This document shows positions 1 through 64,000 of a DNA stretch of 64,000 nt, piece by piece. A program made the translations under genes and the position numbers. A model generated the notes under the pieces. It had not been told where the DNA came from, did not search any database, and saw nothing but the letters and a program-made list of their open reading frames with translations. Origin of the DNA: Thermodesulfobacteriota bacterium (GTDB taxonomy: Bacteria > Desulfobacterota_D > UBA1144 > Nemesobacterales > CSP1-2); the NCBI GenBank assembly GCA_035559815.1, contig DATMAT010000008.1, positions 62,001-126,000 of the forward strand. The letters are read 5' to 3'. Every line of letters starts with the position of its first letter. Position 1 is the first letter of the stretch.

Positions 1-240
1 CGGTTGCTGGCCAGTCCGGACGACACCTCTCATCTCCGGAAGCTCGACGCGGTCCTGGGCCTCACCCGTTCTCTGCCATTTGGGATTAATCTGTGGAGGC
101 CACAGAATATCTATTATGAAATACTGGAGAGGGTCTATCCCCGGTTTCAAAGCCTGGCTGAGCAAGGCGACGAGGGTGCCAGGGAGTGGGTTAACCATTT
201 TAGGTCTCTTGGGGATAAGCTCTCTATACGGGTTGCCTGA
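1..240 (+). CDS. C-terminal end of a DUF3536/GH57-like glycoside hydrolase (partial)
   Basis: The reading frame is open from the first base of the window to a TGA at 238-240, so only the last 79 codons are present. The tail carries the NLWRPQNIYYEILERVYP stretch, an EGAREWVNHF-like segment and a short basic end. I recall this as the C-terminal pattern of DUF3536 proteins, which are GH57-related predicted alpha-glucan hydrolases often found beside trehalose genes. The stop overlaps the start of treY by one base (TGATG), which suggests translational coupling in one alpha-glucan operon. The catalytic part lies outside the window, so the family call rests on the tail and the neighbourhood only. 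Confidence 0.6.
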   Translation, partial: RLLASPDDTSHLRKLDAVLGLTRSLPFGINLWRPQNIYYEILERVYPRFQSLAEQGDEGAREWVNHFRSLGDKLSIRVA

Positions 241-3092
241 TGTCCACCCTAAAAATACCAGCCGCTACCTACAGACTGCAGTTTAATCCATCTTTCGGGT
301 TTAAACAAGGAAACCGGGTTGTGGAATATCTTTCTGAGCTTGGAATCTCTTATATTTATGCCTCTCCCATCTTCAAGCCAAAGAAGGGAAGTGATCACGG
401 CTACGACGTGGTCGACCAAAATGAGTTTAACCCGGAGCTAGGCACTCCAGAGAACCTGGAAGAACTATTAACGAACTGTCAAAACCACGGTATCGGATGG
501 CTCCAGGATATAGTGCCAAATCATATGGCCTACGACGGGGAAAATCGTGTACTGATGGATGTCCTGGAGAACGGCCAGAGCTCCAAATACTTTGATTTCT
601 TCGACATAGAATGGAATCACCCCTACGAAACGCTCAAAGGAAAGGTCATCGCTCCGTTCCTGGGAAGACTTTACGGAGAGTCCCTGGAGGACGGTGAAAT
701 CACCTTAAAGTACGATAGGGATGGTTTCACCGTCAACTACTACGACCTAAAGTTTCCTCTGAAAATAGAGTCCTACATAAGTGTTGTCTCTTACCGGTTG
801 GGTAATCTCAAGAAGAGGGTGGGAGACGACAGCCCCGATTTCATAAATTTTCTGGGCATTCTTTATTCGCTAAAAAATCTGCCGGCCTCGAGGGAAGACG
901 TTAATGACCGGTACGACCAGATAATGTTTGTGAAGAGAATGCTTTGGGAGCTCTATAACAGGAACGAGGAAATAAAGAGCTTCATAGATGAGAATATCAA
1001 GATTTTTAACGGCGAAGTGGGGAATCCAGAGAGTTTTAACCTTTTTCATACCCTGCTCTCGGAGCAGAACTTTCGGTTGTGTTTCTGGAAGGTGGCCACC
1101 GAGGAGATAAACTACCGGAGGTTCTTTAACATAAACCAGCTCATATCGTTGAGGATAGAGGATATGGGTGTTTTCAATCAGACCCATTCTCTGATTTTTA
1201 GAATGGCTAGAGAGGGTAAATTCAACGGGGTACGGATAGACCATATAGATGGACTATATGACCCGACTGGTTACCTCCAAAGGCTCAAGGAGAATATCGG
1301 AGATGTTTATACGGTTGTGGAAAAGATTCTCCACCCGGAGGAAGAGCTCCCCGAATTCTGGCCGGTGGAGGGAACAACCGGTTATGACTTCCTGAATTAT
1401 GTGAATGGAATTTTTTGTGACGGTAATAATGAAAACGCATTCACTCGCCTGTACACAGAATTTACCGGGTTAACCAATCCCTTTGAAGACTTGGTGGCAG
1501 AGAAAAAAAGGTTAATCATGGGTAAGCATATGGCCGGGGATATAGACAACCTGGCGCATCTTATGAAAAGGATTTCCAGTAAGCACAGGCACGGATACGA
1601 TATCACCCTTTATGGTCTCAGAAGGGCGCTGGTAGAGGTAATGGCGCATTTCCCGGTTTATCGTACATATATCAGTGAGGACCATTTTAGCGAAAAGGAT
1701 AGAGCTTACATAAAAGAAGCGGTGAAAAAGGCTCTTGCCGCCAACCCAGTGCTTTACAACGAGCTTGATTTTATAGAGCAGTTTCTGCTGGTCAAGCCGG
1801 GAGAGTACTTAAGCGAAGATGAAAAAAAGGAATGTTTAGATTTTATCTCTCGGTTCCAGCAGTTTACCGGTCCTCTAATGGCAAAGGGCTTTGAGGACAC
1901 TACCCTTTATGTATATAACCGGCTTATCTCTTTGAACGAGGTTGGCGGGGATCCCAAGAAATTCGGGATTTCGTCGGATGAGTTTCACCGTTTTAATTTG
2001 AAGAGGGCTAAGGGTTGGCCATACACCATGAACGCTTTGTCAACTCATGACACCAAAAGAGGTGAGGATGTAAGGGCGAGGATAAACGTTCTTTCGGAAA
2101 TGCCCGAGGAATGGAAAGCAAAAATTAAGAAATGGAGCAAGCTAAACGAGAAGAAAAAGAGGATGATAAATGGAAAGAGCGTGCCGGACAGGAATGACGA
2201 ATACTTTCTCTACCAAACCCTGATAGGGGCATTTCCATTCTACGAGGCGGCTTCTTCCCAATCTTCCCTCATAACCGGCTGGATAGAGGGCAACGGGAAA
2301 TATCACGATTTTGTAGAAAGAATAAAGCAGTATACGGTAAAGGCTATTAGGGAAGCCAAGGTTTACACGGCATGGCTCAAGCCGGATACCGATTATGAAG
2401 AGGCATTTATTTCATTTGTCCATGAGATTCTCAACCCGTCAGAAAGGAATGAATTCCTCAAGGATTTTCTGGCATTTCAAAATAAAGTGGCCTATTACGG
2501 GATATTTAATTCTCTATCCCAGACCCTCATCAAGATAACCTCCCCCGGTGTTCCGGATTTCTATCAGGGGACCGAGCTATGGGATTTGAATTTGGTAGAC
2601 CCGGATAATCGCCGCCCGGTTGATTTCGAGAAGAGAAAGAGGTTTCTTCGGGAAATAAAAGAGCTTGGGGAAGGAAATATACTTGAGCTCATCGGCGAAC
2701 TTATCTCAAGAAAAGAGGATGGAAGGATAAAGCTATTTCTAATCTATAAGTCGCTTGAAGCAAGAAACCGTAGAATAGAACTATTTGAGAACGGTGAGTA
2801 TTTGCCGTTGCCGGTCGAGGGCAGGTATAACCACCACGTCATTGCCTATGCCCGAAGGGATAAAAATGGCTCTGCGATAACAGTAGCACCGAGATTTATA
2901 ACTTACCTGGCAAAAGAGAAGGAATATCCTTTTGGCATTAATGTTTGGAAAGATACTAGGATTGTAATACCGGAAGGCTTGGGTCAGTCGTGGAAAGATC
3001 GCTTTACCGAAAAGATAATAAGGGTGGAAAGTGAGGTTGCTGTCGGTGAAATCCTTAAGCACTTTCCGGTGGCGTTGTTATTAAGCGAGTAG
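240..3092 (+). CDS. treY: Malto-oligosyltrehalose synthase
   Basis: GH13-type enzyme that isomerises the reducing-end alpha-1,4 bond of a maltooligosaccharide to alpha,alpha-1,1, giving maltooligosyltrehalose (TreY/TreZ trehalose pathway, cytoplasm). The 950 residues match the length of long TreY proteins. Visible hallmarks are the N-terminal PAATYRLQFNPSFGF and YASPIFKPKKGSDHGYDVVD, then QDIVPNHM, the GVRIDHIDG strand with the predicted nucleophile D334, the predicted acid E361 (VVEKIL), STHDTKRGEDVRAR with D604, and PGVPDFYQGTELWDLNLVDPDN near the C-terminus. The start ATG overlaps the stop of the upstream gene by one base. TreZ, its usual partner, is not in the window and may lie upstream. 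The adjacent MalQ would help supply linear glucan chains. Confidence 0.96.
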   Translation: MSTLKIPAATYRLQFNPSFGFKQGNRVVEYLSELGISYIYASPIFKPKKGSDHGYDVVDQNEFNPELGTPENLEELLTNCQNHGIGWLQDIVPNHMAYDGENRVLMDVLENGQSSKYFDFFDIEWNHPYETLKGKVIAPFLGRLYGESLEDGEITLKYDRDGFTVNYYDLKFPLKIESYISVVSYRLGNLKKRVGDDSPDFINFLGILYSLKNLPASREDVNDRYDQIMFVKRMLWELYNRNEEIKSFIDENIKIFNGEVGNPESFNLFHTLLSEQNFRLCFWKVATEEINYRRFFNINQLISLRIEDMGVFNQTHSLIFRMAREGKFNGVRIDHIDGLYDPTGYLQRLKENIGDVYTVVEKILHPEEELPEFWPVEGTTGYDFLNYVNGIFCDGNNENAFTRLYTEFTGLTNPFEDLVAEKKRLIMGKHMAGDIDNLAHLMKRISSKHRHGYDITLYGLRRALVEVMAHFPVYRTYISEDHFSEKDRAYIKEAVKKALAANPVLYNELDFIEQFLLVKPGEYLSEDEKKECLDFISRFQQFTGPLMAKGFEDTTLYVYNRLISLNEVGGDPKKFGISSDEFHRFNLKRAKGWPYTMNALSTHDTKRGEDVRARINVLSEMPEEWKAKIKKWSKLNEKKKRMINGKSVPDRNDEYFLYQTLIGAFPFYEAASSQSSLITGWIEGNGKYHDFVERIKQYTVKAIREAKVYTAWLKPDTDYEEAFISFVHEILNPSERNEFLKDFLAFQNKVAYYGIFNSLSQTLIKITSPGVPDFYQGTELWDLNLVDPDNRRPVDFEKRKRFLREIKELGEGNILELIGELISRKEDGRIKLFLIYKSLEARNRRIELFENGEYLPLPVEGRYNHHVIAYARRDKNGSAITVAPRFITYLAKEKEYPFGINVWKDTRIVIPEGLGQSWKDRFTEKIIRVESEVAVGEILKHFPVALLLSE

Positions 3093-3110
3093 GATGGAAG
3101 TAGATTATTT

Positions 3111-3243
3111 AACCACCAAGGCAAAACGGCACGAAGAAAGAATGTTTACGTGTTAGACGGTTTGTGGGTCTATGGTTAAAAAACAAACTCGTGAACACAT
3201 TACAGATAAACTCGCTAACAACTTCCTTGGTGTCTTTGTGGTT
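3111..3243. repeat. Dispersed intergenic repeat, copy 1 (inverted-repeat-bounded, about 133 bp)
   Basis: The element fills most of the treY-malQ spacer. It begins AACCACCAAGGC and ends CCTTGGTGTCTTTGTGGTT, and these ends are imperfect inverted repeats. Its interior matches a second copy at 25259-25395: GGTTAAAAA(A)CAAAC, GTGAACA, AACTCG, GTTAACAA-like and TTCCTT-GTG in the same order. A fragment with the left-end motif recurs at 49994-50022. It has no coding capacity and looks like a small non-autonomous element or a REP-type repeat. Confidence 0.7.
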
Positions 3244-3263
3244 CAATATTTTAAGGAGGAAAA

Positions 3264-4757
3264 ATGAATAAACGCGGAAGCGGGATACTTCTTCACATTA
3301 CCTCTTTACCGTCTCCTTTTGGCATAGGAGACCTGGGACCGGATGCATATAGATTTGTGGATTTTCTTTCCGAAGCCAGGCAGAGCTACTGGCAGATACT
3401 CCCGTTAACCCCGACACTCACCGTTTTCGGGAATTCTCCCTACAGCAGTTCTTCCGCCTTTGCCGGAAACCCGCTCCTTATAAGTCCTCAAGTTTTATCG
3501 GAATGGGGATTACTATCCAGTTCGGATATTGAAACCGCTCCGTCCTCTGCTAATGGGAGGGTTGATTATGAGGTTGTGACCAAGTACAAATCCAGGCTAT
3601 TTACCCTGGCCTACGAGAATTTCAGCAGAAAAGGCGAGCTATCTGAGTTCGAGAGATTTTGCCAGGAGAATTCTTTCTGGCTGGAGGATTACGCTCTATT
3701 CGTTGTCTTGAAAGGGCAATTTAAAAGTTCCTGGAATAATTGGTCAGAGGATATTAGGGATAGAAAACCCGGTGTGGTTAGAGAGTTGAATGACAAATTT
3801 AAGCACAGGATTGGGATGGAGAAATTTCTACAGTATATCTTCTATAAGCAGTGGTTTTACCTCAAAAGCTATAGCAATAACAAGGGAATCCACATCATAG
3901 GGGATATTCCGATATACGTTAGTTTTGATAGTGCCGAGGTGTGGGCTAACCCGGAGATATTTAAATTGGATGAGAAAAAGAAGCCCACATTTGTGGCCGG
4001 GGTTCCACCGGATTATTTCAGCAAGAGCGGACAGCGTTGGGGGAATCCGGTGTACCGATGGGATGTCCTTAAGGATCAAGGATACTCATGGTGGATTAAA
4101 CGGATGGAACACAGCTTAACGCTCTTTGACGCTGTCCGGCTCGACCACTTCAGAGGGTTCGTTGCCTATTGGGAGGTCCCGGCAAAGGAAAAAACTGCTA
4201 TAAACGGAAAATGGGTGGAGGCGCCGGCCGTAGACTTCTTTGATATATTGACCAGGCATTTTACCCGCCTCCCTATTATTGCCGAGGACCTGGGATACAT
4301 AACCCCTGATGTGAAGGAAGTTATGGACCGTTATGGATTTCCGGGGATGAAACTCCTTATTTTTGCGTTTGGTGACGATTTCCCCAAGGGTTCCTATCTT
4401 CCCCACAACCATGAAAAGAGGAACGTGGTTTATACCGGGACTCATGACAACAACACGATTAAAGGATGGTTCAGGACTGAGGCTACCCCGGAGGATAAAG
4501 CGCGCTTTTTTAGGTACATAGGAAGGGAGATAGATGAAGAGGAAATACACTGGGAATTCATCAGGTTGGCTATGATGTCCGTAGCCGATTATTGCATAAT
4601 TCCGATGCAGGACCTGCTCGGTCTTGGCCAGGAGGCCAGAATGAACCTCCCGGCAACCTCCAAGGGGAACTGGGGGTGGAGGCTTCAGCCTGGCCAGTTA
4701 ACGGCGGATGTAGAAGGGAAGTTGAAAGAAATGACCGAGACCTATGGGAGGGGGTAA
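3264..4757 (+). CDS. malQ: 4-alpha-glucanotransferase (amylomaltase)
   Basis: GH77 disproportionating enzyme that transfers alpha-1,4-glucan segments between maltooligosaccharides in the cytoplasm. The 497 residues are the usual size of short bacterial or plant D-enzyme-like MalQ. Motifs are RGSGILLHITSLPSPFGIGD at the N-terminus, DAVRLDHFRGF with predicted nucleophile D294, IIAEDLG with acid E341, and GTHDNNTIKGW with D395. A strong Shine-Dalgarno (AAGGAGG) precedes the ATG. It follows treY in the same direction after a repeat-filled spacer, which fits a role in preparing linear glucans for TreY or recycling short ones. Confidence 0.96.
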   Translation: MNKRGSGILLHITSLPSPFGIGDLGPDAYRFVDFLSEARQSYWQILPLTPTLTVFGNSPYSSSSAFAGNPLLISPQVLSEWGLLSSSDIETAPSSANGRVDYEVVTKYKSRLFTLAYENFSRKGELSEFERFCQENSFWLEDYALFVVLKGQFKSSWNNWSEDIRDRKPGVVRELNDKFKHRIGMEKFLQYIFYKQWFYLKSYSNNKGIHIIGDIPIYVSFDSAEVWANPEIFKLDEKKKPTFVAGVPPDYFSKSGQRWGNPVYRWDVLKDQGYSWWIKRMEHSLTLFDAVRLDHFRGFVAYWEVPAKEKTAINGKWVEAPAVDFFDILTRHFTRLPIIAEDLGYITPDVKEVMDRYGFPGMKLLIFAFGDDFPKGSYLPHNHEKRNVVYTGTHDNNTIKGWFRTEATPEDKARFFRYIGREIDEEEIHWEFIRLAMMSVADYCIIPMQDLLGLGQEARMNLPATSKGNWGWRLQPGQLTADVEGKLKEMTETYGRG

Positions 4758-4932
4758 GGGTTTATCAACTTTGTTCTTTGCTTTAAGTGCTTTTTACGTG
4801 TATGATTTAACCGTTCAATCTCGAAAGTGGTTATGGGGCTGAGAAATAGGGGCTGAGATTACTTTGGGGACTGTTCAGGCGATTTTAAGCTGATTAAGAT
4901 CGAACGATAACAAACAAAAAGGAGATATAAGC

Positions 4933-5199
4933 ATGCATGGCAGTAAACTTTATGTAGGAAATCTTAGTTATTCGGTAACAAAGGAGCAGTTAAAAGAATT
5001 GTTTTCCAATTACGGTTCGGTTAGCGAAATAAAGATAATCGAAGGAAAGGGTTTTGGATTCGTGGAGATGTCCAGCCAGTCAGAGGCGGAAAAGGCTAAG
5101 GAAGCATTGGACGGTTCAATTTTGCAGGGCCGGAACCTGAAAGTTAACGAAGCCCGTCCTCAGTTAAGCGGTGGAGGAAAGAGGAACTTCCGAAGATAG
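4933..5199 (+). CDS. Small RRM-domain RNA-binding protein
   Basis: Single RNA recognition motif protein of 88 residues, the size of the cyanobacterial and deltaproteobacterial Rbp family. RNP2 (LYVGNL, residues 6-11) and RNP1 (KGFGFVEM, 39-46) are intact, including the aromatic residues that stack on RNA, and a short basic tail ends GGGKRNFRR. The start follows GGAGAT with good spacing. The next gene is a DEAD-box helicase, so an RNA chaperone role, possibly in cold adaptation as in related bacteria, is likely but inferred. The specific RNA targets cannot be read from the sequence. Confidence 0.92.
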   Translation: MHGSKLYVGNLSYSVTKEQLKELFSNYGSVSEIKIIEGKGFGFVEMSSQSEAEKAKEALDGSILQGRNLKVNEARPQLSGGGKRNFRR

Positions 5200-5401
5200 G
5201 TTTATGTAACGATAATCCCTCGGATAATAAGGCATTCCTTCAAAAGCCACCTTTTTAAAATCTGACAGAGAGAAGTCGCATATTCTAAAAATATCAAGTA
5301 CAACTCCACAAAATAGAAGATACGTGAATCTCCTAGTCAAGTTGAGAAATATAGGAGAGGTATATTTAGCTTAAAAAATCTAGAGAGGCATCGAGAATAA
5401 C

Positions 5402-6817
5402 ATGGAGAAGTTAGAAAAATTCAGGGCGCTCGGTTTATCCGAAAATACATTAAGAGCAATAAAAGATAAAGGTTTTCTTGAACCTACGGCAATTCAGGAA
5501 AGAACTATCCCCATACTTTTGAGAGGGGATATCGATGTCGTGGGACAGGCTCAAACCGGAACAGGAAAGACAGCGGCGTTTGCGCTTCCTCTGATTGAAA
5601 GGTTAGAAGAAGCCGGGTTTGTTCAGGCGCTCGTTCTTGTCCCCACCAGGGAATTGGCCGTTCAGGTTTCGGAAGAGATTAACTCGCTCAAAGGAAATAA
5701 AAAGCTGCGGGTAGTCCCCATATACGGTGGCCACTCTATGGAGCTTCAGCTCAGATGGCTGAGGGAAGGAGTGGATATTGTGGTTGGAACCCCGGGCAGG
5801 ATACTGGACCATGTAAAAAGAAAAAGTTTGAAGCTGGGCAGTATTTCCCATCTGATATTGGATGAGGCGGATGAAATGCTGAATATGGGTTTCATAGAGG
5901 ATGTAGAGGAGATTTTGAATAGTGCCGCTACGGAGAAGAGGATGCTGCTATTTTCGGCAACAATGCCGGAGAGAATATTGGATATTGCCAAGAATTATAT
6001 GAGGCGCTATGAACTTATAACACTTAAACAACAGCTTACCACGGACCTGACAGACCAGATTTATTTTGAAATTTCCTCTTCGGATAAGTTCAAGGCGTTA
6101 TGCAGGATAATCGATGTGGAAAAGGAATTTTACGGACTCGTATTCTGCAGGACAAAGCTGGACGTGGAAAATGTTGCCAATAAGCTGATGGAAATGGGGT
6201 ACAACGCCAAAGCTTTGCACGGTGATATATCCCAAAATCAAAGAGAGAGGATATTGAATAGGTTCAGGAATAAGAGGATTAACGTCCTTGTGGCTACGGA
6301 TGTTGCGGCCAGGGGGATAGATATTAACGACCTCACCCATGTCATTAATTATGCTTTGCCCCATGACCCTGAATCTTACGTGCACCGGATAGGAAGGACG
6401 GGGAGAGCGGGGAAGGAGGGAACGGCTATAACCTTCGTTACCCCGGAGGACCAGAGAAGGCTCCATTTCATAAAGAGGATCGCCAAGACCAATATCCGAA
6501 GAGAGAAGCTGCCGGAAATGGAGGATGTAATAAAAGCAAAATTAACCAGAATAAAAAGGGAGATCGAGGATATTATTGAGTCTGGCGGCCACCAGGATTA
6601 TATCAAGACGGCCAAAGAGCTCCTGGAAGAAAACGAGGCAGAAAAAGTTCTTGCGGCTCTATTAAATCGCTCTTTTAAGGATGAACTCAATAAAAGAAAA
6701 TATAGCGTTGTCCAGGATGTTCTCATAGAAAGCCATGGGAGTGATAATAATCGGAGAGCACGGAGAAAGAACAGGACTATCTACAAGAATGGGAAAAACG
6801 GATGGCATGGTTTCTAA
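5402..6817 (+). CDS. DEAD-box ATP-dependent RNA helicase
   Basis: Unwinds or remodels RNA with ATP. The full helicase core is present: Q motif (FLEPTAIQ), motif I AQTGTGKT (residues 50-57), Ia PTREL, Ib TPGR, II DEAD (154-157), III SAT (185-187), then HGDISQNQRERIL, ATDVAARGID and HRIGRTGRAG. After about residue 370 there is a roughly 100-residue C-terminal extension rich in charged residues with a basic tail (RRARRKNR), as in CsdA/DeaD-like proteins, though no clear C-terminal RRM is recognisable. It lies about 200 bp downstream of an RRM gene in the same direction, so the two may act together in ribosome assembly or mRNA decay. The subfamily (DeaD, RhlE or CshA) is not resolved. Confidence 0.95.
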   Translation: MEKLEKFRALGLSENTLRAIKDKGFLEPTAIQERTIPILLRGDIDVVGQAQTGTGKTAAFALPLIERLEEAGFVQALVLVPTRELAVQVSEEINSLKGNKKLRVVPIYGGHSMELQLRWLREGVDIVVGTPGRILDHVKRKSLKLGSISHLILDEADEMLNMGFIEDVEEILNSAATEKRMLLFSATMPERILDIAKNYMRRYELITLKQQLTTDLTDQIYFEISSSDKFKALCRIIDVEKEFYGLVFCRTKLDVENVANKLMEMGYNAKALHGDISQNQRERILNRFRNKRINVLVATDVAARGIDINDLTHVINYALPHDPESYVHRIGRTGRAGKEGTAITFVTPEDQRRLHFIKRIAKTNIRREKLPEMEDVIKAKLTRIKREIEDIIESGGHQDYIKTAKELLEENEAEKVLAALLNRSFKDELNKRKYSVVQDVLIESHGSDNNRRARRKNRTIYKNGKNGWHGF

Positions 6818-6969
6818 TGATATGGCGAATCCACTAAAATTAAATCCAAAACGACCGATGGGAGGTAACGATCCCTTTTGAAAATGATTTGTGATAACCT
6901 GGATTTAATATTACACACATCGTAGCAAGAGCTTCTGACCAGGGCCTCTGGTCATTCCCACATGTTACA

Positions 6970-7160
6970 CGATTAATACTTTTGGGTACAAGCTTAAACT
7001 TAGGCCCTCTGATTTGTCATTCCCACGAAGCGTGTCCTTGCGCACGCGGGGAGTGTGAATCCACTGATCTGTCATTCCCGTGCAAACGGGAATCCAGTTT
7101 TTTAGAAGATGGATCCCCGATTAATGCATTCGGGGATGACATAAGGACTGGATACCCGAT
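6970..7160. repeat. GTCATTCCC-type hairpin repeat island
   Basis: The non-coding 6818-7266 spacer contains repeated GTCATTCCC(A/G) and GGGAATCCA units with palindromic arms. One hairpin at 7113-7137 has the stem ATCCCCGA/TCGGGGAT. A unit at 6970-6995 (CGATTAATACTTT, then GGGTACAAGCTT) recurs at 17104-17129 with a few changes. Repeats of this style are common between genes in many environmental genomes. Any open frame across this stretch is repeat-derived and should not be called a gene. Confidence 0.75.
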
Positions 7161-7161
7161 T

Positions 7162-7236
7162 AAGCTTAATCTGGTAATCGAAGGGAAGGGAACCGTCTGG
7201 ATAGACGATGTAAAGCTGGTAACAAGGTCCGCTTAA
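7162..7236 (+). pseudogene. Remnant of the C-terminal end of a carbohydrate-binding-type protein
   Basis: Immediately after the repeat island, 24 codons read KLNLVIEGKGTVWIDDVKL and end at a stop. The pattern VIEGKGTVWIDDVKL is typical of the last beta-strands of carbohydrate-binding or discoidin-like jelly-roll domains in secreted glycan-active proteins. Nothing upstream continues the domain, because the frame runs into repeat sequence. I read this as the tail of a lost gene. Chance similarity cannot be excluded at this length. Confidence 0.35.
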
Positions 7237-7266
7237 TTATTAAAGTTTCACGCTATATTTAAACTT

Positions 7267-7875
7267 ATGGAAGGGCTTTTTCTTCCGGACTATTTTGACA
7301 TACATAGAATTCTGGAGAAGCTCTCTACCGTTGGTGCGACTTCAGTAAAAATTCTAAACGAGGGTTTCAGAGAGTCGCTCCTGGAAGAGGCTGAGTGTTA
7401 CGCCTATAAACCGGAGGACGAGGTCGTTGGCACTGGAGATAAAATCGTAAGACAGCAGATGAGCTCGTTTGAAGATTTTCCCGACGACAGCAAATGTAAT
7501 TTGCTCAAGCATTCCCTTCAGTACTTTTTAGATGAATACTTGACACTCATTAAACCTTATCCATTCGAGACAAGACTGGCTTTTAACTCTATTGTACTTC
7601 AGAAGTATGAAAGGGGCTCGATTGGAATTACCCCACACCGGGATGGATTGAGCTACATAAATCTGGTTTGCCTTTTTATTATCGAGGGCCGGGGTAGATT
7701 CTTCATCTGTTCCGATAGGTCTGGAAGAGATTCAGTCGAAATCGATGCCTCCCCAGGCAATGTAATTTTGATGAGAGCCCCAGGCTTTCTCTCTACTAAA
7801 GAGAGACCCTTTCACTATGTTAGCGATATCCAGGAGAGAAGGTATGTTTTTGGGTTAAGACAGAAACGGTTTTGA
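7267..7875 (+). CDS. 2OG-Fe(II) oxygenase-like protein
   Basis: Protein of 202 residues with no exact family that I recognise. The C-terminal half carries what looks like the double-stranded beta-helix iron site of 2-oxoglutarate dioxygenases: H124-R-D126 in ITPHRDGLSYINL, then H183 in RPFHYVSD, and arginines 191-192 (QERRYVFGLR) placed to bind 2-oxoglutarate. The GNVILMRAPGF strand between them also fits. Substrate is unknown; AlkB-like or protein hydroxylases share this layout. No clear Shine-Dalgarno precedes the ATG. The gene stands alone between repeat-rich spacers, consistent with an accessory gene. Confidence 0.6.
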   Translation: MEGLFLPDYFDIHRILEKLSTVGATSVKILNEGFRESLLEEAECYAYKPEDEVVGTGDKIVRQQMSSFEDFPDDSKCNLLKHSLQYFLDEYLTLIKPYPFETRLAFNSIVLQKYERGSIGITPHRDGLSYINLVCLFIIEGRGRFFICSDRSGRDSVEIDASPGNVILMRAPGFLSTKERPFHYVSDIQERRYVFGLRQKRF

Positions 7876-7975
7876 TAGATTTAAAATGGAGCTCAATTAG
7901 TTATGACGGAATGCAAATTTTTCCGATAAGCCAATCTTGCCGCAATTGGAAAAGAATATTGATTATTGGTTGTTA

Positions 7976-8056
7976 TTAACCTAGGGTCATGATGATAATA
8001 CCGGCGATTATTATCGACCATGTCGCTAGATCAAGTAGATTGTAACCTTTTTTCAT
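7976..8056 (-). CDS. Candidate 26-residue small membrane protein
   Basis: Small frame on the minus strand starting at ATG (8056-8054) and ending in TAA. It encodes MKKGYNLLDL, then ATWSIIIAGIIIMTLG: a short basic and amphipathic N-terminus followed by one hydrophobic helix long enough to span a membrane. AAGGTG lies 7-8 bases upstream of the ATG as a plausible ribosome binding site. It is the only reasonable coding candidate in the 7876-8597 spacer. Similar tiny one-helix proteins are known in bacteria, but I do not recognise this one. It could be a chance frame. Confidence 0.4.
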   Translation of the reverse strand: MKKGYNLLDLATWSIIIAGIIIMTLG

Positions 8057-8293
8057 TATAGCACCTTTGAATTTATTGAATCATAATGGAAACAACTCAT
8101 CAAGATTTATTTTTTGAATGAAAAAAGGATTATCGAAAATAGAAGATTATTACTTTGGGTTTAACATCGGATTAGACAAAAACGTCCGCAGGAATGCTAA
8201 TCAATTGAAAAATCTTGATTTGAGAATAGAAGTATTCAATTATTAAAAAGCTGATGATATGTGGAGATGTAATCCCGAAGTAGTAGTGTAAAT

Positions 8294-8325
8294 TTGTAGG
8301 GAACGCATATATGCGCTCCTTACAA
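8294..8325. repeat. 32-bp palindrome centred on GCATATATGC, copy 1
   Basis: Near-perfect dyad running from TTGTAGGGAACGCATA to its inverse, with two mismatches. A second copy with the same core and arms is at 27121-27152. Both lie between genes. The form fits a REP-type repeat or an operator-like site. Confidence 0.65.
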
Positions 8326-8597
8326 TTGTAGCGGATATTCCGTCCGTAGTGAGACAGAGGCAGACACAGTCGGAATGGCTAACTCAAAGACATCGGAATA
8401 TCTTAGCCCACTCATTCCATCAAATGTGTCTTTAGTTTATCACATGGAGAAGCGAACCATCCAAAGCAGACTATAGTCTTGGCTCTCAAATAAACTTTCC
8501 AGACTATTTGCTTTTCGCTTAGAGAAAAAGAAAGATATAATTTAGAAATTTATCAAGCTGTATTTTAAATCGATTTAAATCATCAGGAGGCGCAAGC

Positions 8598-11500
8598 ATG
8601 TCTGAACCAAACTCGGACAAACCTAAGCGGATATTTCAGGATTGGAAGAACATTGCAATAGCAATACTGGTCATAGTCGTGGTCGTGATGGGTTTTATAC
8701 TGGGAAAGGATAGATTGGGTGGAGGAGTAAAGGAGACCGGTGTTGATGGTAAGGGAGAGGGGGTGGCAATATTCGATGTTAAGTTTGACCGGGAGAACCA
8801 GAGCTTCGTCGACATTGTGTTTGACAAGCCGATTGGAAAGGACAAAGAAGGCGAGATACTAGGACGTGACCCTGCCAAGATAACCCCGACCATAGGCGGA
8901 GTCTGGAAATGGCAGGGCTCAAATGTGCTCAGGTTCGAGCCATCGGGGAATTTCGCCCCGGCTACTGATTACACTATCACCATAATTCCCGAGCAAATAA
9001 TCTCTCAAGGGCAGGTGTTTAAGGGAAAGAAGGAAATAAGCTTTCGCACTGATGAATTCAAAGTGGAGCAGGTAACCATAAACGAAGAACCATTCCTGGA
9101 GAAGAAAAACACCCTTGCCCTTGTCGGAGAGGTTAGATTTAACTACTCGGTGGACCCGGAGGTCTTGGCCCGGAAAATAAAGCTTATCGACCTTAAAGGA
9201 GGAGTGGATGGTCAGGAAAAGCGAATACCCATAAAGCTCGAAACTACATACTGGAGCGACGTAATCAATTTCAAAAGTGACCCCATAGAGAAGGAGAAGG
9301 ATGAGAGGAAGCTTAAGCTCATAATCCTGGGAGACCTCGTTCCTGCTCAGGGTAACGTCCCGCTAGGACAGGATTATACTGAGACTATTCTACTGGGGTC
9401 AAAAGATAAGCTCGTAGTCCGCGAGGTTTCCCCGGAAGCGGCGTATAAAAAATCATCCCTTAAAATCACCTTTTCATCCTCGGTAAACCCGGAGATTGCC
9501 GCAAGCTATATAACAGTAAAGCCCGAGGTTAAGTACACCCTAGAGAGAGACCGAAACCGACTAAACCTGAGAGGTGAATTTAAACCGGGAGAGACATACG
9601 AATTGGCTATGGGTAAGGGGCTTCCGGCGATCGATGATGCGGTTTTGCGGGAGGAATACAAGACTGAAGTTACCATTCCCGACTTAGAGCCTTCGGTGGA
9701 GTTTGAAAGCAAGGGGATGTTTCTCGACGCTAAAGGCACGCATGCGGTAAAGCTTAAAACAATCAATATAGATAGCCTGGAGCTTGACATTGACCGGGTT
9801 TATCTCAACAACCTTTTTTTCCTGTTCGATTCATATGGGTACTCGGTATGGAGAGACAATTACTATAAGGGTGACCTTAACTACTCTTTGGGTAACTCCA
9901 TTGTGAATAAGGAAATAAAAATGCAAAAAAAGCAAAATGAGGAAGTGGTTACCACCCTCAATCTGAATAAATACATACCGGAAGGAGAGCCGGGTCTTTA
10001 CCGAATAGGCATCACCCCTGAAGGACTTTATGAAGGCGTACAGAAGTGGGTTCTCATAACCGACCTGGGAATAGTGGCGAAGAAAGGAAGCGGCGAATTC
10101 CTGGTTTGGGTTTCCTCTTTTGCTAATCTTCAGCCAATCTCCGGTGCTGAGGTTAAGGTCATAAGCAACCAGAACCAGCTTATTGCTAAGGGGATTACGG
10201 ATGCTAACGGTCTCCTACGTTTAGAAGGTCTTCAAAAGCCGTTTGAGAAAAATACTCCGTACATGATAACAGTAGAGAAGGGAAGGGATTTTAGTTTTCT
10301 CCTCACCGAGCAAATGGCCATAGACACATCCGGGCTTGATGTCGGAGGCGCAACATTCACGGCTAAGGGATACACAGCATATGTTTATGGGGAGAGGGAC
10401 ATATACCGTCCCGGTGAAACCCTGGAAGCTGTAGCAATCGTCAGGGATTCTAACCTAAATGTTCCCGAACCGATGCCGCTCATCATTGGCCATAAGGACC
10501 CCAAGGGAAGGATAAGCAAGACCATGAAAGAGAATGTGACCGCAGGCGGGCTATTGCCTTTTTCCCTATCCGTTCCGGCTTATGCTCCTACCGGATATCA
10601 CACGGTAGAGATAGTTGCCGGGGATGAAACAATCGGACAATACCGTTTTCAGGTAGAGGAATTCGTGCCTGACCGGATAAAGGTTGCGGTCGAGGAGGAA
10701 AAGAAAAGTGTCCTTCCCGGTGAAGAGATGCGTTATAAGGTGAGGGGTACATACTTATTCGGTCCTCCGGCAGCGGGTTTATCCGTCGACACTCAGGTAA
10801 CGCTCATTCCCAAGGATTTTGCACCCAAGGGATACGAGGCGTATGTCTTCATCAATCCGGAGAGGAAATTCGACCCTAGACAGATATTCTCGGAAAGAGG
10901 GAAATTAAACGAGGAGGGGATAAAGGAATTTGCGGCTAAGGTTCCCGAGGATTTGAGGCCACCTTCATCACTCGAAGCCTGGATCACTGCGCGTGTCCAG
11001 GAAACGGGCGGTCGAGGAGTTGCCGCCAGAAATATAATTAATGTCCACCCTTATCCCTTTTACCTCGGAATTAAGCGTAAGGACCGCAGTCAGTATGCGG
11101 ACCCGGGAAAAGAGGTGGTGTTAGAATATGTTGCGCTTTCTCCTGGTGAGGCGGATAGTGAATTAAAGGAGGTAAAAACGGATACACTTCGCGCCGAATT
11201 CTTCATCGACAGGTGGAACACCGTTTTGAGGCGTACCCCTGCCGGAAATTATAAATACGAATCTATCCGTGACTCTGCTCTTTTGGAATCAAAAATCCTG
11301 GAGGGGGGAAGTTCCAAGGGAAGCTTCGGTTTCACCCCCTCCGAGTTTGGAAGCTACCGTGTCGTGCTCACCGATCCTAAAGGGGGCGCCTCTACCGAGG
11401 TTCAATTCTATGCCAGCGGTTGGGGGTTTTCAGCATGGGCTATTGAAAATCCGGCACGGGTTGAACTAGACCTGGAAGAGGATGAGTACATGCCCGGCGA

Positions 11501-14111
11501 GCGGGCGGTGCTACAGGTTCGCGCTCCTTTCAGCGGAAAACTACTAGTTACCGTGGAGCGTGACGAGATTTATCACACCGAAATTCATACCCTCTCTGGG
11601 AACAGTGCCAAGCTCTCCATTCCAGTAACGGAGTTATATCGCCCTAACGCCTATATCACTGCTACGGTGATAAGAAGCGCAAAGGACCTCGAGCCTGGCT
11701 CTCCGGGCAGGGCGTTTGGCGCGATTCCTATAAACGTAGACCGAAGTGCTAACCGGATAGGCGTGGATATCAAGGCGCCTGAAGAAATAAGGCCGCTCAC
11801 CCCGCTGGAGATAGAGGTGAGCACTATTCCCGAAGCCTCCGTCACCGTGGCGGCGGTGGATGAGGGAATATTACAGTTGATAGCCCAGAAGACACCCGAC
11901 CCTTTTTCCTTCTTTTATCAAAAATTAGCCCTCGGCGTGATGGAGTACGATACATTTTCACTTCTCTTACCCGATGTGCCCAAGATAGAGGGGGCCTCGC
12001 CGCCAGGCGGAGGAGCCGATGCGCTAAAGGCTGGACAATTCGTGCGTACAGAAGGAATAAGGCGGGTGAAGCCCGTGGCCTTCTGGTCTGGGGTATTGAA
12101 GACCGATGCCAATGGAAGGTTGAAGGTTAAATTCGATATACCGGAGTTTCAGGGAGCGATACGCATCATGGCGGTGGCCTCAAAGGACAAAAGATTTGGC
12201 TCGGGCGAGAGTTTTACCGGAGTTAAATCGCCTCTGGTGATGTTTCCGACGATACCCCGGTTTTTGTCCTTGAACGAGACCGTGGTAATACCCGTATCGG
12301 TGAGAAACGACACTGGAAAGGACGGGACGTTTAAAGTGCAATTAGACCTGCTTGGGGCTCTCGGAATCGAGGGAGAACGAGACAATGAACAAAAGAAGCA
12401 GTCGATAAAAGAGATAGCCATACCAAACGGAAGCGAGAGGACGGTTTACTTTACGATAACAACCTTTGATGAGACTGGGAATGTCAGTCTCAATATCAGT
12501 GCATCCGGGAACGGCGAGACTACAAGTTCGACAACTGACCTCTCTATACGCCCGGATTTGCCGGTAGAGAGAATGGAGAAAGCGGGAAGAATTGCCGGTC
12601 AAACAACTGAACTAGGAATCGAGGACGAAGGCTCGTTCCGGCCAGAGACCATCAAGAGAGAACTTCGGTTAAGCCGTCTCCCGCTTATACAGTTTTCCGG
12701 GAAGCTGGATTATCTTCTCAACTATCCTTACGGATGTCTTGAGCAGGTAACTTCCACGGTGTTTCCGTTGCTATATCTAGCGGATATATCGAGAGAGCTT
12801 GAGCCGGAATTATTCGAGAAATCAAACCCGGAGGCTTTGGTGCAAGAGGGGATAAGGCGTATGGTAACCATGCAGATAACCGGAGGAGGGTTTTCTCTAT
12901 GGCCGGGAGGAACCTCTGTGGAACCATGGGCAAGCATTTATGCGGCCCATTTCCTGGTAGAAGCCAGACGCGCCGGATATTACGTCGAGAACTCCCTTTA
13001 CTCCGGGGCCATAGATTTCACAAAAAGCGAGGCGAAGGCTAAGCAATCCTACGGCACCGGCGAGCTTGAGCGGGCGGTATATGCGCTTTATGTGCTGGGG
13101 AGAGCAGGTAAGGCCGATACTGGTACTATGGATTACATTCGTAAGAACGGTAAAGACCAGCTCGGTGTGGAATCCCGGGCGTTACTCGGCGCTACGTATG
13201 CGTCTATGGGAAACACCGAGGCGATCAAGGAGATGACTAAAGGTTTAGAAGACGTAGAGCGCATTAATAGAGAAACCGGAGGAAACTTTAACTCCACCGT
13301 TCGTAACCGCGCCCTTTTTCTGTTGGCGCTCATGGATGCTGCACCAAACGACCCGCGTGCGCCCGAGCTAGTGGAAAGACTAGCTCGTGATGCTACGGTT
13401 GATACCTGGTGGACAACCCAGGAAACCTCGTTTGCGCTCTTGGCAATCGGGCAGTTTATAAAAAGGCAAACCCAGGCTCCCCCCTACACCGGCACTGTCT
13501 ATCTTGGTGACAAATCAATCGCTGAGTTTAAAAGCGACAAGGTCCTCGCCATCCCGGAGATCGAGGGTACGGAGCCGGTCAAGATAGTCATGGATAACGG
13601 ATACAAGGAGGGGAGCGCTTTCTACTCCATCATTACCAGCGCGGTTCCAACGGACAAGGGGTTTAAGCCGGTACAAAACGGGCTTGAGCTAAAGAAGGAA
13701 TACCACACGCAGGACGGAGTCCCCATCGACCCGAACAATATCAAGCAGGGAGACCTCCTAGTAGTACGCACGGATGTAAGGAGCATGTCCGGAAGATTGC
13801 AAAACGTGGTGATCCAGAATCTATTACCTTCGGGATTTGAGGTAGAAAACCCAAGGCTAAAGACCACCGAGATTCTGCCCTGGGCCACAGGTGAGAAGCT
13901 AGAACCGGATTATCAGGACATCCGCGATGACCGGGTGCTCATATTTACGGATTTGAACGATAATAAGTGGTACAGCTACTACACGCTTCTTCGTGTGGTC
14001 AACCCGGGTGTATTTTCTGTCCCGCCGGTTCAAGCGGAGGCCATGTATGCGCCCAATATTCGTTTTACCGGAGGCTTAGAAAAGCCATTTAGGGTGGAGA
14101 TAAAGAATTGA
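8598..14111 (+). CDS. Bacterial alpha-2-macroglobulin family protein (thioester type)
   Basis: Large periplasm-facing protease-trapping protein of 1837 residues. A cytoplasmic N-terminus and one membrane helix (about residues 20-40) anchor it; no lipobox cysteine is visible, unlike E. coli YfhM. Repeated beta-rich macroglobulin domains follow, including the MG2-like GYTAYVYGERDIYRPGETL and the segment VKPVAFWSGVLKTDANGRL typical of the A2M domain. The thioester motif CLEQ (C1380-Q1383, in YPYGCLEQVTS) is intact, so it should be able to bind attacking proteases covalently. A helical thioester domain and a C-terminal receptor-like domain follow. AGGAGG precedes the ATG. It sits directly upstream of pbpC, the conserved bacterial pairing for defence and wall repair. 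Confidence 0.93.
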   Translation: MSEPNSDKPKRIFQDWKNIAIAILVIVVVVMGFILGKDRLGGGVKETGVDGKGEGVAIFDVKFDRENQSFVDIVFDKPIGKDKEGEILGRDPAKITPTIGGVWKWQGSNVLRFEPSGNFAPATDYTITIIPEQIISQGQVFKGKKEISFRTDEFKVEQVTINEEPFLEKKNTLALVGEVRFNYSVDPEVLARKIKLIDLKGGVDGQEKRIPIKLETTYWSDVINFKSDPIEKEKDERKLKLIILGDLVPAQGNVPLGQDYTETILLGSKDKLVVREVSPEAAYKKSSLKITFSSSVNPEIAASYITVKPEVKYTLERDRNRLNLRGEFKPGETYELAMGKGLPAIDDAVLREEYKTEVTIPDLEPSVEFESKGMFLDAKGTHAVKLKTINIDSLELDIDRVYLNNLFFLFDSYGYSVWRDNYYKGDLNYSLGNSIVNKEIKMQKKQNEEVVTTLNLNKYIPEGEPGLYRIGITPEGLYEGVQKWVLITDLGIVAKKGSGEFLVWVSSFANLQPISGAEVKVISNQNQLIAKGITDANGLLRLEGLQKPFEKNTPYMITVEKGRDFSFLLTEQMAIDTSGLDVGGATFTAKGYTAYVYGERDIYRPGETLEAVAIVRDSNLNVPEPMPLIIGHKDPKGRISKTMKENVTAGGLLPFSLSVPAYAPTGYHTVEIVAGDETIGQYRFQVEEFVPDRIKVAVEEEKKSVLPGEEMRYKVRGTYLFGPPAAGLSVDTQVTLIPKDFAPKGYEAYVFINPERKFDPRQIFSERGKLNEEGIKEFAAKVPEDLRPPSSLEAWITARVQETGGRGVAARNIINVHPYPFYLGIKRKDRSQYADPGKEVVLEYVALSPGEADSELKEVKTDTLRAEFFIDRWNTVLRRTPAGNYKYESIRDSALLESKILEGGSSKGSFGFTPSEFGSYRVVLTDPKGGASTEVQFYASGWGFSAWAIENPARVELDLEEDEYMPGERAVLQVRAPFSGKLLVTVERDEIYHTEIHTLSGNSAKLSIPVTELYRPNAYITATVIRSAKDLEPGSPGRAFGAIPINVDRSANRIGVDIKAPEEIRPLTPLEIEVSTIPEASVTVAAVDEGILQLIAQKTPDPFSFFYQKLALGVMEYDTFSLLLPDVPKIEGASPPGGGADALKAGQFVRTEGIRRVKPVAFWSGVLKTDANGRLKVKFDIPEFQGAIRIMAVASKDKRFGSGESFTGVKSPLVMFPTIPRFLSLNETVVIPVSVRNDTGKDGTFKVQLDLLGALGIEGERDNEQKKQSIKEIAIPNGSERTVYFTITTFDETGNVSLNISASGNGETTSSTTDLSIRPDLPVERMEKAGRIAGQTTELGIEDEGSFRPETIKRELRLSRLPLIQFSGKLDYLLNYPYGCLEQVTSTVFPLLYLADISRELEPELFEKSNPEALVQEGIRRMVTMQITGGGFSLWPGGTSVEPWASIYAAHFLVEARRAGYYVENSLYSGAIDFTKSEAKAKQSYGTGELERAVYALYVLGRAGKADTGTMDYIRKNGKDQLGVESRALLGATYASMGNTEAIKEMTKGLEDVERINRETGGNFNSTVRNRALFLLALMDAAPNDPRAPELVERLARDATVDTWWTTQETSFALLAIGQFIKRQTQAPPYTGTVYLGDKSIAEFKSDKVLAIPEIEGTEPVKIVMDNGYKEGSAFYSIITSAVPTDKGFKPVQNGLELKKEYHTQDGVPIDPNNIKQGDLLVVRTDVRSMSGRLQNVVIQNLLPSGFEVENPRLKTTEILPWATGEKLEPDYQDIRDDRVLIFTDLNDNKWYSYYTLLRVVNPGVFSVPPVQAEAMYAPNIRFTGGLEKPFRVEIKN

Positions 14112-14171
14112 AGAAGTTTTTGAATTGGCAGCGGATTGAAACAAACCGGCATTACTACGATAAATGATACG

Positions 14172-14229
14172 TTCTCCCCACTTGAGGGGGAGAAACACCA
14201 TCCCGACCTTCCCCCACAGGTGGGGAAGG
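14172..14229. repeat. CCCC-rich hairpin repeats between the A2M gene and pbpC
   Basis: Two adjacent hairpins are visible: TTCTCCCC paired with GGGGGAGAA (14172-14194) and CCTTCCCC paired with TGGGGAAGG (14207-14229). The same type of hairpin occurs at 16881-16901 and 16959-16979 on the other side of pbpC. They could also weaken read-through between the two genes, but no T-run follows. Confidence 0.65.
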
Positions 14230-14253
14230 AGTAATCGCTGTGGAGATAAGAAG

Positions 14254-16623
14254 TTGACAAGATGTACATTTTCTTCTCCCCGCATTTCACTCAGACTGTT
14301 TTTCATTGCGATTCTTGCACCTTTACCCCTATTCATCACCCTTGATTTCCTCTTCCCTTTTCCTGGAGATTCGTTGAGAAGGGCTCCGACTGTTGTCGTA
14401 ACCGATAAGGACGGGAACCCGGTCAGGTTTTTCCTGCCCAGAGATGAACACTGGCGTCTTCCGATAAGGCTAGAGGATATATCCCCAGACCTGATCAAAG
14501 CGGTTATAGCTTCCGAGGACAGGTGGTTTCATTATCATCCAGGTATCAACCCGTTTGCGGTGATAAGGGCGCTATACACAAACATAAAAGCCGGGAAGGT
14601 AGTGTCTGGCGCCTCCACTATCCCCATGCAGATAGCGCGTATTTCTAACCCAAAGCCAAGAACACTTCTATCTAAGTTGGAAGAGGGTTTTCGTGCGCTT
14701 CAGCTCAAGTGGCACCTTAACGATAGCCAGTTGATCGAAATATACCTGAACATTACACCCTATGGAGGGAACATAGAAGGCATAGGGGCAGCGTCATATT
14801 TTTACCTGGGCAAGGACCCCAGGGCGCTCTCTCCGGCAGACGTTGCCCTTCTCACTGTTCTCCCTCGCTCACCCACCGCATACGACCCCGTGGTCAATCC
14901 CTCGAAAGCGCTTGGAGCGAGAAACCGAGTGTTGATGCAACTACAAAAACGAGGGGTATTCACGGCGAGTAGGGTTAAGGAGGCAATGAAAGAATCTGTG
15001 CCCATGAGACGTAGGAATGCTCCTTTTAATGCTCCTCACTTTACTCAGTTTGCCTGGGATAAGTATCGCCATAAGGACCGAATAGAAACCACACTCGATT
15101 TATCCATACAGAAAATTTCTGAGGAATCCGCGAGGAGAAGAATCGAGGGATTGAGAGGGCAGGGGATTGATAACCTAGCGATAGTAGTTATCGAAAACAA
15201 GGAGCGTAAGTTGAGGGCAATGGTAGGTTCGAGTGATTTCTTTGAAAAGCATTACGCCGGGCAGGTGAATAATGCATTGGCCAGGCGCTCGCCGGGCTCG
15301 GCCCTCAAGCCCTTTCTATACGCTATGGCGCTTGACCGGGGGTTGGTAATTCCGGCAACGTTCATGCTAGACATACCCACAGATTTCTCCGGCTACGTAC
15401 CAAAAAACTATGACGGCGTATACCGGGGACAGGTCACCATGCGTGAGGCGCTGATAAGGTCGTTAAACGTACCGGCGGCGAGACTGCTTTCTGAAGTCGG
15501 CCTCGATGATTTTCATAAGCTTCTTCTGGAGGGTGGGCTCACCACACTGGATAGACCCGTGTCGCAATATGGTCTTCCTTTGATATTAGGGTCTGGGGAA
15601 GTAACACTCCTTGACCTCACCAACCTCTACGCAACGCTTGCCCAGGGAGGTATTCATTACCCGGTGAGAATCACGACCGATGAGAGCAGCGGTTATGAAG
15701 AAAAAGAGCTTTTTTCTAAAGAGGCGTCATACCTTATTACACAGACACTTACCGAGCTTGGCCGTCCGGACATGCCTTCTCCTACCTGGGAGCTGACCAG
15801 GGATGTACCGCAGGTGGCTTGGAAGACAGGTACCTCATACGGACATAGAGACGCCTGGGCGGTCGGATATTCGGGTAAGTACACGATAGGTGTGTGGGTG
15901 GGAAATCCTAGCGGAAGGGGACAAAAGGGAATCTCAGGAGGGGAGCATGCCGCTCCTCTTCTTTTTGACCTTTTCCGGGCCATAGAGGGAAACGGTGCAA
16001 AACCGGAGAAGCCGGTGGGGCTCAGGCTGGGAACAATCGAGGTATGCAAGGAGAGTCATATGCTTCCCACCCCTTTTTGTAAGGAAAGGGTCTTGGTGAC
16101 TTATATCCCCGGCCGTTCGCGTATACCGGTGGATAATTACTCAAAGCAGGTATTTATAGATTCTGAAACCGGCGAGATGCTGCTCGGCGACTGTATTGCC
16201 ATCCGTCCACACCGGGCCGAAATCATTAACACCTATCCTCCGGAGCTTGTTGCCTGGTGGAGGGCAGAGGGAAGAGATGTTCCATCCGTTCCTCCTCTTA
16301 GTCCTTTTTGCAAGGACGTGCCTCCACAGCTTCCACCGAAGATCGTGTCGCCCGATGAAGCAACCCCCTACCGGATGCTTATGAGCACGCCTACTGATTA
16401 TCAGAAGGTTCAGCTTATCGCCAGGACAAGCCCGGAAGTTGAGCGTCTCTACTGGTATCAGGACGGAAAGCTCGTGGCAAGCACGAAGCCAGATGTTCGG
16501 TTGTTCATACCGCTAGAAATAGGAGTCCATCAGCTAGTCGTGGTGGATTGTACGGGGCGGTCGGATGGTATTACTTATCGAGTAGAGGGAGATGAGAGGG
16601 TATTGATTGAGGGAACAAATTGA
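14254..16623 (+). CDS. pbpC: Penicillin-binding protein 1C (bifunctional glycosyltransferase/transpeptidase)
   Basis: Inner-membrane peptidoglycan synthase. In order it shows a membrane helix (FFIAILAPLPLFITLDFLF), a GT51 glycosyltransferase domain (ASEDRWFHYHPG; GASTIPMQIAR), a transpeptidase domain with the SALK active site in RRSPGSALKPFLYA, SLN in RSLNVPAARLL and KTG in WKTGTSYGHRDAW, then a C-terminal BiPBP_C-type domain. The frame extends upstream to an ATG at 14164, but those codons run through hairpin repeat sequence and have no ribosome site. The TTG at 14254 has GGAG eight bases upstream and starts just before the membrane helix, so I prefer it. It is paired with the alpha-2-macroglobulin gene, as in many Gram-negative genomes. 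Confidence 0.93.
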   Translation: MTRCTFSSPRISLRLFFIAILAPLPLFITLDFLFPFPGDSLRRAPTVVVTDKDGNPVRFFLPRDEHWRLPIRLEDISPDLIKAVIASEDRWFHYHPGINPFAVIRALYTNIKAGKVVSGASTIPMQIARISNPKPRTLLSKLEEGFRALQLKWHLNDSQLIEIYLNITPYGGNIEGIGAASYFYLGKDPRALSPADVALLTVLPRSPTAYDPVVNPSKALGARNRVLMQLQKRGVFTASRVKEAMKESVPMRRRNAPFNAPHFTQFAWDKYRHKDRIETTLDLSIQKISEESARRRIEGLRGQGIDNLAIVVIENKERKLRAMVGSSDFFEKHYAGQVNNALARRSPGSALKPFLYAMALDRGLVIPATFMLDIPTDFSGYVPKNYDGVYRGQVTMREALIRSLNVPAARLLSEVGLDDFHKLLLEGGLTTLDRPVSQYGLPLILGSGEVTLLDLTNLYATLAQGGIHYPVRITTDESSGYEEKELFSKEASYLITQTLTELGRPDMPSPTWELTRDVPQVAWKTGTSYGHRDAWAVGYSGKYTIGVWVGNPSGRGQKGISGGEHAAPLLFDLFRAIEGNGAKPEKPVGLRLGTIEVCKESHMLPTPFCKERVLVTYIPGRSRIPVDNYSKQVFIDSETGEMLLGDCIAIRPHRAEIINTYPPELVAWWRAEGRDVPSVPPLSPFCKDVPPQLPPKIVSPDEATPYRMLMSTPTDYQKVQLIARTSPEVERLYWYQDGKLVASTKPDVRLFIPLEIGVHQLVVVDCTGRSDGITYRVEGDERVLIEGTN

Positions 16624-16659
16624 TGATTATGGTTGTGCAATTATCCTTGCAATTAGCAG

Positions 16660-17152
16660 GATTGGACCGTCATTCCGAACCCTTTCCCGAATGAATATGA
16701 GGGAGCAGGTGAGGAATCTTATTCGGGTTTGGGAGTTCTCCCCTTCTCCTCATTCCCACGAAACTTGTCCTCGGGCAAGCGGGGAGTAGGAATCACCAAT
16801 TTGTCATCCCCGTGGAAACGGGAATCCATTCTTTAACTTGAGAATTCCCTGTGGCTTGCACAGGGTTACACTCCATCCATCCTCCCCCTTGATGGGGGAG
16901 GATTAAGCCTGTCCTGAGCGAAGCCGAAGGAGTGGGGGTGATTCACCCTCCCCTTTATCCCCTCCCATCAAGGGAGGGGAAATTTTCGGATACCCTGACA
17001 GCCTCCTTGCTGCAGGGTGGTTCATTTATAGATTCCCGATTAAAAGATCTCGGGAATGACAAGGAGGAAGGATTCCCGATTAAGCTTGTCTCCGCGTGTT
17101 ATCCGATTAATACTTTCGGATACAAGCTTTAGCGGGGAACGTTCGGGGATGA
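16660..17152. repeat. Composite repeat island downstream of pbpC
   Basis: The 631-bp gene-free spacer is almost entirely repeats. It holds GTCATTCC and GTCATCCCCGTGGAAACGGG units, CCCC hairpins (16881-16901; 16959-16979), a CCTGAGCGAAGCCGAAGG unit (16914-16931), and units CCCGATTAAGCTT and CGATTAATACTTTCGGATAC shared with the 6970-7160 island. No real gene is visible. Several repeat types appear to have landed next to each other. Confidence 0.75.
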
Positions 17153-17254
17153 CATGTGCAGAGGATACCGATTGATCCCTCGGTTAAACTGTGGGACGGG
17201 CATGACAATGAAGTTTGGAAATGTGAAAATAATTTGAATTGCTGATTCAAGCAA

Positions 17255-17668
17255 ATGAATAAAATTCCCAAAGAACAGCCCATAATCCTATTTGACGGTG
17301 TCTGCAATTTTTGTAGCGGTATAGTGCTATTCACCATCAGAAGAGACCCGGAAGGGATATTTAAATACGCTCCCCTGCAATCAGAAGCGGGGCAGGGCTT
17401 ATTGCGACATTTTGGTCTACCTACTGATGATTTTAACTCTTTTATCCTGGTTGAAGGAAATAAATGTTATCAGAAATCAACTGCGATTCTCAGGATAGCT
17501 AGGAGGATCGAAGGACTCTGGCCCCTCCTTTACCTGTTTGTGTTATTTCCGAGACCGGTCAGGGATTTTATCTACGACATAGTGGTCAAGAATCGTTATA
17601 AGTGGTTTGGGAAGAGAGAGGAATGCTTGATTCCAACGCCTGAAATAAGAAGCCGGTTTTTGGAATGA
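17255..17668 (+). CDS. DCC-family (DUF393) thiol-disulfide oxidoreductase-like protein
   Basis: Protein of 137 residues, full length for the DCC family, named after the conserved DxxCxxC motif. Here the motif is DGVCNFC near residue 15 (IILFDGVCNFCSG). Other family signatures are FKYAPLQSEAG, the KSTAILRI segment and the end segment KNRYKWFGKREECLIP. Members are predicted thioredoxin-fold redox proteins, but their substrates are poorly defined. The gene appears monocistronic, between a repeat island and a GT4 gene about 180 bp downstream. Confidence 0.88.
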   Translation: MNKIPKEQPIILFDGVCNFCSGIVLFTIRRDPEGIFKYAPLQSEAGQGLLRHFGLPTDDFNSFILVEGNKCYQKSTAILRIARRIEGLWPLLYLFVLFPRPVRDFIYDIVVKNRYKWFGKREECLIPTPEIRSRFLE

Positions 17669-17720
17669 ATAAGTAAAGCGGTTTATCGAAATATTCCTTT
17701 TTCTTCCTCTAACTGTTATG

Positions 17721-17738
17721 ATTACTACTAGTCGTAAT
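17721..17738. promoter_or_regulatory. 18-bp near-perfect palindrome upstream of the GT4 gene
   Basis: ATTACTACTAGTCGTAAT is a dyad with a single mismatched pair, located 115 bases before the start codon at 17853. It could be an operator for the glycosyltransferase/amyloglucosidase pair. There is no direct evidence beyond its symmetry and position. Confidence 0.3.
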
Positions 17739-17852
17739 TCTTCCGTAATCTTTTGTTTAACCGGTTGTGTCACATATTGGCAACGGAGCAATGAAGGTTT
17801 ATTAGGACTACATTTATCCCTTTAGAATAAATTTCTGAGGAGGTAGACGGTC

Positions 17853-18893
17853 ATGAAGATTGCTCAGGTTGCACCGCTCTATGAGAGTGTCCCGCCCAAG
17901 TATTATGGGGGTACGGAACGCGTTGTTTCATACCTTACCGAGGAGCTGCTAAAACAAGGACACGAGGTGACCCTTTTTGCCAGCGGAGACTCGGTGACTA
18001 AGGCACATCTTGTCGCCCCTTGCCGAAGGTCGCTACGATTGGACAAGCATTGCGTAGACCAGCTAGCCCACCATGTTTTGATGCTGGAGATGGTGTTCAG
18101 GGATCCAGACCGATTTGACATCATTCATTTCCATATTGATTACTTACATTTCTTGCTCTCGCGGAGATACAAGATCCCACATCTAACTACCCTACACGGG
18201 CGTCTGGATATTCCGGACCTGGTTCCGCTCTATCAGGAATTTTGCGATATGCCCGTGGTTTCCATCTCTAATGCCCAGCGCGAGCCGCTTCCCTGGCTAA
18301 ATTGGCTAGGGACTGTTTATCATGGATTGCCCGAGGATCTATATAACTTCCGAGAAAAGCCGGGAGACTATCTGGCGTTTTTAGGCCGCATCGCTCCAGA
18401 AAAACGGGTGGATCGAGCAATCGAGATCGCCAAGCGTATCGGCATGCCCATTAAAATCGCGGCCAAGGTGGACAAAGTAGATAAAGACTACTTTGAGGAT
18501 GTTGTGGAGCCTCTTCTTCGAAATCCGCTGGTCGAATATGTAGGGGAGATAGGAGAGGGGGAGAAGGACGAGTTTCTGGGGAACGCCTATGCTCTGCTTT
18601 TTCCCATAAACTGGCCCGAACCCTTTGGTCTGGTAATGATAGAGGCAATGGCCTGCGGCACTCCGGTTATTGCTTACCGTCGTGGCTCTGTTCCGGAGGT
18701 GATGGAAGAAGGAGCTACCGGTTTTATCGTCCAGGGGCTTGAGGATGCCATTGAGGCTGTGCACCGAATTCCTACCCTGAGCCGTAAGCGCTGCCGACAG
18801 GTTTTTGAGGAACGCTTCTCCGCCTCCCGTATGGCCAGAGATTACATAGCTCTCTATCAGCAGGTAGTTGAAAGGAAAAAGCAAACGATATAA
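17853..18893 (+). CDS. GT4-family glycosyltransferase
   Basis: GT-B fold glycosyltransferase of 346 residues. The N-terminal KIAQVAPLYESVPPKYYGGTERV loop is typical of sugar-nucleotide GT4 enzymes of the glycogen/sucrose-synthase-like type. The C-terminal donor domain shows GRIAPEKRVDRAIEIAK and EPFGLVMIEAMACGTPVIA, which includes the two glutamates of the EX7E motif, then GSVPEVMEEGATGFIV. AGGAGG precedes the ATG. The next gene, an amylo-alpha-1,6-glucosidase, starts 13 bases after its stop. This pairing recurs in other bacteria and suggests a role in alpha-glucan or glucoside metabolism. Donor and acceptor are not determinable from the sequence. Confidence 0.9.
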   Translation: MKIAQVAPLYESVPPKYYGGTERVVSYLTEELLKQGHEVTLFASGDSVTKAHLVAPCRRSLRLDKHCVDQLAHHVLMLEMVFRDPDRFDIIHFHIDYLHFLLSRRYKIPHLTTLHGRLDIPDLVPLYQEFCDMPVVSISNAQREPLPWLNWLGTVYHGLPEDLYNFREKPGDYLAFLGRIAPEKRVDRAIEIAKRIGMPIKIAAKVDKVDKDYFEDVVEPLLRNPLVEYVGEIGEGEKDEFLGNAYALLFPINWPEPFGLVMIEAMACGTPVIAYRRGSVPEVMEEGATGFIVQGLEDAIEAVHRIPTLSRKRCRQVFEERFSASRMARDYIALYQQVVERKKQTI

Positions 18894-18906
18894 GCAAAAA
18901 TCTGCT

Positions 18907-21072
18907 ATGGAAGAGATAATTCGGGTAAAGGACCAGTTTTATATACTGGCAACTTCGTCCCTAGCCGATGACCGGACCCGGGTGCTTAAACACGGTGATA
19001 CCTTTGCTGTTTTTGACCGCTACGGGGACATACAGCCGGTTGGAGTAGGCGAGCAGGGCATCTATCATGAAGGGACAAGGTTTTTATCCAGGCTGGAGTT
19101 CAGGCTAGGTAAGGATCGTCCGTTACTCCTAAGCTCGACGGTGAAAGAAGATAACGCACTTTTAGCGGTTGACCTTACAAATCCGGACCTATATCTCGGT
19201 AGCCAAGTTTTAATACCGCGTGGCACGCTCCACATATTCCGTGCCAAATTCATCTGGCAGGGTGTCTGCTACGAGCGTCTGCGAATATGGAACTACGGTC
19301 TTAACCCGATTAACGTCACTCTTTCCTTTTATTTTCAGGCTGATTTTGCCGACATCTTCGAGGTACGCGGGCTAAAGAGAGAGAAAAGGGGACAGCACCT
19401 AGACGATATCTTAGAGGAGAGAACAGTTCTCCTGAGTTACCGTGGTCTTGATGATATAACACGGCGGACGAGGCTAGAGTTTTCTCCAAGCCCGAAGGAG
19501 ATGTCCGGCTCTGGGGTTATTTTTGATGTATCCCTTCAGCAAAAGGAGCAAACAACCCTTTTCCTGGTCATTTCTTGTGAATCAAACGGTTCGATTTCAC
19601 ACCCTCTATCTTACGACGAAGCCTTTTCCTCTGCCGGCTATGCTTTGAAGACGGCAAGAACTGGCGAATGTAAGATCTACACATCTAACGAGCAGTTTAA
19701 CGATTGGCTTGGCCGCTCTTTAGCTGATCTTCACATGATGATTACCGATTTGCCGGAAGGTCCTTATCCTTATGCCGGAGTGCCTTGGTTCAGTACCCCT
19801 TTTGGCCGAGATGGAATCATAACCGCTCTGGAATGCTTATGGGTTAATCCTGGAATTGCCAGGGGCGTGTTAGCGTATCTATCGTCGACGCAGGCGAGGG
19901 AATCTATTCCGGAAGGTGATGCGGAACCTGGGAAGATACTGCATGAGACTAGAAAGGGAGAGATGGCTGCATTGGGAGAAGTCCCATTCGGACGCTACTA
20001 TGGCAGTGTGGATGCCACCCCCTTATTTTGTATGCTGGCCGGGGCATATTATGACCGAACCGGTGACCGGGATTTCATTCAATCGATATGGCCGAATATA
20101 GAGCTTGCCTTAAAGTGGATCGATACTTACGGAGACCTGGACGGTGATGGATTTGTAGAATATTTCAGACACTCTCCAAAGGGCCTGGTCAACCAAGGCT
20201 GGAAAGATTCTGCGGATTCGGTGTCTCATTCCGACGGTACGTTGGCAGAGGGTCCTGTAGCGCTCTGTGAAGTGCAGGCATATGTGTATGCGGCAAAGCT
20301 TGCCGTAGCAAAGCTAGCCTCCATGTTGGGACAAAAGCAAATGGCCGAGGAACTTAAACATCAAGCACAAAATCTCCAGGAAAAATTCGAGTGGTCTTTT
20401 TGGTGCGAAGAACTTTCGACATATGCCTTGGCTTTGGATGGCAAAAAGCGTCCTTGTTACGTTAAGACATCAAACGCTGGGCACTGTTTATTTGCCAAGA
20501 TTGCCAGCCCGATAAGGGCGAAACGGGTTGCCGAAACCCTTTTATCTTATGACCTGTTTTCCGGTTGGGGTATACGTACACTGGCGGCTTCGGAGGTTCG
20601 CTATAATCCTATGTCATACCATAACGGCTCCGTTTGGCCTCATGATAATGCGCTCATCGCTGAGGGGCTAGCTAGTTATGGTTTCAAGGACTTGGTCCTC
20701 AAGATATTGACCGGTCTTTTTGATGCCTCCCTCTTCATTGACCTTCACCGAATGCCTGAGTTATTCTGTGGATTTGCCAGGCGGACTGGTGAGGGGCCAA
20801 CCCTTTATCCGGTTGCTTGTTCTCCGCAATCCTGGGCCGCCGCCTCGGTATTTTTGCTTCTGCAGTCCTGTCTCGGACTATCGATAGATGGCTCTAAGTC
20901 GCGGGTGTGCTTTTCTTATCCGGTGCTTCCGGAGTTCCTTCAGAAAATCGATATCAAAAGTCTGAGGGTGGGAAGTGGCTCGTTAGACCTTACACTACAG
21001 AGATATGAACATGACGTCGGAATCAATGTAACCAAGAAAGTAGGCAACGTTAAAATAATTGTGGCGAGGTAG
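18907..21072 (+). CDS. Amylo-alpha-1,6-glucosidase (glycogen debranching enzyme type)
   Basis: Protein of 721 residues from ATG 18907. An in-frame TTG at 18868 would overlap the upstream gene, but conservation seems to begin at IIRVKDQFYILATSSLADDRTRVLKHGDTFAVFDRYGD, just after this ATG. The N-terminal beta-sandwich (bacterial GDE N domain) runs to about residue 250. It is followed by an (alpha/alpha)6-barrel catalytic domain with PYAGVPWFSTPFGRDGIIT, ETRKGEMA, GSVDATPLF, LVNQGWKDSADS and YHNGSVWPHDNALIAEGLA. Such enzymes hydrolyse alpha-1,6 branch glucose or related glucosides. It is co-transcribed with the GT4 gene. Together with treY and malQ it makes the first 21 kb rich in alpha-glucan genes. 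Confidence 0.92.
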   Translation: MEEIIRVKDQFYILATSSLADDRTRVLKHGDTFAVFDRYGDIQPVGVGEQGIYHEGTRFLSRLEFRLGKDRPLLLSSTVKEDNALLAVDLTNPDLYLGSQVLIPRGTLHIFRAKFIWQGVCYERLRIWNYGLNPINVTLSFYFQADFADIFEVRGLKREKRGQHLDDILEERTVLLSYRGLDDITRRTRLEFSPSPKEMSGSGVIFDVSLQQKEQTTLFLVISCESNGSISHPLSYDEAFSSAGYALKTARTGECKIYTSNEQFNDWLGRSLADLHMMITDLPEGPYPYAGVPWFSTPFGRDGIITALECLWVNPGIARGVLAYLSSTQARESIPEGDAEPGKILHETRKGEMAALGEVPFGRYYGSVDATPLFCMLAGAYYDRTGDRDFIQSIWPNIELALKWIDTYGDLDGDGFVEYFRHSPKGLVNQGWKDSADSVSHSDGTLAEGPVALCEVQAYVYAAKLAVAKLASMLGQKQMAEELKHQAQNLQEKFEWSFWCEELSTYALALDGKKRPCYVKTSNAGHCLFAKIASPIRAKRVAETLLSYDLFSGWGIRTLAASEVRYNPMSYHNGSVWPHDNALIAEGLASYGFKDLVLKILTGLFDASLFIDLHRMPELFCGFARRTGEGPTLYPVACSPQSWAAASVFLLLQSCLGLSIDGSKSRVCFSYPVLPEFLQKIDIKSLRVGSGSLDLTLQRYEHDVGINVTKKVGNVKIIVAR

Positions 21073-21401
21073 TTTTTGAATCGGTTCCGTCAAAGAAGAG
21101 TAATAACGGATTACTCTGATTTATCGAGCGGTTTTTGTGCCTGGGTCGGAAAAGACGCGGGTGGAAATCCAAGAAATAAAAGATCATGGGTTTATTCCTA
21201 CTAGACTCGGAGTGAGCAAAATAGTAAAATAAGCTCCAAGCTAATTGACCGCCGCTATCACTATTAGTCTCAGGTTATTCTGATTGGTACGATTTTTCGA
21301 TACTGCTCAACGCTCTCTTACTTTTTGACTTAGCTATCGACAGTATGCCGGTAGAATAAGGCAATATCGTTTTTCGGTAAATAAACCCTAAGGAGGTTAC
21401 A
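21073..21401. other. 329-bp spacer with a stem-loop
   Basis: No gene is visible. A perfect 8-bp inverted repeat with a 5-base loop (AGAGTAAT-AACGG-ATTACTCT, 21097-21117) lies shortly after the amyloglucosidase stop. It may be part of a termination signal, although the following sequence is not a clean T-run. Confidence 0.35.
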
Positions 21402-21935
21402 ATGGCTAGTTTTACAGATCGGATAGTTCGTGCGGTAAAGTTGGATTCAACACTGTATGAAGAGGTAGAGGCAGACACCGGCGCTATGGGGCAAGCTTTA
21501 GGAGTTGTTGTTCTGGCCAGTATAGCGGCGGGGATAGGCAGTATTAGCGAGGTGGGGGGTTCCGGAGTTTTTATAGGAGCAATAGCCGCTCTGGTTGCCT
21601 GGCTGGTATGGGCATTCCTCACCTATATCATCGGTACAAGACTCCTCCCTGAACCGCAGACCAAAGCCGATATCGGCGAGTTGCTCAGGACTATCGGCTT
21701 TTCCAGTTCGCCGGGGTTGCTCCGGGTATTAGGTTTTATCCCGGTTATAGGGGGGATAATATTTTTTGTTGCGTCGATCTGGATGCTGGTGGCGATGATA
21801 ATCGCCGTCAAACAGGCGCTTGATTACGGCAGTACCTGGAGGGCAGTCGGAGTTTGCCTAATCGGCTGGATCGTCCAGGCGATAATCCTCGGAGGATTGT
21901 TTTACCTTATGGGCGGCGCACCGCAGATCGAGTAA
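21402..21935 (+). CDS. YIP1-family integral membrane protein
   Basis: Protein of 177 residues with an N-terminal soluble stretch (MASFTDRIVRAVKLDSTLYEEVEAD) and about five hydrophobic helices starting near residues 28, 50, 100, 125 and 150. The N-terminal pattern and the conserved mid-segment GELLRTIGFSSSPGLLRVLGFIPVIGG match bacterial YIP1-family proteins, whose function is unknown. A strong AAGGAGG site precedes the ATG. It stands alone between the amyloglucosidase and a toxin-antitoxin pair. Confidence 0.8.
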   Translation: MASFTDRIVRAVKLDSTLYEEVEADTGAMGQALGVVVLASIAAGIGSISEVGGSGVFIGAIAALVAWLVWAFLTYIIGTRLLPEPQTKADIGELLRTIGFSSSPGLLRVLGFIPVIGGIIFFVASIWMLVAMIIAVKQALDYGSTWRAVGVCLIGWIVQAIILGGLFYLMGGAPQIE

Positions 21936-22018
21936 AAGGGGTTTTATTTATAGGGAAAAGTCTTTTATGCAAATGGTGAGCGGGACTGTTCTGTTTTTAT
22001 TCTTGTATTAGGGTTCAG

Positions 22019-22046
22019 TTGACAATACGACCATATATCGTATATT
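22019..22046 (+). promoter_or_regulatory. Promoter of vapBC
   Basis: TTGACA (22019-22024), a 16-bp spacer and TATATT (22041-22046). The expected transcription start is at or within a base or two of the ATG at 22054, so the transcript should be leaderless, and no Shine-Dalgarno is present. Confidence 0.6.
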
Positions 22047-22054
22047 AAGTCGTA
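22026..22054. promoter_or_regulatory. Putative autoregulatory operator of vapBC
   Basis: Interrupted dyad with outer arms TACGAC (22026-22031) and GTCGTA (22049-22054) and an AT-rich inner dyad (ATATATCGTATAT). It covers the -10 box and the start codon. VapB-type antitoxins typically repress their own promoter through such palindromes. Confidence 0.5.
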
Positions 22055-22272
22055 TGAAAGTAACTGCTATTTTACCGGATGATTTGGTTGATCAGATAAA
22101 ACGTTATTCCAAAGGCAAAAATATTACTGAGTCTTTGATTATTGCCTTGAGAGACTGGATTGCATTACAGAAGATCAAGGAGTTAAATCAACGGATCAAA
22201 AAAGAACCTCTCAAATTCAAGAAAGATTTTTCTGCTGATAAGGTCAGGTCTGTTAACAGAGAATTAGGTTAA
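22054..22272 (+). CDS. vapB: VapB-type antitoxin
   Basis: Protein of 72 residues. The N-terminus (MKVTAILPDDLVDQIKRYSKGKNITESLIIAL) has the beta-strand/helix/helix pattern of ribbon-helix-helix DNA-binding antitoxins, and the polar C-terminal tail would wrap the toxin. It directly abuts a PIN-domain toxin gene (its stop TAA is followed at once by the toxin ATG), the standard type II toxin-antitoxin layout. It should neutralise the RNase and repress the promoter. The region is more AT-rich than its neighbours, consistent with horizontal acquisition. Confidence 0.85.
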   Translation: MKVTAILPDDLVDQIKRYSKGKNITESLIIALRDWIALQKIKELNQRIKKEPLKFKKDFSADKVRSVNRELG

Positions 22273-22650
22273 ATGATAATAGCAGATACTTCAGTCTGGA
22301 TTGAATTCCTAATGAAAAGAGAACCAATTTTTTCCGTTTTTGAAGAAAAGCTGAGCTCTAGAGAAATAGTCGGAATTGAATGTGTATTTGGTGAACTACT
22401 GCAAGGTTGTTCTACTGAGAGAGAGATTAGCATAATAAGATCGTATTGGCATAATGTACCTAAGGTTAACGAAAGAAACGTTTGGATCGACGCTGGGGAG
22501 TATTCGGGAAGAAACAATTTGATTTCCAAGGGTGTTGGGTTAATTGATACTGTAATTTTGGTTTTAGCAAAACGCGCAAAATCAAGCGTTTGGACCTTGG
22601 ATAAGAAACTTCTCAAACTTTTAAATAAGGAATTAGTTTTCAGGTTGTAG
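22273..22650 (+). CDS. vapC: VapC-type PIN-domain ribonuclease toxin
   Basis: Protein of 125 residues, normal for VapC. The four acidic residues of the PIN active site are placed as expected: D5 (IIADTSVWI), E41 (GELLQG), D92 (GLIDTVIL) and D110 (WTLDKKLL). Characterised members are Mg-dependent RNases that cut tRNA or rRNA. The ATG directly follows the antitoxin stop, so translation is probably coupled. The RNA target of this one cannot be predicted. Confidence 0.92.
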   Translation: MIIADTSVWIEFLMKREPIFSVFEEKLSSREIVGIECVFGELLQGCSTEREISIIRSYWHNVPKVNERNVWIDAGEYSGRNNLISKGVGLIDTVILVLAKRAKSSVWTLDKKLLKLLNKELVFRL

Positions 22651-22686
22651 TTCTCTCGTGCCGGATTAATATTAAGCAAAAGAAAT

Positions 22687-22803
22687 ATGAACGCTAAAAA
22701 CGAACCAAATTTAGATCTTCATTCTATGGCGGTTAGAGTACAAACTCTTTTCAGTGCTCTTGAGAAAATAGCAGGCTTTGAGTTGCCCAATCTATCGAAA
22801 TAG
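22687..22803 (+). pseudogene. 5-prime piece of a broken gene (38 codons then in-frame TAG)
   Basis: ATG at 22687 opens a frame of 38 codons ending FELPNLSK and then TAG (22801-22803). The same frame continues downstream without another stop to 23574. The sequence just before the stop (TGCCCAATCTA) is repeated just after it at 22847-22857, so the stop may have arisen within a small duplication. I interpret this as the original N-terminus of the next gene, separated by a nonsense change. Confidence 0.4.
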
Positions 22804-22863
22804 AAGTTCACTGCTGTTCATGTCTCGATCACCGCTATTCCACGCCTGCCCAATCTAGCGAGA

Positions 22864-23574
22864 TTGACTGTTGAGGGTGGTTCACGTCGAGACTGGCTAA
22901 CTATCTTTTCAGAAGCTGTTCTGGGATATGTTCAAGAGGGACTTGCCGCATCTTACTACCATCTTGCTATTGTCGAATCAATGGAACAGCAATTGCTTAA
23001 CTTAGCAAAAGCTTACTTGCCCATTATACAAATCGGTGAGGGAACGGCAGTTGCAGGAGGTAATACTCGCCGAATGAACTTTGAGTATCAGGCATTTGTA
23101 TTTGCTCTTCGGCGCACTTTGGAATATTTTGCAGTTTCGGTCGGTGCATTCTTCAAACATGATGTGCATAGAATCCCTAAGCTCGCACATATCATTTCCG
23201 GAGCAGAGCCCAGAGATATCAGTGAAAAGGTTAGCTTAGTACTCGAAGAATCCTTGCGGAAACTATCGGACATTTTGCCTCCTGATAATAAGGAAAGATC
23301 TGTACGAGACCAGCTTGCTCACTGGAGAGCTGTTGATGCGGGCGTATTTAACATTACTCGTGCTTATGGTAGTAACCGGATTCTAATTGCCATTTGTGGT
23401 GGCGGAGAAAATCTTCGTCCGTGGGATTCTGAAGTGGGTATTGAACCACGGGTTCTGCAAGAAGGAGAAATTGCCACAGTGAGGCTTACACCAGTTCTGA
23501 GTGATCAAATTTCGCGTGTTGAGAATTTAATATTTGGTACATATTTTGAAATGGGTTTGCTATCTAAGCCATGA
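22864..23574 (+). CDS. Hypothetical HEPN-like protein (possibly the 3-prime part of a disrupted gene)
   Basis: Protein of 236 residues of mainly helical character, no family recognised with certainty. An R-x4-H motif (R148-DQLA-H153, in SVRDQLAHW) after two predicted long helices resembles the catalytic motif of HEPN RNases, many of which act in toxin or abortive-infection systems. Its position just behind vapBC fits that idea. The first available start is a TTG at 22864. The frame also extends upstream through a TAG to a possible original ATG at 22687, so the gene may be disrupted or may have shifted its start. Both activity and function are uncertain. Confidence 0.5.
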   Translation: MTVEGGSRRDWLTIFSEAVLGYVQEGLAASYYHLAIVESMEQQLLNLAKAYLPIIQIGEGTAVAGGNTRRMNFEYQAFVFALRRTLEYFAVSVGAFFKHDVHRIPKLAHIISGAEPRDISEKVSLVLEESLRKLSDILPPDNKERSVRDQLAHWRAVDAGVFNITRAYGSNRILIAICGGGENLRPWDSEVGIEPRVLQEGEIATVRLTPVLSDQISRVENLIFGTYFEMGLLSKP

Positions 23575-23634
23575 ATTTCTGATTATGCCAGTCAAATTGT
23601 TCGATGCTAGCATAAATTTGAAATAATCAACAGC

Positions 23635-25236
23635 TTATCCCCTTGCCTTCGCCGCCCTCTTCGCCTCATCCTTGAGTAGTTTGTAATCAATGCTGTCAAC
23701 CATGGCCTTCCAGCTTGCTTCGACGATGTTTTCGGAGACGCCCACTGTGCTCCAGTCGCTCTCGCCGTCTCCCGATTCGATGAGCACCCTAACCACCGCA
23801 TCAGTACCCTGGAGCGTCGAGACCACTCTCACTCTGTAATCCTTGAGCTTCACCTCTTTTAGCGCCGGGTAGAACTTCTCAAGCGCTTTCCGTAGGGCAT
23901 TATCAAGCGCGTTCACCGGTCCGTTTCCGATCGCCGCCGTATGTTCGGTTATTCCGTCTACCTGGACGATGACCGTAGCCTCGGAGATAGGCTCCTCGTC
24001 GTCCTTGTGTTTTTCCACTATTATCCTGGCACCCTTGAGTTCAAAGTGTTTTTTGTACTGACCTAATGTTTTTCTGATGAGAAGTTCAAACGATGCGTCT
24101 GCACCCTCAAACTCGTATCCCTGGTTTTCCAGCTTCTTAAGCTCGCTTAAAATCTTCTGCACCTTCTTGTCGTTGGGGTCAAGCTCTATTCCCAGCTCTT
24201 TAGCTTTATAGAGTATGTTGCTTCTCCCGGAGAGGTCGGAGACAAGCACACGCCTTCTATTCCCGATGACCTCCGGATTTATATGCTCGTAGGTCTCGGC
24301 ATTCTTCATGACCGCGCTAACATGTAGCCCCCCTTTGTGGGCAAAGGCACTTTCTCCCACAAAGGGGCGGTTTTTGATTGGAGGTAGGTTGGTAAGTTCG
24401 TGAATAAAATGCGAAACCTCATATAATTTCTTGAGTCCTTCATCGCTTATAGAGTTGATACCTAGTTTCAGCTTAAGATTGGGGATGATGGAGCACAGAT
24501 TGGCATTCCCGCATCTCTCTCCGTATCCGTTCATAGTGCCCTGGACTTGGCTCGCTCCGCCCAATACGGCATAAAGGGTATTGGCAACCCCTAATTCTCC
24601 GTCGTTATGGGTGTGAATTCCAAGACTGGGATTCCCCAGTTTTAAATTCACTTCCCGGACTGTTGATTCGACCTCCCAGGGAAGAGTCCCACCATTGGTA
24701 TCACAAAGAACGAGCGTATCCGCCCCGCCGTCCAGGGCGGCTTTAAGGGCGGCTAGAGCGTATTCGGGGTTTTTCTTATAGCCGTCAAAGAAATGCTCCG
24801 CATCAAAAAATACCTCGTCCACCCTCTCCTTAAGATATGAGATGGAGTCGTGAATTATCTCCAAGTTTTCTTCGAGAGAAATCCGGAGGGCTTCCCTTAC
24901 GTGGAAGTCCCAGCTCTTGCCCACGATGGTAACGACCGGGGTTTCCGCTTCCAGTAACGATTGAATGTTTCCATCTACATGACACTTTTGGCCTGCCCGG
25001 CGGGTGCTTCCGAATGCAGCGATCTTCGATTTATTTAGTCTCAGCTTTTTAGCCTCTTTGAAGAATCCCTCGTCCCTCTCGTTGGAGCCGGGCCAGCCTC
25101 CTTCGATGTAGTGGATGCCCATCTCGTCAAGCTTCGAGGCGATCCGGATTTTATCATGAATGGAAAAAGAAATATTCTCTCCCTGGGTTCCGTCCCTGAG
25201 CGTTACGTCGTATATCTTTACCATCCTCTCCGTCAT
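23635..25236 (-). CDS. cimA: Citramalate synthase
   Basis: Condenses pyruvate and acetyl-CoA to citramalate, the threonine-independent route to 2-oxobutyrate for isoleucine. N-terminal HMGL-like TIM barrel with [20 protein letters not shown] and the metal ligands in [15 protein letters not shown], then [12 protein letters not shown], followed by a C-terminal LeuA-type allosteric domain. About 533 residues and the GENISFS variant of the motif fit the long CimA class rather than LeuA. The chosen ATG (25236) has GGAG six bases upstream; an in-frame TTG at 25248 is less likely. It is the last gene of the minus-strand run nnr-tsaE-lysC-cimA, and ilvBNC at 41.5 kb would complete isoleucine synthesis. 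Confidence 0.93.
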
Positions 25237-25258
25237 TTCCTTCTCCAAGCTAATTATT

Positions 25259-25395
25259 TAATCACAAAGGCCCCAAGACACTAATGTTGCTGTGTTAGCG
25301 TGTTTACTGGTTAACGGGTTAAAAACAAACATGTGAACATATCAACTCGTAAACTAGTTAACAATTTCCTTAGTGCCTTCGTGTCTTGGTAGCTA
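25259..25395. repeat. Dispersed intergenic repeat, copy 2
   Basis: The element fills the lysC-cimA spacer. It starts TAATCACAAAGG and ends CCTTCGTGTCTTGGTAGCTA, and its interior matches the copy at 3111-3243 (GGGTTAAAAACAAAC, TGTGAACAT, AACTCGTAAAC, GTTAACAATTTCCTTAGTG). It is diverged but collinear. No coding capacity. Confidence 0.7.
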
Positions 25396-25398
25396 AGT

Positions 25399-26628
25399 TC
25401 ATTCTCCCAAATTAAATGCATCATGGAGCGAGCGGACCGCCAACTCCGTGTATTTCTCGTCTATAACGCATGATATCTTTATCTCAGACGTACTTATCAT
25501 AATAATGTTTATTCCTTCGCGCGCAAGTGTCGAAAACATCCGGGAAGCTACCCCGGAGTGGGTTTTCATACCCAATCCGACTAGAGATATTTTAGCGATT
25601 TTATCGTCTGATGCCACGCCCTTCGCCCCGAGCTCCTTTGCCAAATTCTCGGTTATCTTGATCGCCTTTTTGAAATCCGTCCGGGGAACGGTAAAGGTCA
25701 TATCGGTATAACCCTCCGAGCTTACGTTCTGCACTATCATGTCAACGACAATGCCTTCATCGCCTAGCGGCGTGAAAAGCCTTGCCGCAATGCCGGGCCG
25801 GTCCGGGACCTGCATTATGGTGATCTTTGCCTGGTTCTTGTCGGATGTGACCCCGGATATGACCATGTCTTCCATTTCTGCCATTGCTTCCTCCTCTTCT
25901 ACGACCCATGTTCCTTCTGCGTCTGGTTTCGACGTCGGGCGCACATGTATCGGAACGCCGAATTTCTTGGCAAACTCAACAGCCCTGGCCTGTAGCACCT
26001 TAGACCCCAGGCTCGACATCTCCAGCATCTCTTCGTATGAAATCTTTCTCAGCTTCCGGGCACTCCGGCAAACGCCCGGGTCTGTGGTGTAAATCCCGTC
26101 CACGTCATCCTTATATAGTTCACAGGCATCCGCTTTAAGCACTGCGGCAAGTGCGACAGCGGTGAGGTCGGAGCCGCCTCTCCCCAGGGTGGTAACGCTT
26201 CCCTCATCGTCCACTCCTTGAAACCCGGCGACGACCACAATCTTTCCCTCCAGGAGTGCCTTTCTTATTTTCTGGTCGTCGATCCTCACTATCCTTGCCT
26301 TTGAATGTGAATTGTCGGTTATGATTCTCACCTGATGTCCCTGAAAAGATATAGCATCATGCCCCAGGGCTTTGATCATCATGGCTAAAAGCCCCGCTGA
26401 AACCTGTTCTCCGCTGGATGTAACCACATCCAATTCCCTTTCATCGGGCGGGTCCATGATCGAGCGGGAGAGTTTAATCAAGCGGTCCGTTTCCCCGGCC
26501 ATGGCCGAAACAACTGCTATTACCTTGTGTCCCTTCTCCTTAGTATTGATTACGTGCCCGGCAACCCATTTTATCTTGTCGATGTTGGCAACGCTCGTTC
26601 CACCGTACTTCTGAACAATGAGAGCCAT
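25399..26628 (-). CDS. lysC: Aspartate kinase
   Basis: First step of the aspartate family pathway (lysine/diaminopimelate, threonine, methionine). 409 residues, the size of the monofunctional beta-type enzyme. Motifs are the N-terminal [45 protein letters not shown] and [14 protein letters not shown], followed by two ACT domains (for example [17 protein letters not shown]) for feedback control. AAGGAAAC precedes the ATG. Its first 58 bases overlap the end of tsaE on the same strand in another frame, so the two are tightly coupled. Confidence 0.96.
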
Positions 26629-27107
26629 TTTTCGTTTCCTTCGATTGTTATATTGCGTTCGGTCTCAAATTCCCCGTTATTTTCTTCCGGGATGACAATT
26701 TCTATCCTTATGGTTTCCTCGGGAAGAATCTCTTCTATGCGATCTGCCCATTCAATGACTGAAACGCCGTCGCCGAAGAAGTAGTCCTCGTACCCTATTC
26801 CTTCGAGTTCATCCACCCCGGAAATTCGATAAAGGTCAAAGTGATAAAGGGGCAATCTTCCTTCATAGGCGTTCATAATCACAAAAGTAGGGCTATTAGG
26901 TTCCTCTCTGGTATCTAATCCCTTTGCTATTCCCTTTACCAGAACCGTTTTCCCGGCACCAAGTTCGCCTTTTAAGGCTATAATGCTACCCGGCTTGAGC
27001 AAGGAAGCTATTAGCTCTCCCAGTTTAATCGTTTCCTCTACCTTTGAGGTGTGTATGTAAATACTTTCTGCTACCGCTTTCCTTTTGGAATGCTCAACTA
27101 ATGACAT
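26571..27107 (-). CDS. tsaE: tRNA threonylcarbamoyladenosine biosynthesis ATPase TsaE
   Basis: P-loop ATPase that works with TsaB and TsaD in t6A modification of ANN-decoding tRNAs. The Walker A is GELGAGKT (residues 47-54 from the chosen start), followed by [22 protein letters not shown] and [10 protein letters not shown], all family signatures. I start at ATG 27107. An in-frame ATG at 27143 would put translation through the GCATATATGC palindrome and adds sequence not seen in the family. The tail, about 20 residues, lies inside the lysC coding region. tsaB is elsewhere in the window (40618). Confidence 0.9.
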
Positions 27108-27120
27108 TTGTGATGAAAAC

Positions 27121-27152
27121 CTGTGGGGAGCGCATATATGCATTCCCTACAA
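27121..27152. repeat. 32-bp palindrome centred on GCATATATGC, copy 2
   Basis: Dyad CTGTGGGGAGCGCATA facing TATGCATTCCCTACAA between the nnr stop and the tsaE start. It has the same core and arm sequence as the palindrome at 8294-8325. Confidence 0.65.
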
Positions 27153-27153
27153 T

Positions 27154-28710
27154 TTAGCGAATTCTATGGAAGAACTGCTCCCTCTGCCCGTGAAGAATCG
27201 TTTTTAATGTTTGAGGCAAAGAATCGGCAACATCCCCGGCAATGATCCCGGCTTGCCCCCTTTTATCGGCGGCCAAATCACCGGCCAAGCCGTGGGAGAA
27301 AACTCCCAAAATACAGGCGTATTCGGGGCTATACCCTTGAGCCAGGAATCCCCCTATAATCCCGGTTAGTACATCTCCCATACCCCCTGAAGCCATACCC
27401 GGGTTACCGGTGGGGTTTATGAATACCCTTCCATCGGGTGTTGAAACTACTGTCCTTGCGCCTTTAAGCACAGTGAAGACATTATACATAGACGAAAAAT
27501 CCCTAGCAACGCCGATGCGGTCCTTTTGTATATCCTCGGTGGTCTTGCCAATTAACCGGGACATCTCACCGGGATGAGGGGTGAGGATGATGGGCGCTTT
27601 TAGGTCCTTCAGAATATCAAGATTTTGCGCTATCAAGGTAATCCCGTCCGCATCGACCACCGTCGGCAATGTCGACCTTCCGAGAATCTGGTAGAAGAAA
27701 TGGGCGGTGTCCTCGGTTGTGGAGATCCCCGGCCCTATCGCCAGCGCCGTTTTTCTCGAAGACATGATCCTAAGAGCTGCTTCTACGGATTCTTTTCCAA
27801 AGGTGCTATCTTTGGCTTCCGGGAGAGGCTCAGTCATGGCTTCGGTTAATTTCTCCTCCAGAATAGGGTTAAGACTCCTGGGTACTCCGACTGTGACGAG
27901 GCCAGTTCCAACCCTAAGCGCTCCCTCCGCGACAAGGGTAGCGGCTCCTGTTTTTCCGGGGGAGCCGGAGAGAACGAATAGATGCCCAAAGGTGCCTTTA
28001 TGGGTGTTTGGCTGTCTCGGTTTTAATATTTTTCTAACTGTATCATAAGTTATGAGTTCGTAAGGGATATCCTTTTCGAGAAACTTAGGTGTGGTAATGT
28101 CGACCACATAAACCTTTCCTGCGTACTCTATTCCCGGGTAGATTGACAGTCCCAGTTTTGGTAAGACAAATGTCACCGTAACGTCCGCTTTTACCGATAG
28201 ACCGAGTGGATACCCGGTGTTAGCATCCAGTCCCGATGGGAGGTCGACCGAGACTCGGGGGACGGGTTGTCTGTTTATGAATTCTATGGCTTCTTTATAA
28301 AACCCCTCGACCTCCCTATCCAGTCCGGTGCCAAAAATGGCATCGATTATGACGTCAGCTTGCTTGTATTCCGAGAGTGTACCCTTGTTCTCGACCAATA
28401 GGCCGCCGATTTTACGTAGTGACTGATAATTGGTGAGTGCATCACCTTTATACTTTTTGGGGTCGGATAAGACGTAAGTGGTTACATCCAAGCCCTCTCC
28501 GATAAGGTGCCTGGCCACAACAAAGCCATCTCCCCCGTTATTGCCGCCGCCGGCGAATATGGCCACCCTTTTAGCCTGGGGAAATTCTTGGAGCAGCACA
28601 TTTGCCACTGCCCGCCCGGCATTTTCCATGAGAATAAGACCGGTAATACCGTATTCCTCGATCGATGCTCTGTCTATTTCCCTGACAATCTCGCGGGTCG
28701 CTAGTTTCAT
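27154..28710 (-). CDS. nnr: Bifunctional NAD(P)H-hydrate epimerase / ADP-dependent NAD(P)H-hydrate dehydratase
   Basis: Metabolite-repair enzyme that restores damaged NAD(P)H hydrates. Residues 1-215 form the YjeF-N epimerase (SIEEYGITGLILMENAGRA, FAGGGNNGGDGFVVARHL, DAIFGTGLDREVEG, SVDLPSGLDANTG). Residues 235-505 form the YjeF-C dehydratase (HKGTFGHLFVLSGSPGKTGAA, ILTPHPGEMSRL, NPGMASGGMGDVLTGIIGGFL). 518 residues is the normal fused length. It is first in the nnr-tsaE-lysC-cimA run, a gene order also seen in Geobacter-type genomes. No clear Shine-Dalgarno precedes the ATG. Confidence 0.95.
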   Translation of the reverse strand: MKLATREIVREIDRASIEEYGITGLILMENAGRAVANVLLQEFPQAKRVAIFAGGGNNGGDGFVVARHLIGEGLDVTTYVLSDPKKYKGDALTNYQSLRKIGGLLVENKGTLSEYKQADVIIDAIFGTGLDREVEGFYKEAIEFINRQPVPRVSVDLPSGLDANTGYPLGLSVKADVTVTFVLPKLGLSIYPGIEYAGKVYVVDITTPKFLEKDIPYELITYDTVRKILKPRQPNTHKGTFGHLFVLSGSPGKTGAATLVAEGALRVGTGLVTVGVPRSLNPILEEKLTEAMTEPLPEAKDSTFGKESVEAALRIMSSRKTALAIGPGISTTEDTAHFFYQILGRSTLPTVVDADGITLIAQNLDILKDLKAPIILTPHPGEMSRLIGKTTEDIQKDRIGVARDFSSMYNVFTVLKGARTVVSTPDGRVFINPTGNPGMASGGMGDVLTGIIGGFLAQGYSPEYACILGVFSHGLAGDLAADKRGQAGIIAGDVADSLPQTLKTILHGQREQFFHRIR

Positions 28711-28867
28711 CTGAGAAGAAGTAAATAATTTGATAAGTTATTAAGTATATATGATAAATTACTTTTAATAAATCAGCTAACCTGCCTTGAATTTGTGACT
28801 TTTTAAGCGTATGTAGGAGTTGCAAAATTTGTGGCGAACTCAGATTCGTTGAATCGGGTATCTCAAA

Positions 28868-29872
28868 TTAAAGTTTTGCACCTATCATATTTAGGAGTAT
28901 AGATACCCCTCGCTTACATCTTGTCTTTCCCAAAGGCTGAGTCGGAGCTATAAAAACCTCTTTTATAGGTTTTCCTTCCCACTTTGGAGGTGGTTTTATG
29001 CCCAGGGCAACAAGTACAGTTGCCGCCGTATCGTAGATGTTAACATTCCCGTTAATCCGGTAGCCTTTCTTGACCCCCGGCCCAACTGCAATCCAGGGTA
29101 TGGTGATAACCTCCGAATCAGAGCCGATATGATTCTTTCCCTGTCCGCCGTGGTCGGAGGTAATGATCAATAATGTATGCTCGTATATTCCCGCCTCATC
29201 GAGCGATTCGAGAATCACTTTTATTGCTCTGTCCACCTGTTCGAGTGCTTTAATGTAATCTTCCGACATCCAGCCCATCTGGTGTCCGGTGAGGTCCGGT
29301 TCGGGAAAATGGATAAGAACTAGCTCTGGCCTCTCCGTTTTCATGTATGAGGAGAATCGAGATGCTATCGTATCGTTGCTACCCGGTGCCTCTCCGGTAG
29401 ATTCGAAGTGGTCTACAGTGTTCGGCCTTGCCAGATATCGAAGTTTATCCTTGCCCACAAACATAGCTGTTTTTAATCCCTTCTCCTTTGCCACGCTGAA
29501 GATTGTCTCTATGTCTACATGCTTCATGAATGGCACCCAAAAGTTTATTTTCATGCCGTGTCTTTCGGGAGTAAGTCCGGTAAGTAATGAGGTGTGTGCG
29601 GGTAAGGTGCGGGCAGGAATCACTGTCTTAGCTTCAAGTGAGCAAGAACCTTTCTTGATGAGTGACTGTATGTGCGGGACATTCCCTTCAGTAATTGCAT
29701 CCGGTCTCAAGCCGTCGATGGTTATGATTATAACGTACTTTGCTTTTGCATCGTTCGTATGATCCGGGTCCGGATTATGCTGGTTGGTTTGAGCGTATCT
29801 AACCCAGCTAGATATGTTTATCAGTATGATAATGATGAGTAATGCTTTGGTTGGAAATTTTGGATATCTCAA
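28868..29872 (-). CDS. Exported alkaline-phosphatase-superfamily phosphodiesterase
   Basis: Type I phosphodiesterase/nucleotide pyrophosphatase-like protein of 334 residues. A hydrophobic N-terminus (KALLIIIILINISSW) acts as signal peptide or anchor. The metal site starts with IIITIDGLRPDAI (D53), the predicted nucleophile is T89 in PARTLPAHTSLLTGLTPERHG, and later ligands are in LIHFPEPDLTGHQMGW and ITSDHGGQGKNHIG. Substrate is unknown; lipid or nucleotide phosphodiesters are typical. The start appears to be a TTG with a weak ribosome site. The gene lies in the same direction as nnr, separated by about 150 bp. Confidence 0.85.
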   Translation of the reverse strand: MRYPKFPTKALLIIIILINISSWVRYAQTNQHNPDPDHTNDAKAKYVIIITIDGLRPDAITEGNVPHIQSLIKKGSCSLEAKTVIPARTLPAHTSLLTGLTPERHGMKINFWVPFMKHVDIETIFSVAKEKGLKTAMFVGKDKLRYLARPNTVDHFESTGEAPGSNDTIASRFSSYMKTERPELVLIHFPEPDLTGHQMGWMSEDYIKALEQVDRAIKVILESLDEAGIYEHTLLIITSDHGGQGKNHIGSDSEVITIPWIAVGPGVKKGYRINGNVNIYDTAATVLVALGIKPPPKWEGKPIKEVFIAPTQPLGKTRCKRGVSILLNMIGAKL

Positions 29873-29894
29873 GGCGAGACAGGAAAAACGTTGA

Positions 29895-30062
29895 TTAAGT
29901 CTCTTCTGATTCGCTGATTAACTCCCGGTGTTTAACCCTTTTTTCTTTCTCTTTGTCCTTCTTTGACTTTATGACCTTTCCGGCTTTGGCAGTTTTTTTC
30001 CTGATTTTAAAGAAGCCTTCAAATCTGGACCTTATCTTATCCTTCCGATGTCTTTCTCCCAT
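29895..30062 (-). CDS. Candidate small Lys/Arg-rich protein (55 residues)
   Basis: Short minus-strand frame: MGERHRKDKIRSRFEGFF, then KIRKKTAKAGKVIKSKKDKE, ending ELISESEET and TAA. It is very basic with a short acidic end, soluble, with no recognised domain. It fills the gap between the phosphodiesterase gene and the Cys-rich gene in the same direction. The ribosome site is weak. It may be a nucleic-acid-associated small protein or a chance frame favoured by AAG/AAA-rich sequence. Confidence 0.4.
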   Translation of the reverse strand: MGERHRKDKIRSRFEGFFKIRKKTAKAGKVIKSKKDKEKEKRVKHRELISESEET

Positions 30063-30150
30063 ACTTTAATACTAACCTGGATCCGGCGGATGGAAAACTA
30101 AATTAGGCCATGGAGAAGATTGCTCGTAAATTATTCGATATCGCTACCTT

Positions 30151-30447
30151 CTACTTTGCCATTCCTCCGTATGGAACCGGTCTTGAATCACCGAGGGTTT
30201 GTACCACGGTATTCACAAACTCTTCGGCGTGTTGCCAACAGAGAAAATAGGTAAGCGATACCCCGGTTCCGGCAGGGCTGGAGAGGCTGGATATGGAAAA
30301 GGTTTGGTAGTGTCTACTGCATAAATCTTTCTTGCACACCGCGCATTCCTTTATTGCCTGTCTCTGTCCTTCGCTATCACACCGAACCCCCTTCTCATCT
30401 ACGTGGTCGCACTCGAATACCTCTATATTCACGATTTTCTTGGACAT
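30151..30447 (-). CDS. Cys/His-rich small protein, probable zinc binder
   Basis: Protein of 98 residues, family not recognised. Cysteines and histidines are arranged like a treble-clef or B-box style metal site: FECDHVDEKGVRCD, then IKECAVCKKDLCSRHY and, near the C-terminus, LCWQHAEEF. This gives at least two potential zinc sites. The ATG at 30447 is chosen because GGAGGGAG sits directly upstream; earlier in-frame starts lie within that site. The role is unknown. Confidence 0.65.
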   Translation of the reverse strand: MSKKIVNIEVFECDHVDEKGVRCDSEGQRQAIKECAVCKKDLCSRHYQTFSISSLSSPAGTGVSLTYFLCWQHAEEFVNTVVQTLGDSRPVPYGGMAK

Positions 30448-30662
30448 TTCTCCCTCCATCAAATCCTTGCAGGCTGGTACCTTGTAGAACCGCTACGGGC
30501 TCAGCTCAAATAAAATTTTTCTCTCAAATTAATCAAAATAGCATGACAAGTCAATAGTGATGTTGTTTTTTAGCCTGAAATGGAGCGAGTCCTCCGGCTT
30601 CTCTCGATTGTCATGGTAAATTACCACTTGATTACTAGAGGCCCTTCTGTAATAATTTCAAA

Positions 30663-31631
30663 ATGCTTACAGTCAAACAGGGTGTAAACGGGGCACTAAA
30701 GTATCTTTACACCAAGGCCACCGGAAGACCCAAGCTGGTTAATCTGGAGATAACCAAGCTTTGTAACGCCAAGTGTGATTTTTGCGACTATTGGCAGACC
30801 AGACATGAAACCCGACTATCCGATTATCGCCCGGTAATAAAGAAGATTAATCCGCTGGTTGTAGTGATTACCGGCGGAGAGCCGATGCTCAGAAAGGACC
30901 TGCCGGACATAGTCAGGCAGGTGAAAGAGTGTTCGATCTTCATATTTACCTCCATGGTTACTAAGGGTGACCTGTTGACCCTGGAGAAAGCAGAGGAGCT
31001 TTTCGCTGCCGGGATTGACCAGATTGCCGTATCCCTAGATTTTCCCGGGGAGAAACACGATTCCTATAGGGGAATTCCCGGATTATGGAATCACCTGTCC
31101 AATCTCCTTCCGGAGCTTTCAAGGAGATTCAGTAAAAAGAGCATAGTGTTGAATACCATAATTATGGAAGACAACCTGGACCAGATAATCGACATTGCAC
31201 ACAAGGCAAAAGAGTGGGGAGTAAGTATTTCCTTCAGCTCCTACTCGGTGATGAAGACCAACAACAGCAGCCACTTCATTAAACAGCAGAAGTTGGAAAA
31301 AATTAGGGAAGTGGTCAATAACTTGATAGAGCTCAGGAGAAAATGGAAAGGGGTTATCGTTTCCACCGAATACTATCTCAAAGAAGTGCCGGAATACTTC
31401 GAGAGGGGTGGGGTTCCCGATTGTCTGGCCGGTATAAACATGATTCAGGTAACCCCAAGCGGTCATCTAAAGAGATGCTCGGAGATGCCGGTTACTGCCC
31501 ATTATAGCGACTACAGTCCGGATTTATACGGCAAGACCAGGTGTGAAGCATGCTGGTATAGCTGTCGCGGCGAAACCCAGACTCCTATAAACATTAGGAG
31601 AGGTTTGGAGTATATGGGAATATGGCTTTAA
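30663..31631 (+). CDS. Radical SAM protein
   Basis: 322 residues. The [4Fe-4S] binding motif CNAKCDFC gives C34, C38 and C41 (CX3CX2C), and GGEP (residues 70-73) contacts the SAM amino group. A second cluster of cysteines at the C-terminus (PDCLAG, KRCSEMP, RCEACWYSCRGE) indicates a SPASM- or twitch-like auxiliary iron-sulfur site. The overall pattern is close to HpnH-like and peptide- or lipid-modifying radical SAM proteins, but no partner gene points to the substrate. Upstream is a 200-bp divergent spacer; downstream a repeat-filled region. Confidence 0.88.
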   Translation: MLTVKQGVNGALKYLYTKATGRPKLVNLEITKLCNAKCDFCDYWQTRHETRLSDYRPVIKKINPLVVVITGGEPMLRKDLPDIVRQVKECSIFIFTSMVTKGDLLTLEKAEELFAAGIDQIAVSLDFPGEKHDSYRGIPGLWNHLSNLLPELSRRFSKKSIVLNTIIMEDNLDQIIDIAHKAKEWGVSISFSSYSVMKTNNSSHFIKQQKLEKIREVVNNLIELRRKWKGVIVSTEYYLKEVPEYFERGGVPDCLAGINMIQVTPSGHLKRCSEMPVTAHYSDYSPDLYGKTRCEACWYSCRGETQTPINIRRGLEYMGIWL

Positions 31632-31634
31632 GCA

Positions 31635-31687
31635 AGATGCGGGATACAGGATACATGATGCAGGATTCAAGATGCACGATGCATGTA
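31635..31687. repeat. Heptanucleotide array, site 1 (CANGATR units)
   Basis: Reads as 7-base units CAGGATA, CATGATG, CAGGATT, CAAGATG, CACGATG, CATG. It is directly downstream of the radical SAM gene. The same units recur at four more sites in the window. Confidence 0.8.
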
Positions 31688-31817
31688 AAACTTATCTAGC
31701 ATATATGTGTAAAAATCAAGATTTAATTTGTCAGAGAGCGTCGGGATAAGTTACATTTTTCCAATAAATTACCGCAATCACTTTGTAAATCCGCTCATTC
31801 CTTAGTTTCACTTGATA

Positions 31818-32072
31818 CAGGCTCTGAGCATGCCCTGGGATTTATCGAAGGGTCGATAGAAGTACGAAATTTCTTGAGGTGTTCATTCTTCGACTGTGCT
31901 CAGAATGAACGGTTTTTATTTCATTAATCATTTTAGCTGATATATATCCGCTCATCCTGAGCCTGGTCGAAGGATGGGTTATTAAGGTGTTTGCCCTTCC
32001 GCCCTACTCAGAATGAACGGGGTTTTACTAGAAAATGCGATTAACAGACTCTTCGCTTTGCTCAGAGTGACA
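31818..32072. repeat. CTTCGACTGTGCTCAGAATGAAC-type repeat island
   Basis: Several copies in both orientations: a hairpin at 31881-31910 (GTTCATTCT/AGAATGAAC with TCGACTGTGCTC loop), CCGCTCATCCTGAGCCTGG with CGAAGGATGG at 31948-31978, ACTCAGAATGAACGG at 32007-32021, and CTTCGCTTTGCTCAGAGTGACA at 32050-32071. Shorter relatives are at 16914-16931 and 32171-32195. The 577-bp gap 31632-32208 contains no gene. Confidence 0.75.
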
Positions 32073-32208
32073 TTTATAAAAGGAAATCATTCTATTAAAT
32101 ACAACTTGCTAAGGTAGTGTCCGTTTGATTAAATCCTGGCTATTACACATACAATGTGTTCTGTACCGTGCATCGTTCGACTGAGCTCACGACAAGTCTT
32201 GCATCCTT

Positions 32209-33651
32209 TTATGTTTGGCTTTTTACCCGCCAGATGGTTCCTTCTTTAGAATCTTCGAGTAATATTCCTTTCTCGCTCAGGTATTCTCTGATTTCGTCCG
32301 CCCGTTTCCAGTTCTTCTCCGTTCTGGCCTTATTTCTCTCTTTGATTAGTTCCTGAATCTCTCTTTCGGTGATTTCAAGGTTTATCTTAGCCAGCTTCTC
32401 TCTCTTTAAATAGTCATCCGGGGCAAGCTCTAATATTCCCATAGTGCTTCCGAAAGCTCTCAGTTCTTCTATACTCTCAGACAGGGTGGAGGACCATCCG
32501 GTAGAGTCGATAGACCGGTTGATTGCCCTGACCAGGTCAAATAGGTTTCCGAGTGCATCCGCTGTGTTAAAGTCGTCGTACATTGCTTCGAGCCAAGCCG
32601 TCCTGAATCTTTCTAGATTGCTTGCCAGCTCGACGTCTACTCTTTCCTTATCCTTTTTCAGGTCTTCTGCCCGTTTGAGAGTTATATAGATTCTCTCTAA
32701 TGCTGACTCATTCTCGTCCATGGTGCTATCCGAGAAATCAGCCGGGTTCTGGTAGTGATGGGATAGGAAAAACAACCTTATTGCTTCTTTACTCCATCGG
32801 GACAGGGCTTCCCTCACATTTATGATGTTGCCGACGGATTTTGACATCTTTTCCCGGTTGATTTGGATAAGCCCATTATGCACCCAGTGTCTGACGAATT
32901 CGACACCGGTTGCCGATTCGGACTGGGCTATCTCATTCTCGTGATGGGGGAATATTAAGTCCTTTCCTCCCCCATGTATCTCAAAACTTTTTCCGAGATA
33001 CTTCATACTCATCGCCGAGCATTCGATATGCCAACCCGGGCGCCCTTTCCCCCACGGGCTTTCCCACCACGGCTCTCCAGGCTTTGCTCCTTTCCACAGG
33101 GCAAAATCAAGCGGATCCTCCTTCTGCTCGTTTATGTCTATCCTTGCCCCGGCCAACATTTCCTCCGGTGTTCTTTTGGAAAGCTTTCCATATCCGGGAA
33201 ACTTCTTTATGGAAAAGAAAACGTCGTCTCCGGATCGGTAGGCGTAACCCTTATCAATGATGGTCTTGATAAGCTCGATTATTTCAGCTATGTGTTCGGT
33301 GACCTTGGGTTGAAAGTCAGGCGTTTGCACCCCGAGGGAGGCCATGTCCTCGATGTATTCTTCCGTATATATTCGCGATATTTCTTCTGACGGGATTCCC
33401 GTCTCCTTTGATTTGTTTATTATTTTATCGTCGATGTCGGTAAAGTTTCGGACGTAGGTTACGTCATAACCTATCTTCTTAAGGAATCTCTGTATAATAT
33501 CAAAGGTCACCGCCGCCCGGGCATGACCCAGGTGAGCGGAGCTATAAACGGTCGGACCGCATACGTATATTCTTACCTTTTTACCCTCGAATGGGGCCAG
33601 GTCTTCCTTTTTTTGAGTGAGAGTGTTGTATAGCCTTATTTTTTTTTCCAT
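32209..33651 (-). CDS. cysS: Cysteinyl-tRNA synthetase
   Basis: Class I aminoacyl-tRNA synthetase of 480 residues from ATG 33651 (the frame extends further upstream, but those codons lie in the heptanucleotide repeat). Signatures are VRIYVCGPTVYSSAHLGHARA with zinc ligand C31 and the HIGH-type motif HLGH (40-43), WHIECSAMSMKYLG and GGKDLIFPHHENEIAQSE with the other zinc ligands, and KMSKS near residue 270. The DALR anticodon domain follows and ends with ADEIREYLSEKGILLEDSKEGTIW. Essential housekeeping gene. Confidence 0.97.
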   Translation of the reverse strand: MEKKIRLYNTLTQKKEDLAPFEGKKVRIYVCGPTVYSSAHLGHARAAVTFDIIQRFLKKIGYDVTYVRNFTDIDDKIINKSKETGIPSEEISRIYTEEYIEDMASLGVQTPDFQPKVTEHIAEIIELIKTIIDKGYAYRSGDDVFFSIKKFPGYGKLSKRTPEEMLAGARIDINEQKEDPLDFALWKGAKPGEPWWESPWGKGRPGWHIECSAMSMKYLGKSFEIHGGGKDLIFPHHENEIAQSESATGVEFVRHWVHNGLIQINREKMSKSVGNIINVREALSRWSKEAIRLFFLSHHYQNPADFSDSTMDENESALERIYITLKRAEDLKKDKERVDVELASNLERFRTAWLEAMYDDFNTADALGNLFDLVRAINRSIDSTGWSSTLSESIEELRAFGSTMGILELAPDDYLKREKLAKINLEITEREIQELIKERNKARTEKNWKRADEIREYLSEKGILLEDSKEGTIWRVKSQT

Positions 33652-33668
33652 GGAATGTGGCTTGGATA

Positions 33669-33746
33669 TAGATACATGATGCAGGATGCATGATACAGGA
33701 TACAAGATGATTAATCCTGGTATCCCGCATCCCCTATCTTGAATCA
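33669..33746. repeat. Heptanucleotide array, site 2, with inverted half
   Basis: Units CATGATG, CAGGATG, CATGATA, CAGGATA, CAAGATG are followed by the inverse orientation (CCTGGTATCCCGCATCCCCTATCTTG). It fills the gap between the SDR gene and cysS. Confidence 0.8.
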
Positions 33747-33748
33747 GC

Positions 33749-34558
33749 TTAAATCAGGTCCTCTCCTCCATCTACCTTTATTACGTTTCCGGTTATCCAG
33801 TGTGTACCCCTGGCGGAGAGCGAAACAATGGCTTCCGCTACATCCTTGGGTCGGGTTAGCCTTCCGCTCGGGTTTACCCGAAGTGCATTCTCCACGATAA
33901 TATCGCTTCCTGGAATCTTACTGAGGGCAGGGGTTTCGGTAACCCCGGCTTGAATGGCGTTGGCAGTGATTCCCAAGGGGGCAAGTTCCACGGCAAGTTG
34001 TCTGATATGGGATTCAAGGGCTGCTTTGGCGGCGGAAACGGGACCATAGGTTTTCCAAACCCGGTGTCCTCCGGCGCTGGTCATAGCAAATATTCTTCCC
34101 CCTTCGACCATCAGTTTCCGGCTGACCAGTTCTTGAGTCCAGTAGACTAGGCTGTGAGCCATGACATCGAGGGTCATATTCATATTCGTATCGGTCACCA
34201 TTTCCTTTTGTGAGGAGGCAATGTACGGCTTAAGGGTTCCAAAAGCAAGCGAGTGAACCAAAACCCTTATTCCGGAAGGGTTGTCATTTTTTTTCAGGGT
34301 CTCTTCTATCTGGTCCAATGTCTCTTTTCTTTTTTCCGGGTCGGATGCGTTAATGTTGAAAAAAACCGCTTTTCTCCCTTTATCCTTTATCTGACCGATT
34401 ATTCGTTCTACGTTCTCCATGGTGGATTTTCTGTCTAAGTGGACGCCGAAGATGTGCATTCCGGCTTCGGCCAGTTCTAGGCTGATGGCTTCGCCAAAAC
34501 CGCTAGAAGCCCCCAGTATAAGAGCCCACTTGTCTATCAAACTATTATCGGCAGTCAA
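33749..34558 (-). CDS. Enoyl-ACP reductase-like short-chain dehydrogenase (FabL type)
   Basis: SDR protein of 269 residues. The cofactor loop is LILGASSGFGEAISLELAEAG, and HSLAFGTLKPYI and the YX6K active site (Y-GPVSAA-K in KTYGPVSAAKAALE) are visible. AVELAPLGITANAIQAGVTETPAL and the end WITGNVIKVDGGEDLI match FabL of Bacillus more than FabI. It probably reduces trans-2-enoyl-ACP in fatty acid synthesis or acts on a related acyl substrate. It starts at TTG with a strong GGAGG seven bases upstream. It stands upstream of cysS on the same strand. Confidence 0.8.
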   Translation of the reverse strand: MTADNSLIDKWALILGASSGFGEAISLELAEAGMHIFGVHLDRKSTMENVERIIGQIKDKGRKAVFFNINASDPEKRKETLDQIEETLKKNDNPSGIRVLVHSLAFGTLKPYIASSQKEMVTDTNMNMTLDVMAHSLVYWTQELVSRKLMVEGGRIFAMTSAGGHRVWKTYGPVSAAKAALESHIRQLAVELAPLGITANAIQAGVTETPALSKIPGSDIIVENALRVNPSGRLTRPKDVAEAIVSLSARGTHWITGNVIKVDGGEDLI

Positions 34559-34896
34559 TGCCTTTCCTCCTCATTTTGTTGCTTTAGATGGGTTAAGAAT
34601 AGTAGAGATTCTACGCATTTTGAGTGGAAATTCAAGAATCCAAATTTCTTAGTGATAAAGGTTTAAGCATACTGGCTAGGGAATATAAATCGCAATACCT
34701 CAGGTATTATTTGGCGATAATGCTTGGGAAAAATATTGAATTCTATTCCAGATCATATAGATAGTTATTTTCATTTGATTTAGGAAAGATTACGTAAACT
34801 TAACATTTAACAATTGCCCAATTGTTTTGCTTTTGCAAGCTACTTATTAAGATTATAATAGCCCGAGATTTATTATTAAAAAATAGTATATAAGAA

Positions 34897-35309
34897 ATGA
34901 CCAATCATAGGAAAAATTACCTCAAAGACCGCGTACACACGTTATTGGGGACAGAGCCCTTGATGTATTTCGATATTGTACACCCACAGTGTGGGTAATT
35001 AATGTATCTGAGAAGGATTATGGTTGGGATATTATTGTTACTATTGTTGAAAAAGAGGATATAAGAGAGTTTTTTTGCCCAGTTAAAGGCTTCTGACTCT
35101 CCTGACTATGTAGATGGCGGAAAATTTCTAAGTTGCTCACTGAAAGTTAGCACTATTGACTTTCTTTTGGATAAAACTATGCCCACAATGCTTTGCCTTA
35201 TGTGATGCAAGTAGCTGTTTGGTGTAACTGCCACAAAACTTTTCCGAGGATGAGAGGTTGAGATTTGAAAATTGCTTTGTAAAAAATCCTCCAGATTTTA
35301 TGAAATAAT
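34897..35309 (+). pseudogene. Decayed DUF4365-like gene
   Basis: No intact frame exists, but three consecutive segments in shifting frames look like one protein. The first is MTNHRKNYLKDRVHTLLG with MYFDIVHPQCG from ATG 34897. The next is VINVSEKDYGWDIIVTIVEK with FFCPVKGF after a -1 shift near 34995. Then comes DYVDGGKFLSCSLKVSTIDF and LLDKTMPTMLC after another shift near 35095, and a stop-interrupted tail to about 35309. The DYG-D-x-x-V, VKG and STIDFLL...MPTML pattern is what I would expect of a DUF4365 (restriction-nuclease-like) domain. The 34559-34896 stretch before it shows nothing. Confidence 0.45.
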
Positions 35310-35324
35310 GACTAAGCTGGAGAT

Positions 35325-35942
35325 TCAGGCTCTTTTATTGCTTGAAAATGTTATTTCTTCTTTACTAGTTTCTTGTCCATACCAGCAGGCTAAGGCCAGG
35401 GCAAAAATGAGGTCTTCATATTCTGGTTTTTTATCAGACTTGCCCATATCATCATTCTTTGGGGTTTTGTGTACGCGGAATCTCAAAATCTCTTCGGCGA
35501 TTACCCTTCCTAGAGCCGATTGGGGGTTTATCCTTAACCTTTCGGCAACATATAACATTTGCAAGTTCGTGAGAAGTTCTTTCTTTAGTAGAACACGGTC
35601 CACATCGTTACTTGTTGCCGTACCCTCGTCGATCATGGTGACGGCTACGGGATTTAATTTGGCTTTAATTAAGGAGTCAATTAATTTTTGTCCACAAACG
35701 GTGGTATCTGCTATCAGGTCGAGGTTCTCTTTAAGCTGATCGTTATCTAAAAACTCAATGATTCGGTTTACGATATCGTCATCGGATTTAAACTTAAATC
35801 GCTCTACACGTCTCAGGTTGTATCTTTTGTTTATTCGATACTTCCCGAAGGTCTCCACTAGGGCTATAGCCGCATGACCCTCGGCTTTCCCTGGGCTTAG
35901 GCCGAGAATAAACCTTTTCATATCCTTTTTTCCCATTTTCAT
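35325..35942 (-). CDS. RNase H-fold protein resembling a terminase nuclease domain
   Basis: Protein of 205 residues. The order of motifs resembles the C-terminal nuclease of phage terminase large subunits: FILGLSPGKAEGHAAIALVE as first strand, LDLIADTTVCGQKLID and NPVAVTMIDE in the middle, and EYEDLIFALALACWYG near the end, equivalent to the terminase HDDL-x-x-ALALA motif. The first strand has S-P-G where an active nuclease usually has an aspartate, so activity is doubtful. There is no terminase ATPase part and no other phage gene nearby. The function is unknown; it may be a domesticated or resolvase-like protein. The exact start among three nearby ATGs is undecided. Confidence 0.55.
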   Translation of the reverse strand: MKMGKKDMKRFILGLSPGKAEGHAAIALVETFGKYRINKRYNLRRVERFKFKSDDDIVNRIIEFLDNDQLKENLDLIADTTVCGQKLIDSLIKAKLNPVAVTMIDEGTATSNDVDRVLLKKELLTNLQMLYVAERLRINPQSALGRVIAEEILRFRVHKTPKNDDMGKSDKKPEYEDLIFALALACWYGQETSKEEITFSSNKRA

Positions 35943-36054
35943 TAACTATAGATTGGATTTCCGTGCGGGAAAAGAGCTTTTTCTTGACAAGCCTTATACG
36001 TGTATGAAAACTATGAGTCGATGGGTTGGTTCACGTTAATTAAGAGGTGTGTAT

Positions 36055-36546
36055 ATGGATACATATAGTTTGTCTAAGCTTGATACTGAAATTGGAACTA
36101 TTTTTGTTATCGGCACAGAAAATGGTCTTTCTAGGGTTGTGCTTGGGAGGTATGAATTCGAAGAATATGTGAGCGGTCTTAATGGAACTGCGCTTGTCGA
36201 AGATGGCAGGGTTCAAGAGTCGGCGAATGAAATCAAACTCTATCTCGAGGGCAAATTAAAAGAATTTCACACGAGGTTAGATTTATCTTCCGGAACATCA
36301 TTTCAAATATCTGTCTGGAGAGAATTGCTGAATATTCCTTACGGCAAGGTTAAGACTTACGGCCAGGTCGCCGATAAGATTGGCAAACCTGGTGCGGCAA
36401 GGGCGGTGGGCAACGCGGTAGGAGCAAACCCAATTCCTATTATTATCCCCTGCCATAGGGTGGTCGCCACAAACGGCCTGGGCGGTTATTCCGGTGGCAT
36501 CGAGATCAAGAAGAGGCTTCTTCGAACTGAAGGGGTAATCCGATAA
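36055..36546 (+). CDS. ogt: Methylated-DNA--protein-cysteine methyltransferase
   Basis: Suicide repair protein that removes O6-alkyl groups from guanine. 163 residues from ATG 36055, which has AAGAGG seven bases upstream; an in-frame GTG six bases earlier is less likely. The active site is PCHRVV with C133, preceded by IPYGKVKTYGQVADKIGKPGAARAVGNAV, the helix-turn-helix region, and followed by LGGYSGGIEIKKRLL. It runs directly into pgpA (stop TAA at 36544-36546, next start TTG at 36547). Confidence 0.94.
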   Translation: MDTYSLSKLDTEIGTIFVIGTENGLSRVVLGRYEFEEYVSGLNGTALVEDGRVQESANEIKLYLEGKLKEFHTRLDLSSGTSFQISVWRELLNIPYGKVKTYGQVADKIGKPGAARAVGNAVGANPIPIIIPCHRVVATNGLGGYSGGIEIKKRLLRTEGVIR

Positions 36547-37008
36547 TTGAGAGAATGGGTCGTAAAGCTTCTGGCCACCTTCTTTTATTTAGGTTACTCG
36601 CCGGTTGCACCGGGTACAGCCGGCACGATTGGAGCAATCCTGCCTTTTTATCTGATATCAAACCTGTCACCTTTATCCTATTTTTTAATTCTCTTCGGGT
36701 TTATAATTTTTTCTGTATGGATTTCCACCGAGGCTAGCGCCATATTCAACAAGACCGATCCTTCTTCGGTAGTGCTGGATGAAGTTTGCGGTTATTTAGT
36801 GACGATGTTTCTCGTTCCGGCTAGTTTACTGAACATATTCTTGGGCTTTTTTCTCTTCCGGTTCTTCGATGTCCTAAAGCCTCCTCCGATAAAAAGCGCC
36901 GAGAACCTGCCTCGTGGATTGGGAATAGTGGCCGATGATGTTCTTGCGGGCATATATGCGAATATAGTACTCCAGGTTGTTGTGAGGTTCATATTTCCAG
37001 CGAATTAA
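36547..37008 (+). CDS. pgpA: Phosphatidylglycerophosphatase A
   Basis: Inner-membrane phosphatase making phosphatidylglycerol. 153 residues with several hydrophobic helices and the family motifs GYSPVAPGTAGTIGA, VVLDEVCGYLV and FRFFDVLKPPPIKSAENLPRGLGIVADDVLAG, which contains the conserved acidic residues. Starts at a TTG immediately after the ogt stop, so expression is probably coupled. Other phospholipid genes (psd, pssA) are further along the same strand. Confidence 0.94.
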   Translation: MREWVVKLLATFFYLGYSPVAPGTAGTIGAILPFYLISNLSPLSYFLILFGFIIFSVWISTEASAIFNKTDPSSVVLDEVCGYLVTMFLVPASLLNIFLGFFLFRFFDVLKPPPIKSAENLPRGLGIVADDVLAGIYANIVLQVVVRFIFPAN

Positions 37009-37032
37009 CTGGACGCATGAATGAAAATAAAC

Positions 37033-37124
37033 AAGTTACAGGATGCTTGAAACACGATGCATGATTCAAGATGCATGATGCGCGATACGCAAACGTCTTT
37101 TACATCTTCTAACTTGCATCGTGG
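37033..37124. repeat. Heptanucleotide array, site 3
   Basis: Units CAGGATG, CTTGAAA, CACGATG, CATGATT, CAAGATG, CATGATG, CGCGATA, followed by an inverted relative (ACATCTTCTAACTTGCATCGTG). It lies between pgpA and cinA. Confidence 0.8.
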
Positions 37125-37139
37125 TGAAGGAGTGATTTT

Positions 37140-38381
37140 ATGAAAATCGAGATTATAACTACTGGTGATGAGATAATGAGCGGCATAACCCTTGATACCA
37201 ACTTCAGATGGGCTGCAGAAAAGCTGACCAGCCTGGGTTTTGACCTGAGATTTCATACCAGTGTAGGAGACGATGAAGGGGATATTATGATAGCGTTCAA
37301 GACTGCTTACGTTAGAGCAAAGGCAGTCATAGTGTCGGGGGGTCTTGGCCCTACCCCTGATGACCTGACCGCTAACGTCGCCTCTACATTCTTTGGTGTT
37401 CCCTTAGAGCTTAATAACGAAGCTCTTGAGATGATAGAGAATAGATTCAAGGAACAGGGACGAACATTACTCGATATAAACAGGAAGCAAGCTTACATAC
37501 CCCGGGGCTCTAAAGTTCTAAAAAATTTCTGGGGTACCGCTCCGGGGTTTCAGTACGAAAAAGAAGGCGTGGTGTTTTTCTTTCTTCCCGGGGTTCCAAA
37601 AGAATTCAAAGAGATGTTGGAAAATTATGTGGTTCCTGAGTTGGAGAGAAGGGCTGTTGGCAGAAAAAGGTATGAATTCAGACTGGTGAGGACCTTCGGT
37701 CTCAGGGAATCTGAGGTTGCGGAGAAGCTTAAGGGAGTAGAGAGGGATGGGTTGACTATAGGTTATAGGGCTCATTTCCCGGAAATCCACCTGAGGCTCT
37801 CGGCATTCGGAGATACGGAGCTAGAAGCGAAAAAAATAATGACCGATGGGCTTGAGGAGATTAAATTGAGGTTAGGAGAATATGTATTCTCCACCGAGGG
37901 CGAAACGCTGGAAGAGGTCGTAGGAAAACTGCTATCTCAAAAAGGGTTAACCCTTGCCCTAGCCGAGTCATGTACAGGCGGCCTCGTTGCTAACCGGGTC
38001 ACTAATATTCCTGGAAGTTCTGATTACTTTGATAGGGGGATTGTTTCATACAGCAACAAAGCTAAGATAGAAGTTTTGGGTGTTCCTAGATTCCTTATAG
38101 AGTCATACGGCGCGGTGAGTGAAGAGGTGGTCCGAGCTATGGCGGATGGGGTAAGGAAGCTTTCCAATGCAGATTTGGGCGTGGCAATTTCTGGTATCGC
38201 CGGGCCCGGCGGAGGTACACAGGAAAAGCCGGTTGGGACTGTCTGTATAGGGATTTCTCATCGAGAAAGAGGAACGTTTTCTAAGAAGTTTCAGTTCAAG
38301 GGTTCGAGAGAAGAGATAAAACTGATCAGCTCGGAGGTAGCCCTTGATTGGATTAGAAAATTTGTGTTAAATGGTGTATAA
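37140..38381 (+). CDS. cinA: CinA family protein with nicotinamide-nucleotide amidase domain
   Basis: 413 residues. The N-terminal MoCF/ADP-ribose pyrophosphatase-type domain (IEIITTGDEIMSG, VSGGLGPTPDDLTA, FFFLPGVPKEFKEM) is followed by the C-terminal CinA/PncC domain (LALAESCTGGLVANRVTNIPGSSDYF, SYSNKAKIEVLGV, GISGIAGPGG-like AISGIAGPGGGTQEKPVG). The second domain deamidates NMN in pyridine nucleotide salvage. It lies directly upstream of recA, the classic cinA-recA arrangement. The start follows GAAGGAG. Confidence 0.94.
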   Translation: MKIEIITTGDEIMSGITLDTNFRWAAEKLTSLGFDLRFHTSVGDDEGDIMIAFKTAYVRAKAVIVSGGLGPTPDDLTANVASTFFGVPLELNNEALEMIENRFKEQGRTLLDINRKQAYIPRGSKVLKNFWGTAPGFQYEKEGVVFFFLPGVPKEFKEMLENYVVPELERRAVGRKRYEFRLVRTFGLRESEVAEKLKGVERDGLTIGYRAHFPEIHLRLSAFGDTELEAKKIMTDGLEEIKLRLGEYVFSTEGETLEEVVGKLLSQKGLTLALAESCTGGLVANRVTNIPGSSDYFDRGIVSYSNKAKIEVLGVPRFLIESYGAVSEEVVRAMADGVRKLSNADLGVAISGIAGPGGGTQEKPVGTVCIGISHRERGTFSKKFQFKGSREEIKLISSEVALDWIRKFVLNGV

Positions 38382-38405
38382 TCCAATGATAAATGAGGGG
38401 ATGGT

Positions 38406-39449
38406 ATGTCCAAAGAAGTAGCTTCAAAAGAGCCGGCAAGTAAAGAAAAAGCAATAGATCTGGCTATATCTTCCATTGAAAAACAATTCGGTAAGGGCGC
38501 GATTATGCGCATGGGAGCAGAAACCTCCGTTCCGGAGATCTCTGTGGTTCCTACTGGTTCGATAGGGTTAGACATTGCTCTCGGTGTGAGAGGGTTGCCG
38601 AGGGGGAGAATCGTAGAGATCTTTGGCCCTGAAGCTTCTGGGAAGACCACGCTGGCTCTTCACGCTATAGCCGAGTCACAAAGGCTGGGAGGTATTGCCG
38701 CTTTTGTCGATGCGGAGCATGCCCTTGACCCAAAATACGCTAAAGGGCTTGGCGTGAAGGTAGAGGACCTCCTAATCTCGCAGCCCGATTTTGGAGAGCA
38801 AGCACTAGAAATAGTCGATACACTCGTAAGAAGCGGTGCCGTTGACCTGATCGTTCTCGATTCGGTAGCGGCGCTTACTCCAAGGGCTGAAATAGAGGGA
38901 GATATGGGAGACGCGCATGTCGGGCTTCAAGCTAGGCTCATGTCTCAGGCCTTGAGAAAAATCACGGCCAACGTTAACCGGTCGAAAACTATCGTCGTTT
39001 TTGTGAATCAAACTCGAATGAAAATCGGTGCCCCGGCCTATAGCAACCCAGAAACTACCACTGGGGGGACAGCGCTTAAGTTTTACGCCTCGGTAAGAAT
39101 AGACATAAGAAGGATCGGGTCTATAAAGGACGGGGATGAGGTTTCCGGAAATAGGGTGAGAGCCAAAGTGGTGAAAAACAAGGTGGCTCCTCCGTTTAGA
39201 GAAGCCGAGTTTGACGTCATTTTTGGCAGTGGAATCTCTCAGGAAGGTGAGTTGATAGACCTCGGCACTAAATATAGGGTAATAGAAAAGAGTGGGACCT
39301 GGCTTTCTTATAACGGAGAAAGACTAGGACAGGGAAGGGAAAACGCAAGGGTTTTTCTCAAAGAAAATCCCGAGATTATGCAGAAAATCAAAGAAGAGGT
39401 TTTCTCAAAGTCCGGGATTATAAAGGAGATAAAACCCGAGGAGGAATGA
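38406..39449 (+). CDS. recA: Recombinase A
   Basis: ATP-dependent strand exchange protein and SOS co-protease. 347 residues. Walker A GPEASGKT (74-81), [18 protein letters not shown], the [18 protein letters not shown] loop L1 region and NQTRMKIG...[16 protein letters not shown] loop L2 are all intact. No SOS-box-like palindrome is visible in the 24-base gap after cinA, so control may come from further upstream. pilT begins on the base after its stop. Confidence 0.98.
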
Positions 39450-40610
39450 ATGGCCGAGATAAATATTGATGATCTTCTGAGGGGTGCGCTCAAGGTAGGA
39501 GCTTCCGATGTTCACCTTAAGTCCGGTAGTTGCCCGGTTTTTCGAGTTAATGGGCGATTGATTCCCATAAAAGAGGCTCCTCAGCTCGTCAGCGACGACA
39601 TCAAAAAGATTGCTTTTTCTATGATGAACAACCTGCAGAAAGAAAAGTTTGAAAAATCGTATGAAATGGACCTGGCTTACAGCATCCCTGGTCTTTCTCG
39701 GTTCCGGGTAAATGTCTTCCAGCAGCGGGGAACGCTCTCTATGGCTATAAGGGCAATTCCTTTTAACCTTATGTCCTTCCAATCCCTTAATCTACCGCCA
39801 ATACTGGAAAAGATAGCCCAGGAGGAACGCGGCTTGGTAATCGTCACCGGGACAACTGGTAGTGGCAAATCGACCACGCTGGCGGCAATCGTAGATTATA
39901 TAAACGAGACGAAGGCTAGGCACATAATCACTATTGAAGACCCGCTTGAGTTTACCCATCAAGATAAGAAGAGCTACATAAACCAACGAGAAGTGGGGAT
40001 TGATACACTTTCTTTCGCCAATGCTCTCCGGGCTTCACTCCGGGAAGACCCGGATGTGATACTGGTTGGTGAAATGCGTGACCTGGAGACCATAGAAATC
40101 GCCATAGCTGCCGCCGAAACTGGGCACCTCGTATTTTCGACGCTTCACACTTTGGATGCTCAAGAAACAATTAATAGAATACTCGCCGTATTTCCGTCCC
40201 ATCAACAGAATCAGATCCGCTACCAGCTGGCCCAGGTTCTGAAGGCTGTTATCTCGCAGCGCCTAATGCCCAAGGCTGATGGTAAGGGAAGGGTTCCTGC
40301 AGTCGAAGTACTAATTGGAACTGCCAGAATCAAAGACCTGATATCCGACCCGTTAAAAACCAAAGAAATAAGAACTGCGATTGAGGAAGGACACTTACAC
40401 TACGGTATGCAAACCTTTGACCAGTGTCTATACAATCTATATAAGAGCGGCTTAATTACCTACGATGAAGCCATGAGGCAAGCTACCAATAAGGACGACC
40501 TTGCGCTCAGGATTAGGGGTATTACTTCAGGGTCATCCGGGCTGGCCAGGGATCAGATGGAAGCGGATAAACCCAAATTTGAGGGGGGGTTGAAAGTAGA
40601 CAAGATTTAG
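39450..40610 (+). CDS. pilT: Type IV pilus retraction ATPase PilT
   Basis: Hexameric secretion-type ATPase that retracts type IV pili (twitching motility). 386 residues. The N-terminal domain reads LLRGALKVGASDVHLKSG; Walker A is GTTGSGKS (134-141). REDPDVILVGEMRDLETI, the Walker B and Asp box region, and AAETGHLVFSTLHTLDAQETINR complete the core. The AIRAIP-type segment is present. No pilin or pilus assembly genes lie in the window, so the rest of the machinery must be elsewhere. It abuts recA without spacing. Confidence 0.94.
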   Translation: MAEINIDDLLRGALKVGASDVHLKSGSCPVFRVNGRLIPIKEAPQLVSDDIKKIAFSMMNNLQKEKFEKSYEMDLAYSIPGLSRFRVNVFQQRGTLSMAIRAIPFNLMSFQSLNLPPILEKIAQEERGLVIVTGTTGSGKSTTLAAIVDYINETKARHIITIEDPLEFTHQDKKSYINQREVGIDTLSFANALRASLREDPDVILVGEMRDLETIEIAIAAAETGHLVFSTLHTLDAQETINRILAVFPSHQQNQIRYQLAQVLKAVISQRLMPKADGKGRVPAVEVLIGTARIKDLISDPLKTKEIRTAIEEGHLHYGMQTFDQCLYNLYKSGLITYDEAMRQATNKDDLALRIRGITSGSSGLARDQMEADKPKFEGGLKVDKI

Positions 40611-40617
40611 CAGAAAA

Positions 40618-41301
40618 ATGAGAGTTCTAGGAATTGAAACCTCAACCATTTCGGGAAGTGTGGCAATTTTAGATGACGACCGGGTTCTGGGGGAGTTATC
40701 TCTAAATGTTGGACCTGTACACTCAGAAAAACTCCTACCCGTAATTGAATGGCTCCTCAAGGAAGCGGATGTAGATAAAAAAAGGATTGAAGCAGTCTCA
40801 GTATCTATAGGTCCTGGCTCTTTCACTGCATTAAGAATAGGCATTTCCACGGCGAAGGCACTGGCTTTTTCGCTGAAGATTCCAATCGTGGGAGTTTCTT
40901 CACTCGAGGTCCTGGCTTCAAATTTGATTTTTACACCTTTTACTATATGTTCTATAATAGATGCTAGGAAGAAGGAGGTTTTTGTTGGTTTTTTCCGGTC
41001 GTCCGACGGGAGACTGGAAAGGGTTTCTGATGAAATGCTAATTGCCCCGGAGATTATTCCCAACATAACTAAGGAGAAAACCATATTTGTTGGTGACGGA
41101 GCGATGATTTACCGGGATTCTATTGATTCGGCCTTAGGAGGGTTTGCCCTTTTTTGCCCGCCGCATCTTAACATGCCCAGAGCGGCATGCTGCGCATTTC
41201 TAGGTGCACAAAAATTAAATAAGGGTTATAGGGATGATTTGTTACATCTTGTCCCTCGATATTTACGAAGGGCTGACACTGAAATTCTTAGGGAGAGGTG
41301 A
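40618..41301 (+). CDS. tsaB: tRNA threonylcarbamoyladenosine biosynthesis protein TsaB
   Basis: Non-catalytic partner of TsaD in t6A synthesis. 227 residues with the ASKHA fold signatures RVLGIETSTISGSVAIL, GPVHSEKLLPVIEWLL, SIGPGSFTALRIGISTAKALA and SIIDARKKEVFVGFF. It starts seven bases after pilT and is followed by a DUF465 gene. The companion tsaE is at 26.6-27.1 kb; tsaD is not in the window. Confidence 0.92.
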   Translation: MRVLGIETSTISGSVAILDDDRVLGELSLNVGPVHSEKLLPVIEWLLKEADVDKKRIEAVSVSIGPGSFTALRIGISTAKALAFSLKIPIVGVSSLEVLASNLIFTPFTICSIIDARKKEVFVGFFRSSDGRLERVSDEMLIAPEIIPNITKEKTIFVGDGAMIYRDSIDSALGGFALFCPPHLNMPRAACCAFLGAQKLNKGYRDDLLHLVPRYLRRADTEILRER

Positions 41302-41305
41302 TCTG

Positions 41306-41527
41306 ATGAAGGAATCAGAAATAATAGAAAGTCTTCTGGAGGGGGATGAGGAGTTTAAGAGGCTCTACCTTGAACATAGAAAATTGGATGGTATGGTAAA
41401 GGACCTCGAACAAAAGGGCTCCCTTTCACTTGATGAGGAAGTGGAGATCAAAAAACTAAAGAAATTAAAGCTTTCCCTGAAGGACGAGATGGAGAGAAAA
41501 ATTAGTAAATTAAAGAAAAGTTCGTAA
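41306..41527 (+). CDS. DUF465 (YdcH-like) small coiled-coil protein
   Basis: 73 residues, heptad-rich and highly charged (EEFKRLYLEHRKLDGMVKDL, then EVEIKKLKKLKLSLKDEMERKI), the typical DUF465/YdcH pattern of a helical hairpin. Function unknown. GGGAGAGGTG precedes the ATG, which lies four bases after the tsaB stop. The next gene is ilvB, 22 bases on. Confidence 0.85.
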   Translation: MKESEIIESLLEGDEEFKRLYLEHRKLDGMVKDLEQKGSLSLDEEVEIKKLKKLKLSLKDEMERKISKLKKSS

Positions 41528-41549
41528 AATTCTACGGGGGTAAACGGAG

Positions 41550-43280
41550 ATGGCCAGAATGCTTGGTGCAGAGATGTTTTTTGAAACTTTAATCCACGAG
41601 GGGGTAGACGTAATATTTGGCCTCCCTGGTGGATATGTACTCAAGGTATACGACGTTATGCCTAAGTACGGTGAGGCCATCAAGCATGTTCTATCAAGAC
41701 ACGAGCAGGGAGCGACACACATGGCCGATGGTTACGCCCGGGCTTCGGGAAGGCCGGGTGTGGTGCTCTGTACTTCTGGCCCAGCCGCAACCAATACGGT
41801 TACAGGAATTGCTACGGCCCAGATGGATTCGTCGCCGGTAGTGGTATTCACCGGGCAGGTCCCCACTCCCTATCTGGGAAGCGATGCTTTTCAGGAAGCA
41901 GACCATATAGGAATTACCCGTCCGTGTACAAAGCATAATAGCCTGGTAAGACGTACAAGAGAACTGCCTCGGGCTATAAAGGAGGCGTTTCACATAGCAA
42001 CTACCGGTCGTCCGGGGCCAGTGCTGGTGGATATGCCAAAGGACGTTCTTATTGGTGAGGACGAGCTAGAGATACCGAATGAGATTAGTTTAAGGGGATA
42101 TAAGCCTACTATCAGGGGAAATATAGCTCAGATAAAACGAGCGGTCGAAATCATAATGACGGCAAAGAGGCCAGTGGTCTTTGGGGGCGGCGGGCTTATA
42201 TGGTCTGGGGCGACTCCAGAGCTTATAGAATTAGTTCATAGGTTGAGAATTCCAGTTGCCCTTACCCTTATGGGCCTTGGGGCTTATCCGGCAAACGACC
42301 CTTATTTCATGAGCATGCTCGGTATGCACGGGTCTTACAAGGCAAATATGGCAGTACATGAGAGCGATGTGATTATCTCCATAGGGGCCAGGTTTGACGA
42401 CAGGGCAACCGGTGGGAATTTCCCTAAATTTGCCCCCAACGCTAAGATAGTGCACATAGATATCGACCCATCGACTATAGACAAAAATATCCGTGTCCAT
42501 TGCCCAATCGTAGGGGACGCGAAGCATGTTTTACGACAGATGCTCGAGTTTATCCCCAAGGACCTGAATATAGATAGAAGGGAATGGTTTGGAAAGATCG
42601 ACGAGTGGGGGCGGCAACATCCTCTTCTCCCCAAAGAAAATAGTGATAAGATAATGACCTCCCATCTTATAGATATGCTTTCCAACATCACTAATGGGGA
42701 TGCCATAATTGTGTCCGATGTAGGGCAGCATCAGATGTGGGTTGCTCAATTTTATAAGTTTAACCGCCCAAGGACCCATATTACCTCCGGCGGGCTGGGC
42801 ACAATGGGGTTCGGCTTCCCTGCGGCTATGGGTGCAAAATTTGCCCGTCCGGATGAGATGGTTATATGCGTGGCCGGGGACGGAAGCTTCCAGATGAATA
42901 TGCAAGAGTTAGCCACAGCGGTGGAGAACAAGATGGACTTGAAGATCGTACTGATCAACAACGAACATCATGGAATGGTAAGGCAGTGGCAGACCATGTT
43001 CTTCAACAAGAACTACTCCGCCTCCCATTTCGACGTGATGCCGGACTTCGTCAAGCTTGCGGAGGCCTTTGGTGCTAAGGGATTGAGGGCAAAAAGGCCG
43101 GAAGAGCTAGAGGCTACTCTCAAGGAAGGGCTTTACTCTGACGGAGTCGTTCTTATGGAGATTGTCGTTGATTACGAGGAGATGGTCTACCCGATGATTG
43201 CTCCGGGAGGGGCGATGAATGAGATGATTCTCGAGGACATCGAGAGAGAGATGATAGTTGAGTCCGTGGATATGGCTTAG
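41550..43280 (+). CDS. ilvB: Acetolactate synthase large subunit
   Basis: ThDP-, FAD- and Mg-dependent enzyme, first common step in valine/leucine/isoleucine synthesis. 576 residues. The catalytic glutamate is E52 in LSRHEQGATHMADGYAR. GGLGTMGFGFPAAMGAKFA and the ThDP motif starting GDGSFQMN (D444), with the downstream NNEHHGMVRQWQ, are intact. It is followed by ilvN and ilvC; with cimA it gives a full early isoleucine route. No leader peptide or T-box is visible in the short upstream gap. Confidence 0.97.
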   Translation: MARMLGAEMFFETLIHEGVDVIFGLPGGYVLKVYDVMPKYGEAIKHVLSRHEQGATHMADGYARASGRPGVVLCTSGPAATNTVTGIATAQMDSSPVVVFTGQVPTPYLGSDAFQEADHIGITRPCTKHNSLVRRTRELPRAIKEAFHIATTGRPGPVLVDMPKDVLIGEDELEIPNEISLRGYKPTIRGNIAQIKRAVEIIMTAKRPVVFGGGGLIWSGATPELIELVHRLRIPVALTLMGLGAYPANDPYFMSMLGMHGSYKANMAVHESDVIISIGARFDDRATGGNFPKFAPNAKIVHIDIDPSTIDKNIRVHCPIVGDAKHVLRQMLEFIPKDLNIDRREWFGKIDEWGRQHPLLPKENSDKIMTSHLIDMLSNITNGDAIIVSDVGQHQMWVAQFYKFNRPRTHITSGGLGTMGFGFPAAMGAKFARPDEMVICVAGDGSFQMNMQELATAVENKMDLKIVLINNEHHGMVRQWQTMFFNKNYSASHFDVMPDFVKLAEAFGAKGLRAKRPEELEATLKEGLYSDGVVLMEIVVDYEEMVYPMIAPGGAMNEMILEDIEREMIVESVDMA

Positions 43281-43378
43281 GCTGCGATAAAGGTTCGGGA
43301 TTTATATTGTTGGCTTTTGTGACTCTTTGTTTCAAATCCCTATTACCATACCCCTAAAACTTTCTGGAGGTAAAGCTT

Positions 43379-43873
43379 TTGAGGCATACCATTTCGATTC
43401 TCGTGGATAACGAACCTGGTGTTCTGGCCAGGATTGCTGGACTTTTTAGCGCCAGGGGTTTCAACATCGAGAGCCTTTGCGTTGGGGAAACACTCGACCC
43501 GACCACATCCCGTATAACCCTGGTCACCAGCGGTGACGACTGGATAATCGAACAGATTATAAAAAGGTTCAACAACATGATAAATGTAATAAAGGTTCAG
43601 GACCTTTCCGAGTTGACCCATGTGGAACGGGAAATGGTCCTGGTAAGGATGGAGGCAACCCCGGAAACCAGGCCGGAGATCTTGAGAACCGCCGATATCT
43701 TCAGAGCGAAGGTAATAGATGTTGGACCCAGGTCTTACATGCTCGAGCTCACCGGTGACCGGGACAAGATAACCGCTTTCCTAGAGATTCTGAGACCGAT
43801 GGGAATAAAGGAGATTGCCCGTACCGGTTCTGTAGCGTTAGCCAGGGAAATCCAAAATAACAAGAGGAGATGA
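43379..43873 (+). CDS. ilvN: Acetolactate synthase small (regulatory) subunit
   Basis: 164 residues with an N-terminal ACT domain (HTISILVDNEPGVLARIAGLFSARGFNIESL) and a C-terminal ALS_ss_C domain. It binds valine for feedback inhibition of IlvB. The start is TTG, supported by GGAGG at proper spacing upstream. It is four bases ahead of ilvC. Confidence 0.96.
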   Translation: MRHTISILVDNEPGVLARIAGLFSARGFNIESLCVGETLDPTTSRITLVTSGDDWIIEQIIKRFNNMINVIKVQDLSELTHVEREMVLVRMEATPETRPEILRTADIFRAKVIDVGPRSYMLELTGDRDKITAFLEILRPMGIKEIARTGSVALAREIQNNKRR

Positions 43874-44893
<1,020 letters not shown>

Positions 44894-44896
44894 GTG

Positions 44897-44962
44897 CGGA
44901 ATACAGGATGCGAGATGCAGGATGCAGGATACATGATATTTATATACATGGTGCATCCTTGT
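44897..44962. repeat. Heptanucleotide array, site 4
   Basis: Units CAGGATG, CGAGATG, CAGGATG, CAGGATA, CATGATA after the ilvC stop, with the inverse GTGCATCC just downstream. The adjacent GTTTCTGTCCGTCGGTGG resembles another unit seen at 50121-50146. Confidence 0.8.
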
Positions 44963-44995
44963 TTCTGTCCGTCGGTGGTCAAATAACAACATCCC

Positions 44996-45652
44996 ATGAC
45001 TAAGCCAAGAAGCAAAATAGCCGTCGAAGGATTTACTATGATTGCGGTTTTAGGAGTTCTCGCCTGGTTCACTGCGCTCCTGGGACTGTCCTTACTTTCA
45101 TTGATCTTGGCAGTGGCTACTTTTTTTACAGCCTATTTTTTCCGGGACCCGGACAGAGAAACGCCTACGGATCCTAATGCTGTTATTGCCCCGGCAGACG
45201 GAAAGGTATTAGAGATTGGAAAGGCTTTTGAAGACAATTTCTTGAACCAAGAAATGATGCGCATAGGTATTTTCCTATCCATTACCGACTGCCACATAAA
45301 CCGGTTTCCAGTCACCGGAAAGGTGATTAGCACCAAGTATACACCCGGCCAGTTTAACAAAGCCTACTCGGGTACTGCCTCCAAAGAGAACGAAAGGCTG
45401 GCCACATTAATCGAGACCGAAGACAAGGAGCAGATGGTTATCGTTCAGATTGCCGGCTTTATAGCTCGGAGGATAGTTTCTTACTTAAAGGTTGGTGACA
45501 TTGTTGAAAAGGGGGAGAGGTTCGGGATGATCAAATTCGGTTCCAGGGTGGACTTGTACCTTCCAACTAGGTGCGAGATAACTGCGGTATTGGGGGACAA
45601 GGTTAGGGGTGGTGAGACGGTTATAGGATGGCTTAAAGAGGGAGAAGCATGA
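44996..45652 (+). CDS. psd: Phosphatidylserine decarboxylase proenzyme (short type)
   Basis: Makes phosphatidylethanolamine. 218 residues. Two N-terminal hydrophobic stretches anchor it; YFFRDPDRETP, ADGKVLEI, SITDCHINRFPVTGKV and the pyruvoyl processing site G182-S183 in KFGSRVDLYLP (G-S cleavage, where Ser becomes the pyruvoyl group) mark the short PSD-A-like family. Its stop overlaps the pssA start by four bases (ATGA), so the two steps of phosphatidylethanolamine synthesis are coupled. Confidence 0.95.
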   Translation: MTKPRSKIAVEGFTMIAVLGVLAWFTALLGLSLLSLILAVATFFTAYFFRDPDRETPTDPNAVIAPADGKVLEIGKAFEDNFLNQEMMRIGIFLSITDCHINRFPVTGKVISTKYTPGQFNKAYSGTASKENERLATLIETEDKEQMVIVQIAGFIARRIVSYLKVGDIVEKGERFGMIKFGSRVDLYLPTRCEITAVLGDKVRGGETVIGWLKEGEA

Positions 45653-46503
45653 AAATACCGGTAACGGCTGGAGGTTTCGGCGAAGCCAAAAAGAAAAAAT
45701 CGAGAAGAGAAAGGGTAATACCGCTTTTACCTAACCTTTTTACTACCGGAAATCTTTTTTTTGGTCTCCTCTCTATCATGACCTCCATTCAACTGGCCAC
45801 TGTACATGCTATTCCGGAGACTTCAAACGAGTGGGTATACCGGAAGTTCTGGTGGGCTGCGGCGTTTATTTTGATTGCCGGCTTTTTGGACATGCTTGAT
45901 GGAAAGTTAGCCAGGATCTTTAAGTCAGAAAGCAACTTCGGAATTTCCTATGATTCACTCTCTGACCTGGTCTCTTTTGGCGTTGCCCCCGGTATCTTGA
46001 TTTATGTCTGGGTGCTGCTTGATTCTGGAAAACTCGGGCTGATGGCTGTCTTGTTCTATATTGTCTGCACAGCGCTAAGGCTCGCCAGATTCAATGTTCA
46101 ATCCAAGACGGTCGAGAGATACAATTTCATAGGTCTACCTAGCCCAATGGCCGCTGGGCTTATGCTTTCACCCGTGCTTTTATTTTCCGGATTCAAAATT
46201 CCTTCGGATGAGGCAATAATGTGGTTTTATCTCGTTTCCGCCCCTTTTGTCGGTCTTCTCATGGTCAGTGATGTTCCATATTGGAAATATCCCCGGATAA
46301 GGTTTTCCGGACCCTTTAACGCCTTGGTTGTGGCCTCGATTATCATAGCTGCCGTTATCACTAACCCGGAAATCATGCTCCTCTTTTTAGTATACCTTTA
46401 TTGCTTGCTTGGCTTGTCGTTCTATTTAATCGAGCAGCTCAGAAAAAAACCTGAAATTACTCCAGAAGTTGAGTCCAATAAACAACCCGAGGATAATTTA
46501 TAA
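45649..46503 (+). CDS. pssA: CDP-diacylglycerol--serine O-phosphatidyltransferase
   Basis: CDP-alcohol phosphatidyltransferase of 284 residues with about eight hydrophobic helices. The signature D-G-x2-A-R-x8-G-x3-D-x3-D is present, starting at D84 (LDGKLARIF, then FGISYDSLSD). It makes phosphatidylserine, the substrate of the psd product encoded by the overlapping upstream gene. The C-terminus ends with a short charged tail. Confidence 0.95.
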   Translation: MKIPVTAGGFGEAKKKKSRRERVIPLLPNLFTTGNLFFGLLSIMTSIQLATVHAIPETSNEWVYRKFWWAAAFILIAGFLDMLDGKLARIFKSESNFGISYDSLSDLVSFGVAPGILIYVWVLLDSGKLGLMAVLFYIVCTALRLARFNVQSKTVERYNFIGLPSPMAAGLMLSPVLLFSGFKIPSDEAIMWFYLVSAPFVGLLMVSDVPYWKYPRIRFSGPFNALVVASIIIAAVITNPEIMLLFLVYLYCLLGLSFYLIEQLRKKPEITPEVESNKQPEDNL

Positions 46504-46620
46504 TAGCTTGCTTTGAAAGCAGAAAAACCGAATCCGTCGAGTTTTGAACGCTGGGGTCAACCTCATAACAACAATTGATGAAAAGCATCTGCTGGAGGCC
46601 CTAATGATGAAGGAGGTTTT

Positions 46621-49311
46621 ATGCGTTATTTCATCTTGATAGCGGGTATAATGATGTTCATACATATTCTGGAGGGAAAAGGAATGACCGATGACAGGAC
46701 TAGGTCGGGAGAGGAATTCGCTGACTTTACTCAAAATCATACGGGTGTTACCAAATTTAAGCTCGATAATGGCTTGACCGTGCTTCTCGAAGAAAATCAT
46801 TCGGCGCCAGTCGTCGCGGTGAATGTTTGGGTTAAGGTTGGAAGTGCGTGCGAAGAAGATGGCGAATACGGAATAGCCCACGTGCATGAGCACATGGTTT
46901 TTAAGGGTACGGAGAAGAGGGGCGTAGGGGAGATAGCCCGGATCATCGAGGGCGACGGCGGGGATATCAACGCTTTCACTTCTTTCGACGAAACGGTTTA
47001 CTACGTTGTCATTGCCGGTCGTTTTCTGGATACTGCGCTAGATGTCCTTTCCGATGCTATGGAAAATTCATCGTTTGATGCTGAGGAGCTGCAAAAGGAG
47101 CTTCAGGTGGTGCTCGAAGAAATAAGGCGAGGAGAAGATTCTCCGCAGAGAAATCTTAGTGAAAGGCTTTTCTCCGAGGCCTATACTGCTCACCCCTATA
47201 GAAGGCCGGTTATAGGGAGCAAAGAAAGCGTAAGCGGTTTTACCCGCGAGAAAATAGTCAATTTCTACAAGAAGTGGTATTCGCCGAACAACATGGTTCT
47301 GGTAGTGGTTGGCGACTTCGATACGCGCAAGGTCGTCCCTAAAATTAAGGAGACCTTCGGCACTCTCAAACCACGCACCCTGCCGAACTGTCATATACCT
47401 GAAGAACCTGTCCAAAAGGAAATGAGAGCGGTCGTTTTTGACAAGAAAGTACAGGAGGGTTATTTCTCTCTGGCCTTTCATACTACTGATGCCAGAAACG
47501 ATGATACCCCGGTCCTCGACGTGATTTCGAATATTCTCGGAGGGGGAGACAGTTCCCGGCTTTACCGAAGAGTAAAGGAGGATAAAGGGCTGGTAAGTAA
47601 CATTTATAGTTATTCCTTCACGCCCAAGTATCCGGGACTTTTTGCGGTGGGCGGCACTCTCGACCCGGATAAAGCGAGCAGTGCTTTTTCCGAGATTATA
47701 AAAGAGACCTATCTTTTAAAATACGAGCCGGTCAGTTACGAGGAGCTTTCCCGGGCTAAGGTTAATATAGAAAGCAACTCTATATACACGAAGGAGACGA
47801 TGCAGGGACAGGCGCAGAAGCTTGGCTATTACGAGGTAGAGGCTGGTGATTACAAGTATGAGGATGAATACTTGAAAAAGGTTTCCCTGGTAACTCAAGA
47901 GGATATAATGCGTGTGGCCAGAAAGTATTTCCGGAATTCTAACCTGACCACCGCCTTTTTGCTACCCACCGGCCAGGTGACAATTGAAGAAAAAGAAATA
48001 ATCGACATAGCCAACCGCTCGGCCCAAGCACTCGAGAAGGAACTTAGCCTTTTGTCTATTAAGTCGTCCGGCGATGTGAAAAAGGCGATGCTCGACAACG
48101 GCATAACGGTGCTCATCAAGCAAAATCACTCCGTTCCTCTCTTCGCCGCCCGAGCCGCTTTTTTGGGAGGGGTTAGGTTTGAGGACGAAAAGGATAACGG
48201 TGTGTCTAATTTTCTCTCGGAGATGTTTACCCGTGGTACCAAGAACAGGAGCGCAGAAGATATAGCCAGGGAGATCGAGTCTATTGCCGGAGAAGTAAGC
48301 GGGTTTTCTGGGAGAAACAGCTTCGGAGTGACTGTGGAATCACTGAGCAGAAACTTCGACCAGGCTATAGACATATTTGCAGACGTGATTATGAATCCGT
48401 CTTTTGACCCTGAGGAGATCGAGCGCGCAAGGAGGGACATACTCTCAGCCATAAATCGCCAGGGAGACAACCTCCTAAGGACCACCATAAACCTTTTTCT
48501 CAGCACGCTATACCGAGAGAATCCTTACCGTTTTGATGTTCTCGGAACGAAAGAGACTATTACCAATATGACCAGAGATGATTTGATAAACTTTTACCAA
48601 AAATACGTCCGCCCGGAGAATATGGTTATCTCCGTTGTCGGGAATGTCGATGAAAACCGAGTCTTGAGCATGCTCGAGAGCTATTTCGGAGAAATGGGAA
48701 AAGGGCGTTTTTCTCCTCCCCAAGTTCAGCCGGAGTCACCGCCCAGTCGGATTAGGACCGCCGAGGTTGAACAGAAAGACAAAGCGCAGACCCATATCAT
48801 CCTCGGCTTTCTTGCCCCGACGCTCAAAGACCCGGACCAGTATCCATTCGAGGTTTTGAATGCCATTCTCTCTGGTCAGGGGGGTAGGCTCTTCCTAGAA
48901 CTCAGGGATAAAAGAAGCCTTGCCTATACTGTTACATCGTTTTTTACTCCCGGGCTCGAGCCGGGCTTTTTCGGCGTCTACATAGGATGCGCCCCGGAGA
49001 AACAGGAGGAGGCCATTCAGGGAATAAAAGAACAACTTGCACTGGTGCTGGAAAAGGGTGTAACAGATGAGGAATTAAAGCGTGCCCAGAATTACCTGGT
49101 AGGAAATTTTGAGATAGGACTACAGCAGAACTCCGCCCAGGCTGCAAAGATCGCCTTTGATGAGCTTTATGGCTTAGGTTGGGACGAGTACAAGCGCTAC
49201 CCGGAGGAGATTTACTCGGTAACTAAGGACGACATTCAAAGGGTTGCCCGAAAATACATCCACCTCGACAAATATACACTGGCCATAGTAAAGCCGGAGG
49301 GGAGTAGTTAG
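46621..49311 (+). CDS. M16-family metallopeptidase, tandem active/inactive fusion
   Basis: 896 residues made of two M16 units. The first has the inverted zinc motif HVHEH (H87, E90, H91) with the distal acidic ligand in LQVVLEEIRRGEDSP. The second unit has NFLSEMFTRGT at the same place, so it lacks zinc ligands and probably only shapes the chamber. A hydrophobic N-terminus (FILIAGIMMFIHIL) suggests export to the periplasm. AAGGAGG precedes the ATG. Such proteins degrade peptides. Fusion of the active and inactive halves is common; in other species they are separate genes. Confidence 0.93.
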   Translation: MRYFILIAGIMMFIHILEGKGMTDDRTRSGEEFADFTQNHTGVTKFKLDNGLTVLLEENHSAPVVAVNVWVKVGSACEEDGEYGIAHVHEHMVFKGTEKRGVGEIARIIEGDGGDINAFTSFDETVYYVVIAGRFLDTALDVLSDAMENSSFDAEELQKELQVVLEEIRRGEDSPQRNLSERLFSEAYTAHPYRRPVIGSKESVSGFTREKIVNFYKKWYSPNNMVLVVVGDFDTRKVVPKIKETFGTLKPRTLPNCHIPEEPVQKEMRAVVFDKKVQEGYFSLAFHTTDARNDDTPVLDVISNILGGGDSSRLYRRVKEDKGLVSNIYSYSFTPKYPGLFAVGGTLDPDKASSAFSEIIKETYLLKYEPVSYEELSRAKVNIESNSIYTKETMQGQAQKLGYYEVEAGDYKYEDEYLKKVSLVTQEDIMRVARKYFRNSNLTTAFLLPTGQVTIEEKEIIDIANRSAQALEKELSLLSIKSSGDVKKAMLDNGITVLIKQNHSVPLFAARAAFLGGVRFEDEKDNGVSNFLSEMFTRGTKNRSAEDIAREIESIAGEVSGFSGRNSFGVTVESLSRNFDQAIDIFADVIMNPSFDPEEIERARRDILSAINRQGDNLLRTTINLFLSTLYRENPYRFDVLGTKETITNMTRDDLINFYQKYVRPENMVISVVGNVDENRVLSMLESYFGEMGKGRFSPPQVQPESPPSRIRTAEVEQKDKAQTHIILGFLAPTLKDPDQYPFEVLNAILSGQGGRLFLELRDKRSLAYTVTSFFTPGLEPGFFGVYIGCAPEKQEEAIQGIKEQLALVLEKGVTDEELKRAQNYLVGNFEIGLQQNSAQAAKIAFDELYGLGWDEYKRYPEEIYSVTKDDIQRVARKYIHLDKYTLAIVKPEGSS

Positions 49312-49754
49312 AAGATCATTTTTTGATATAGGAATGCACAAGTACGTTCCTTCACAACTCGTATCTCCATTTATTCAATCTCAGAAGAGAGTTTTTAGTA
49401 TTTGGTGTTTAGTTTTGGGGGAAAACCGTCCCCTCGCTATTATCGGCTTCTAAATCTGAGTCTACAATAAGGAAGACGCTTTTCTAAATACTAATTGCTA
49501 AACACTAGCCTTGCCCCGTCTCAATTTCCGTTCCAGGCAGTCACGAGATACAGGAAGGCTTCGAAAATCTTGCCTTCCTTGATATGGGCAAAGGAATGTT
49601 GATTTTGGGAATAGCGCATTTATAATAAAATTCTCCCGGTAAGTGATGGAAAGCTTTGACTTTCTGAAACTTATTTGCGTAAATTCGTGTTTGCTTAGAG
49701 AGATGGCTTAAGATTATCTCACTGGGTGAATTAGTGGCTAAATTAGCTTATGGC
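49312..49754. other. 443-bp spacer before the tRNA pair
   Basis: No gene is visible. It contains small repeat relics: TTTTTAGTATTTGGTGTTTAG (49395-49415), whose inverse-type partner is TCTAAATACTAATTGCTAAAC (49482-49502), and GTAAATTCGTGTTTGCTTAG (49679-49698), similar to the unit at 50121-50146. The promoter for the tRNA genes should lie near its end but no clear boxes were found. Confidence 0.5.
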
Positions 49755-49828
49755 GGGCTGCTAGCTCAGTTTGGTAGAGCAGGTGACTCTTAATCACCGG
49801 GTCGGGGGTTCGAATCCCTCGCAGCCCA
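49755..49828 (+). tRNA. tRNA-Lys (anticodon CTT)
   Basis: Acceptor stem GGGCTGC/GCAGCCC, D arm GCTCAGTTTGGTAGAGC, anticodon stem GGTGA/TCACC with loop CTCTTAA, and T arm GGGGGTTCGAATCCCTC. The 3-prime CCA is not encoded. tRNA-Leu follows 65 bases later. Confidence 0.96.
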
Positions 49829-49893
49829 CTCTGGGATAAATACAAAGTGGTTTAATGTAGGTCACTTGAGATAGTGGGTTTGACCTGCTGTTA

Positions 49894-49976
49894 GCGGAAG
49901 TGGCGGAACTGGCAGACGCGCTGGACTTAGGATCCAGTGGGCAAAACCCGTGGGGGTTCAACTCCCCCCTTCCGCA
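49894..49976 (+). tRNA. tRNA-Leu (anticodon TAG)
   Basis: Class II tRNA with acceptor stem GCGGAAG/CTTCCGC, anticodon stem CTGGA/TCCAG with loop CTTAGGA, a long variable arm (GTGGGCAAAACCCGT) and T arm GGGGGTTCAACTCCCCC. CCA not encoded. Confidence 0.95.
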
Positions 49977-49993
49977 TGAAGATAAGCATAAGT

Positions 49994-50022
49994 CAACCAC
50001 GAAGACACCACGGCACAAAGGA
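49994..50022. repeat. Fragment of the 135-bp dispersed repeat
   Basis: TCAACCACGAAGACACCACG and GCACAAAGG resemble the terminal arm of the elements at 3111-3243 and 25259-25395; only this end is present. Confidence 0.5.
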
Positions 50023-50044
50023 TGAGTAGAATTAGTGGTACGAC

Positions 50045-50146
50045 GCAAGATACAGGATGCATGTAAAAACTTTCATGTATCGTGAATCATGCACCGTGTA
50101 TCATGTATCATCTTATTGGTGTAAATCCGTGTTCATTAGTGGCTAA
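50045..50146. repeat. Heptanucleotide array, site 5, inverted halves, plus GTAAATCCGTG unit
   Basis: GCAAGATACAGGATGCATG is followed by an inverted run (CATGTAT, CGTGAATCATG, CACCGTGTATCATGTATCATC), then TTGGTGTAAATCCGTGTTCA with TTAGTGGCTAA. It lies between tRNA-Leu and tig. Confidence 0.75.
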
Positions 50147-50174
50147 ACAAACTCAAAAAAGGGGCATTATTTCC

Positions 50175-51461
50175 ATGAGAGTTGATGTTGAATCTATAAG
50201 CAGTGTAGAGAGAAAGCTAGAGGTGTTTATTCCGGCGGAACAGGTGAAGGAGAAAATAGAGGCGGTTATAAAGGAGCTTCAAAAGAACGCTAAAGTCAAG
50301 GGGTTTCGCCCGGGTAAGATTCCCCGAAGTGTAATCGAATCCATGTACCGAGAGGATATACTGAAGGAAGTATCTTCGAGACTGGTATCTGAATCATTCG
50401 AAAATGCGCTAAACGAGGTATCGGTAATCCCTGTTTCCAGGCCGAATATCACACCGGACAAGGTTGAATCAGGCAGGGATTTTCATTATACGGCTGCCTT
50501 TGAAGTGATCCCGGACTTCGAGGTAACGGACTACACCGGGATAGAATTAAAGAGGGAAAAGCACGAGGTGAAAGAAGAGGACGTTGAGCGGGCACTTAAT
50601 CAGTTGAGGGAGCGGGAGGCGGAGGCAAAGCCGCTGGAAGAGGATCGAGAGGTAAGAAAGGGGGATTATGTCATAGTTGATTATGAGGGTTCGCTCGATG
50701 GGAAGCCGGTTAAGGATTTGAAGAGGACGGATGTCCAGTTTCTGGTCGGCGAGGAAAAGCTTATAGCCGAGTTCGAGGATAAACTGCTAGGGATGGGAAA
50801 GGGAGAGGAAAAGGAGTTTGAGGTCCGTTATCCGGAAGATTTTGCCATGAAGGAAGTCGCCGGGAAAACAGTAAAATTCACTCTAAAGGTAAAAGATATA
50901 CTCCAGAGAATCTTACCGGGATTAGACGACGAGTTCGCAAAGGATTTGGGTCAGGAAAATTTTGAAGGGTTAAAAAACAAGATCAGAGAGGACATAGCGA
51001 AGAAATTAGAAGAACAATCTCAGAAGAGGCTTAAGGAAGAAATCGTCAAGTTTCTTCTTGAGAAAAACACTTTTGATGTCCCGTCAAGCTTGGTTGAAGA
51101 TGAGTTGATTCGTATTAAACGCGAGTTCTTGCATAACCTCCAGAGGCATGGGCTGGATATTCCACATTTGGACCAGGACTGGGAGGACCGGTTTAGAGAA
51201 AGGGCATTACGCAACGTCAGGATTTCTATTATCTTTAGTGCAATTGCCAAGAAAGAGGGAATTAGAGTTGGTGAAGAGGAGTTGAACAACAAGCTTCGGG
51301 AAATCGCCAAATCCTATGAAGTTCCTGTTGAGAAGGTTAAGGAAGTTTGCCAGAATAATAACATGATCCCCAGTCTGGAAGCGCAGTTGATAGAGGAGAA
51401 GGTATTCGACTTCCTGCTAGAAAAATCTAATATTGAAGAGGTACAAGGAGACCAAAATTAA
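50175..51461 (+). CDS. tig: Trigger factor
   Basis: Ribosome-bound chaperone and peptidyl-prolyl isomerase. 428 residues from ATG 50175; the frame is open further upstream but through repeat sequence. N-terminal ribosome-binding domain with the signature VKGFRPGKIPRSVIE, then an FKBP-type PPIase domain (GDYVIVDYEGSLDGKPV, GMGKGEEKEFEVRYPEDF, VKFTLKVKDI), then the helical C-terminal chaperone arms. It stands directly before clpP-clpX-lon, the common tig-clp order. Confidence 0.96.
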   Translation: MRVDVESISSVERKLEVFIPAEQVKEKIEAVIKELQKNAKVKGFRPGKIPRSVIESMYREDILKEVSSRLVSESFENALNEVSVIPVSRPNITPDKVESGRDFHYTAAFEVIPDFEVTDYTGIELKREKHEVKEEDVERALNQLREREAEAKPLEEDREVRKGDYVIVDYEGSLDGKPVKDLKRTDVQFLVGEEKLIAEFEDKLLGMGKGEEKEFEVRYPEDFAMKEVAGKTVKFTLKVKDILQRILPGLDDEFAKDLGQENFEGLKNKIREDIAKKLEEQSQKRLKEEIVKFLLEKNTFDVPSSLVEDELIRIKREFLHNLQRHGLDIPHLDQDWEDRFRERALRNVRISIIFSAIAKKEGIRVGEEELNNKLREIAKSYEVPVEKVKEVCQNNNMIPSLEAQLIEEKVFDFLLEKSNIEEVQGDQN

Positions 51462-51462
51462 A

Positions 51463-51491
51463 TTGACAAGAAAATCTATAATCAGTATACT
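51463..51491 (+). promoter_or_regulatory. Sigma-70-type promoter of clpP
   Basis: TTGACA (51463-51468), 17-bp spacer, TATACT (51486-51491), immediately after the tig stop. The predicted transcription start (around 51498) leaves only about five bases before the clpP ATG at 51503, and no Shine-Dalgarno is present. Confidence 0.75.
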
Positions 51492-51502
51492 AGAACTACG
51501 AA

Positions 51503-52102
51503 ATGACCAGTTACGTGCCCATTGTGATCGAGCAGACAAGCCGGGGAGAGAGGGCATATGATATATTTTCCCGTCTTCTAAAAGATAGAATCGTTTTTAT
51601 TGGTTCTCCTATAACCGATGCGGTTGCGGATGTGGTAATTGCCCAACTGCTTTTCCTGGAATCCGAGAATCCAGAAAAAGATGTCTATGTATATGTTAAT
51701 TCACCAGGCGGCCATGTCACTGCCGGCTTGGCGATTTACGATACAATGCAATATATAAAACCGGACGTCGCCACGATGTGTATCGGACAGGCGGCCAGCA
51801 TGGGAGCGGTGCTTCTGGCTGCGGGTACTAAGGGTAAAAGATATGCTCTTCCTCACGCCCGAATAATGCTTCATCAGGTGTTGGGCGGGTTTGAAGGACA
51901 GGCTACTGATGTGGAAATTCATGCGAAGGAGATCTTAAGAGTACGCGAGGAGTTAAATCGAATTCTGGCTAAGCATACTGGCCAGCCAATTGATAGAATC
52001 GCAAGAGATACGGAGAGGGATTTCTTCCTCAACGCTAAAGACGCTTCGGAGTACGGAATTGTTGATGCTATAATTACTAGAAGGGAGGAAACGGTAAAGT
52101 GA
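51503..52102 (+). CDS. clpP: ATP-dependent Clp protease proteolytic subunit
   Basis: Serine protease of 199 residues that forms the ClpXP chamber. The catalytic triad is S99 ([11 protein letters not shown]), H124 (IMLHQVLGG) and D173 (TERDFFL). The N-terminus [23 protein letters not shown] is typical, with little or no propeptide. Its stop overlaps the clpX start (GTGA). It has its own consensus promoter just upstream, so it can be expressed apart from tig. Confidence 0.97.
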
Positions 52103-53379
52103 CCACAAGGCGTGAAGGAAAAGACGGAAAGCTATACTGTTCATTCTGCGGCAAGAGCCAGAAAGAAGTTAGAAAACTGATTGCCGGCCCAACTGTTTAT
52201 ATTTGCAACGAGTGCATAGAGTTATGCAACGAGATCATAGCTGATGAAGAAGCGAAAGAGGGGCATCTCCGGAAGCGCTATTCGACCCTGCCTACTCCTT
52301 CAAATATCAAATTATTTTTGGATGAGTATGTGATTGGACAAGAAAGAGCCAAAAAGATATTGGCGGTAGCCGTTTACAACCACTATAAAAGGGTAGAGCT
52401 TGGCGCTTTTAGCAATGGCAAGAGAAATAATGATGTTGATATACAGAAAAGTAACATACTTTTGATCGGCCCCACTGGATGCGGAAAGACGTTGCTGGCT
52501 CAAACCTTGGCTAAATTTCTGGATGTGCCATTCACAATCGTTGATGCAACTTGCTACACCGAAGCTGGTTATGTAGGCGAAGACGTAGAAAACATGATTG
52601 TTAGCCTTCTTCAGGCTGCAGATTATGACCTTGAAAGAGCATCTAAAGGTATTATATATATAGATGAAGTAGATAAGTTGGCCCGTAAATCGGGCGACAG
52701 TCCGTCAATAACCAGGGATGTTTCGGGCGAGGGTGTTCAACAGGCGCTATTGAAGGTTATAGAGGGTACGAAAGCTAATGTACCACCCAAGGGTGGCAGA
52801 AAACATCCTCAGCAGGATTTCATCCAGGTCGATACTACTAATATATTGTTTATATGTGGTGGCGCTTTTTGCGGACTTGAGGACATCATAAGGCATAGAA
52901 TCGGAGAAAAGTCTATCGGATTCGAGGTTAATATAAGAAAAAATGAGGAAAAAGACTTGGGGTTGACACTTAAAGAGGTTCAGCCGGAAGACCTGATAAA
53001 ATTTGGCCTTATTCCAGAATTTGTCGGAAGAATCCCAGTTATTGCCACTCTGGATGAGCTCGACGAAAAGGCATTTATTGAGATCCTTACGAAGCCCAAA
53101 AACGCAATCATTAAGCAGTTCCAGAAACTGATGGAACTAGAAGGAGTTGAGCTCGAGTTTACCGAGGAAGCACTCCGGGTTATTGCAAATGAGGCTATTA
53201 AGAGGAAGACCGGTGCACGCGGGCTTCGGGCAATAATAGAGTCCACTATGCTTGATATAGCCTATGAAGTTCCGTCAATAAATGGCCTTAGACGGTGCAT
53301 AATAACCGAGGAAGTAATAAAAGGCACGGGTAATCCCCTTTTCTTCTATGAGGAAGAAAGGCGATTGGGCTCTGGATAA
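52099..53379 (+). CDS. clpX: ATP-dependent Clp protease ATP-binding subunit ClpX
   Basis: AAA+ unfoldase of 426 residues. N-terminal zinc domain ligands C14, C17, C36, C39 (CSFCG, ICNEC), Walker A GPTGCGKT (124-131), [10 protein letters not shown] pore-loop region, [13 protein letters not shown] Walker B, the sensor region [10 protein letters not shown] and the IGF-type loop for ClpP docking (around [13 protein letters not shown]). Start is a GTG that overlaps the clpP stop by four bases, with GGGAGG upstream. Confidence 0.97.
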
Positions 53380-53398
53380 CGGTTTTAAGGAGACGACA

Positions 53399-55834
53399 AT
53401 GCCAATGTTTTTCAAATTTGATGAGGAAAGAAAACAAGATATGACAGTCATACCCCTTCTACCATTAAGGGATGTGGTGATTTTCCCCTATATGGTTGCA
53501 CCATTATTTGTAGGTCGGGAGAAGTCAATTCGTGCGCTCGAAGAGGCTATGAGGAAGGATAAGGAGATACTGTTAGCCGCGCAAAAAGATGCTAAAACCA
53601 ACGACCCAAACGAGGAGGATATATATAAAATTGGGACAATAGGTACGATAGTTCAGATGCTCAGACTTCCTGACGGTACGGTGAAGGTGTTGGTAGAGGG
53701 TAAGAGAAGGGCACGCATCATTAGATATGTTCCCAGTCCCAGTTTTTTCTTGGTGGAGGCTGAACGCATAGCGGAAGATGATAATATCGGGGTTGAGACC
53801 GAGGCACTTATTCGCACCCTAATAACTGCTTTCGAGAACTACGTTAAGTTAAACAAAAAAATCCCGTCCGAGGTACTGGTTACTGTTTCTTCAATCGAGG
53901 AACCGAGCCGACTTGCTGATACAATTTCTTCACACCTTGGTTTTAAACTTCAGGATAAACAAGAGATTCTGGAGACGATTAATCCGGCTCAACGATTGGA
54001 AAAAATATATGAGAAAATTCAAGCGGAAGTCGAGATTCTCCAGATAGAAAAGCGTATCAGAACCAGGGTCAAGAAGCAGATGGAAAAAGCCCAGAAAGAA
54101 TATTACCTCACTGAACAGATGAGGGCTATTCAAAAGGAACTAGGAGAAAAAGACGACCTAAAATCTGAGATTCAGGAGTTTGAGGAGCGGCTTAAACAAA
54201 AGTCCCTTCCCGAAGAAGTCGAACAAAAGGTCAGGCGCGAACTCAAAAAGTTAAAAATGATGTCCCCGATGTCAGCCGAAGCGACCGTGGTCAGGAACTA
54301 CATAGATTGGCTTCTTTCTATACCTTGGTCTAGTGAAAGTACTGATGACCGGCTTGATATCGATGAAGCAACCAAAATACTGGATGAAGATCACTATGGT
54401 CTAGAGAAACCAAAGGAAAGGATAATAGAGTATCTAGCAGTTCGGGCGCTCACCAAGAAGATCAAGGGGCCGATACTTTGCTTTGTCGGACCTCCCGGGG
54501 TGGGAAAAACTTCGCTGGCAAAATCTATAGCTCGGGCTATGGGCAGGAAGTTTGTGAGAGTTTCGCTTGGTGGAGTAAGAGATGAAGCGGAGATAAGAGG
54601 ACATCGCCGCACGTACATTGGTGCCCTTCCCGGAAAGATCATACAAGGTATGAGAAAGGCAGGGAGTGTAAATCCGGTTTTCCTGCTCGATGAAATTGAT
54701 AAACTGGGCATGGATTTTAGAGGAGACCCAGCATCAGCTCTTCTCGAAGCCCTGGACCCCGAACAGAATAAAGCATTTAATGATCACTACATAGAGGTCG
54801 ATTACGATCTTTCTAATGTTCTTTTTATAACCACTGCCAATGTCCTTCACACTATACCTTGGGCCCTCCAAGATAGGATGGAAATTATTCGTATTCCCGG
54901 TTATACCGAAGATGAAAAGCTCCAAATTGCCAAGAAATTCTTGGTTCCCAAGCAGCTCGAAGCCCATGGGCTCAAGCATGAGAACTTCAAGCTCTCAGAC
55001 AGCGGTATTCTGGATGTGATAAGACGTTATACCCGTGAATCCGGCGTAAGAACCCTGGAGCGGGAGCTTTCGACGATTTGCCGGAAAGTGGCTAAAGAGG
55101 TCGTGAAACACGGCCCTGATCATGTAGTGAAAATTAATTCGAGTTCCGTACCCAAATATCTAGGGATCCCGAAGTTCCGGTTTGGGGAGATCGAGGAGAA
55201 AGACCAAATTGGAATTTCTACAGGCCTTGCTTGGACAGAGGTTGGGGGGGAGCTTCTAACAATCGAGGTTTCGATCGTGCCGGGTAAGGGAACGTTCACC
55301 GTCACCGGTAAGCTTGGTGAGGTGATGCAGGAGTCCGCTCAGGCAGCAATGAGCTATGTCAGGTCAAGAGCAGAAAAGCTGGGGCTGGAGCGTTCGTTCT
55401 ATCAAAAGGTAGATATACACATACACGTCCCAGAAGGGGCTACTCCAAAAGACGGGCCATCGGCAGGCATTGCCATTGCTACAGCTATTGTTTCTGCTTT
55501 GGTCAAGAAACCAATAGGACACGACGTAGCGATGACCGGAGAAATTACACTCCGTGGAAGGGTACTACCAATTGGTGGACTGAAGGAAAAGATACTCGCC
55601 GCCCATCGTGGCAGGGTTAAAAAGGTAATTATTCCCAAGGAGAACGAAAAAGACCTAAAGGACATCCCAACGAATATACTGAAAGACATTGATTTAAAGT
55701 TAGTAGAGCACATGGATGAGGTCTTAAGGGAAGCTATTGTTTCAGATACACCCATTCTACAACAGGATATAGTGGTTCCTCCGTCCTCTCTTCCCATCGG
55801 TGAGGAGATTGGAGCTAACGTAAATCTTTCTTAA
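53399..55834 (+). CDS. lon: Lon protease (ATP-dependent serine protease La)
   Basis: 811 residues from ATG 53399, which has AAGGAG at good spacing; an earlier in-frame start inside clpX is unlikely. LON substrate-binding domain ([20 protein letters not shown]), coiled-coil linker, AAA+ domain with Walker A GPPGVGKT and [13 protein letters not shown], and C-terminal protease domain with S688 ([10 protein letters not shown]) and K731 by the usual 43-residue spacing ([11 protein letters not shown]). Third of clpP-clpX-lon; a terminator follows. Confidence 0.97.
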
Positions 55835-55856
55835 AACTGATTCAGTAAACGTTTTG

Positions 55857-55898
55857 AAAGGGAAAGGGCTTAAAACAGAACACACCTTTCCCTTTTTT
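55857..55898 (+). terminator. Rho-independent terminator after lon
   Basis: Stem AAAGGGAAAGG (55857-55867) pairs with CCTTTCCCTTT (55885-55895), and the 3-prime arm runs into a T tract. It closes the clpP-clpX-lon unit. Confidence 0.85.
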
Positions 55899-56011
55899 AT
55901 TAATTAAGATTTTCCTCCCCTGAATATATATAGACAAAGTAATCAATTTCAGTTATAAATTAAGCCTGTTAAATTTATTGCATGATCTTTTAAATCAGGA
56001 TTTTTAATCCC

Positions 56012-56086
56012 GGGCGGTTAGCTCAGCGGGAGAGCGCTTGCCTTACAAGCAAGAGGTCACTGGTTCAAACCCGGTACCGCCCACCA
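56012..56086 (+). tRNA. tRNA-Val (anticodon TAC)
   Basis: Acceptor stem GGGCGGT/ACCGCCC, D arm GCTCAGCGGGAGAGC, anticodon stem CTTGC/GCAAG with loop CTTACAA, T arm with GGTTCAAACC. CCA is encoded, unlike in the Lys and Leu genes. Confidence 0.96.
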
Positions 56087-56167
56087 CATTAATTTTGGAT
56101 TTTAGATTTCGAAATTAAAAGCTTTATTAAACTGCATTCTGTAATCGCAAATCCGCAATCCAATCGT

Positions 56168-56245
56168 GGGGCCGTAGTTCAGCCTGGTTAGAACGCTGGC
56201 CTGTCAAGCCAGAGGTCGCGGGTTCAAGTCCCGTCGGCCCCGCCA
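56168..56245 (+). tRNA. tRNA-Asp (anticodon GTC)
   Basis: Acceptor stem GGGGCCG/CGGCCCC, D arm GTTCAGCCTGGTTAGAAC, anticodon stem CTGGC/GCCAG with loop CTGTCAA, T arm CGGGTTCAAGTCCCG. CCA encoded. Confidence 0.96.
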
Positions 56246-56470
56246 GTTATGCATGTTATAGTTAGTTGCGCACCGAATAAAAAATTAAGGTGAAAATTGC
56301 AGTATTTGTTTTTTTGCCTCCTGATGACTCTTGGTATCTCACTTTCGTGGCCGGAAGTCGGCATTCCCCCTGGCTCGTAAGCATGGCATTAGGTACTTAT
56401 AAGCCCACAAATTAGATAGTTTTTGAAGTTTCCATTTTTTGTCTACTAATTCATATCCCTCATTCTTCAC

Positions 56471-56487
56471 CTGACAAAATTTGTTAG
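56471..56487. promoter_or_regulatory. Distal palindrome upstream of the sigma-54 promoter
   Basis: CTGACAAAATTTGTTAG, a 17-bp dyad with one mismatched pair, about 60-80 bp upstream of the -24 element. This is a normal place for an enhancer-binding activator site; its identity is inferred. Confidence 0.4.
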
Positions 56488-56518
56488 AAATCACATTGAA
56501 AAATTTAAAAAGCCTAGC

Positions 56519-56538
56519 GATTGTAAGAAGTTACAATC
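56519..56538. promoter_or_regulatory. Proximal perfect palindrome next to the sigma-54 promoter
   Basis: GATTGTAA-GAAG-TTACAATC: perfect 8-bp arms, ten bases upstream of the -24 box. Its position suggests a repressor or activator site controlling the downstream signalling operon, possibly with the weaker dyad at 56471-56487. Confidence 0.5.
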
Positions 56539-56548
56539 TAAATTTCTT

Positions 56549-56564
56549 TGGCATAGTTATTGCA
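56549..56564 (+). promoter_or_regulatory. Sigma-54 (-24/-12) promoter of the signalling operon
   Basis: TGGCATAGTTATTGCA: GG at 56550-56551 and GC at 56562-56563 with exactly ten bases between, matching TGGCAC-N5-TTGCA in all strongly conserved positions. It sits 25 bases before the start codon at 56589. Sigma-54 promoters need an ATP-hydrolysing enhancer-binding protein, which is not encoded in the visible part. Confidence 0.75.
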
Positions 56565-56588
56565 CCTTAGTAGGTAGGTGATTTTCTA

Positions 56589-57776
56589 ATGCGTATTCTG
56601 GTAGTTGATGACGAGAAAGAGGCAAGAACGCTCCTTGGTAAGACACTAACAAGGTTAGACCATGAGGTGGTCGAGGCGGCCAGCGGAATAGAAGCATGGG
56701 ATATTCTGGAGAGAGAGGGGATCAGTTTTGTTATAAGTGACTGGATGATGCCAAGAATGAATGGTCTAGAATTGTGTAGGCGAGTAAGGGCCGCCAAGTT
56801 TGAAAATTACATATATTTTATTCTGCTAACAGCAAAGGATAACAAGAATGAGTTGATAGAAGGTATGAAAGCCGGTGCTGACGACTTCATAGTAAAACCT
56901 TTTAATGCGGGGGAACTTGATGTTCGAATAAGAGCGGGCGAACGTGTCTTAAGGCTGGAAAGAGAACTGGAAGAGCGTAACAAAAAACTCATTTATGCAT
57001 ACGACAAGATTAGAACTGACCTAGAAGCCGCGGCTAATATGCAAAAAAGCCTACTTCCGGTCTCGGCCATGACCATATCGTGCTTAAGGTTTGACTGGAT
57101 ATTTTGTCCCTGCAGTTTTGTGGCTGGAGATATTTTTGGGCTTTTCGAGCTTGACGAAAATCACGTCGGTTTCTATTTGCTCGACGTCGCCGGTCATGGT
57201 GTTCCTGCAGCAATGCAGTCCGTTACCTTGAATAAATTGTTGTCATCTATAGCCACCAGAAATAACATGTGGTATCGCAATGCGAGTAATGCTAATAATT
57301 TTGACTTAACTTCACCATCGATGGTAATTCGAGAACTAAATAGACGTTTTCAATCTGATGATGCCATGCAGTATTTCACCATGGTTTATGGAGTGACTGA
57401 CGTTAGGGATGGCCGGACCAAACTGGTCCAAGCTGGTCATCCTTCTCCACTTTATCAAGAAAAGGAAGGAAAGGTAACGCTACTAGGAACGGGAGGGCTT
57501 CCAGTAGGGATGATTCCACATGTAGAGCATGAGGAGCATGAGTTTTATTTTGGTCCTGGAGACAGACTATTTCTTTATTGCGACGGTATAACGGAGTGCC
57601 ACAACGGTAAGAGTACGGATCAGTTCTCAGTAGAGCGCCTGGTGAGGTTGGTAGAGGGATGGAGAAGCCTTCCTCTGAAGGAATTAATGAAGGGGATTGA
57701 ACAGAAACTTCGCCTTTGGAGAGGTAGTGAAGAGTTTGAAGATGATATAACGCTCTTAGCGATAGAAAGGACCTGA
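56589..57776 (+). CDS. Response regulator with PP2C-type serine phosphatase output (RsbU/SpoIIE-like)
   Basis: 395 residues. The N-terminal receiver domain (RILVVDDEKEARTLL; phosphoacceptor D51 in VISDWMMP; K in VKPF) is followed by a coiled-coil segment (about 120-150) with the typical phosphatase lead-in AAANMQKSLLP. The PPM phosphatase domain then shows metal-binding aspartates in VAGDIFG, LDVAGHGVPAAM and YCDGITE, and the end EDDITLLAIER. It would dephosphorylate a STAS antagonist once its receiver is phosphorylated. It is first in the operon behind the sigma-54 promoter, and a STAS gene lies at the other end. Confidence 0.93.
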   Translation: MRILVVDDEKEARTLLGKTLTRLDHEVVEAASGIEAWDILEREGISFVISDWMMPRMNGLELCRRVRAAKFENYIYFILLTAKDNKNELIEGMKAGADDFIVKPFNAGELDVRIRAGERVLRLERELEERNKKLIYAYDKIRTDLEAAANMQKSLLPVSAMTISCLRFDWIFCPCSFVAGDIFGLFELDENHVGFYLLDVAGHGVPAAMQSVTLNKLLSSIATRNNMWYRNASNANNFDLTSPSMVIRELNRRFQSDDAMQYFTMVYGVTDVRDGRTKLVQAGHPSPLYQEKEGKVTLLGTGGLPVGMIPHVEHEEHEFYFGPGDRLFLYCDGITECHNGKSTDQFSVERLVRLVEGWRSLPLKELMKGIEQKLRLWRGSEEFEDDITLLAIERT

Positions 57777-57845
57777 GTGGTTAATAATCTGATTAATTTT
57801 AAATGCTCGGGTTATGTTTTAGGTTAGTCAGTATAGGAGGTAGAT

Positions 57846-58319
57846 ATGAGCATACTAATAGTTGATGACTCGATTGACAGTCAACTTTTATTAAAATCCA
57901 TACTCAAGGCTTCAGGATTCTCCGATTTACTCATAGCCGGGTCATCGGTTGAAGCATTTAAACTCCTGGGCATCGAGGAAAGCCATGGCGGGACGGATGC
58001 GAAAGGGGTGGATGTAATTCTGATGGACATATTAATGCCTGGTTTGGATGGTATCGAGACGTGTCGGTTGATAAGGACTGTTGAGTTTCTTCAGGATGTT
58101 CCGATAATCCTGGTCACAGGAACGGAGGAAGTAAGGTACTTGGAGATGGCGTTAGAAGCGGGGGCTCTAGACTTCGTCATTAAGCCGGTGAATAAGGTGG
58201 AACTACTCGCTCGCGTACGTTCGGCTATGAGGCTCAAACACGAGTCGGATCGTCGAAAGACTCTGGAAAGGGAAATAGCTGAGTTGAGGCAGCAAGTTGA
58301 GAAACAATTAAAGAATTAA
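57846..58319 (+). CDS. Receiver-only response regulator with C-terminal coiled coil
   Basis: 157 residues: a receiver domain (ILIVDDSIDSQLLLKSIL, phosphoacceptor D61 in LMDILMPGLDGIETC, FVIKPVNKVELLARVRSAMRL) and a 30-residue charged helix (ESDRRKTLEREIAELRQQVE). It is strikingly similar to the receiver of the next gene over its whole length, including the helix, but stops where that protein continues into GGDEF. It looks like a truncated duplicate that could compete for phosphate or form heterodimers. AGGAGG precedes the ATG. Confidence 0.92.
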   Translation: MSILIVDDSIDSQLLLKSILKASGFSDLLIAGSSVEAFKLLGIEESHGGTDAKGVDVILMDILMPGLDGIETCRLIRTVEFLQDVPIILVTGTEEVRYLEMALEAGALDFVIKPVNKVELLARVRSAMRLKHESDRRKTLEREIAELRQQVEKQLKN

Positions 58320-58412
58320 GTCAAACTTCTGAAACTGACAATGTGGTGCCTGGATTATGACAAAAGCATGTAGGATAAGAATTGAGGACATCAAAGATAT
58401 TGGGAGGAAGGC

Positions 58413-59429
58413 ATGAAGATACTGATAGTGGATGATTCACCAGACAGTCAAATTTTATTGAAATCCGTACTGGGAGCTGCTGGCTATACAGACCTGTTGA
58501 TAGCGGATTCATCTTTGGAAGCCTTCAAACACTTAGGTATGGATGATAAATCCAGGGTTTCGACCGATATAGACTTAATTCTAATGGATATTTTGATGCC
58601 GGATATGGACGGGGTCGAAGCGTGTCGTCTAATCAAATCGGTGGAATATCTTCGGGATATTCCGATCATAGTGGTTACGGTAAAGGATGAGATAAATTAT
58701 CTACAAAGAGCCTTTGCAGCGGGCGCTGTGGATTACATAACCAAGCCGCTCAATAAGATGGAGTTATTAGCCAGAGTGAGGTCGGCTCTAAGGCTTAAAT
58801 ATGAGATAGACCGCCGTAAAAACCATGAACAGGAGTTGCTCAAGATCATGCAGCAACTCGAAGAGAGCATTTACGTGCTCAAGCGTTTATCCTCCATAGA
58901 CGGTGTGACGGAAATCACCAATCGTCGAGGTTTTGAGGATTTTCTAGAACAGGAATGGAAGCGAGCTATACGTTATGAAATTCCTCTATCCTTGATCCTA
59001 TTAGATATCGATTATTTCAAATCCTATAACGACACCTACGGCCACCAAAAAGGCGACGACTGCTTGAAGCAGGTAGCCAATGCGTTAAAACAGGCACTAC
59101 ACCGCCCGGCAGATATGGTAGCCCGTTACGGCGGGGAAGAATTCGTACTGGTATTGCCTAATACAAACTCTCAAGGTGCTGTTCTAGTTGCAGAGAGGCT
59201 GCGGACGGCAATAGAGTCACTGGAGATCATTCATTCTAAGTCCGATGTAAGCAAGCATGTTACTGTCAGCCTGGGAGTAGCTACGATCATGCCTTCCCTG
59301 AATTCCTCGCATGCTGCTCTGGTTGAAGCAGCAGACCAGGCCCTATACCTGGCAAAACAAGAGGGACGCAATCGAATAAAGATGTCCGACCTTACTAGTA
59401 AAAACGATCCGGTCAAGCTAGCTCTGTAA
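58413..59429 (+). CDS. Response regulator diguanylate cyclase (REC-GGDEF)
   Basis: PleD/WspR-type enzyme that makes c-di-GMP from GTP. 338 residues: receiver (phosphoacceptor D59 in LMDILMPDMDG), helical linker (KYEIDRRKNHEQELLKIMQQL), and GGDEF domain with the active-site GGEEF at 240-244. An inhibitory I-site RPAD lies five residues before it, so product feedback is expected. SLILLDIDYFKSYNDTYGHQKGDDCL supplies the metal and substrate residues. Phosphorylation by the downstream hybrid kinase is likely from the context. AGGAAGG precedes the ATG. Confidence 0.95.
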   Translation: MKILIVDDSPDSQILLKSVLGAAGYTDLLIADSSLEAFKHLGMDDKSRVSTDIDLILMDILMPDMDGVEACRLIKSVEYLRDIPIIVVTVKDEINYLQRAFAAGAVDYITKPLNKMELLARVRSALRLKYEIDRRKNHEQELLKIMQQLEESIYVLKRLSSIDGVTEITNRRGFEDFLEQEWKRAIRYEIPLSLILLDIDYFKSYNDTYGHQKGDDCLKQVANALKQALHRPADMVARYGGEEFVLVLPNTNSQGAVLVAERLRTAIESLEIIHSKSDVSKHVTVSLGVATIMPSLNSSHAALVEAADQALYLAKQEGRNRIKMSDLTSKNDPVKLAL

Positions 59430-59482
59430 GAATGATAGGTTTACTTCTGGATCTTAAACGTGTTTATCTTGAGAGATGAATC

Positions 59483-62400
59483 ATGAAAACCTTGGATGAT
59501 TCTGGCAAAAAAGAAGAGGTTATTCCAAAAAAGCCGGTTTTGGCCATAGCTCTGGTCTGTTTGATTCCGTCTATTCTCAATCTTTTAGGTTTTGATCTCG
59601 GAGGGCGTGGCTTTGGAATTTTATTCCACGCTATTTTAGAGTGGAGCGCCTTCTCCACAGCGGTATTGGTTGGCATCCTCTGCTTGGTGCATTTTAAACT
59701 TAGACATGACTATGCCAGTCTGATAATGGGCCTTTCTATTCTCGGAGCGGGCTCTATAGATGCCCTAAGCACGTTAGCTTACAACCGCCTGGTCTTGAAA
59801 GTAGCCGATAGCCAAAATTTTCTCCCCCTAACCTGGGTGGTATCCCGACTTCTTAATGCTCTAATTTTGCTGGTAGGGGTATCGGTATTGTTAATGGGAA
59901 AAACAAAGAAGAGACCGGCAAGAAGGGGCGTTGGTTTTTTAGTGGCTATGAGCTTGATGCTCTGCTTCCTGGCCTACGGAGCTGTTTATTTCTTCTCTAT
60001 TCCTGACCATTTGCCCCAATCCGTGTTTTCGGAGCAAATAGTCAGTAGACCTTGGGATCTTGCGCCGTTCACCCTATTTCTTCTGGGTTGGTCTTATCTA
60101 TTTTATAGAATTTACCAGCGAGAACAGACTTACCTTTCTCAGGCATTGATAATCAGCTTAATTCCACAGGTAATTGTTCAATTACACATGGCTTTCGGTT
60201 CTAAGGCTCTCTTTGATAATGATTTCAACATTGCCCATCTCCTCAAGATCATGGCCTATTCTGTACCGTTGATTGGGCTGATTATGGACTATGTGGAGAC
60301 TCAGCGGGAGAGGGTTTTTACATTGAGAGAGCTGGAGGATAAGAAGGTCAACTTAGAAATACTGGCCAAACAGGCGGAGCAGGTTAGGCGGAGACTGGAG
60401 CACGAGACGACCGAACGAAAGCAGTACGGGGATTTGTTCAGAACCCTATCCGATAACACCTTGGTCGGCGTTTACATCGTGAGGGATGGAAAATTTCAGT
60501 TTATAAGCCCTCAGTTTGAGAGATATACGGGTTATAAACAAGATGAGCTGTTGGGGACTAACTTATCCAAACTGGTATTTCCCGAAGACAAAGAAGTTGC
60601 CAAGGAAAATGCCTTAAAGGTTTTGAACGGCGAGGGTAGCTCTTTTTATGAATACAGGATAGTGGATAAATCCGGAGAAATAAAATGGGTATCGGAGATA
60701 GTTACCGCAATTCATTATAGGGGTAATCAAGCGCTAATGGGGAGCGTCGTGGATATTACGGAAAGGAGACGGGCAGAGGAAATATTGAAAACTTTATCTA
60801 ATGATTCTCCGATAGGTCTTTATATACTGCAGGACGACCAGTTCCAGTTTGTCAATCTCCAGTTTCAGAAGTACACCAGCTATGATGAGGCAGAATTGCT
60901 CGGTACGAGTCCACAGAGGCTTATCTTCTCTGAAGATAGGGAAGCGGTCAAGGAGAAGGCAGTAAAAGTGCTAAAAGGGCAAGCCTCCTCATCCTACGAG
61001 TACCGAATTGTGAATAAATCTGGAGAAATCATATGGGTTTTAGAAACGCTTACTCCCATTCAATACCGGGGGAAGCAGGCAATTCTGGGGAGCACCGTTG
61101 ATATCACGGAGAGAAGGCGGACTGAAGAGATACTAAGGACACTGTCTAATAGTTCTACCATAGGTATATATATCGTTCAGGATGGGCAGTTTAAATTCGT
61201 TAATCCCCAGTTTCAAGTATACACGGGATATAACGAGGATGAGATTATCGGCGCGAATTCTTTGAGGCTCGTTTTTGCCGAGGACCGTCAGGGAGTTAGA
61301 GAAAGTACCATAAAAATGCTCAAAAGGGAGAAGATTTCTCCTCACGAATACCGCATCGTGAACAAACACGGTGAAGTTAGATGGGTTATGGAAAGGGTTA
61401 CTTCAATCCAGTATCAAGGCCGAAGAGCGGTACTGGGGAGTTTCATGGATATCACTGAGCACAAACAGACGGAGGAGTTATTTAGGACTCTGTCTAGCAG
61501 TTCACCGATAGGCATATACATCGTGCAGGACGGCAAGTTTCAATTTATAAACCCTCAGTTCAAGAAGTACACTGGCTATAATGAAGATGACCTCATAGAT
61601 ACAAGCTTATGGAAAATCATCTATCCTAAGGATAGAGAAGTTCTTAGGGGAAATCTTACCAAGCTTAAAGATGAGCTTTCTTCACCCTACGAATATAGGA
61701 TAGTAAACAGGACCGGTGAAATTAGATGGATCATGGAGACAGCGACATCTATTCAATACCGGGGGAGACCGGCGGTGCTGGCAAGCATGATCGATATAAC
61801 CGAGCGCAAGCAGGCGGAAGTAGAACTACAAAAAGCAAAAGAGGCAGCCGAGGCGGCCAGCCGTGCTAAATCCGAGTTCTTGGCTAACATGAGTCACGAG
61901 ATTCGCACTCCGCTCAATGCTATATTGGGCATGACCGAGCTAACCTTAGACACCGAACTAAAGCCAGACCAGAGAGAGTTCCTCAAGGTGGTACAGTCCT
62001 CCTCCGACACGTTGCTTCGACTGATCAACGACATACTCGATTTCTCGAAAATTGAAGCGGGGCAAATGCAGTTGGAAGAAGTTGGGTTCAAGCTTAGAGA
62101 GTTAGTGGAGGGAGTAGCAGAGATATTGAGCGTCCGGGCTTATAACAAGGGGCTTGAGCTACTGTGCTATATAGAACCCAATATTCCCAACTGGGTGTTT
62201 GGAGACCCCACCAGAATAAGTCAGATACTGGTTAATCTTGTGGGTAATGCAATAAAATTTACCGAGAGTGGAGAGGTTTGTATCAAGGTAGAGAGAATTA
62301 AGCCGAGCCTTGATGGAAAGATGGAACTGCATTTTATGGTGTCAGATACCGGCATCGGAATATCCAAGGAGAATCAATCGAGGATATTTGACAAGTTTTC

Positions 62401-63466
62401 ACAAGCTGACAGCTCCACCACTAGGAGATTCGGGGGCACTGGCCTGGGACTAAGCATATCCAAGTCCCTGGTCGAACTGATGGGAGGCAAGATGTGGCTG
62501 GAGAGCGAGCAGGGAAAGGGCTCGGTGTTTCATTTTAGTCTAACATTAAGGTACGAGGGTGCGGAGAAAAATGCACAGGATATTGAATTTGCATATCCCG
62601 ATTTTAGAAACGTATCCGTTTTGCTGGTCGATGATAATAAAGCTAATAGGGTAATGATGTCAAGTATGCTGCGTGCGTGGGGATTTAAGCTAGCTGAAGC
62701 GGAGGACGGAGAGCAGGCTTTATATCATCTCCGTAGCGCTCCTACCAAATATGATCTACTTATACTCGACCATCAGATAGGACATATAGATGGCTTGGAA
62801 GTGGCTCGGACGATAAGGAAAGAGCTGAATTTAAATGATATAAAGATAATATTACTCTCTTCGAGAGCGAGTATTAAATCACAAGAGATGAAGGAATTGA
62901 ATATTTCAGATGTTATTACAAAACCGGTGAAGCAATCACAATTATTTGATATTTTTATGAAGAGCCTATATTCCTCTGGGGAAGAAGTTGCTACCGATAC
63001 TGTGAAAACTTCTGAGGCAAACTTGAATCGGCAGTTGAGAATCCTGGTAGTGGATGATACCGTAGACAATCAGAATTTGGCCAAGAGAATACTGGAAAAG
63101 GAGGGTTATTCGGTCGAAGTGGCCGAGAACGGGGAAAGGGCAATCGAGGCGGTTAAGAATGGCCGATATGATTTAATTTTCATGGACGTTCAGATGCCGG
63201 TCATGGATGGGTTTAGTGCAACAAAAGAAATAAGAATGCTGGAGAAAAGTAAGAACTTTTCGAGAACTCCGATAGTAGCACTTACGGCACACGCTTTAGT
63301 AGGGTATAGGGAGAAGTGCTTGGAGAATGAGATGGACGATTACATCACAAAGCCTTTAAAGAAAAGTATACTACTACAAACGGTCGATAAGTGGGCAAAC
63401 TTTGGAAAGACCGCATCGGAGGAAGCGACTAAATTTGAAAACGGGGAGGTCAAGATAAATGCGTAG
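59483..63466 (+). CDS. Hybrid sensor histidine kinase: MASE3-like membrane sensor, four PAS, HisKA-HATPase, two receivers
   Basis: 1327 residues. Residues 10-280 hold about eight hydrophobic helices with ILFHAILEWSAFSTAVLVGI and IDALSTLAYNRL, resembling MASE3. After a coiled coil come four tandem PAS/PAC units (about 310-775) that are clearly duplicates: each has a TLS-x-x-S/T-x-x-G-x-YI start, a Y-x-Y-x-x-x-L/I middle and EYRIV..GE..W..E..T.I.Y.G..A. with a DITE(R/H) end. HisKA has NMSHEIRTPLNA with H805. HATPase shows LVNLVGNAIKFTESGEV, DTGIGI and GGTGLGLSISKSLVELMGG. Receiver 1 has D1096, and receiver 2 is well conserved with D1235 (FMDVQMPVMDG). BarA/ArcB-like phosphorelay, with the Hpt on the next gene. 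Confidence 0.95.
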   Translation: MKTLDDSGKKEEVIPKKPVLAIALVCLIPSILNLLGFDLGGRGFGILFHAILEWSAFSTAVLVGILCLVHFKLRHDYASLIMGLSILGAGSIDALSTLAYNRLVLKVADSQNFLPLTWVVSRLLNALILLVGVSVLLMGKTKKRPARRGVGFLVAMSLMLCFLAYGAVYFFSIPDHLPQSVFSEQIVSRPWDLAPFTLFLLGWSYLFYRIYQREQTYLSQALIISLIPQVIVQLHMAFGSKALFDNDFNIAHLLKIMAYSVPLIGLIMDYVETQRERVFTLRELEDKKVNLEILAKQAEQVRRRLEHETTERKQYGDLFRTLSDNTLVGVYIVRDGKFQFISPQFERYTGYKQDELLGTNLSKLVFPEDKEVAKENALKVLNGEGSSFYEYRIVDKSGEIKWVSEIVTAIHYRGNQALMGSVVDITERRRAEEILKTLSNDSPIGLYILQDDQFQFVNLQFQKYTSYDEAELLGTSPQRLIFSEDREAVKEKAVKVLKGQASSSYEYRIVNKSGEIIWVLETLTPIQYRGKQAILGSTVDITERRRTEEILRTLSNSSTIGIYIVQDGQFKFVNPQFQVYTGYNEDEIIGANSLRLVFAEDRQGVRESTIKMLKREKISPHEYRIVNKHGEVRWVMERVTSIQYQGRRAVLGSFMDITEHKQTEELFRTLSSSSPIGIYIVQDGKFQFINPQFKKYTGYNEDDLIDTSLWKIIYPKDREVLRGNLTKLKDELSSPYEYRIVNRTGEIRWIMETATSIQYRGRPAVLASMIDITERKQAEVELQKAKEAAEAASRAKSEFLANMSHEIRTPLNAILGMTELTLDTELKPDQREFLKVVQSSSDTLLRLINDILDFSKIEAGQMQLEEVGFKLRELVEGVAEILSVRAYNKGLELLCYIEPNIPNWVFGDPTRISQILVNLVGNAIKFTESGEVCIKVERIKPSLDGKMELHFMVSDTGIGISKENQSRIFDKFSQADSSTTRRFGGTGLGLSISKSLVELMGGKMWLESEQGKGSVFHFSLTLRYEGAEKNAQDIEFAYPDFRNVSVLLVDDNKANRVMMSSMLRAWGFKLAEAEDGEQALYHLRSAPTKYDLLILDHQIGHIDGLEVARTIRKELNLNDIKIILLSSRASIKSQEMKELNISDVITKPVKQSQLFDIFMKSLYSSGEEVATDTVKTSEANLNRQLRILVVDDTVDNQNLAKRILEKEGYSVEVAENGERAIEAVKNGRYDLIFMDVQMPVMDGFSATKEIRMLEKSKNFSRTPIVALTAHALVGYREKCLENEMDDYITKPLKKSILLQTVDKWANFGKTASEEATKFENGEVKINA

Positions 63467-63776
63467 CGATAGAGTTATAGTTTATGTAGATTCCGACCTG
63501 GAGGATTTAATTCCGATGTTTTTAAAGAATCGCCACAAGGATGTAGATGATATTAGAAGGTTGCTGAGGGAGGGAAACATGGGGGAGATCAGAAGATTAG
63601 GCCATAGCATGAAAGGCTCAGGAGGAGGGTATGGTTTCGATGAGATAAGCGAAATTGGAAGAGGCATGGAAGAGGCGGCAAAGGACGGAAATATGGAGGA
63701 AATTGAGAAACTAAATAACCGACTAGCCGAGTATTTATCAGTAGTTGAGGTGGTAGTGCAGAGGGAGGAATCGTGA
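63459..63776 (+). CDS. Histidine phosphotransfer (Hpt) protein
   Basis: 105 residues, four-helix Hpt domain. The phosphoacceptor is H49 in RRLGHSMKGSGGGYGF, the typical HxxKGS motif. The start overlaps the hybrid kinase gene by eight bases, so it is translationally coupled and is the obvious partner of that kinase, which lacks its own Hpt. It would pass phosphate from the kinase receiver to the response regulators upstream in the operon. Confidence 0.94.
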   Translation: MRSDRVIVYVDSDLEDLIPMFLKNRHKDVDDIRRLLREGNMGEIRRLGHSMKGSGGGYGFDEISEIGRGMEEAAKDGNMEEIEKLNNRLAEYLSVVEVVVQREES

Positions 63777-63818
63777 TTGCTTGGGTGATAGTTAGCGCAC
63801 TAAGGTGGAAAGATATAT

Positions 63819-64000
63819 ATGCACATCGAAGAAAAACACGTAGATAACTTATTGCTAGTCAAGCCCTTGGAAAGGAGAATGGATTTTAAAATAGCCAATG
63901 ATTTTAAGGAAAGGATGGCCAAGTTTATAATAGATGGAAATATGTTTATCATATTAAATCTATCTCAAGTCGAGTTCATAGACAGCAGTGGCTTGGGTGC
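63819..64000 (+). CDS. STAS-domain anti-sigma factor antagonist (partial, runs off the window)
   Basis: 60 complete codons from ATG 63819 (GGTGG upstream). MHIEEKHVDNLLLVKPLERR is followed by the STAS core ILNLSQVEFIDSSGLG. The serines in DSSGLG are the expected site that an anti-sigma kinase phosphorylates and that the PP2C of the first operon gene would dephosphorylate. The C-terminal half and any anti-sigma kinase lie beyond the window. Confidence 0.9.
   Translation, partial: MHIEEKHVDNLLLVKPLERRMDFKIANDFKERMAKFIIDGNMFIILNLSQVEFIDSSGLG

Follow-up and report, generated by a model that had tools for sequence, protein, structure and literature searches.

An eight-gene signalling operon is very probably driven by a sigma-54 promoter together with a distal, imperfect dyad that is predicted to serve as its enhancer. 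The key switch at this locus is probably this weaker dyad, and not the eye-catching perfect palindrome that lies between it and the promoter; an observation that centred on the palindrome thus leads to a predicted regulon whose enhancer is defined. The features concerned lie in the 64,000-nucleotide stretch of DNA that was analysed, termed the window (Table 1).

Table 1. Position and basis of assignment of features in the window
Feature	Position	Strand	Basis or remark
Predicted upstream activator (enhancer) dyad CTGACAAAATTTGTTAG	56471..56487	+	recurrence and spacing
IHF-like element CGATTGTAAGAAGTTA (lineage motif TgATttcAgtaaGTTA)	56518..56533	+	ends 15 bases upstream of -24; leave-one-out p 0.046
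Perfect dyad GATTGTAA-GAAG-TTACAATC	56519..56538	.	8-base arms, 4-base loop; overlaps IHF-like element
Sigma-54 -24/-12 promoter TGGCATAGTTATTGCA	56549..56564	+	GG-N10-GC, consensus match and genome-wide word count
Expected transcription start	56575	+	12 bases after -12 GC, from sigma-54 geometry
AGGTGA, possible ribosome-binding site in short leader	56576..56581	+	sequence
Response regulator with SpoIIE/PP2C phosphatase domain, 395 aa, RssB/RsbU-like domain order	56589..57776	+	domain scan
Single-domain response regulator, 157 aa	57846..58319	+	domain scan
Response regulator with GGDEF domain, 338 aa	58413..59429	+	domain scan
MASE3-PAS hybrid histidine kinase, 1327 aa	59483..63466	+	domain scan
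Hpt protein, 105 aa	63459..63776	+	domain scan

The promoter and the signalling operon

The original prediction placed a GG-N10-GC promoter just before the first signalling gene, and its letters and coordinates proved exact, with the ATG of that gene at 56589. The promoter word matches 10 of 12 positions of the consensus TGGCAC-N5-TTGCW with exact spacing, a score tied for highest within the window. The genome (3.97 Mb) contains a single rpoN, the gene whose absence had been named as fatal to a sigma-54 reading; as to a bEBP gene, also raised at the outset, the sigma-54 activator domain has 28 matches in the genome, 23 of them strong. The pattern TGGCA-N6-TTGCW occurs at 45 places genome-wide, as opposed to 6 for its reversal. 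By our own sorting, 40 of these words lie outside long open frames and 5 in coding sequence, and in 43 cases an open frame of 60 codons or more begins within 420 bases downstream.

It is very improbable that the -24/-12 word arose by chance, with the operon transcribed from elsewhere. A start predicted from sequence geometry leaves some room for such coincidence, but the excess of words over the reversed control, the enhancer standing at the right distance from the -24/-12 and the failure to find any sigma-70-like promoter in 56240-56620 all argue against it. Overall, rpoN, the activators, the recurrent promoter word and the recurrence of an enhancer at a set distance support the sigma-54 reading, and 56549-56564 is, as judged from its sequence, a genuine and ordinary enhancer-dependent promoter of textbook mechanism. 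The leader of a transcript begun at the expected start (~56575) would comprise ~14 bases and still include the AGGTGA. At 56563-56580 a small hairpin, CACCTTAGTAGGTAGGTG, followed by a T-rich tail, spans the edge of the -12 and the ribosome-binding site, and could mask the latter in transcripts begun farther upstream. Upstream of the promoter lie two tRNA genes, the only returns of a search for an RNA element in the leader, and genes that we take to be homologs of clpP, clpX and lon.

Beyond the end of the window, STAS, DUF4301 and HATPase_c_2 genes continue the run after the Hpt gene (L118:7819-10214). With an RsbW-like HATPase, a STAS and a DUF4301 gene thus added, the operon becomes a partner-switching module, and its eight signalling genes presumably form one transcript; a domain scan of the eight products detected no DNA-binding domain. 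Partner switching of the RsbU/HsbR type employs a response-regulator PP2C phosphatase, a STAS protein and a HATPase, and here too the phosphatase, the STAS protein and the HATPase kinase are encoded together, a likeness at the level of gene content. The operon departs from that type in its sigma-54 promoter and in its additional histidine kinase, Hpt, diguanylate cyclase and DUF4301 genes.

Footprinting by orthologs of the first gene was rejected: one search returned 42 loci, none exceeding 49% identity, and another a single ortholog (48%, with a frame break), in the related genome G007; this nearest ortholog locus is preceded by a weak promoter word, TGGCACATCTTTTGAC, and by no copy of the enhancer. 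There, the response regulator-PP2C gene with its broken frame is followed by STAS and then DUF4301 genes, these two named by their likeness to scanned proteins. The DUF4301 member of the operon thus looks to have been kept in G007 as well.

The distal dyad and its candidate activators

The distal dyad has a 15-mer core (56472-56486) one mismatch from the consensus TGACAAANTTTGTCA, begins 77 bases upstream of the -24 and is centred ~96 bases upstream of the expected transcription start. We derived the consensus after TGACAAAATTTGTCA-like dyads had been noticed at several of the 45 promoter upstream regions. Genome-wide it is found at 34 places (6 at one mismatch and 28 at two), compared with 9 for the reversed pattern. 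All six one-mismatch places have a good -24/-12 in the correct orientation 77-108 bases downstream, as do, at 75-148 bases, 8 of the 17 examined among the 28 two-mismatch places. Conversely counted, the consensus at up to two mismatches accompanies 8 of the 40 strict sigma-54 promoters of the genome, the figure for shuffled promoters being 0.07 of 40. Six genomes of the same family contain 23 enhancer places versus 4 in the reversed control, and in relatives within the order a promoter word stands 87-167 bases downstream at 36 of the 43 places examined out of 55 found. Helical phasing of the enhancer distances is no more than suggestive (R 0.36 for a period of 10.5 bases, from 50 non-independent distances). 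The element thus recurs beyond chance at a set distance from sigma-54 promoters, in the manner of an upstream activator site. This recurrence and spacing, our main finding, bear out the original remark that the weaker dyad stands at a better enhancer distance than the palindrome. A search of the open literature, by letters only, found no paper giving TGACAAANTTTGTCA, nor was the predicted regulon found in the literature searched.

Other arrangements were seen elsewhere in the genome. A second enhancer-like element, TGTAAGA-N3-TCTTACA followed by ATCTGACAC, lies wholly or in part ~60-80 bases upstream of three sigma-54 words (C8:143606 in L010, C50:9690 in L104 and C66:14587 in L110). The words at C50:9455 and C50:9690 (L104) are divergent and 235 bases apart, and at C1:58229 (L004) a perfect dyad with 9-base arms, TCGTTACGATATTTCGTAACGA, occupies the region 115-137 bases upstream of a promoter word.

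Targets of the enhancer-promoter pairing in this genome include, besides the signalling operon, an RpoD/RpoS-like factor of the sigma-70 family (scoring below curated cut-offs), a response regulator-PAS-GGDEF protein, a GGDEF-EAL protein, four large histidine kinases, one of which follows a short first frame, a TPR protein, two type IV pilins and a short unassigned frame at C30:14590. An operon whose genes we take to be pilB, pilT, pilC, pilS and pilR (the pilR product was also domain-scanned) lies behind a copy with two mismatches, and a glycogen phosphorylase gene behind one with three; the enhancer of the signalling operon is hence common to pilins and the pilSR operon. In relatives, many enhancer places read by eye precede pilins, similar sigma factors or signalling genes. 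At C20:61129 (L121), ahead of a TPR protein of 2601 aa or more, a sigma-54 promoter identical to TGGCATAGTTATTGCA at 15 of 16 bases is accompanied by the same enhancer.

PilR sites of Pseudomonas are upstream dyads containing TGTC/GACA at sigma-54 promoters of pilin genes. The present system resembles the PilR-sigma-54 activation of pilA in Pseudomonas, Geobacter and Myxococcus in its pilin sigma-54 promoters, its upstream TGTC/GACA dyads and its PilSR genes next to pilB-pilC. It differs in that the dyad also precedes the sigma-70 factor, the partner-switching operon and, as a three-mismatch copy, the glycogen phosphorylase gene, and in that it persists in relatives where PilR was not found.

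Our first choice for the protein that would bind the enhancer is the NtrC-type regulator C61:16507, with a probability of about one half; PilR comes next, and the remainder falls to another regulator, or to this regulator and PilR together. Its gene adjoins those of a histidine kinase and of what is presumably a prepilin-peptidase-like protein, for which no NCBIfam match was found at 1e-20. Orthologs of the regulator occur in 18 of 59 relatives, and the enhancer is present in 17 of these 18 versus 11 of the 41 others; for PilR the figures are 14 of the 16 relatives with an ortholog versus 14 of the 43 without, relatedness being uncorrected in both cases and these two proteins being the ones covered among the 23 strong activators. 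That PilR (C23:100887, in the pilB operon) binds the enhancer instead of the C61 regulator is somewhat unlikely. The enhancer lies upstream of pilins in many relatives, its two-mismatch copy precedes the operon containing pilSR, and its TGTC/GACA half-sites agree with those of Pseudomonas PilR sites, all of which would suit PilR, but four relatives (G002, G003, G005 and G035), which together hold 20 enhancer copies, yielded no PilR ortholog and all have the C61-type gene. The genome G027 presents four enhancer copies with PilR present and the C61-type gene absent. Further in favour of PilR, GTCT elements are called hallmarks of its sites (PMC6058289). The same study reports regulons of PilR that extend beyond pilA, a further likeness to the present system. 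With the sigma-54 regulome of Desulfovibrio vulgaris, as described in the accessible part of its source, the system shares inverted-repeat activator sites near the promoter (there mostly less than 100 nucleotides away) and a pilus-linked activator (a candidate here, there the dedicated DVU2114); no TGACAAANTTTGTCA-like site was found in that part (PMC4641369).

The perfect palindrome and the IHF-like element

The perfect dyad was likewise described correctly, in letters and coordinates, as having 8-bp arms and ending ten bases before TGGCATAGTTATTGCA. Taken alone, it does not exceed chance: when the 100 bases preceding the -24 were dinucleotide-shuffled, an equally good dyad arose in 5% of trials, and dyads of this size lie within 150 bases of 3 of the 40 sigma-54 promoters of the genome, where 1.5 are expected. 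The genome scan that had been suggested, to look for the palindrome beside other -24/-12 sites, found no copy at up to one mismatch, and a genome-wide operator was ruled out on this ground. Its half-site GATTGTAAGA was also discarded: of 15 places, 3 lie near a good sigma-54 word, this one included, and the remaining two of these are differently arranged.

A second element was recognized when the intervals between enhancer and promoter at 47 promoters were subjected to motif finding. The resulting motif, TgATttcAgtaaGTTA, has a log-likelihood of 154, versus at most 58.8 in 20 shuffles, and its end mostly falls 13-18 or 25-30 bases before the -24 box. Among 31 promoters outside the training set, it has 7 forward matches, all 10-29 bases from the -24, and on the reverse strand of these same control promoters also 7, of which 5 lie within 30 bases of the -24. 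Written as TTTCAG-TAAG-TTA, it agrees with the IHF consensus WATCAR-N4-TTR (PMC7962754) save at the second base. The local sequence CGATTGTAAGAAGTTA, made up of the palindrome's first 15 bases and the base before them, agrees less well with that consensus; it matches the motif at its commonest position, scores only moderately (p 0.046 when excluded from training) and does not have the C that belongs to the IHF core. The genome encodes proteins that resemble IHF alpha, IHF beta and HU; none of these HU/IHF-family members scores at or above its curated cut-off. The arrangement recalls IHF-assisted sigma-54 promoters, in which the DNA is bent at an element that separates activator site and promoter; here the putative element is close to the -24 box, differs at the second consensus base, and would be bound by a protein that is only predicted.

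The original prediction offered the palindrome as a repressor or a bending site, and the two proposals fared differently. Bending, to which we give a little less than an even chance, is the likeliest role and a better guess than repression because the palindrome overlaps, in register, the conserved IHF-like element, a moderate match. Quite possibly, though ranking second, the dyad has no function of its own, as its near-chance frequency at promoters and in shuffles would allow; its overlap with a conserved element at the commonest position of that element argues otherwise. Third, and decidedly unlikely, is an operator at which a repressor of its own, or a second regulator, would block or tune the promoter. 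Perfect 8-base arms immediately upstream of the -24 box would suit such an operator, and the first 12 bases of the palindrome, GATTGTAAGAAG, recur on this contig ~70 bases upstream of another sigma-54 promoter (C8:143682), with 11 of the 12 also at C50:9621. However, at these two places the half-sites are spaced differently or the second half is absent, just one other place in the genome comes within two mismatches of the full palindrome (and differs by two), such dyads are near their chance number at sigma-54 promoters, and none of the operon products matched a DNA-binding domain.

A predicted pilus-linked regulon

In the mechanism that we propose, an NtrC-type activator would bind the distal dyad, and an IHF-type protein would bind the element overlapped by the palindrome; the resulting bend would let the enhancer-bound activator reach sigma-54 polymerase at 56549-56564, from where the eight genes would be transcribed. 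The same enhancer would also drive the type IV pilins, the pilB operon (pilSR included), the sigma-70-family factor and other signalling genes. Since it is common to pilins, the pilB operon, the sigma factor and signalling genes, the operon is best viewed as one target of a pilus-linked regulon.

While the mechanism of the single promoter is that of the textbook, the wider interest lies in this predicted regulon. The enhancer consensus yields testable targets that connect type IV pili with a secondary sigma factor, with partner switching and with c-di-GMP signalling. A further proposal, rather unlikely as it stands, is that a pilus-linked NtrC-type regulator heads a cascade leading from sigma-54 through the partner switch to sigma-70. 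Were this true, the enhancer would switch on pilins, the phosphatase operon, c-di-GMP enzymes and a sigma-70-family factor released by the switch, and the state of the pilus would set a general lifestyle programme in this lineage.
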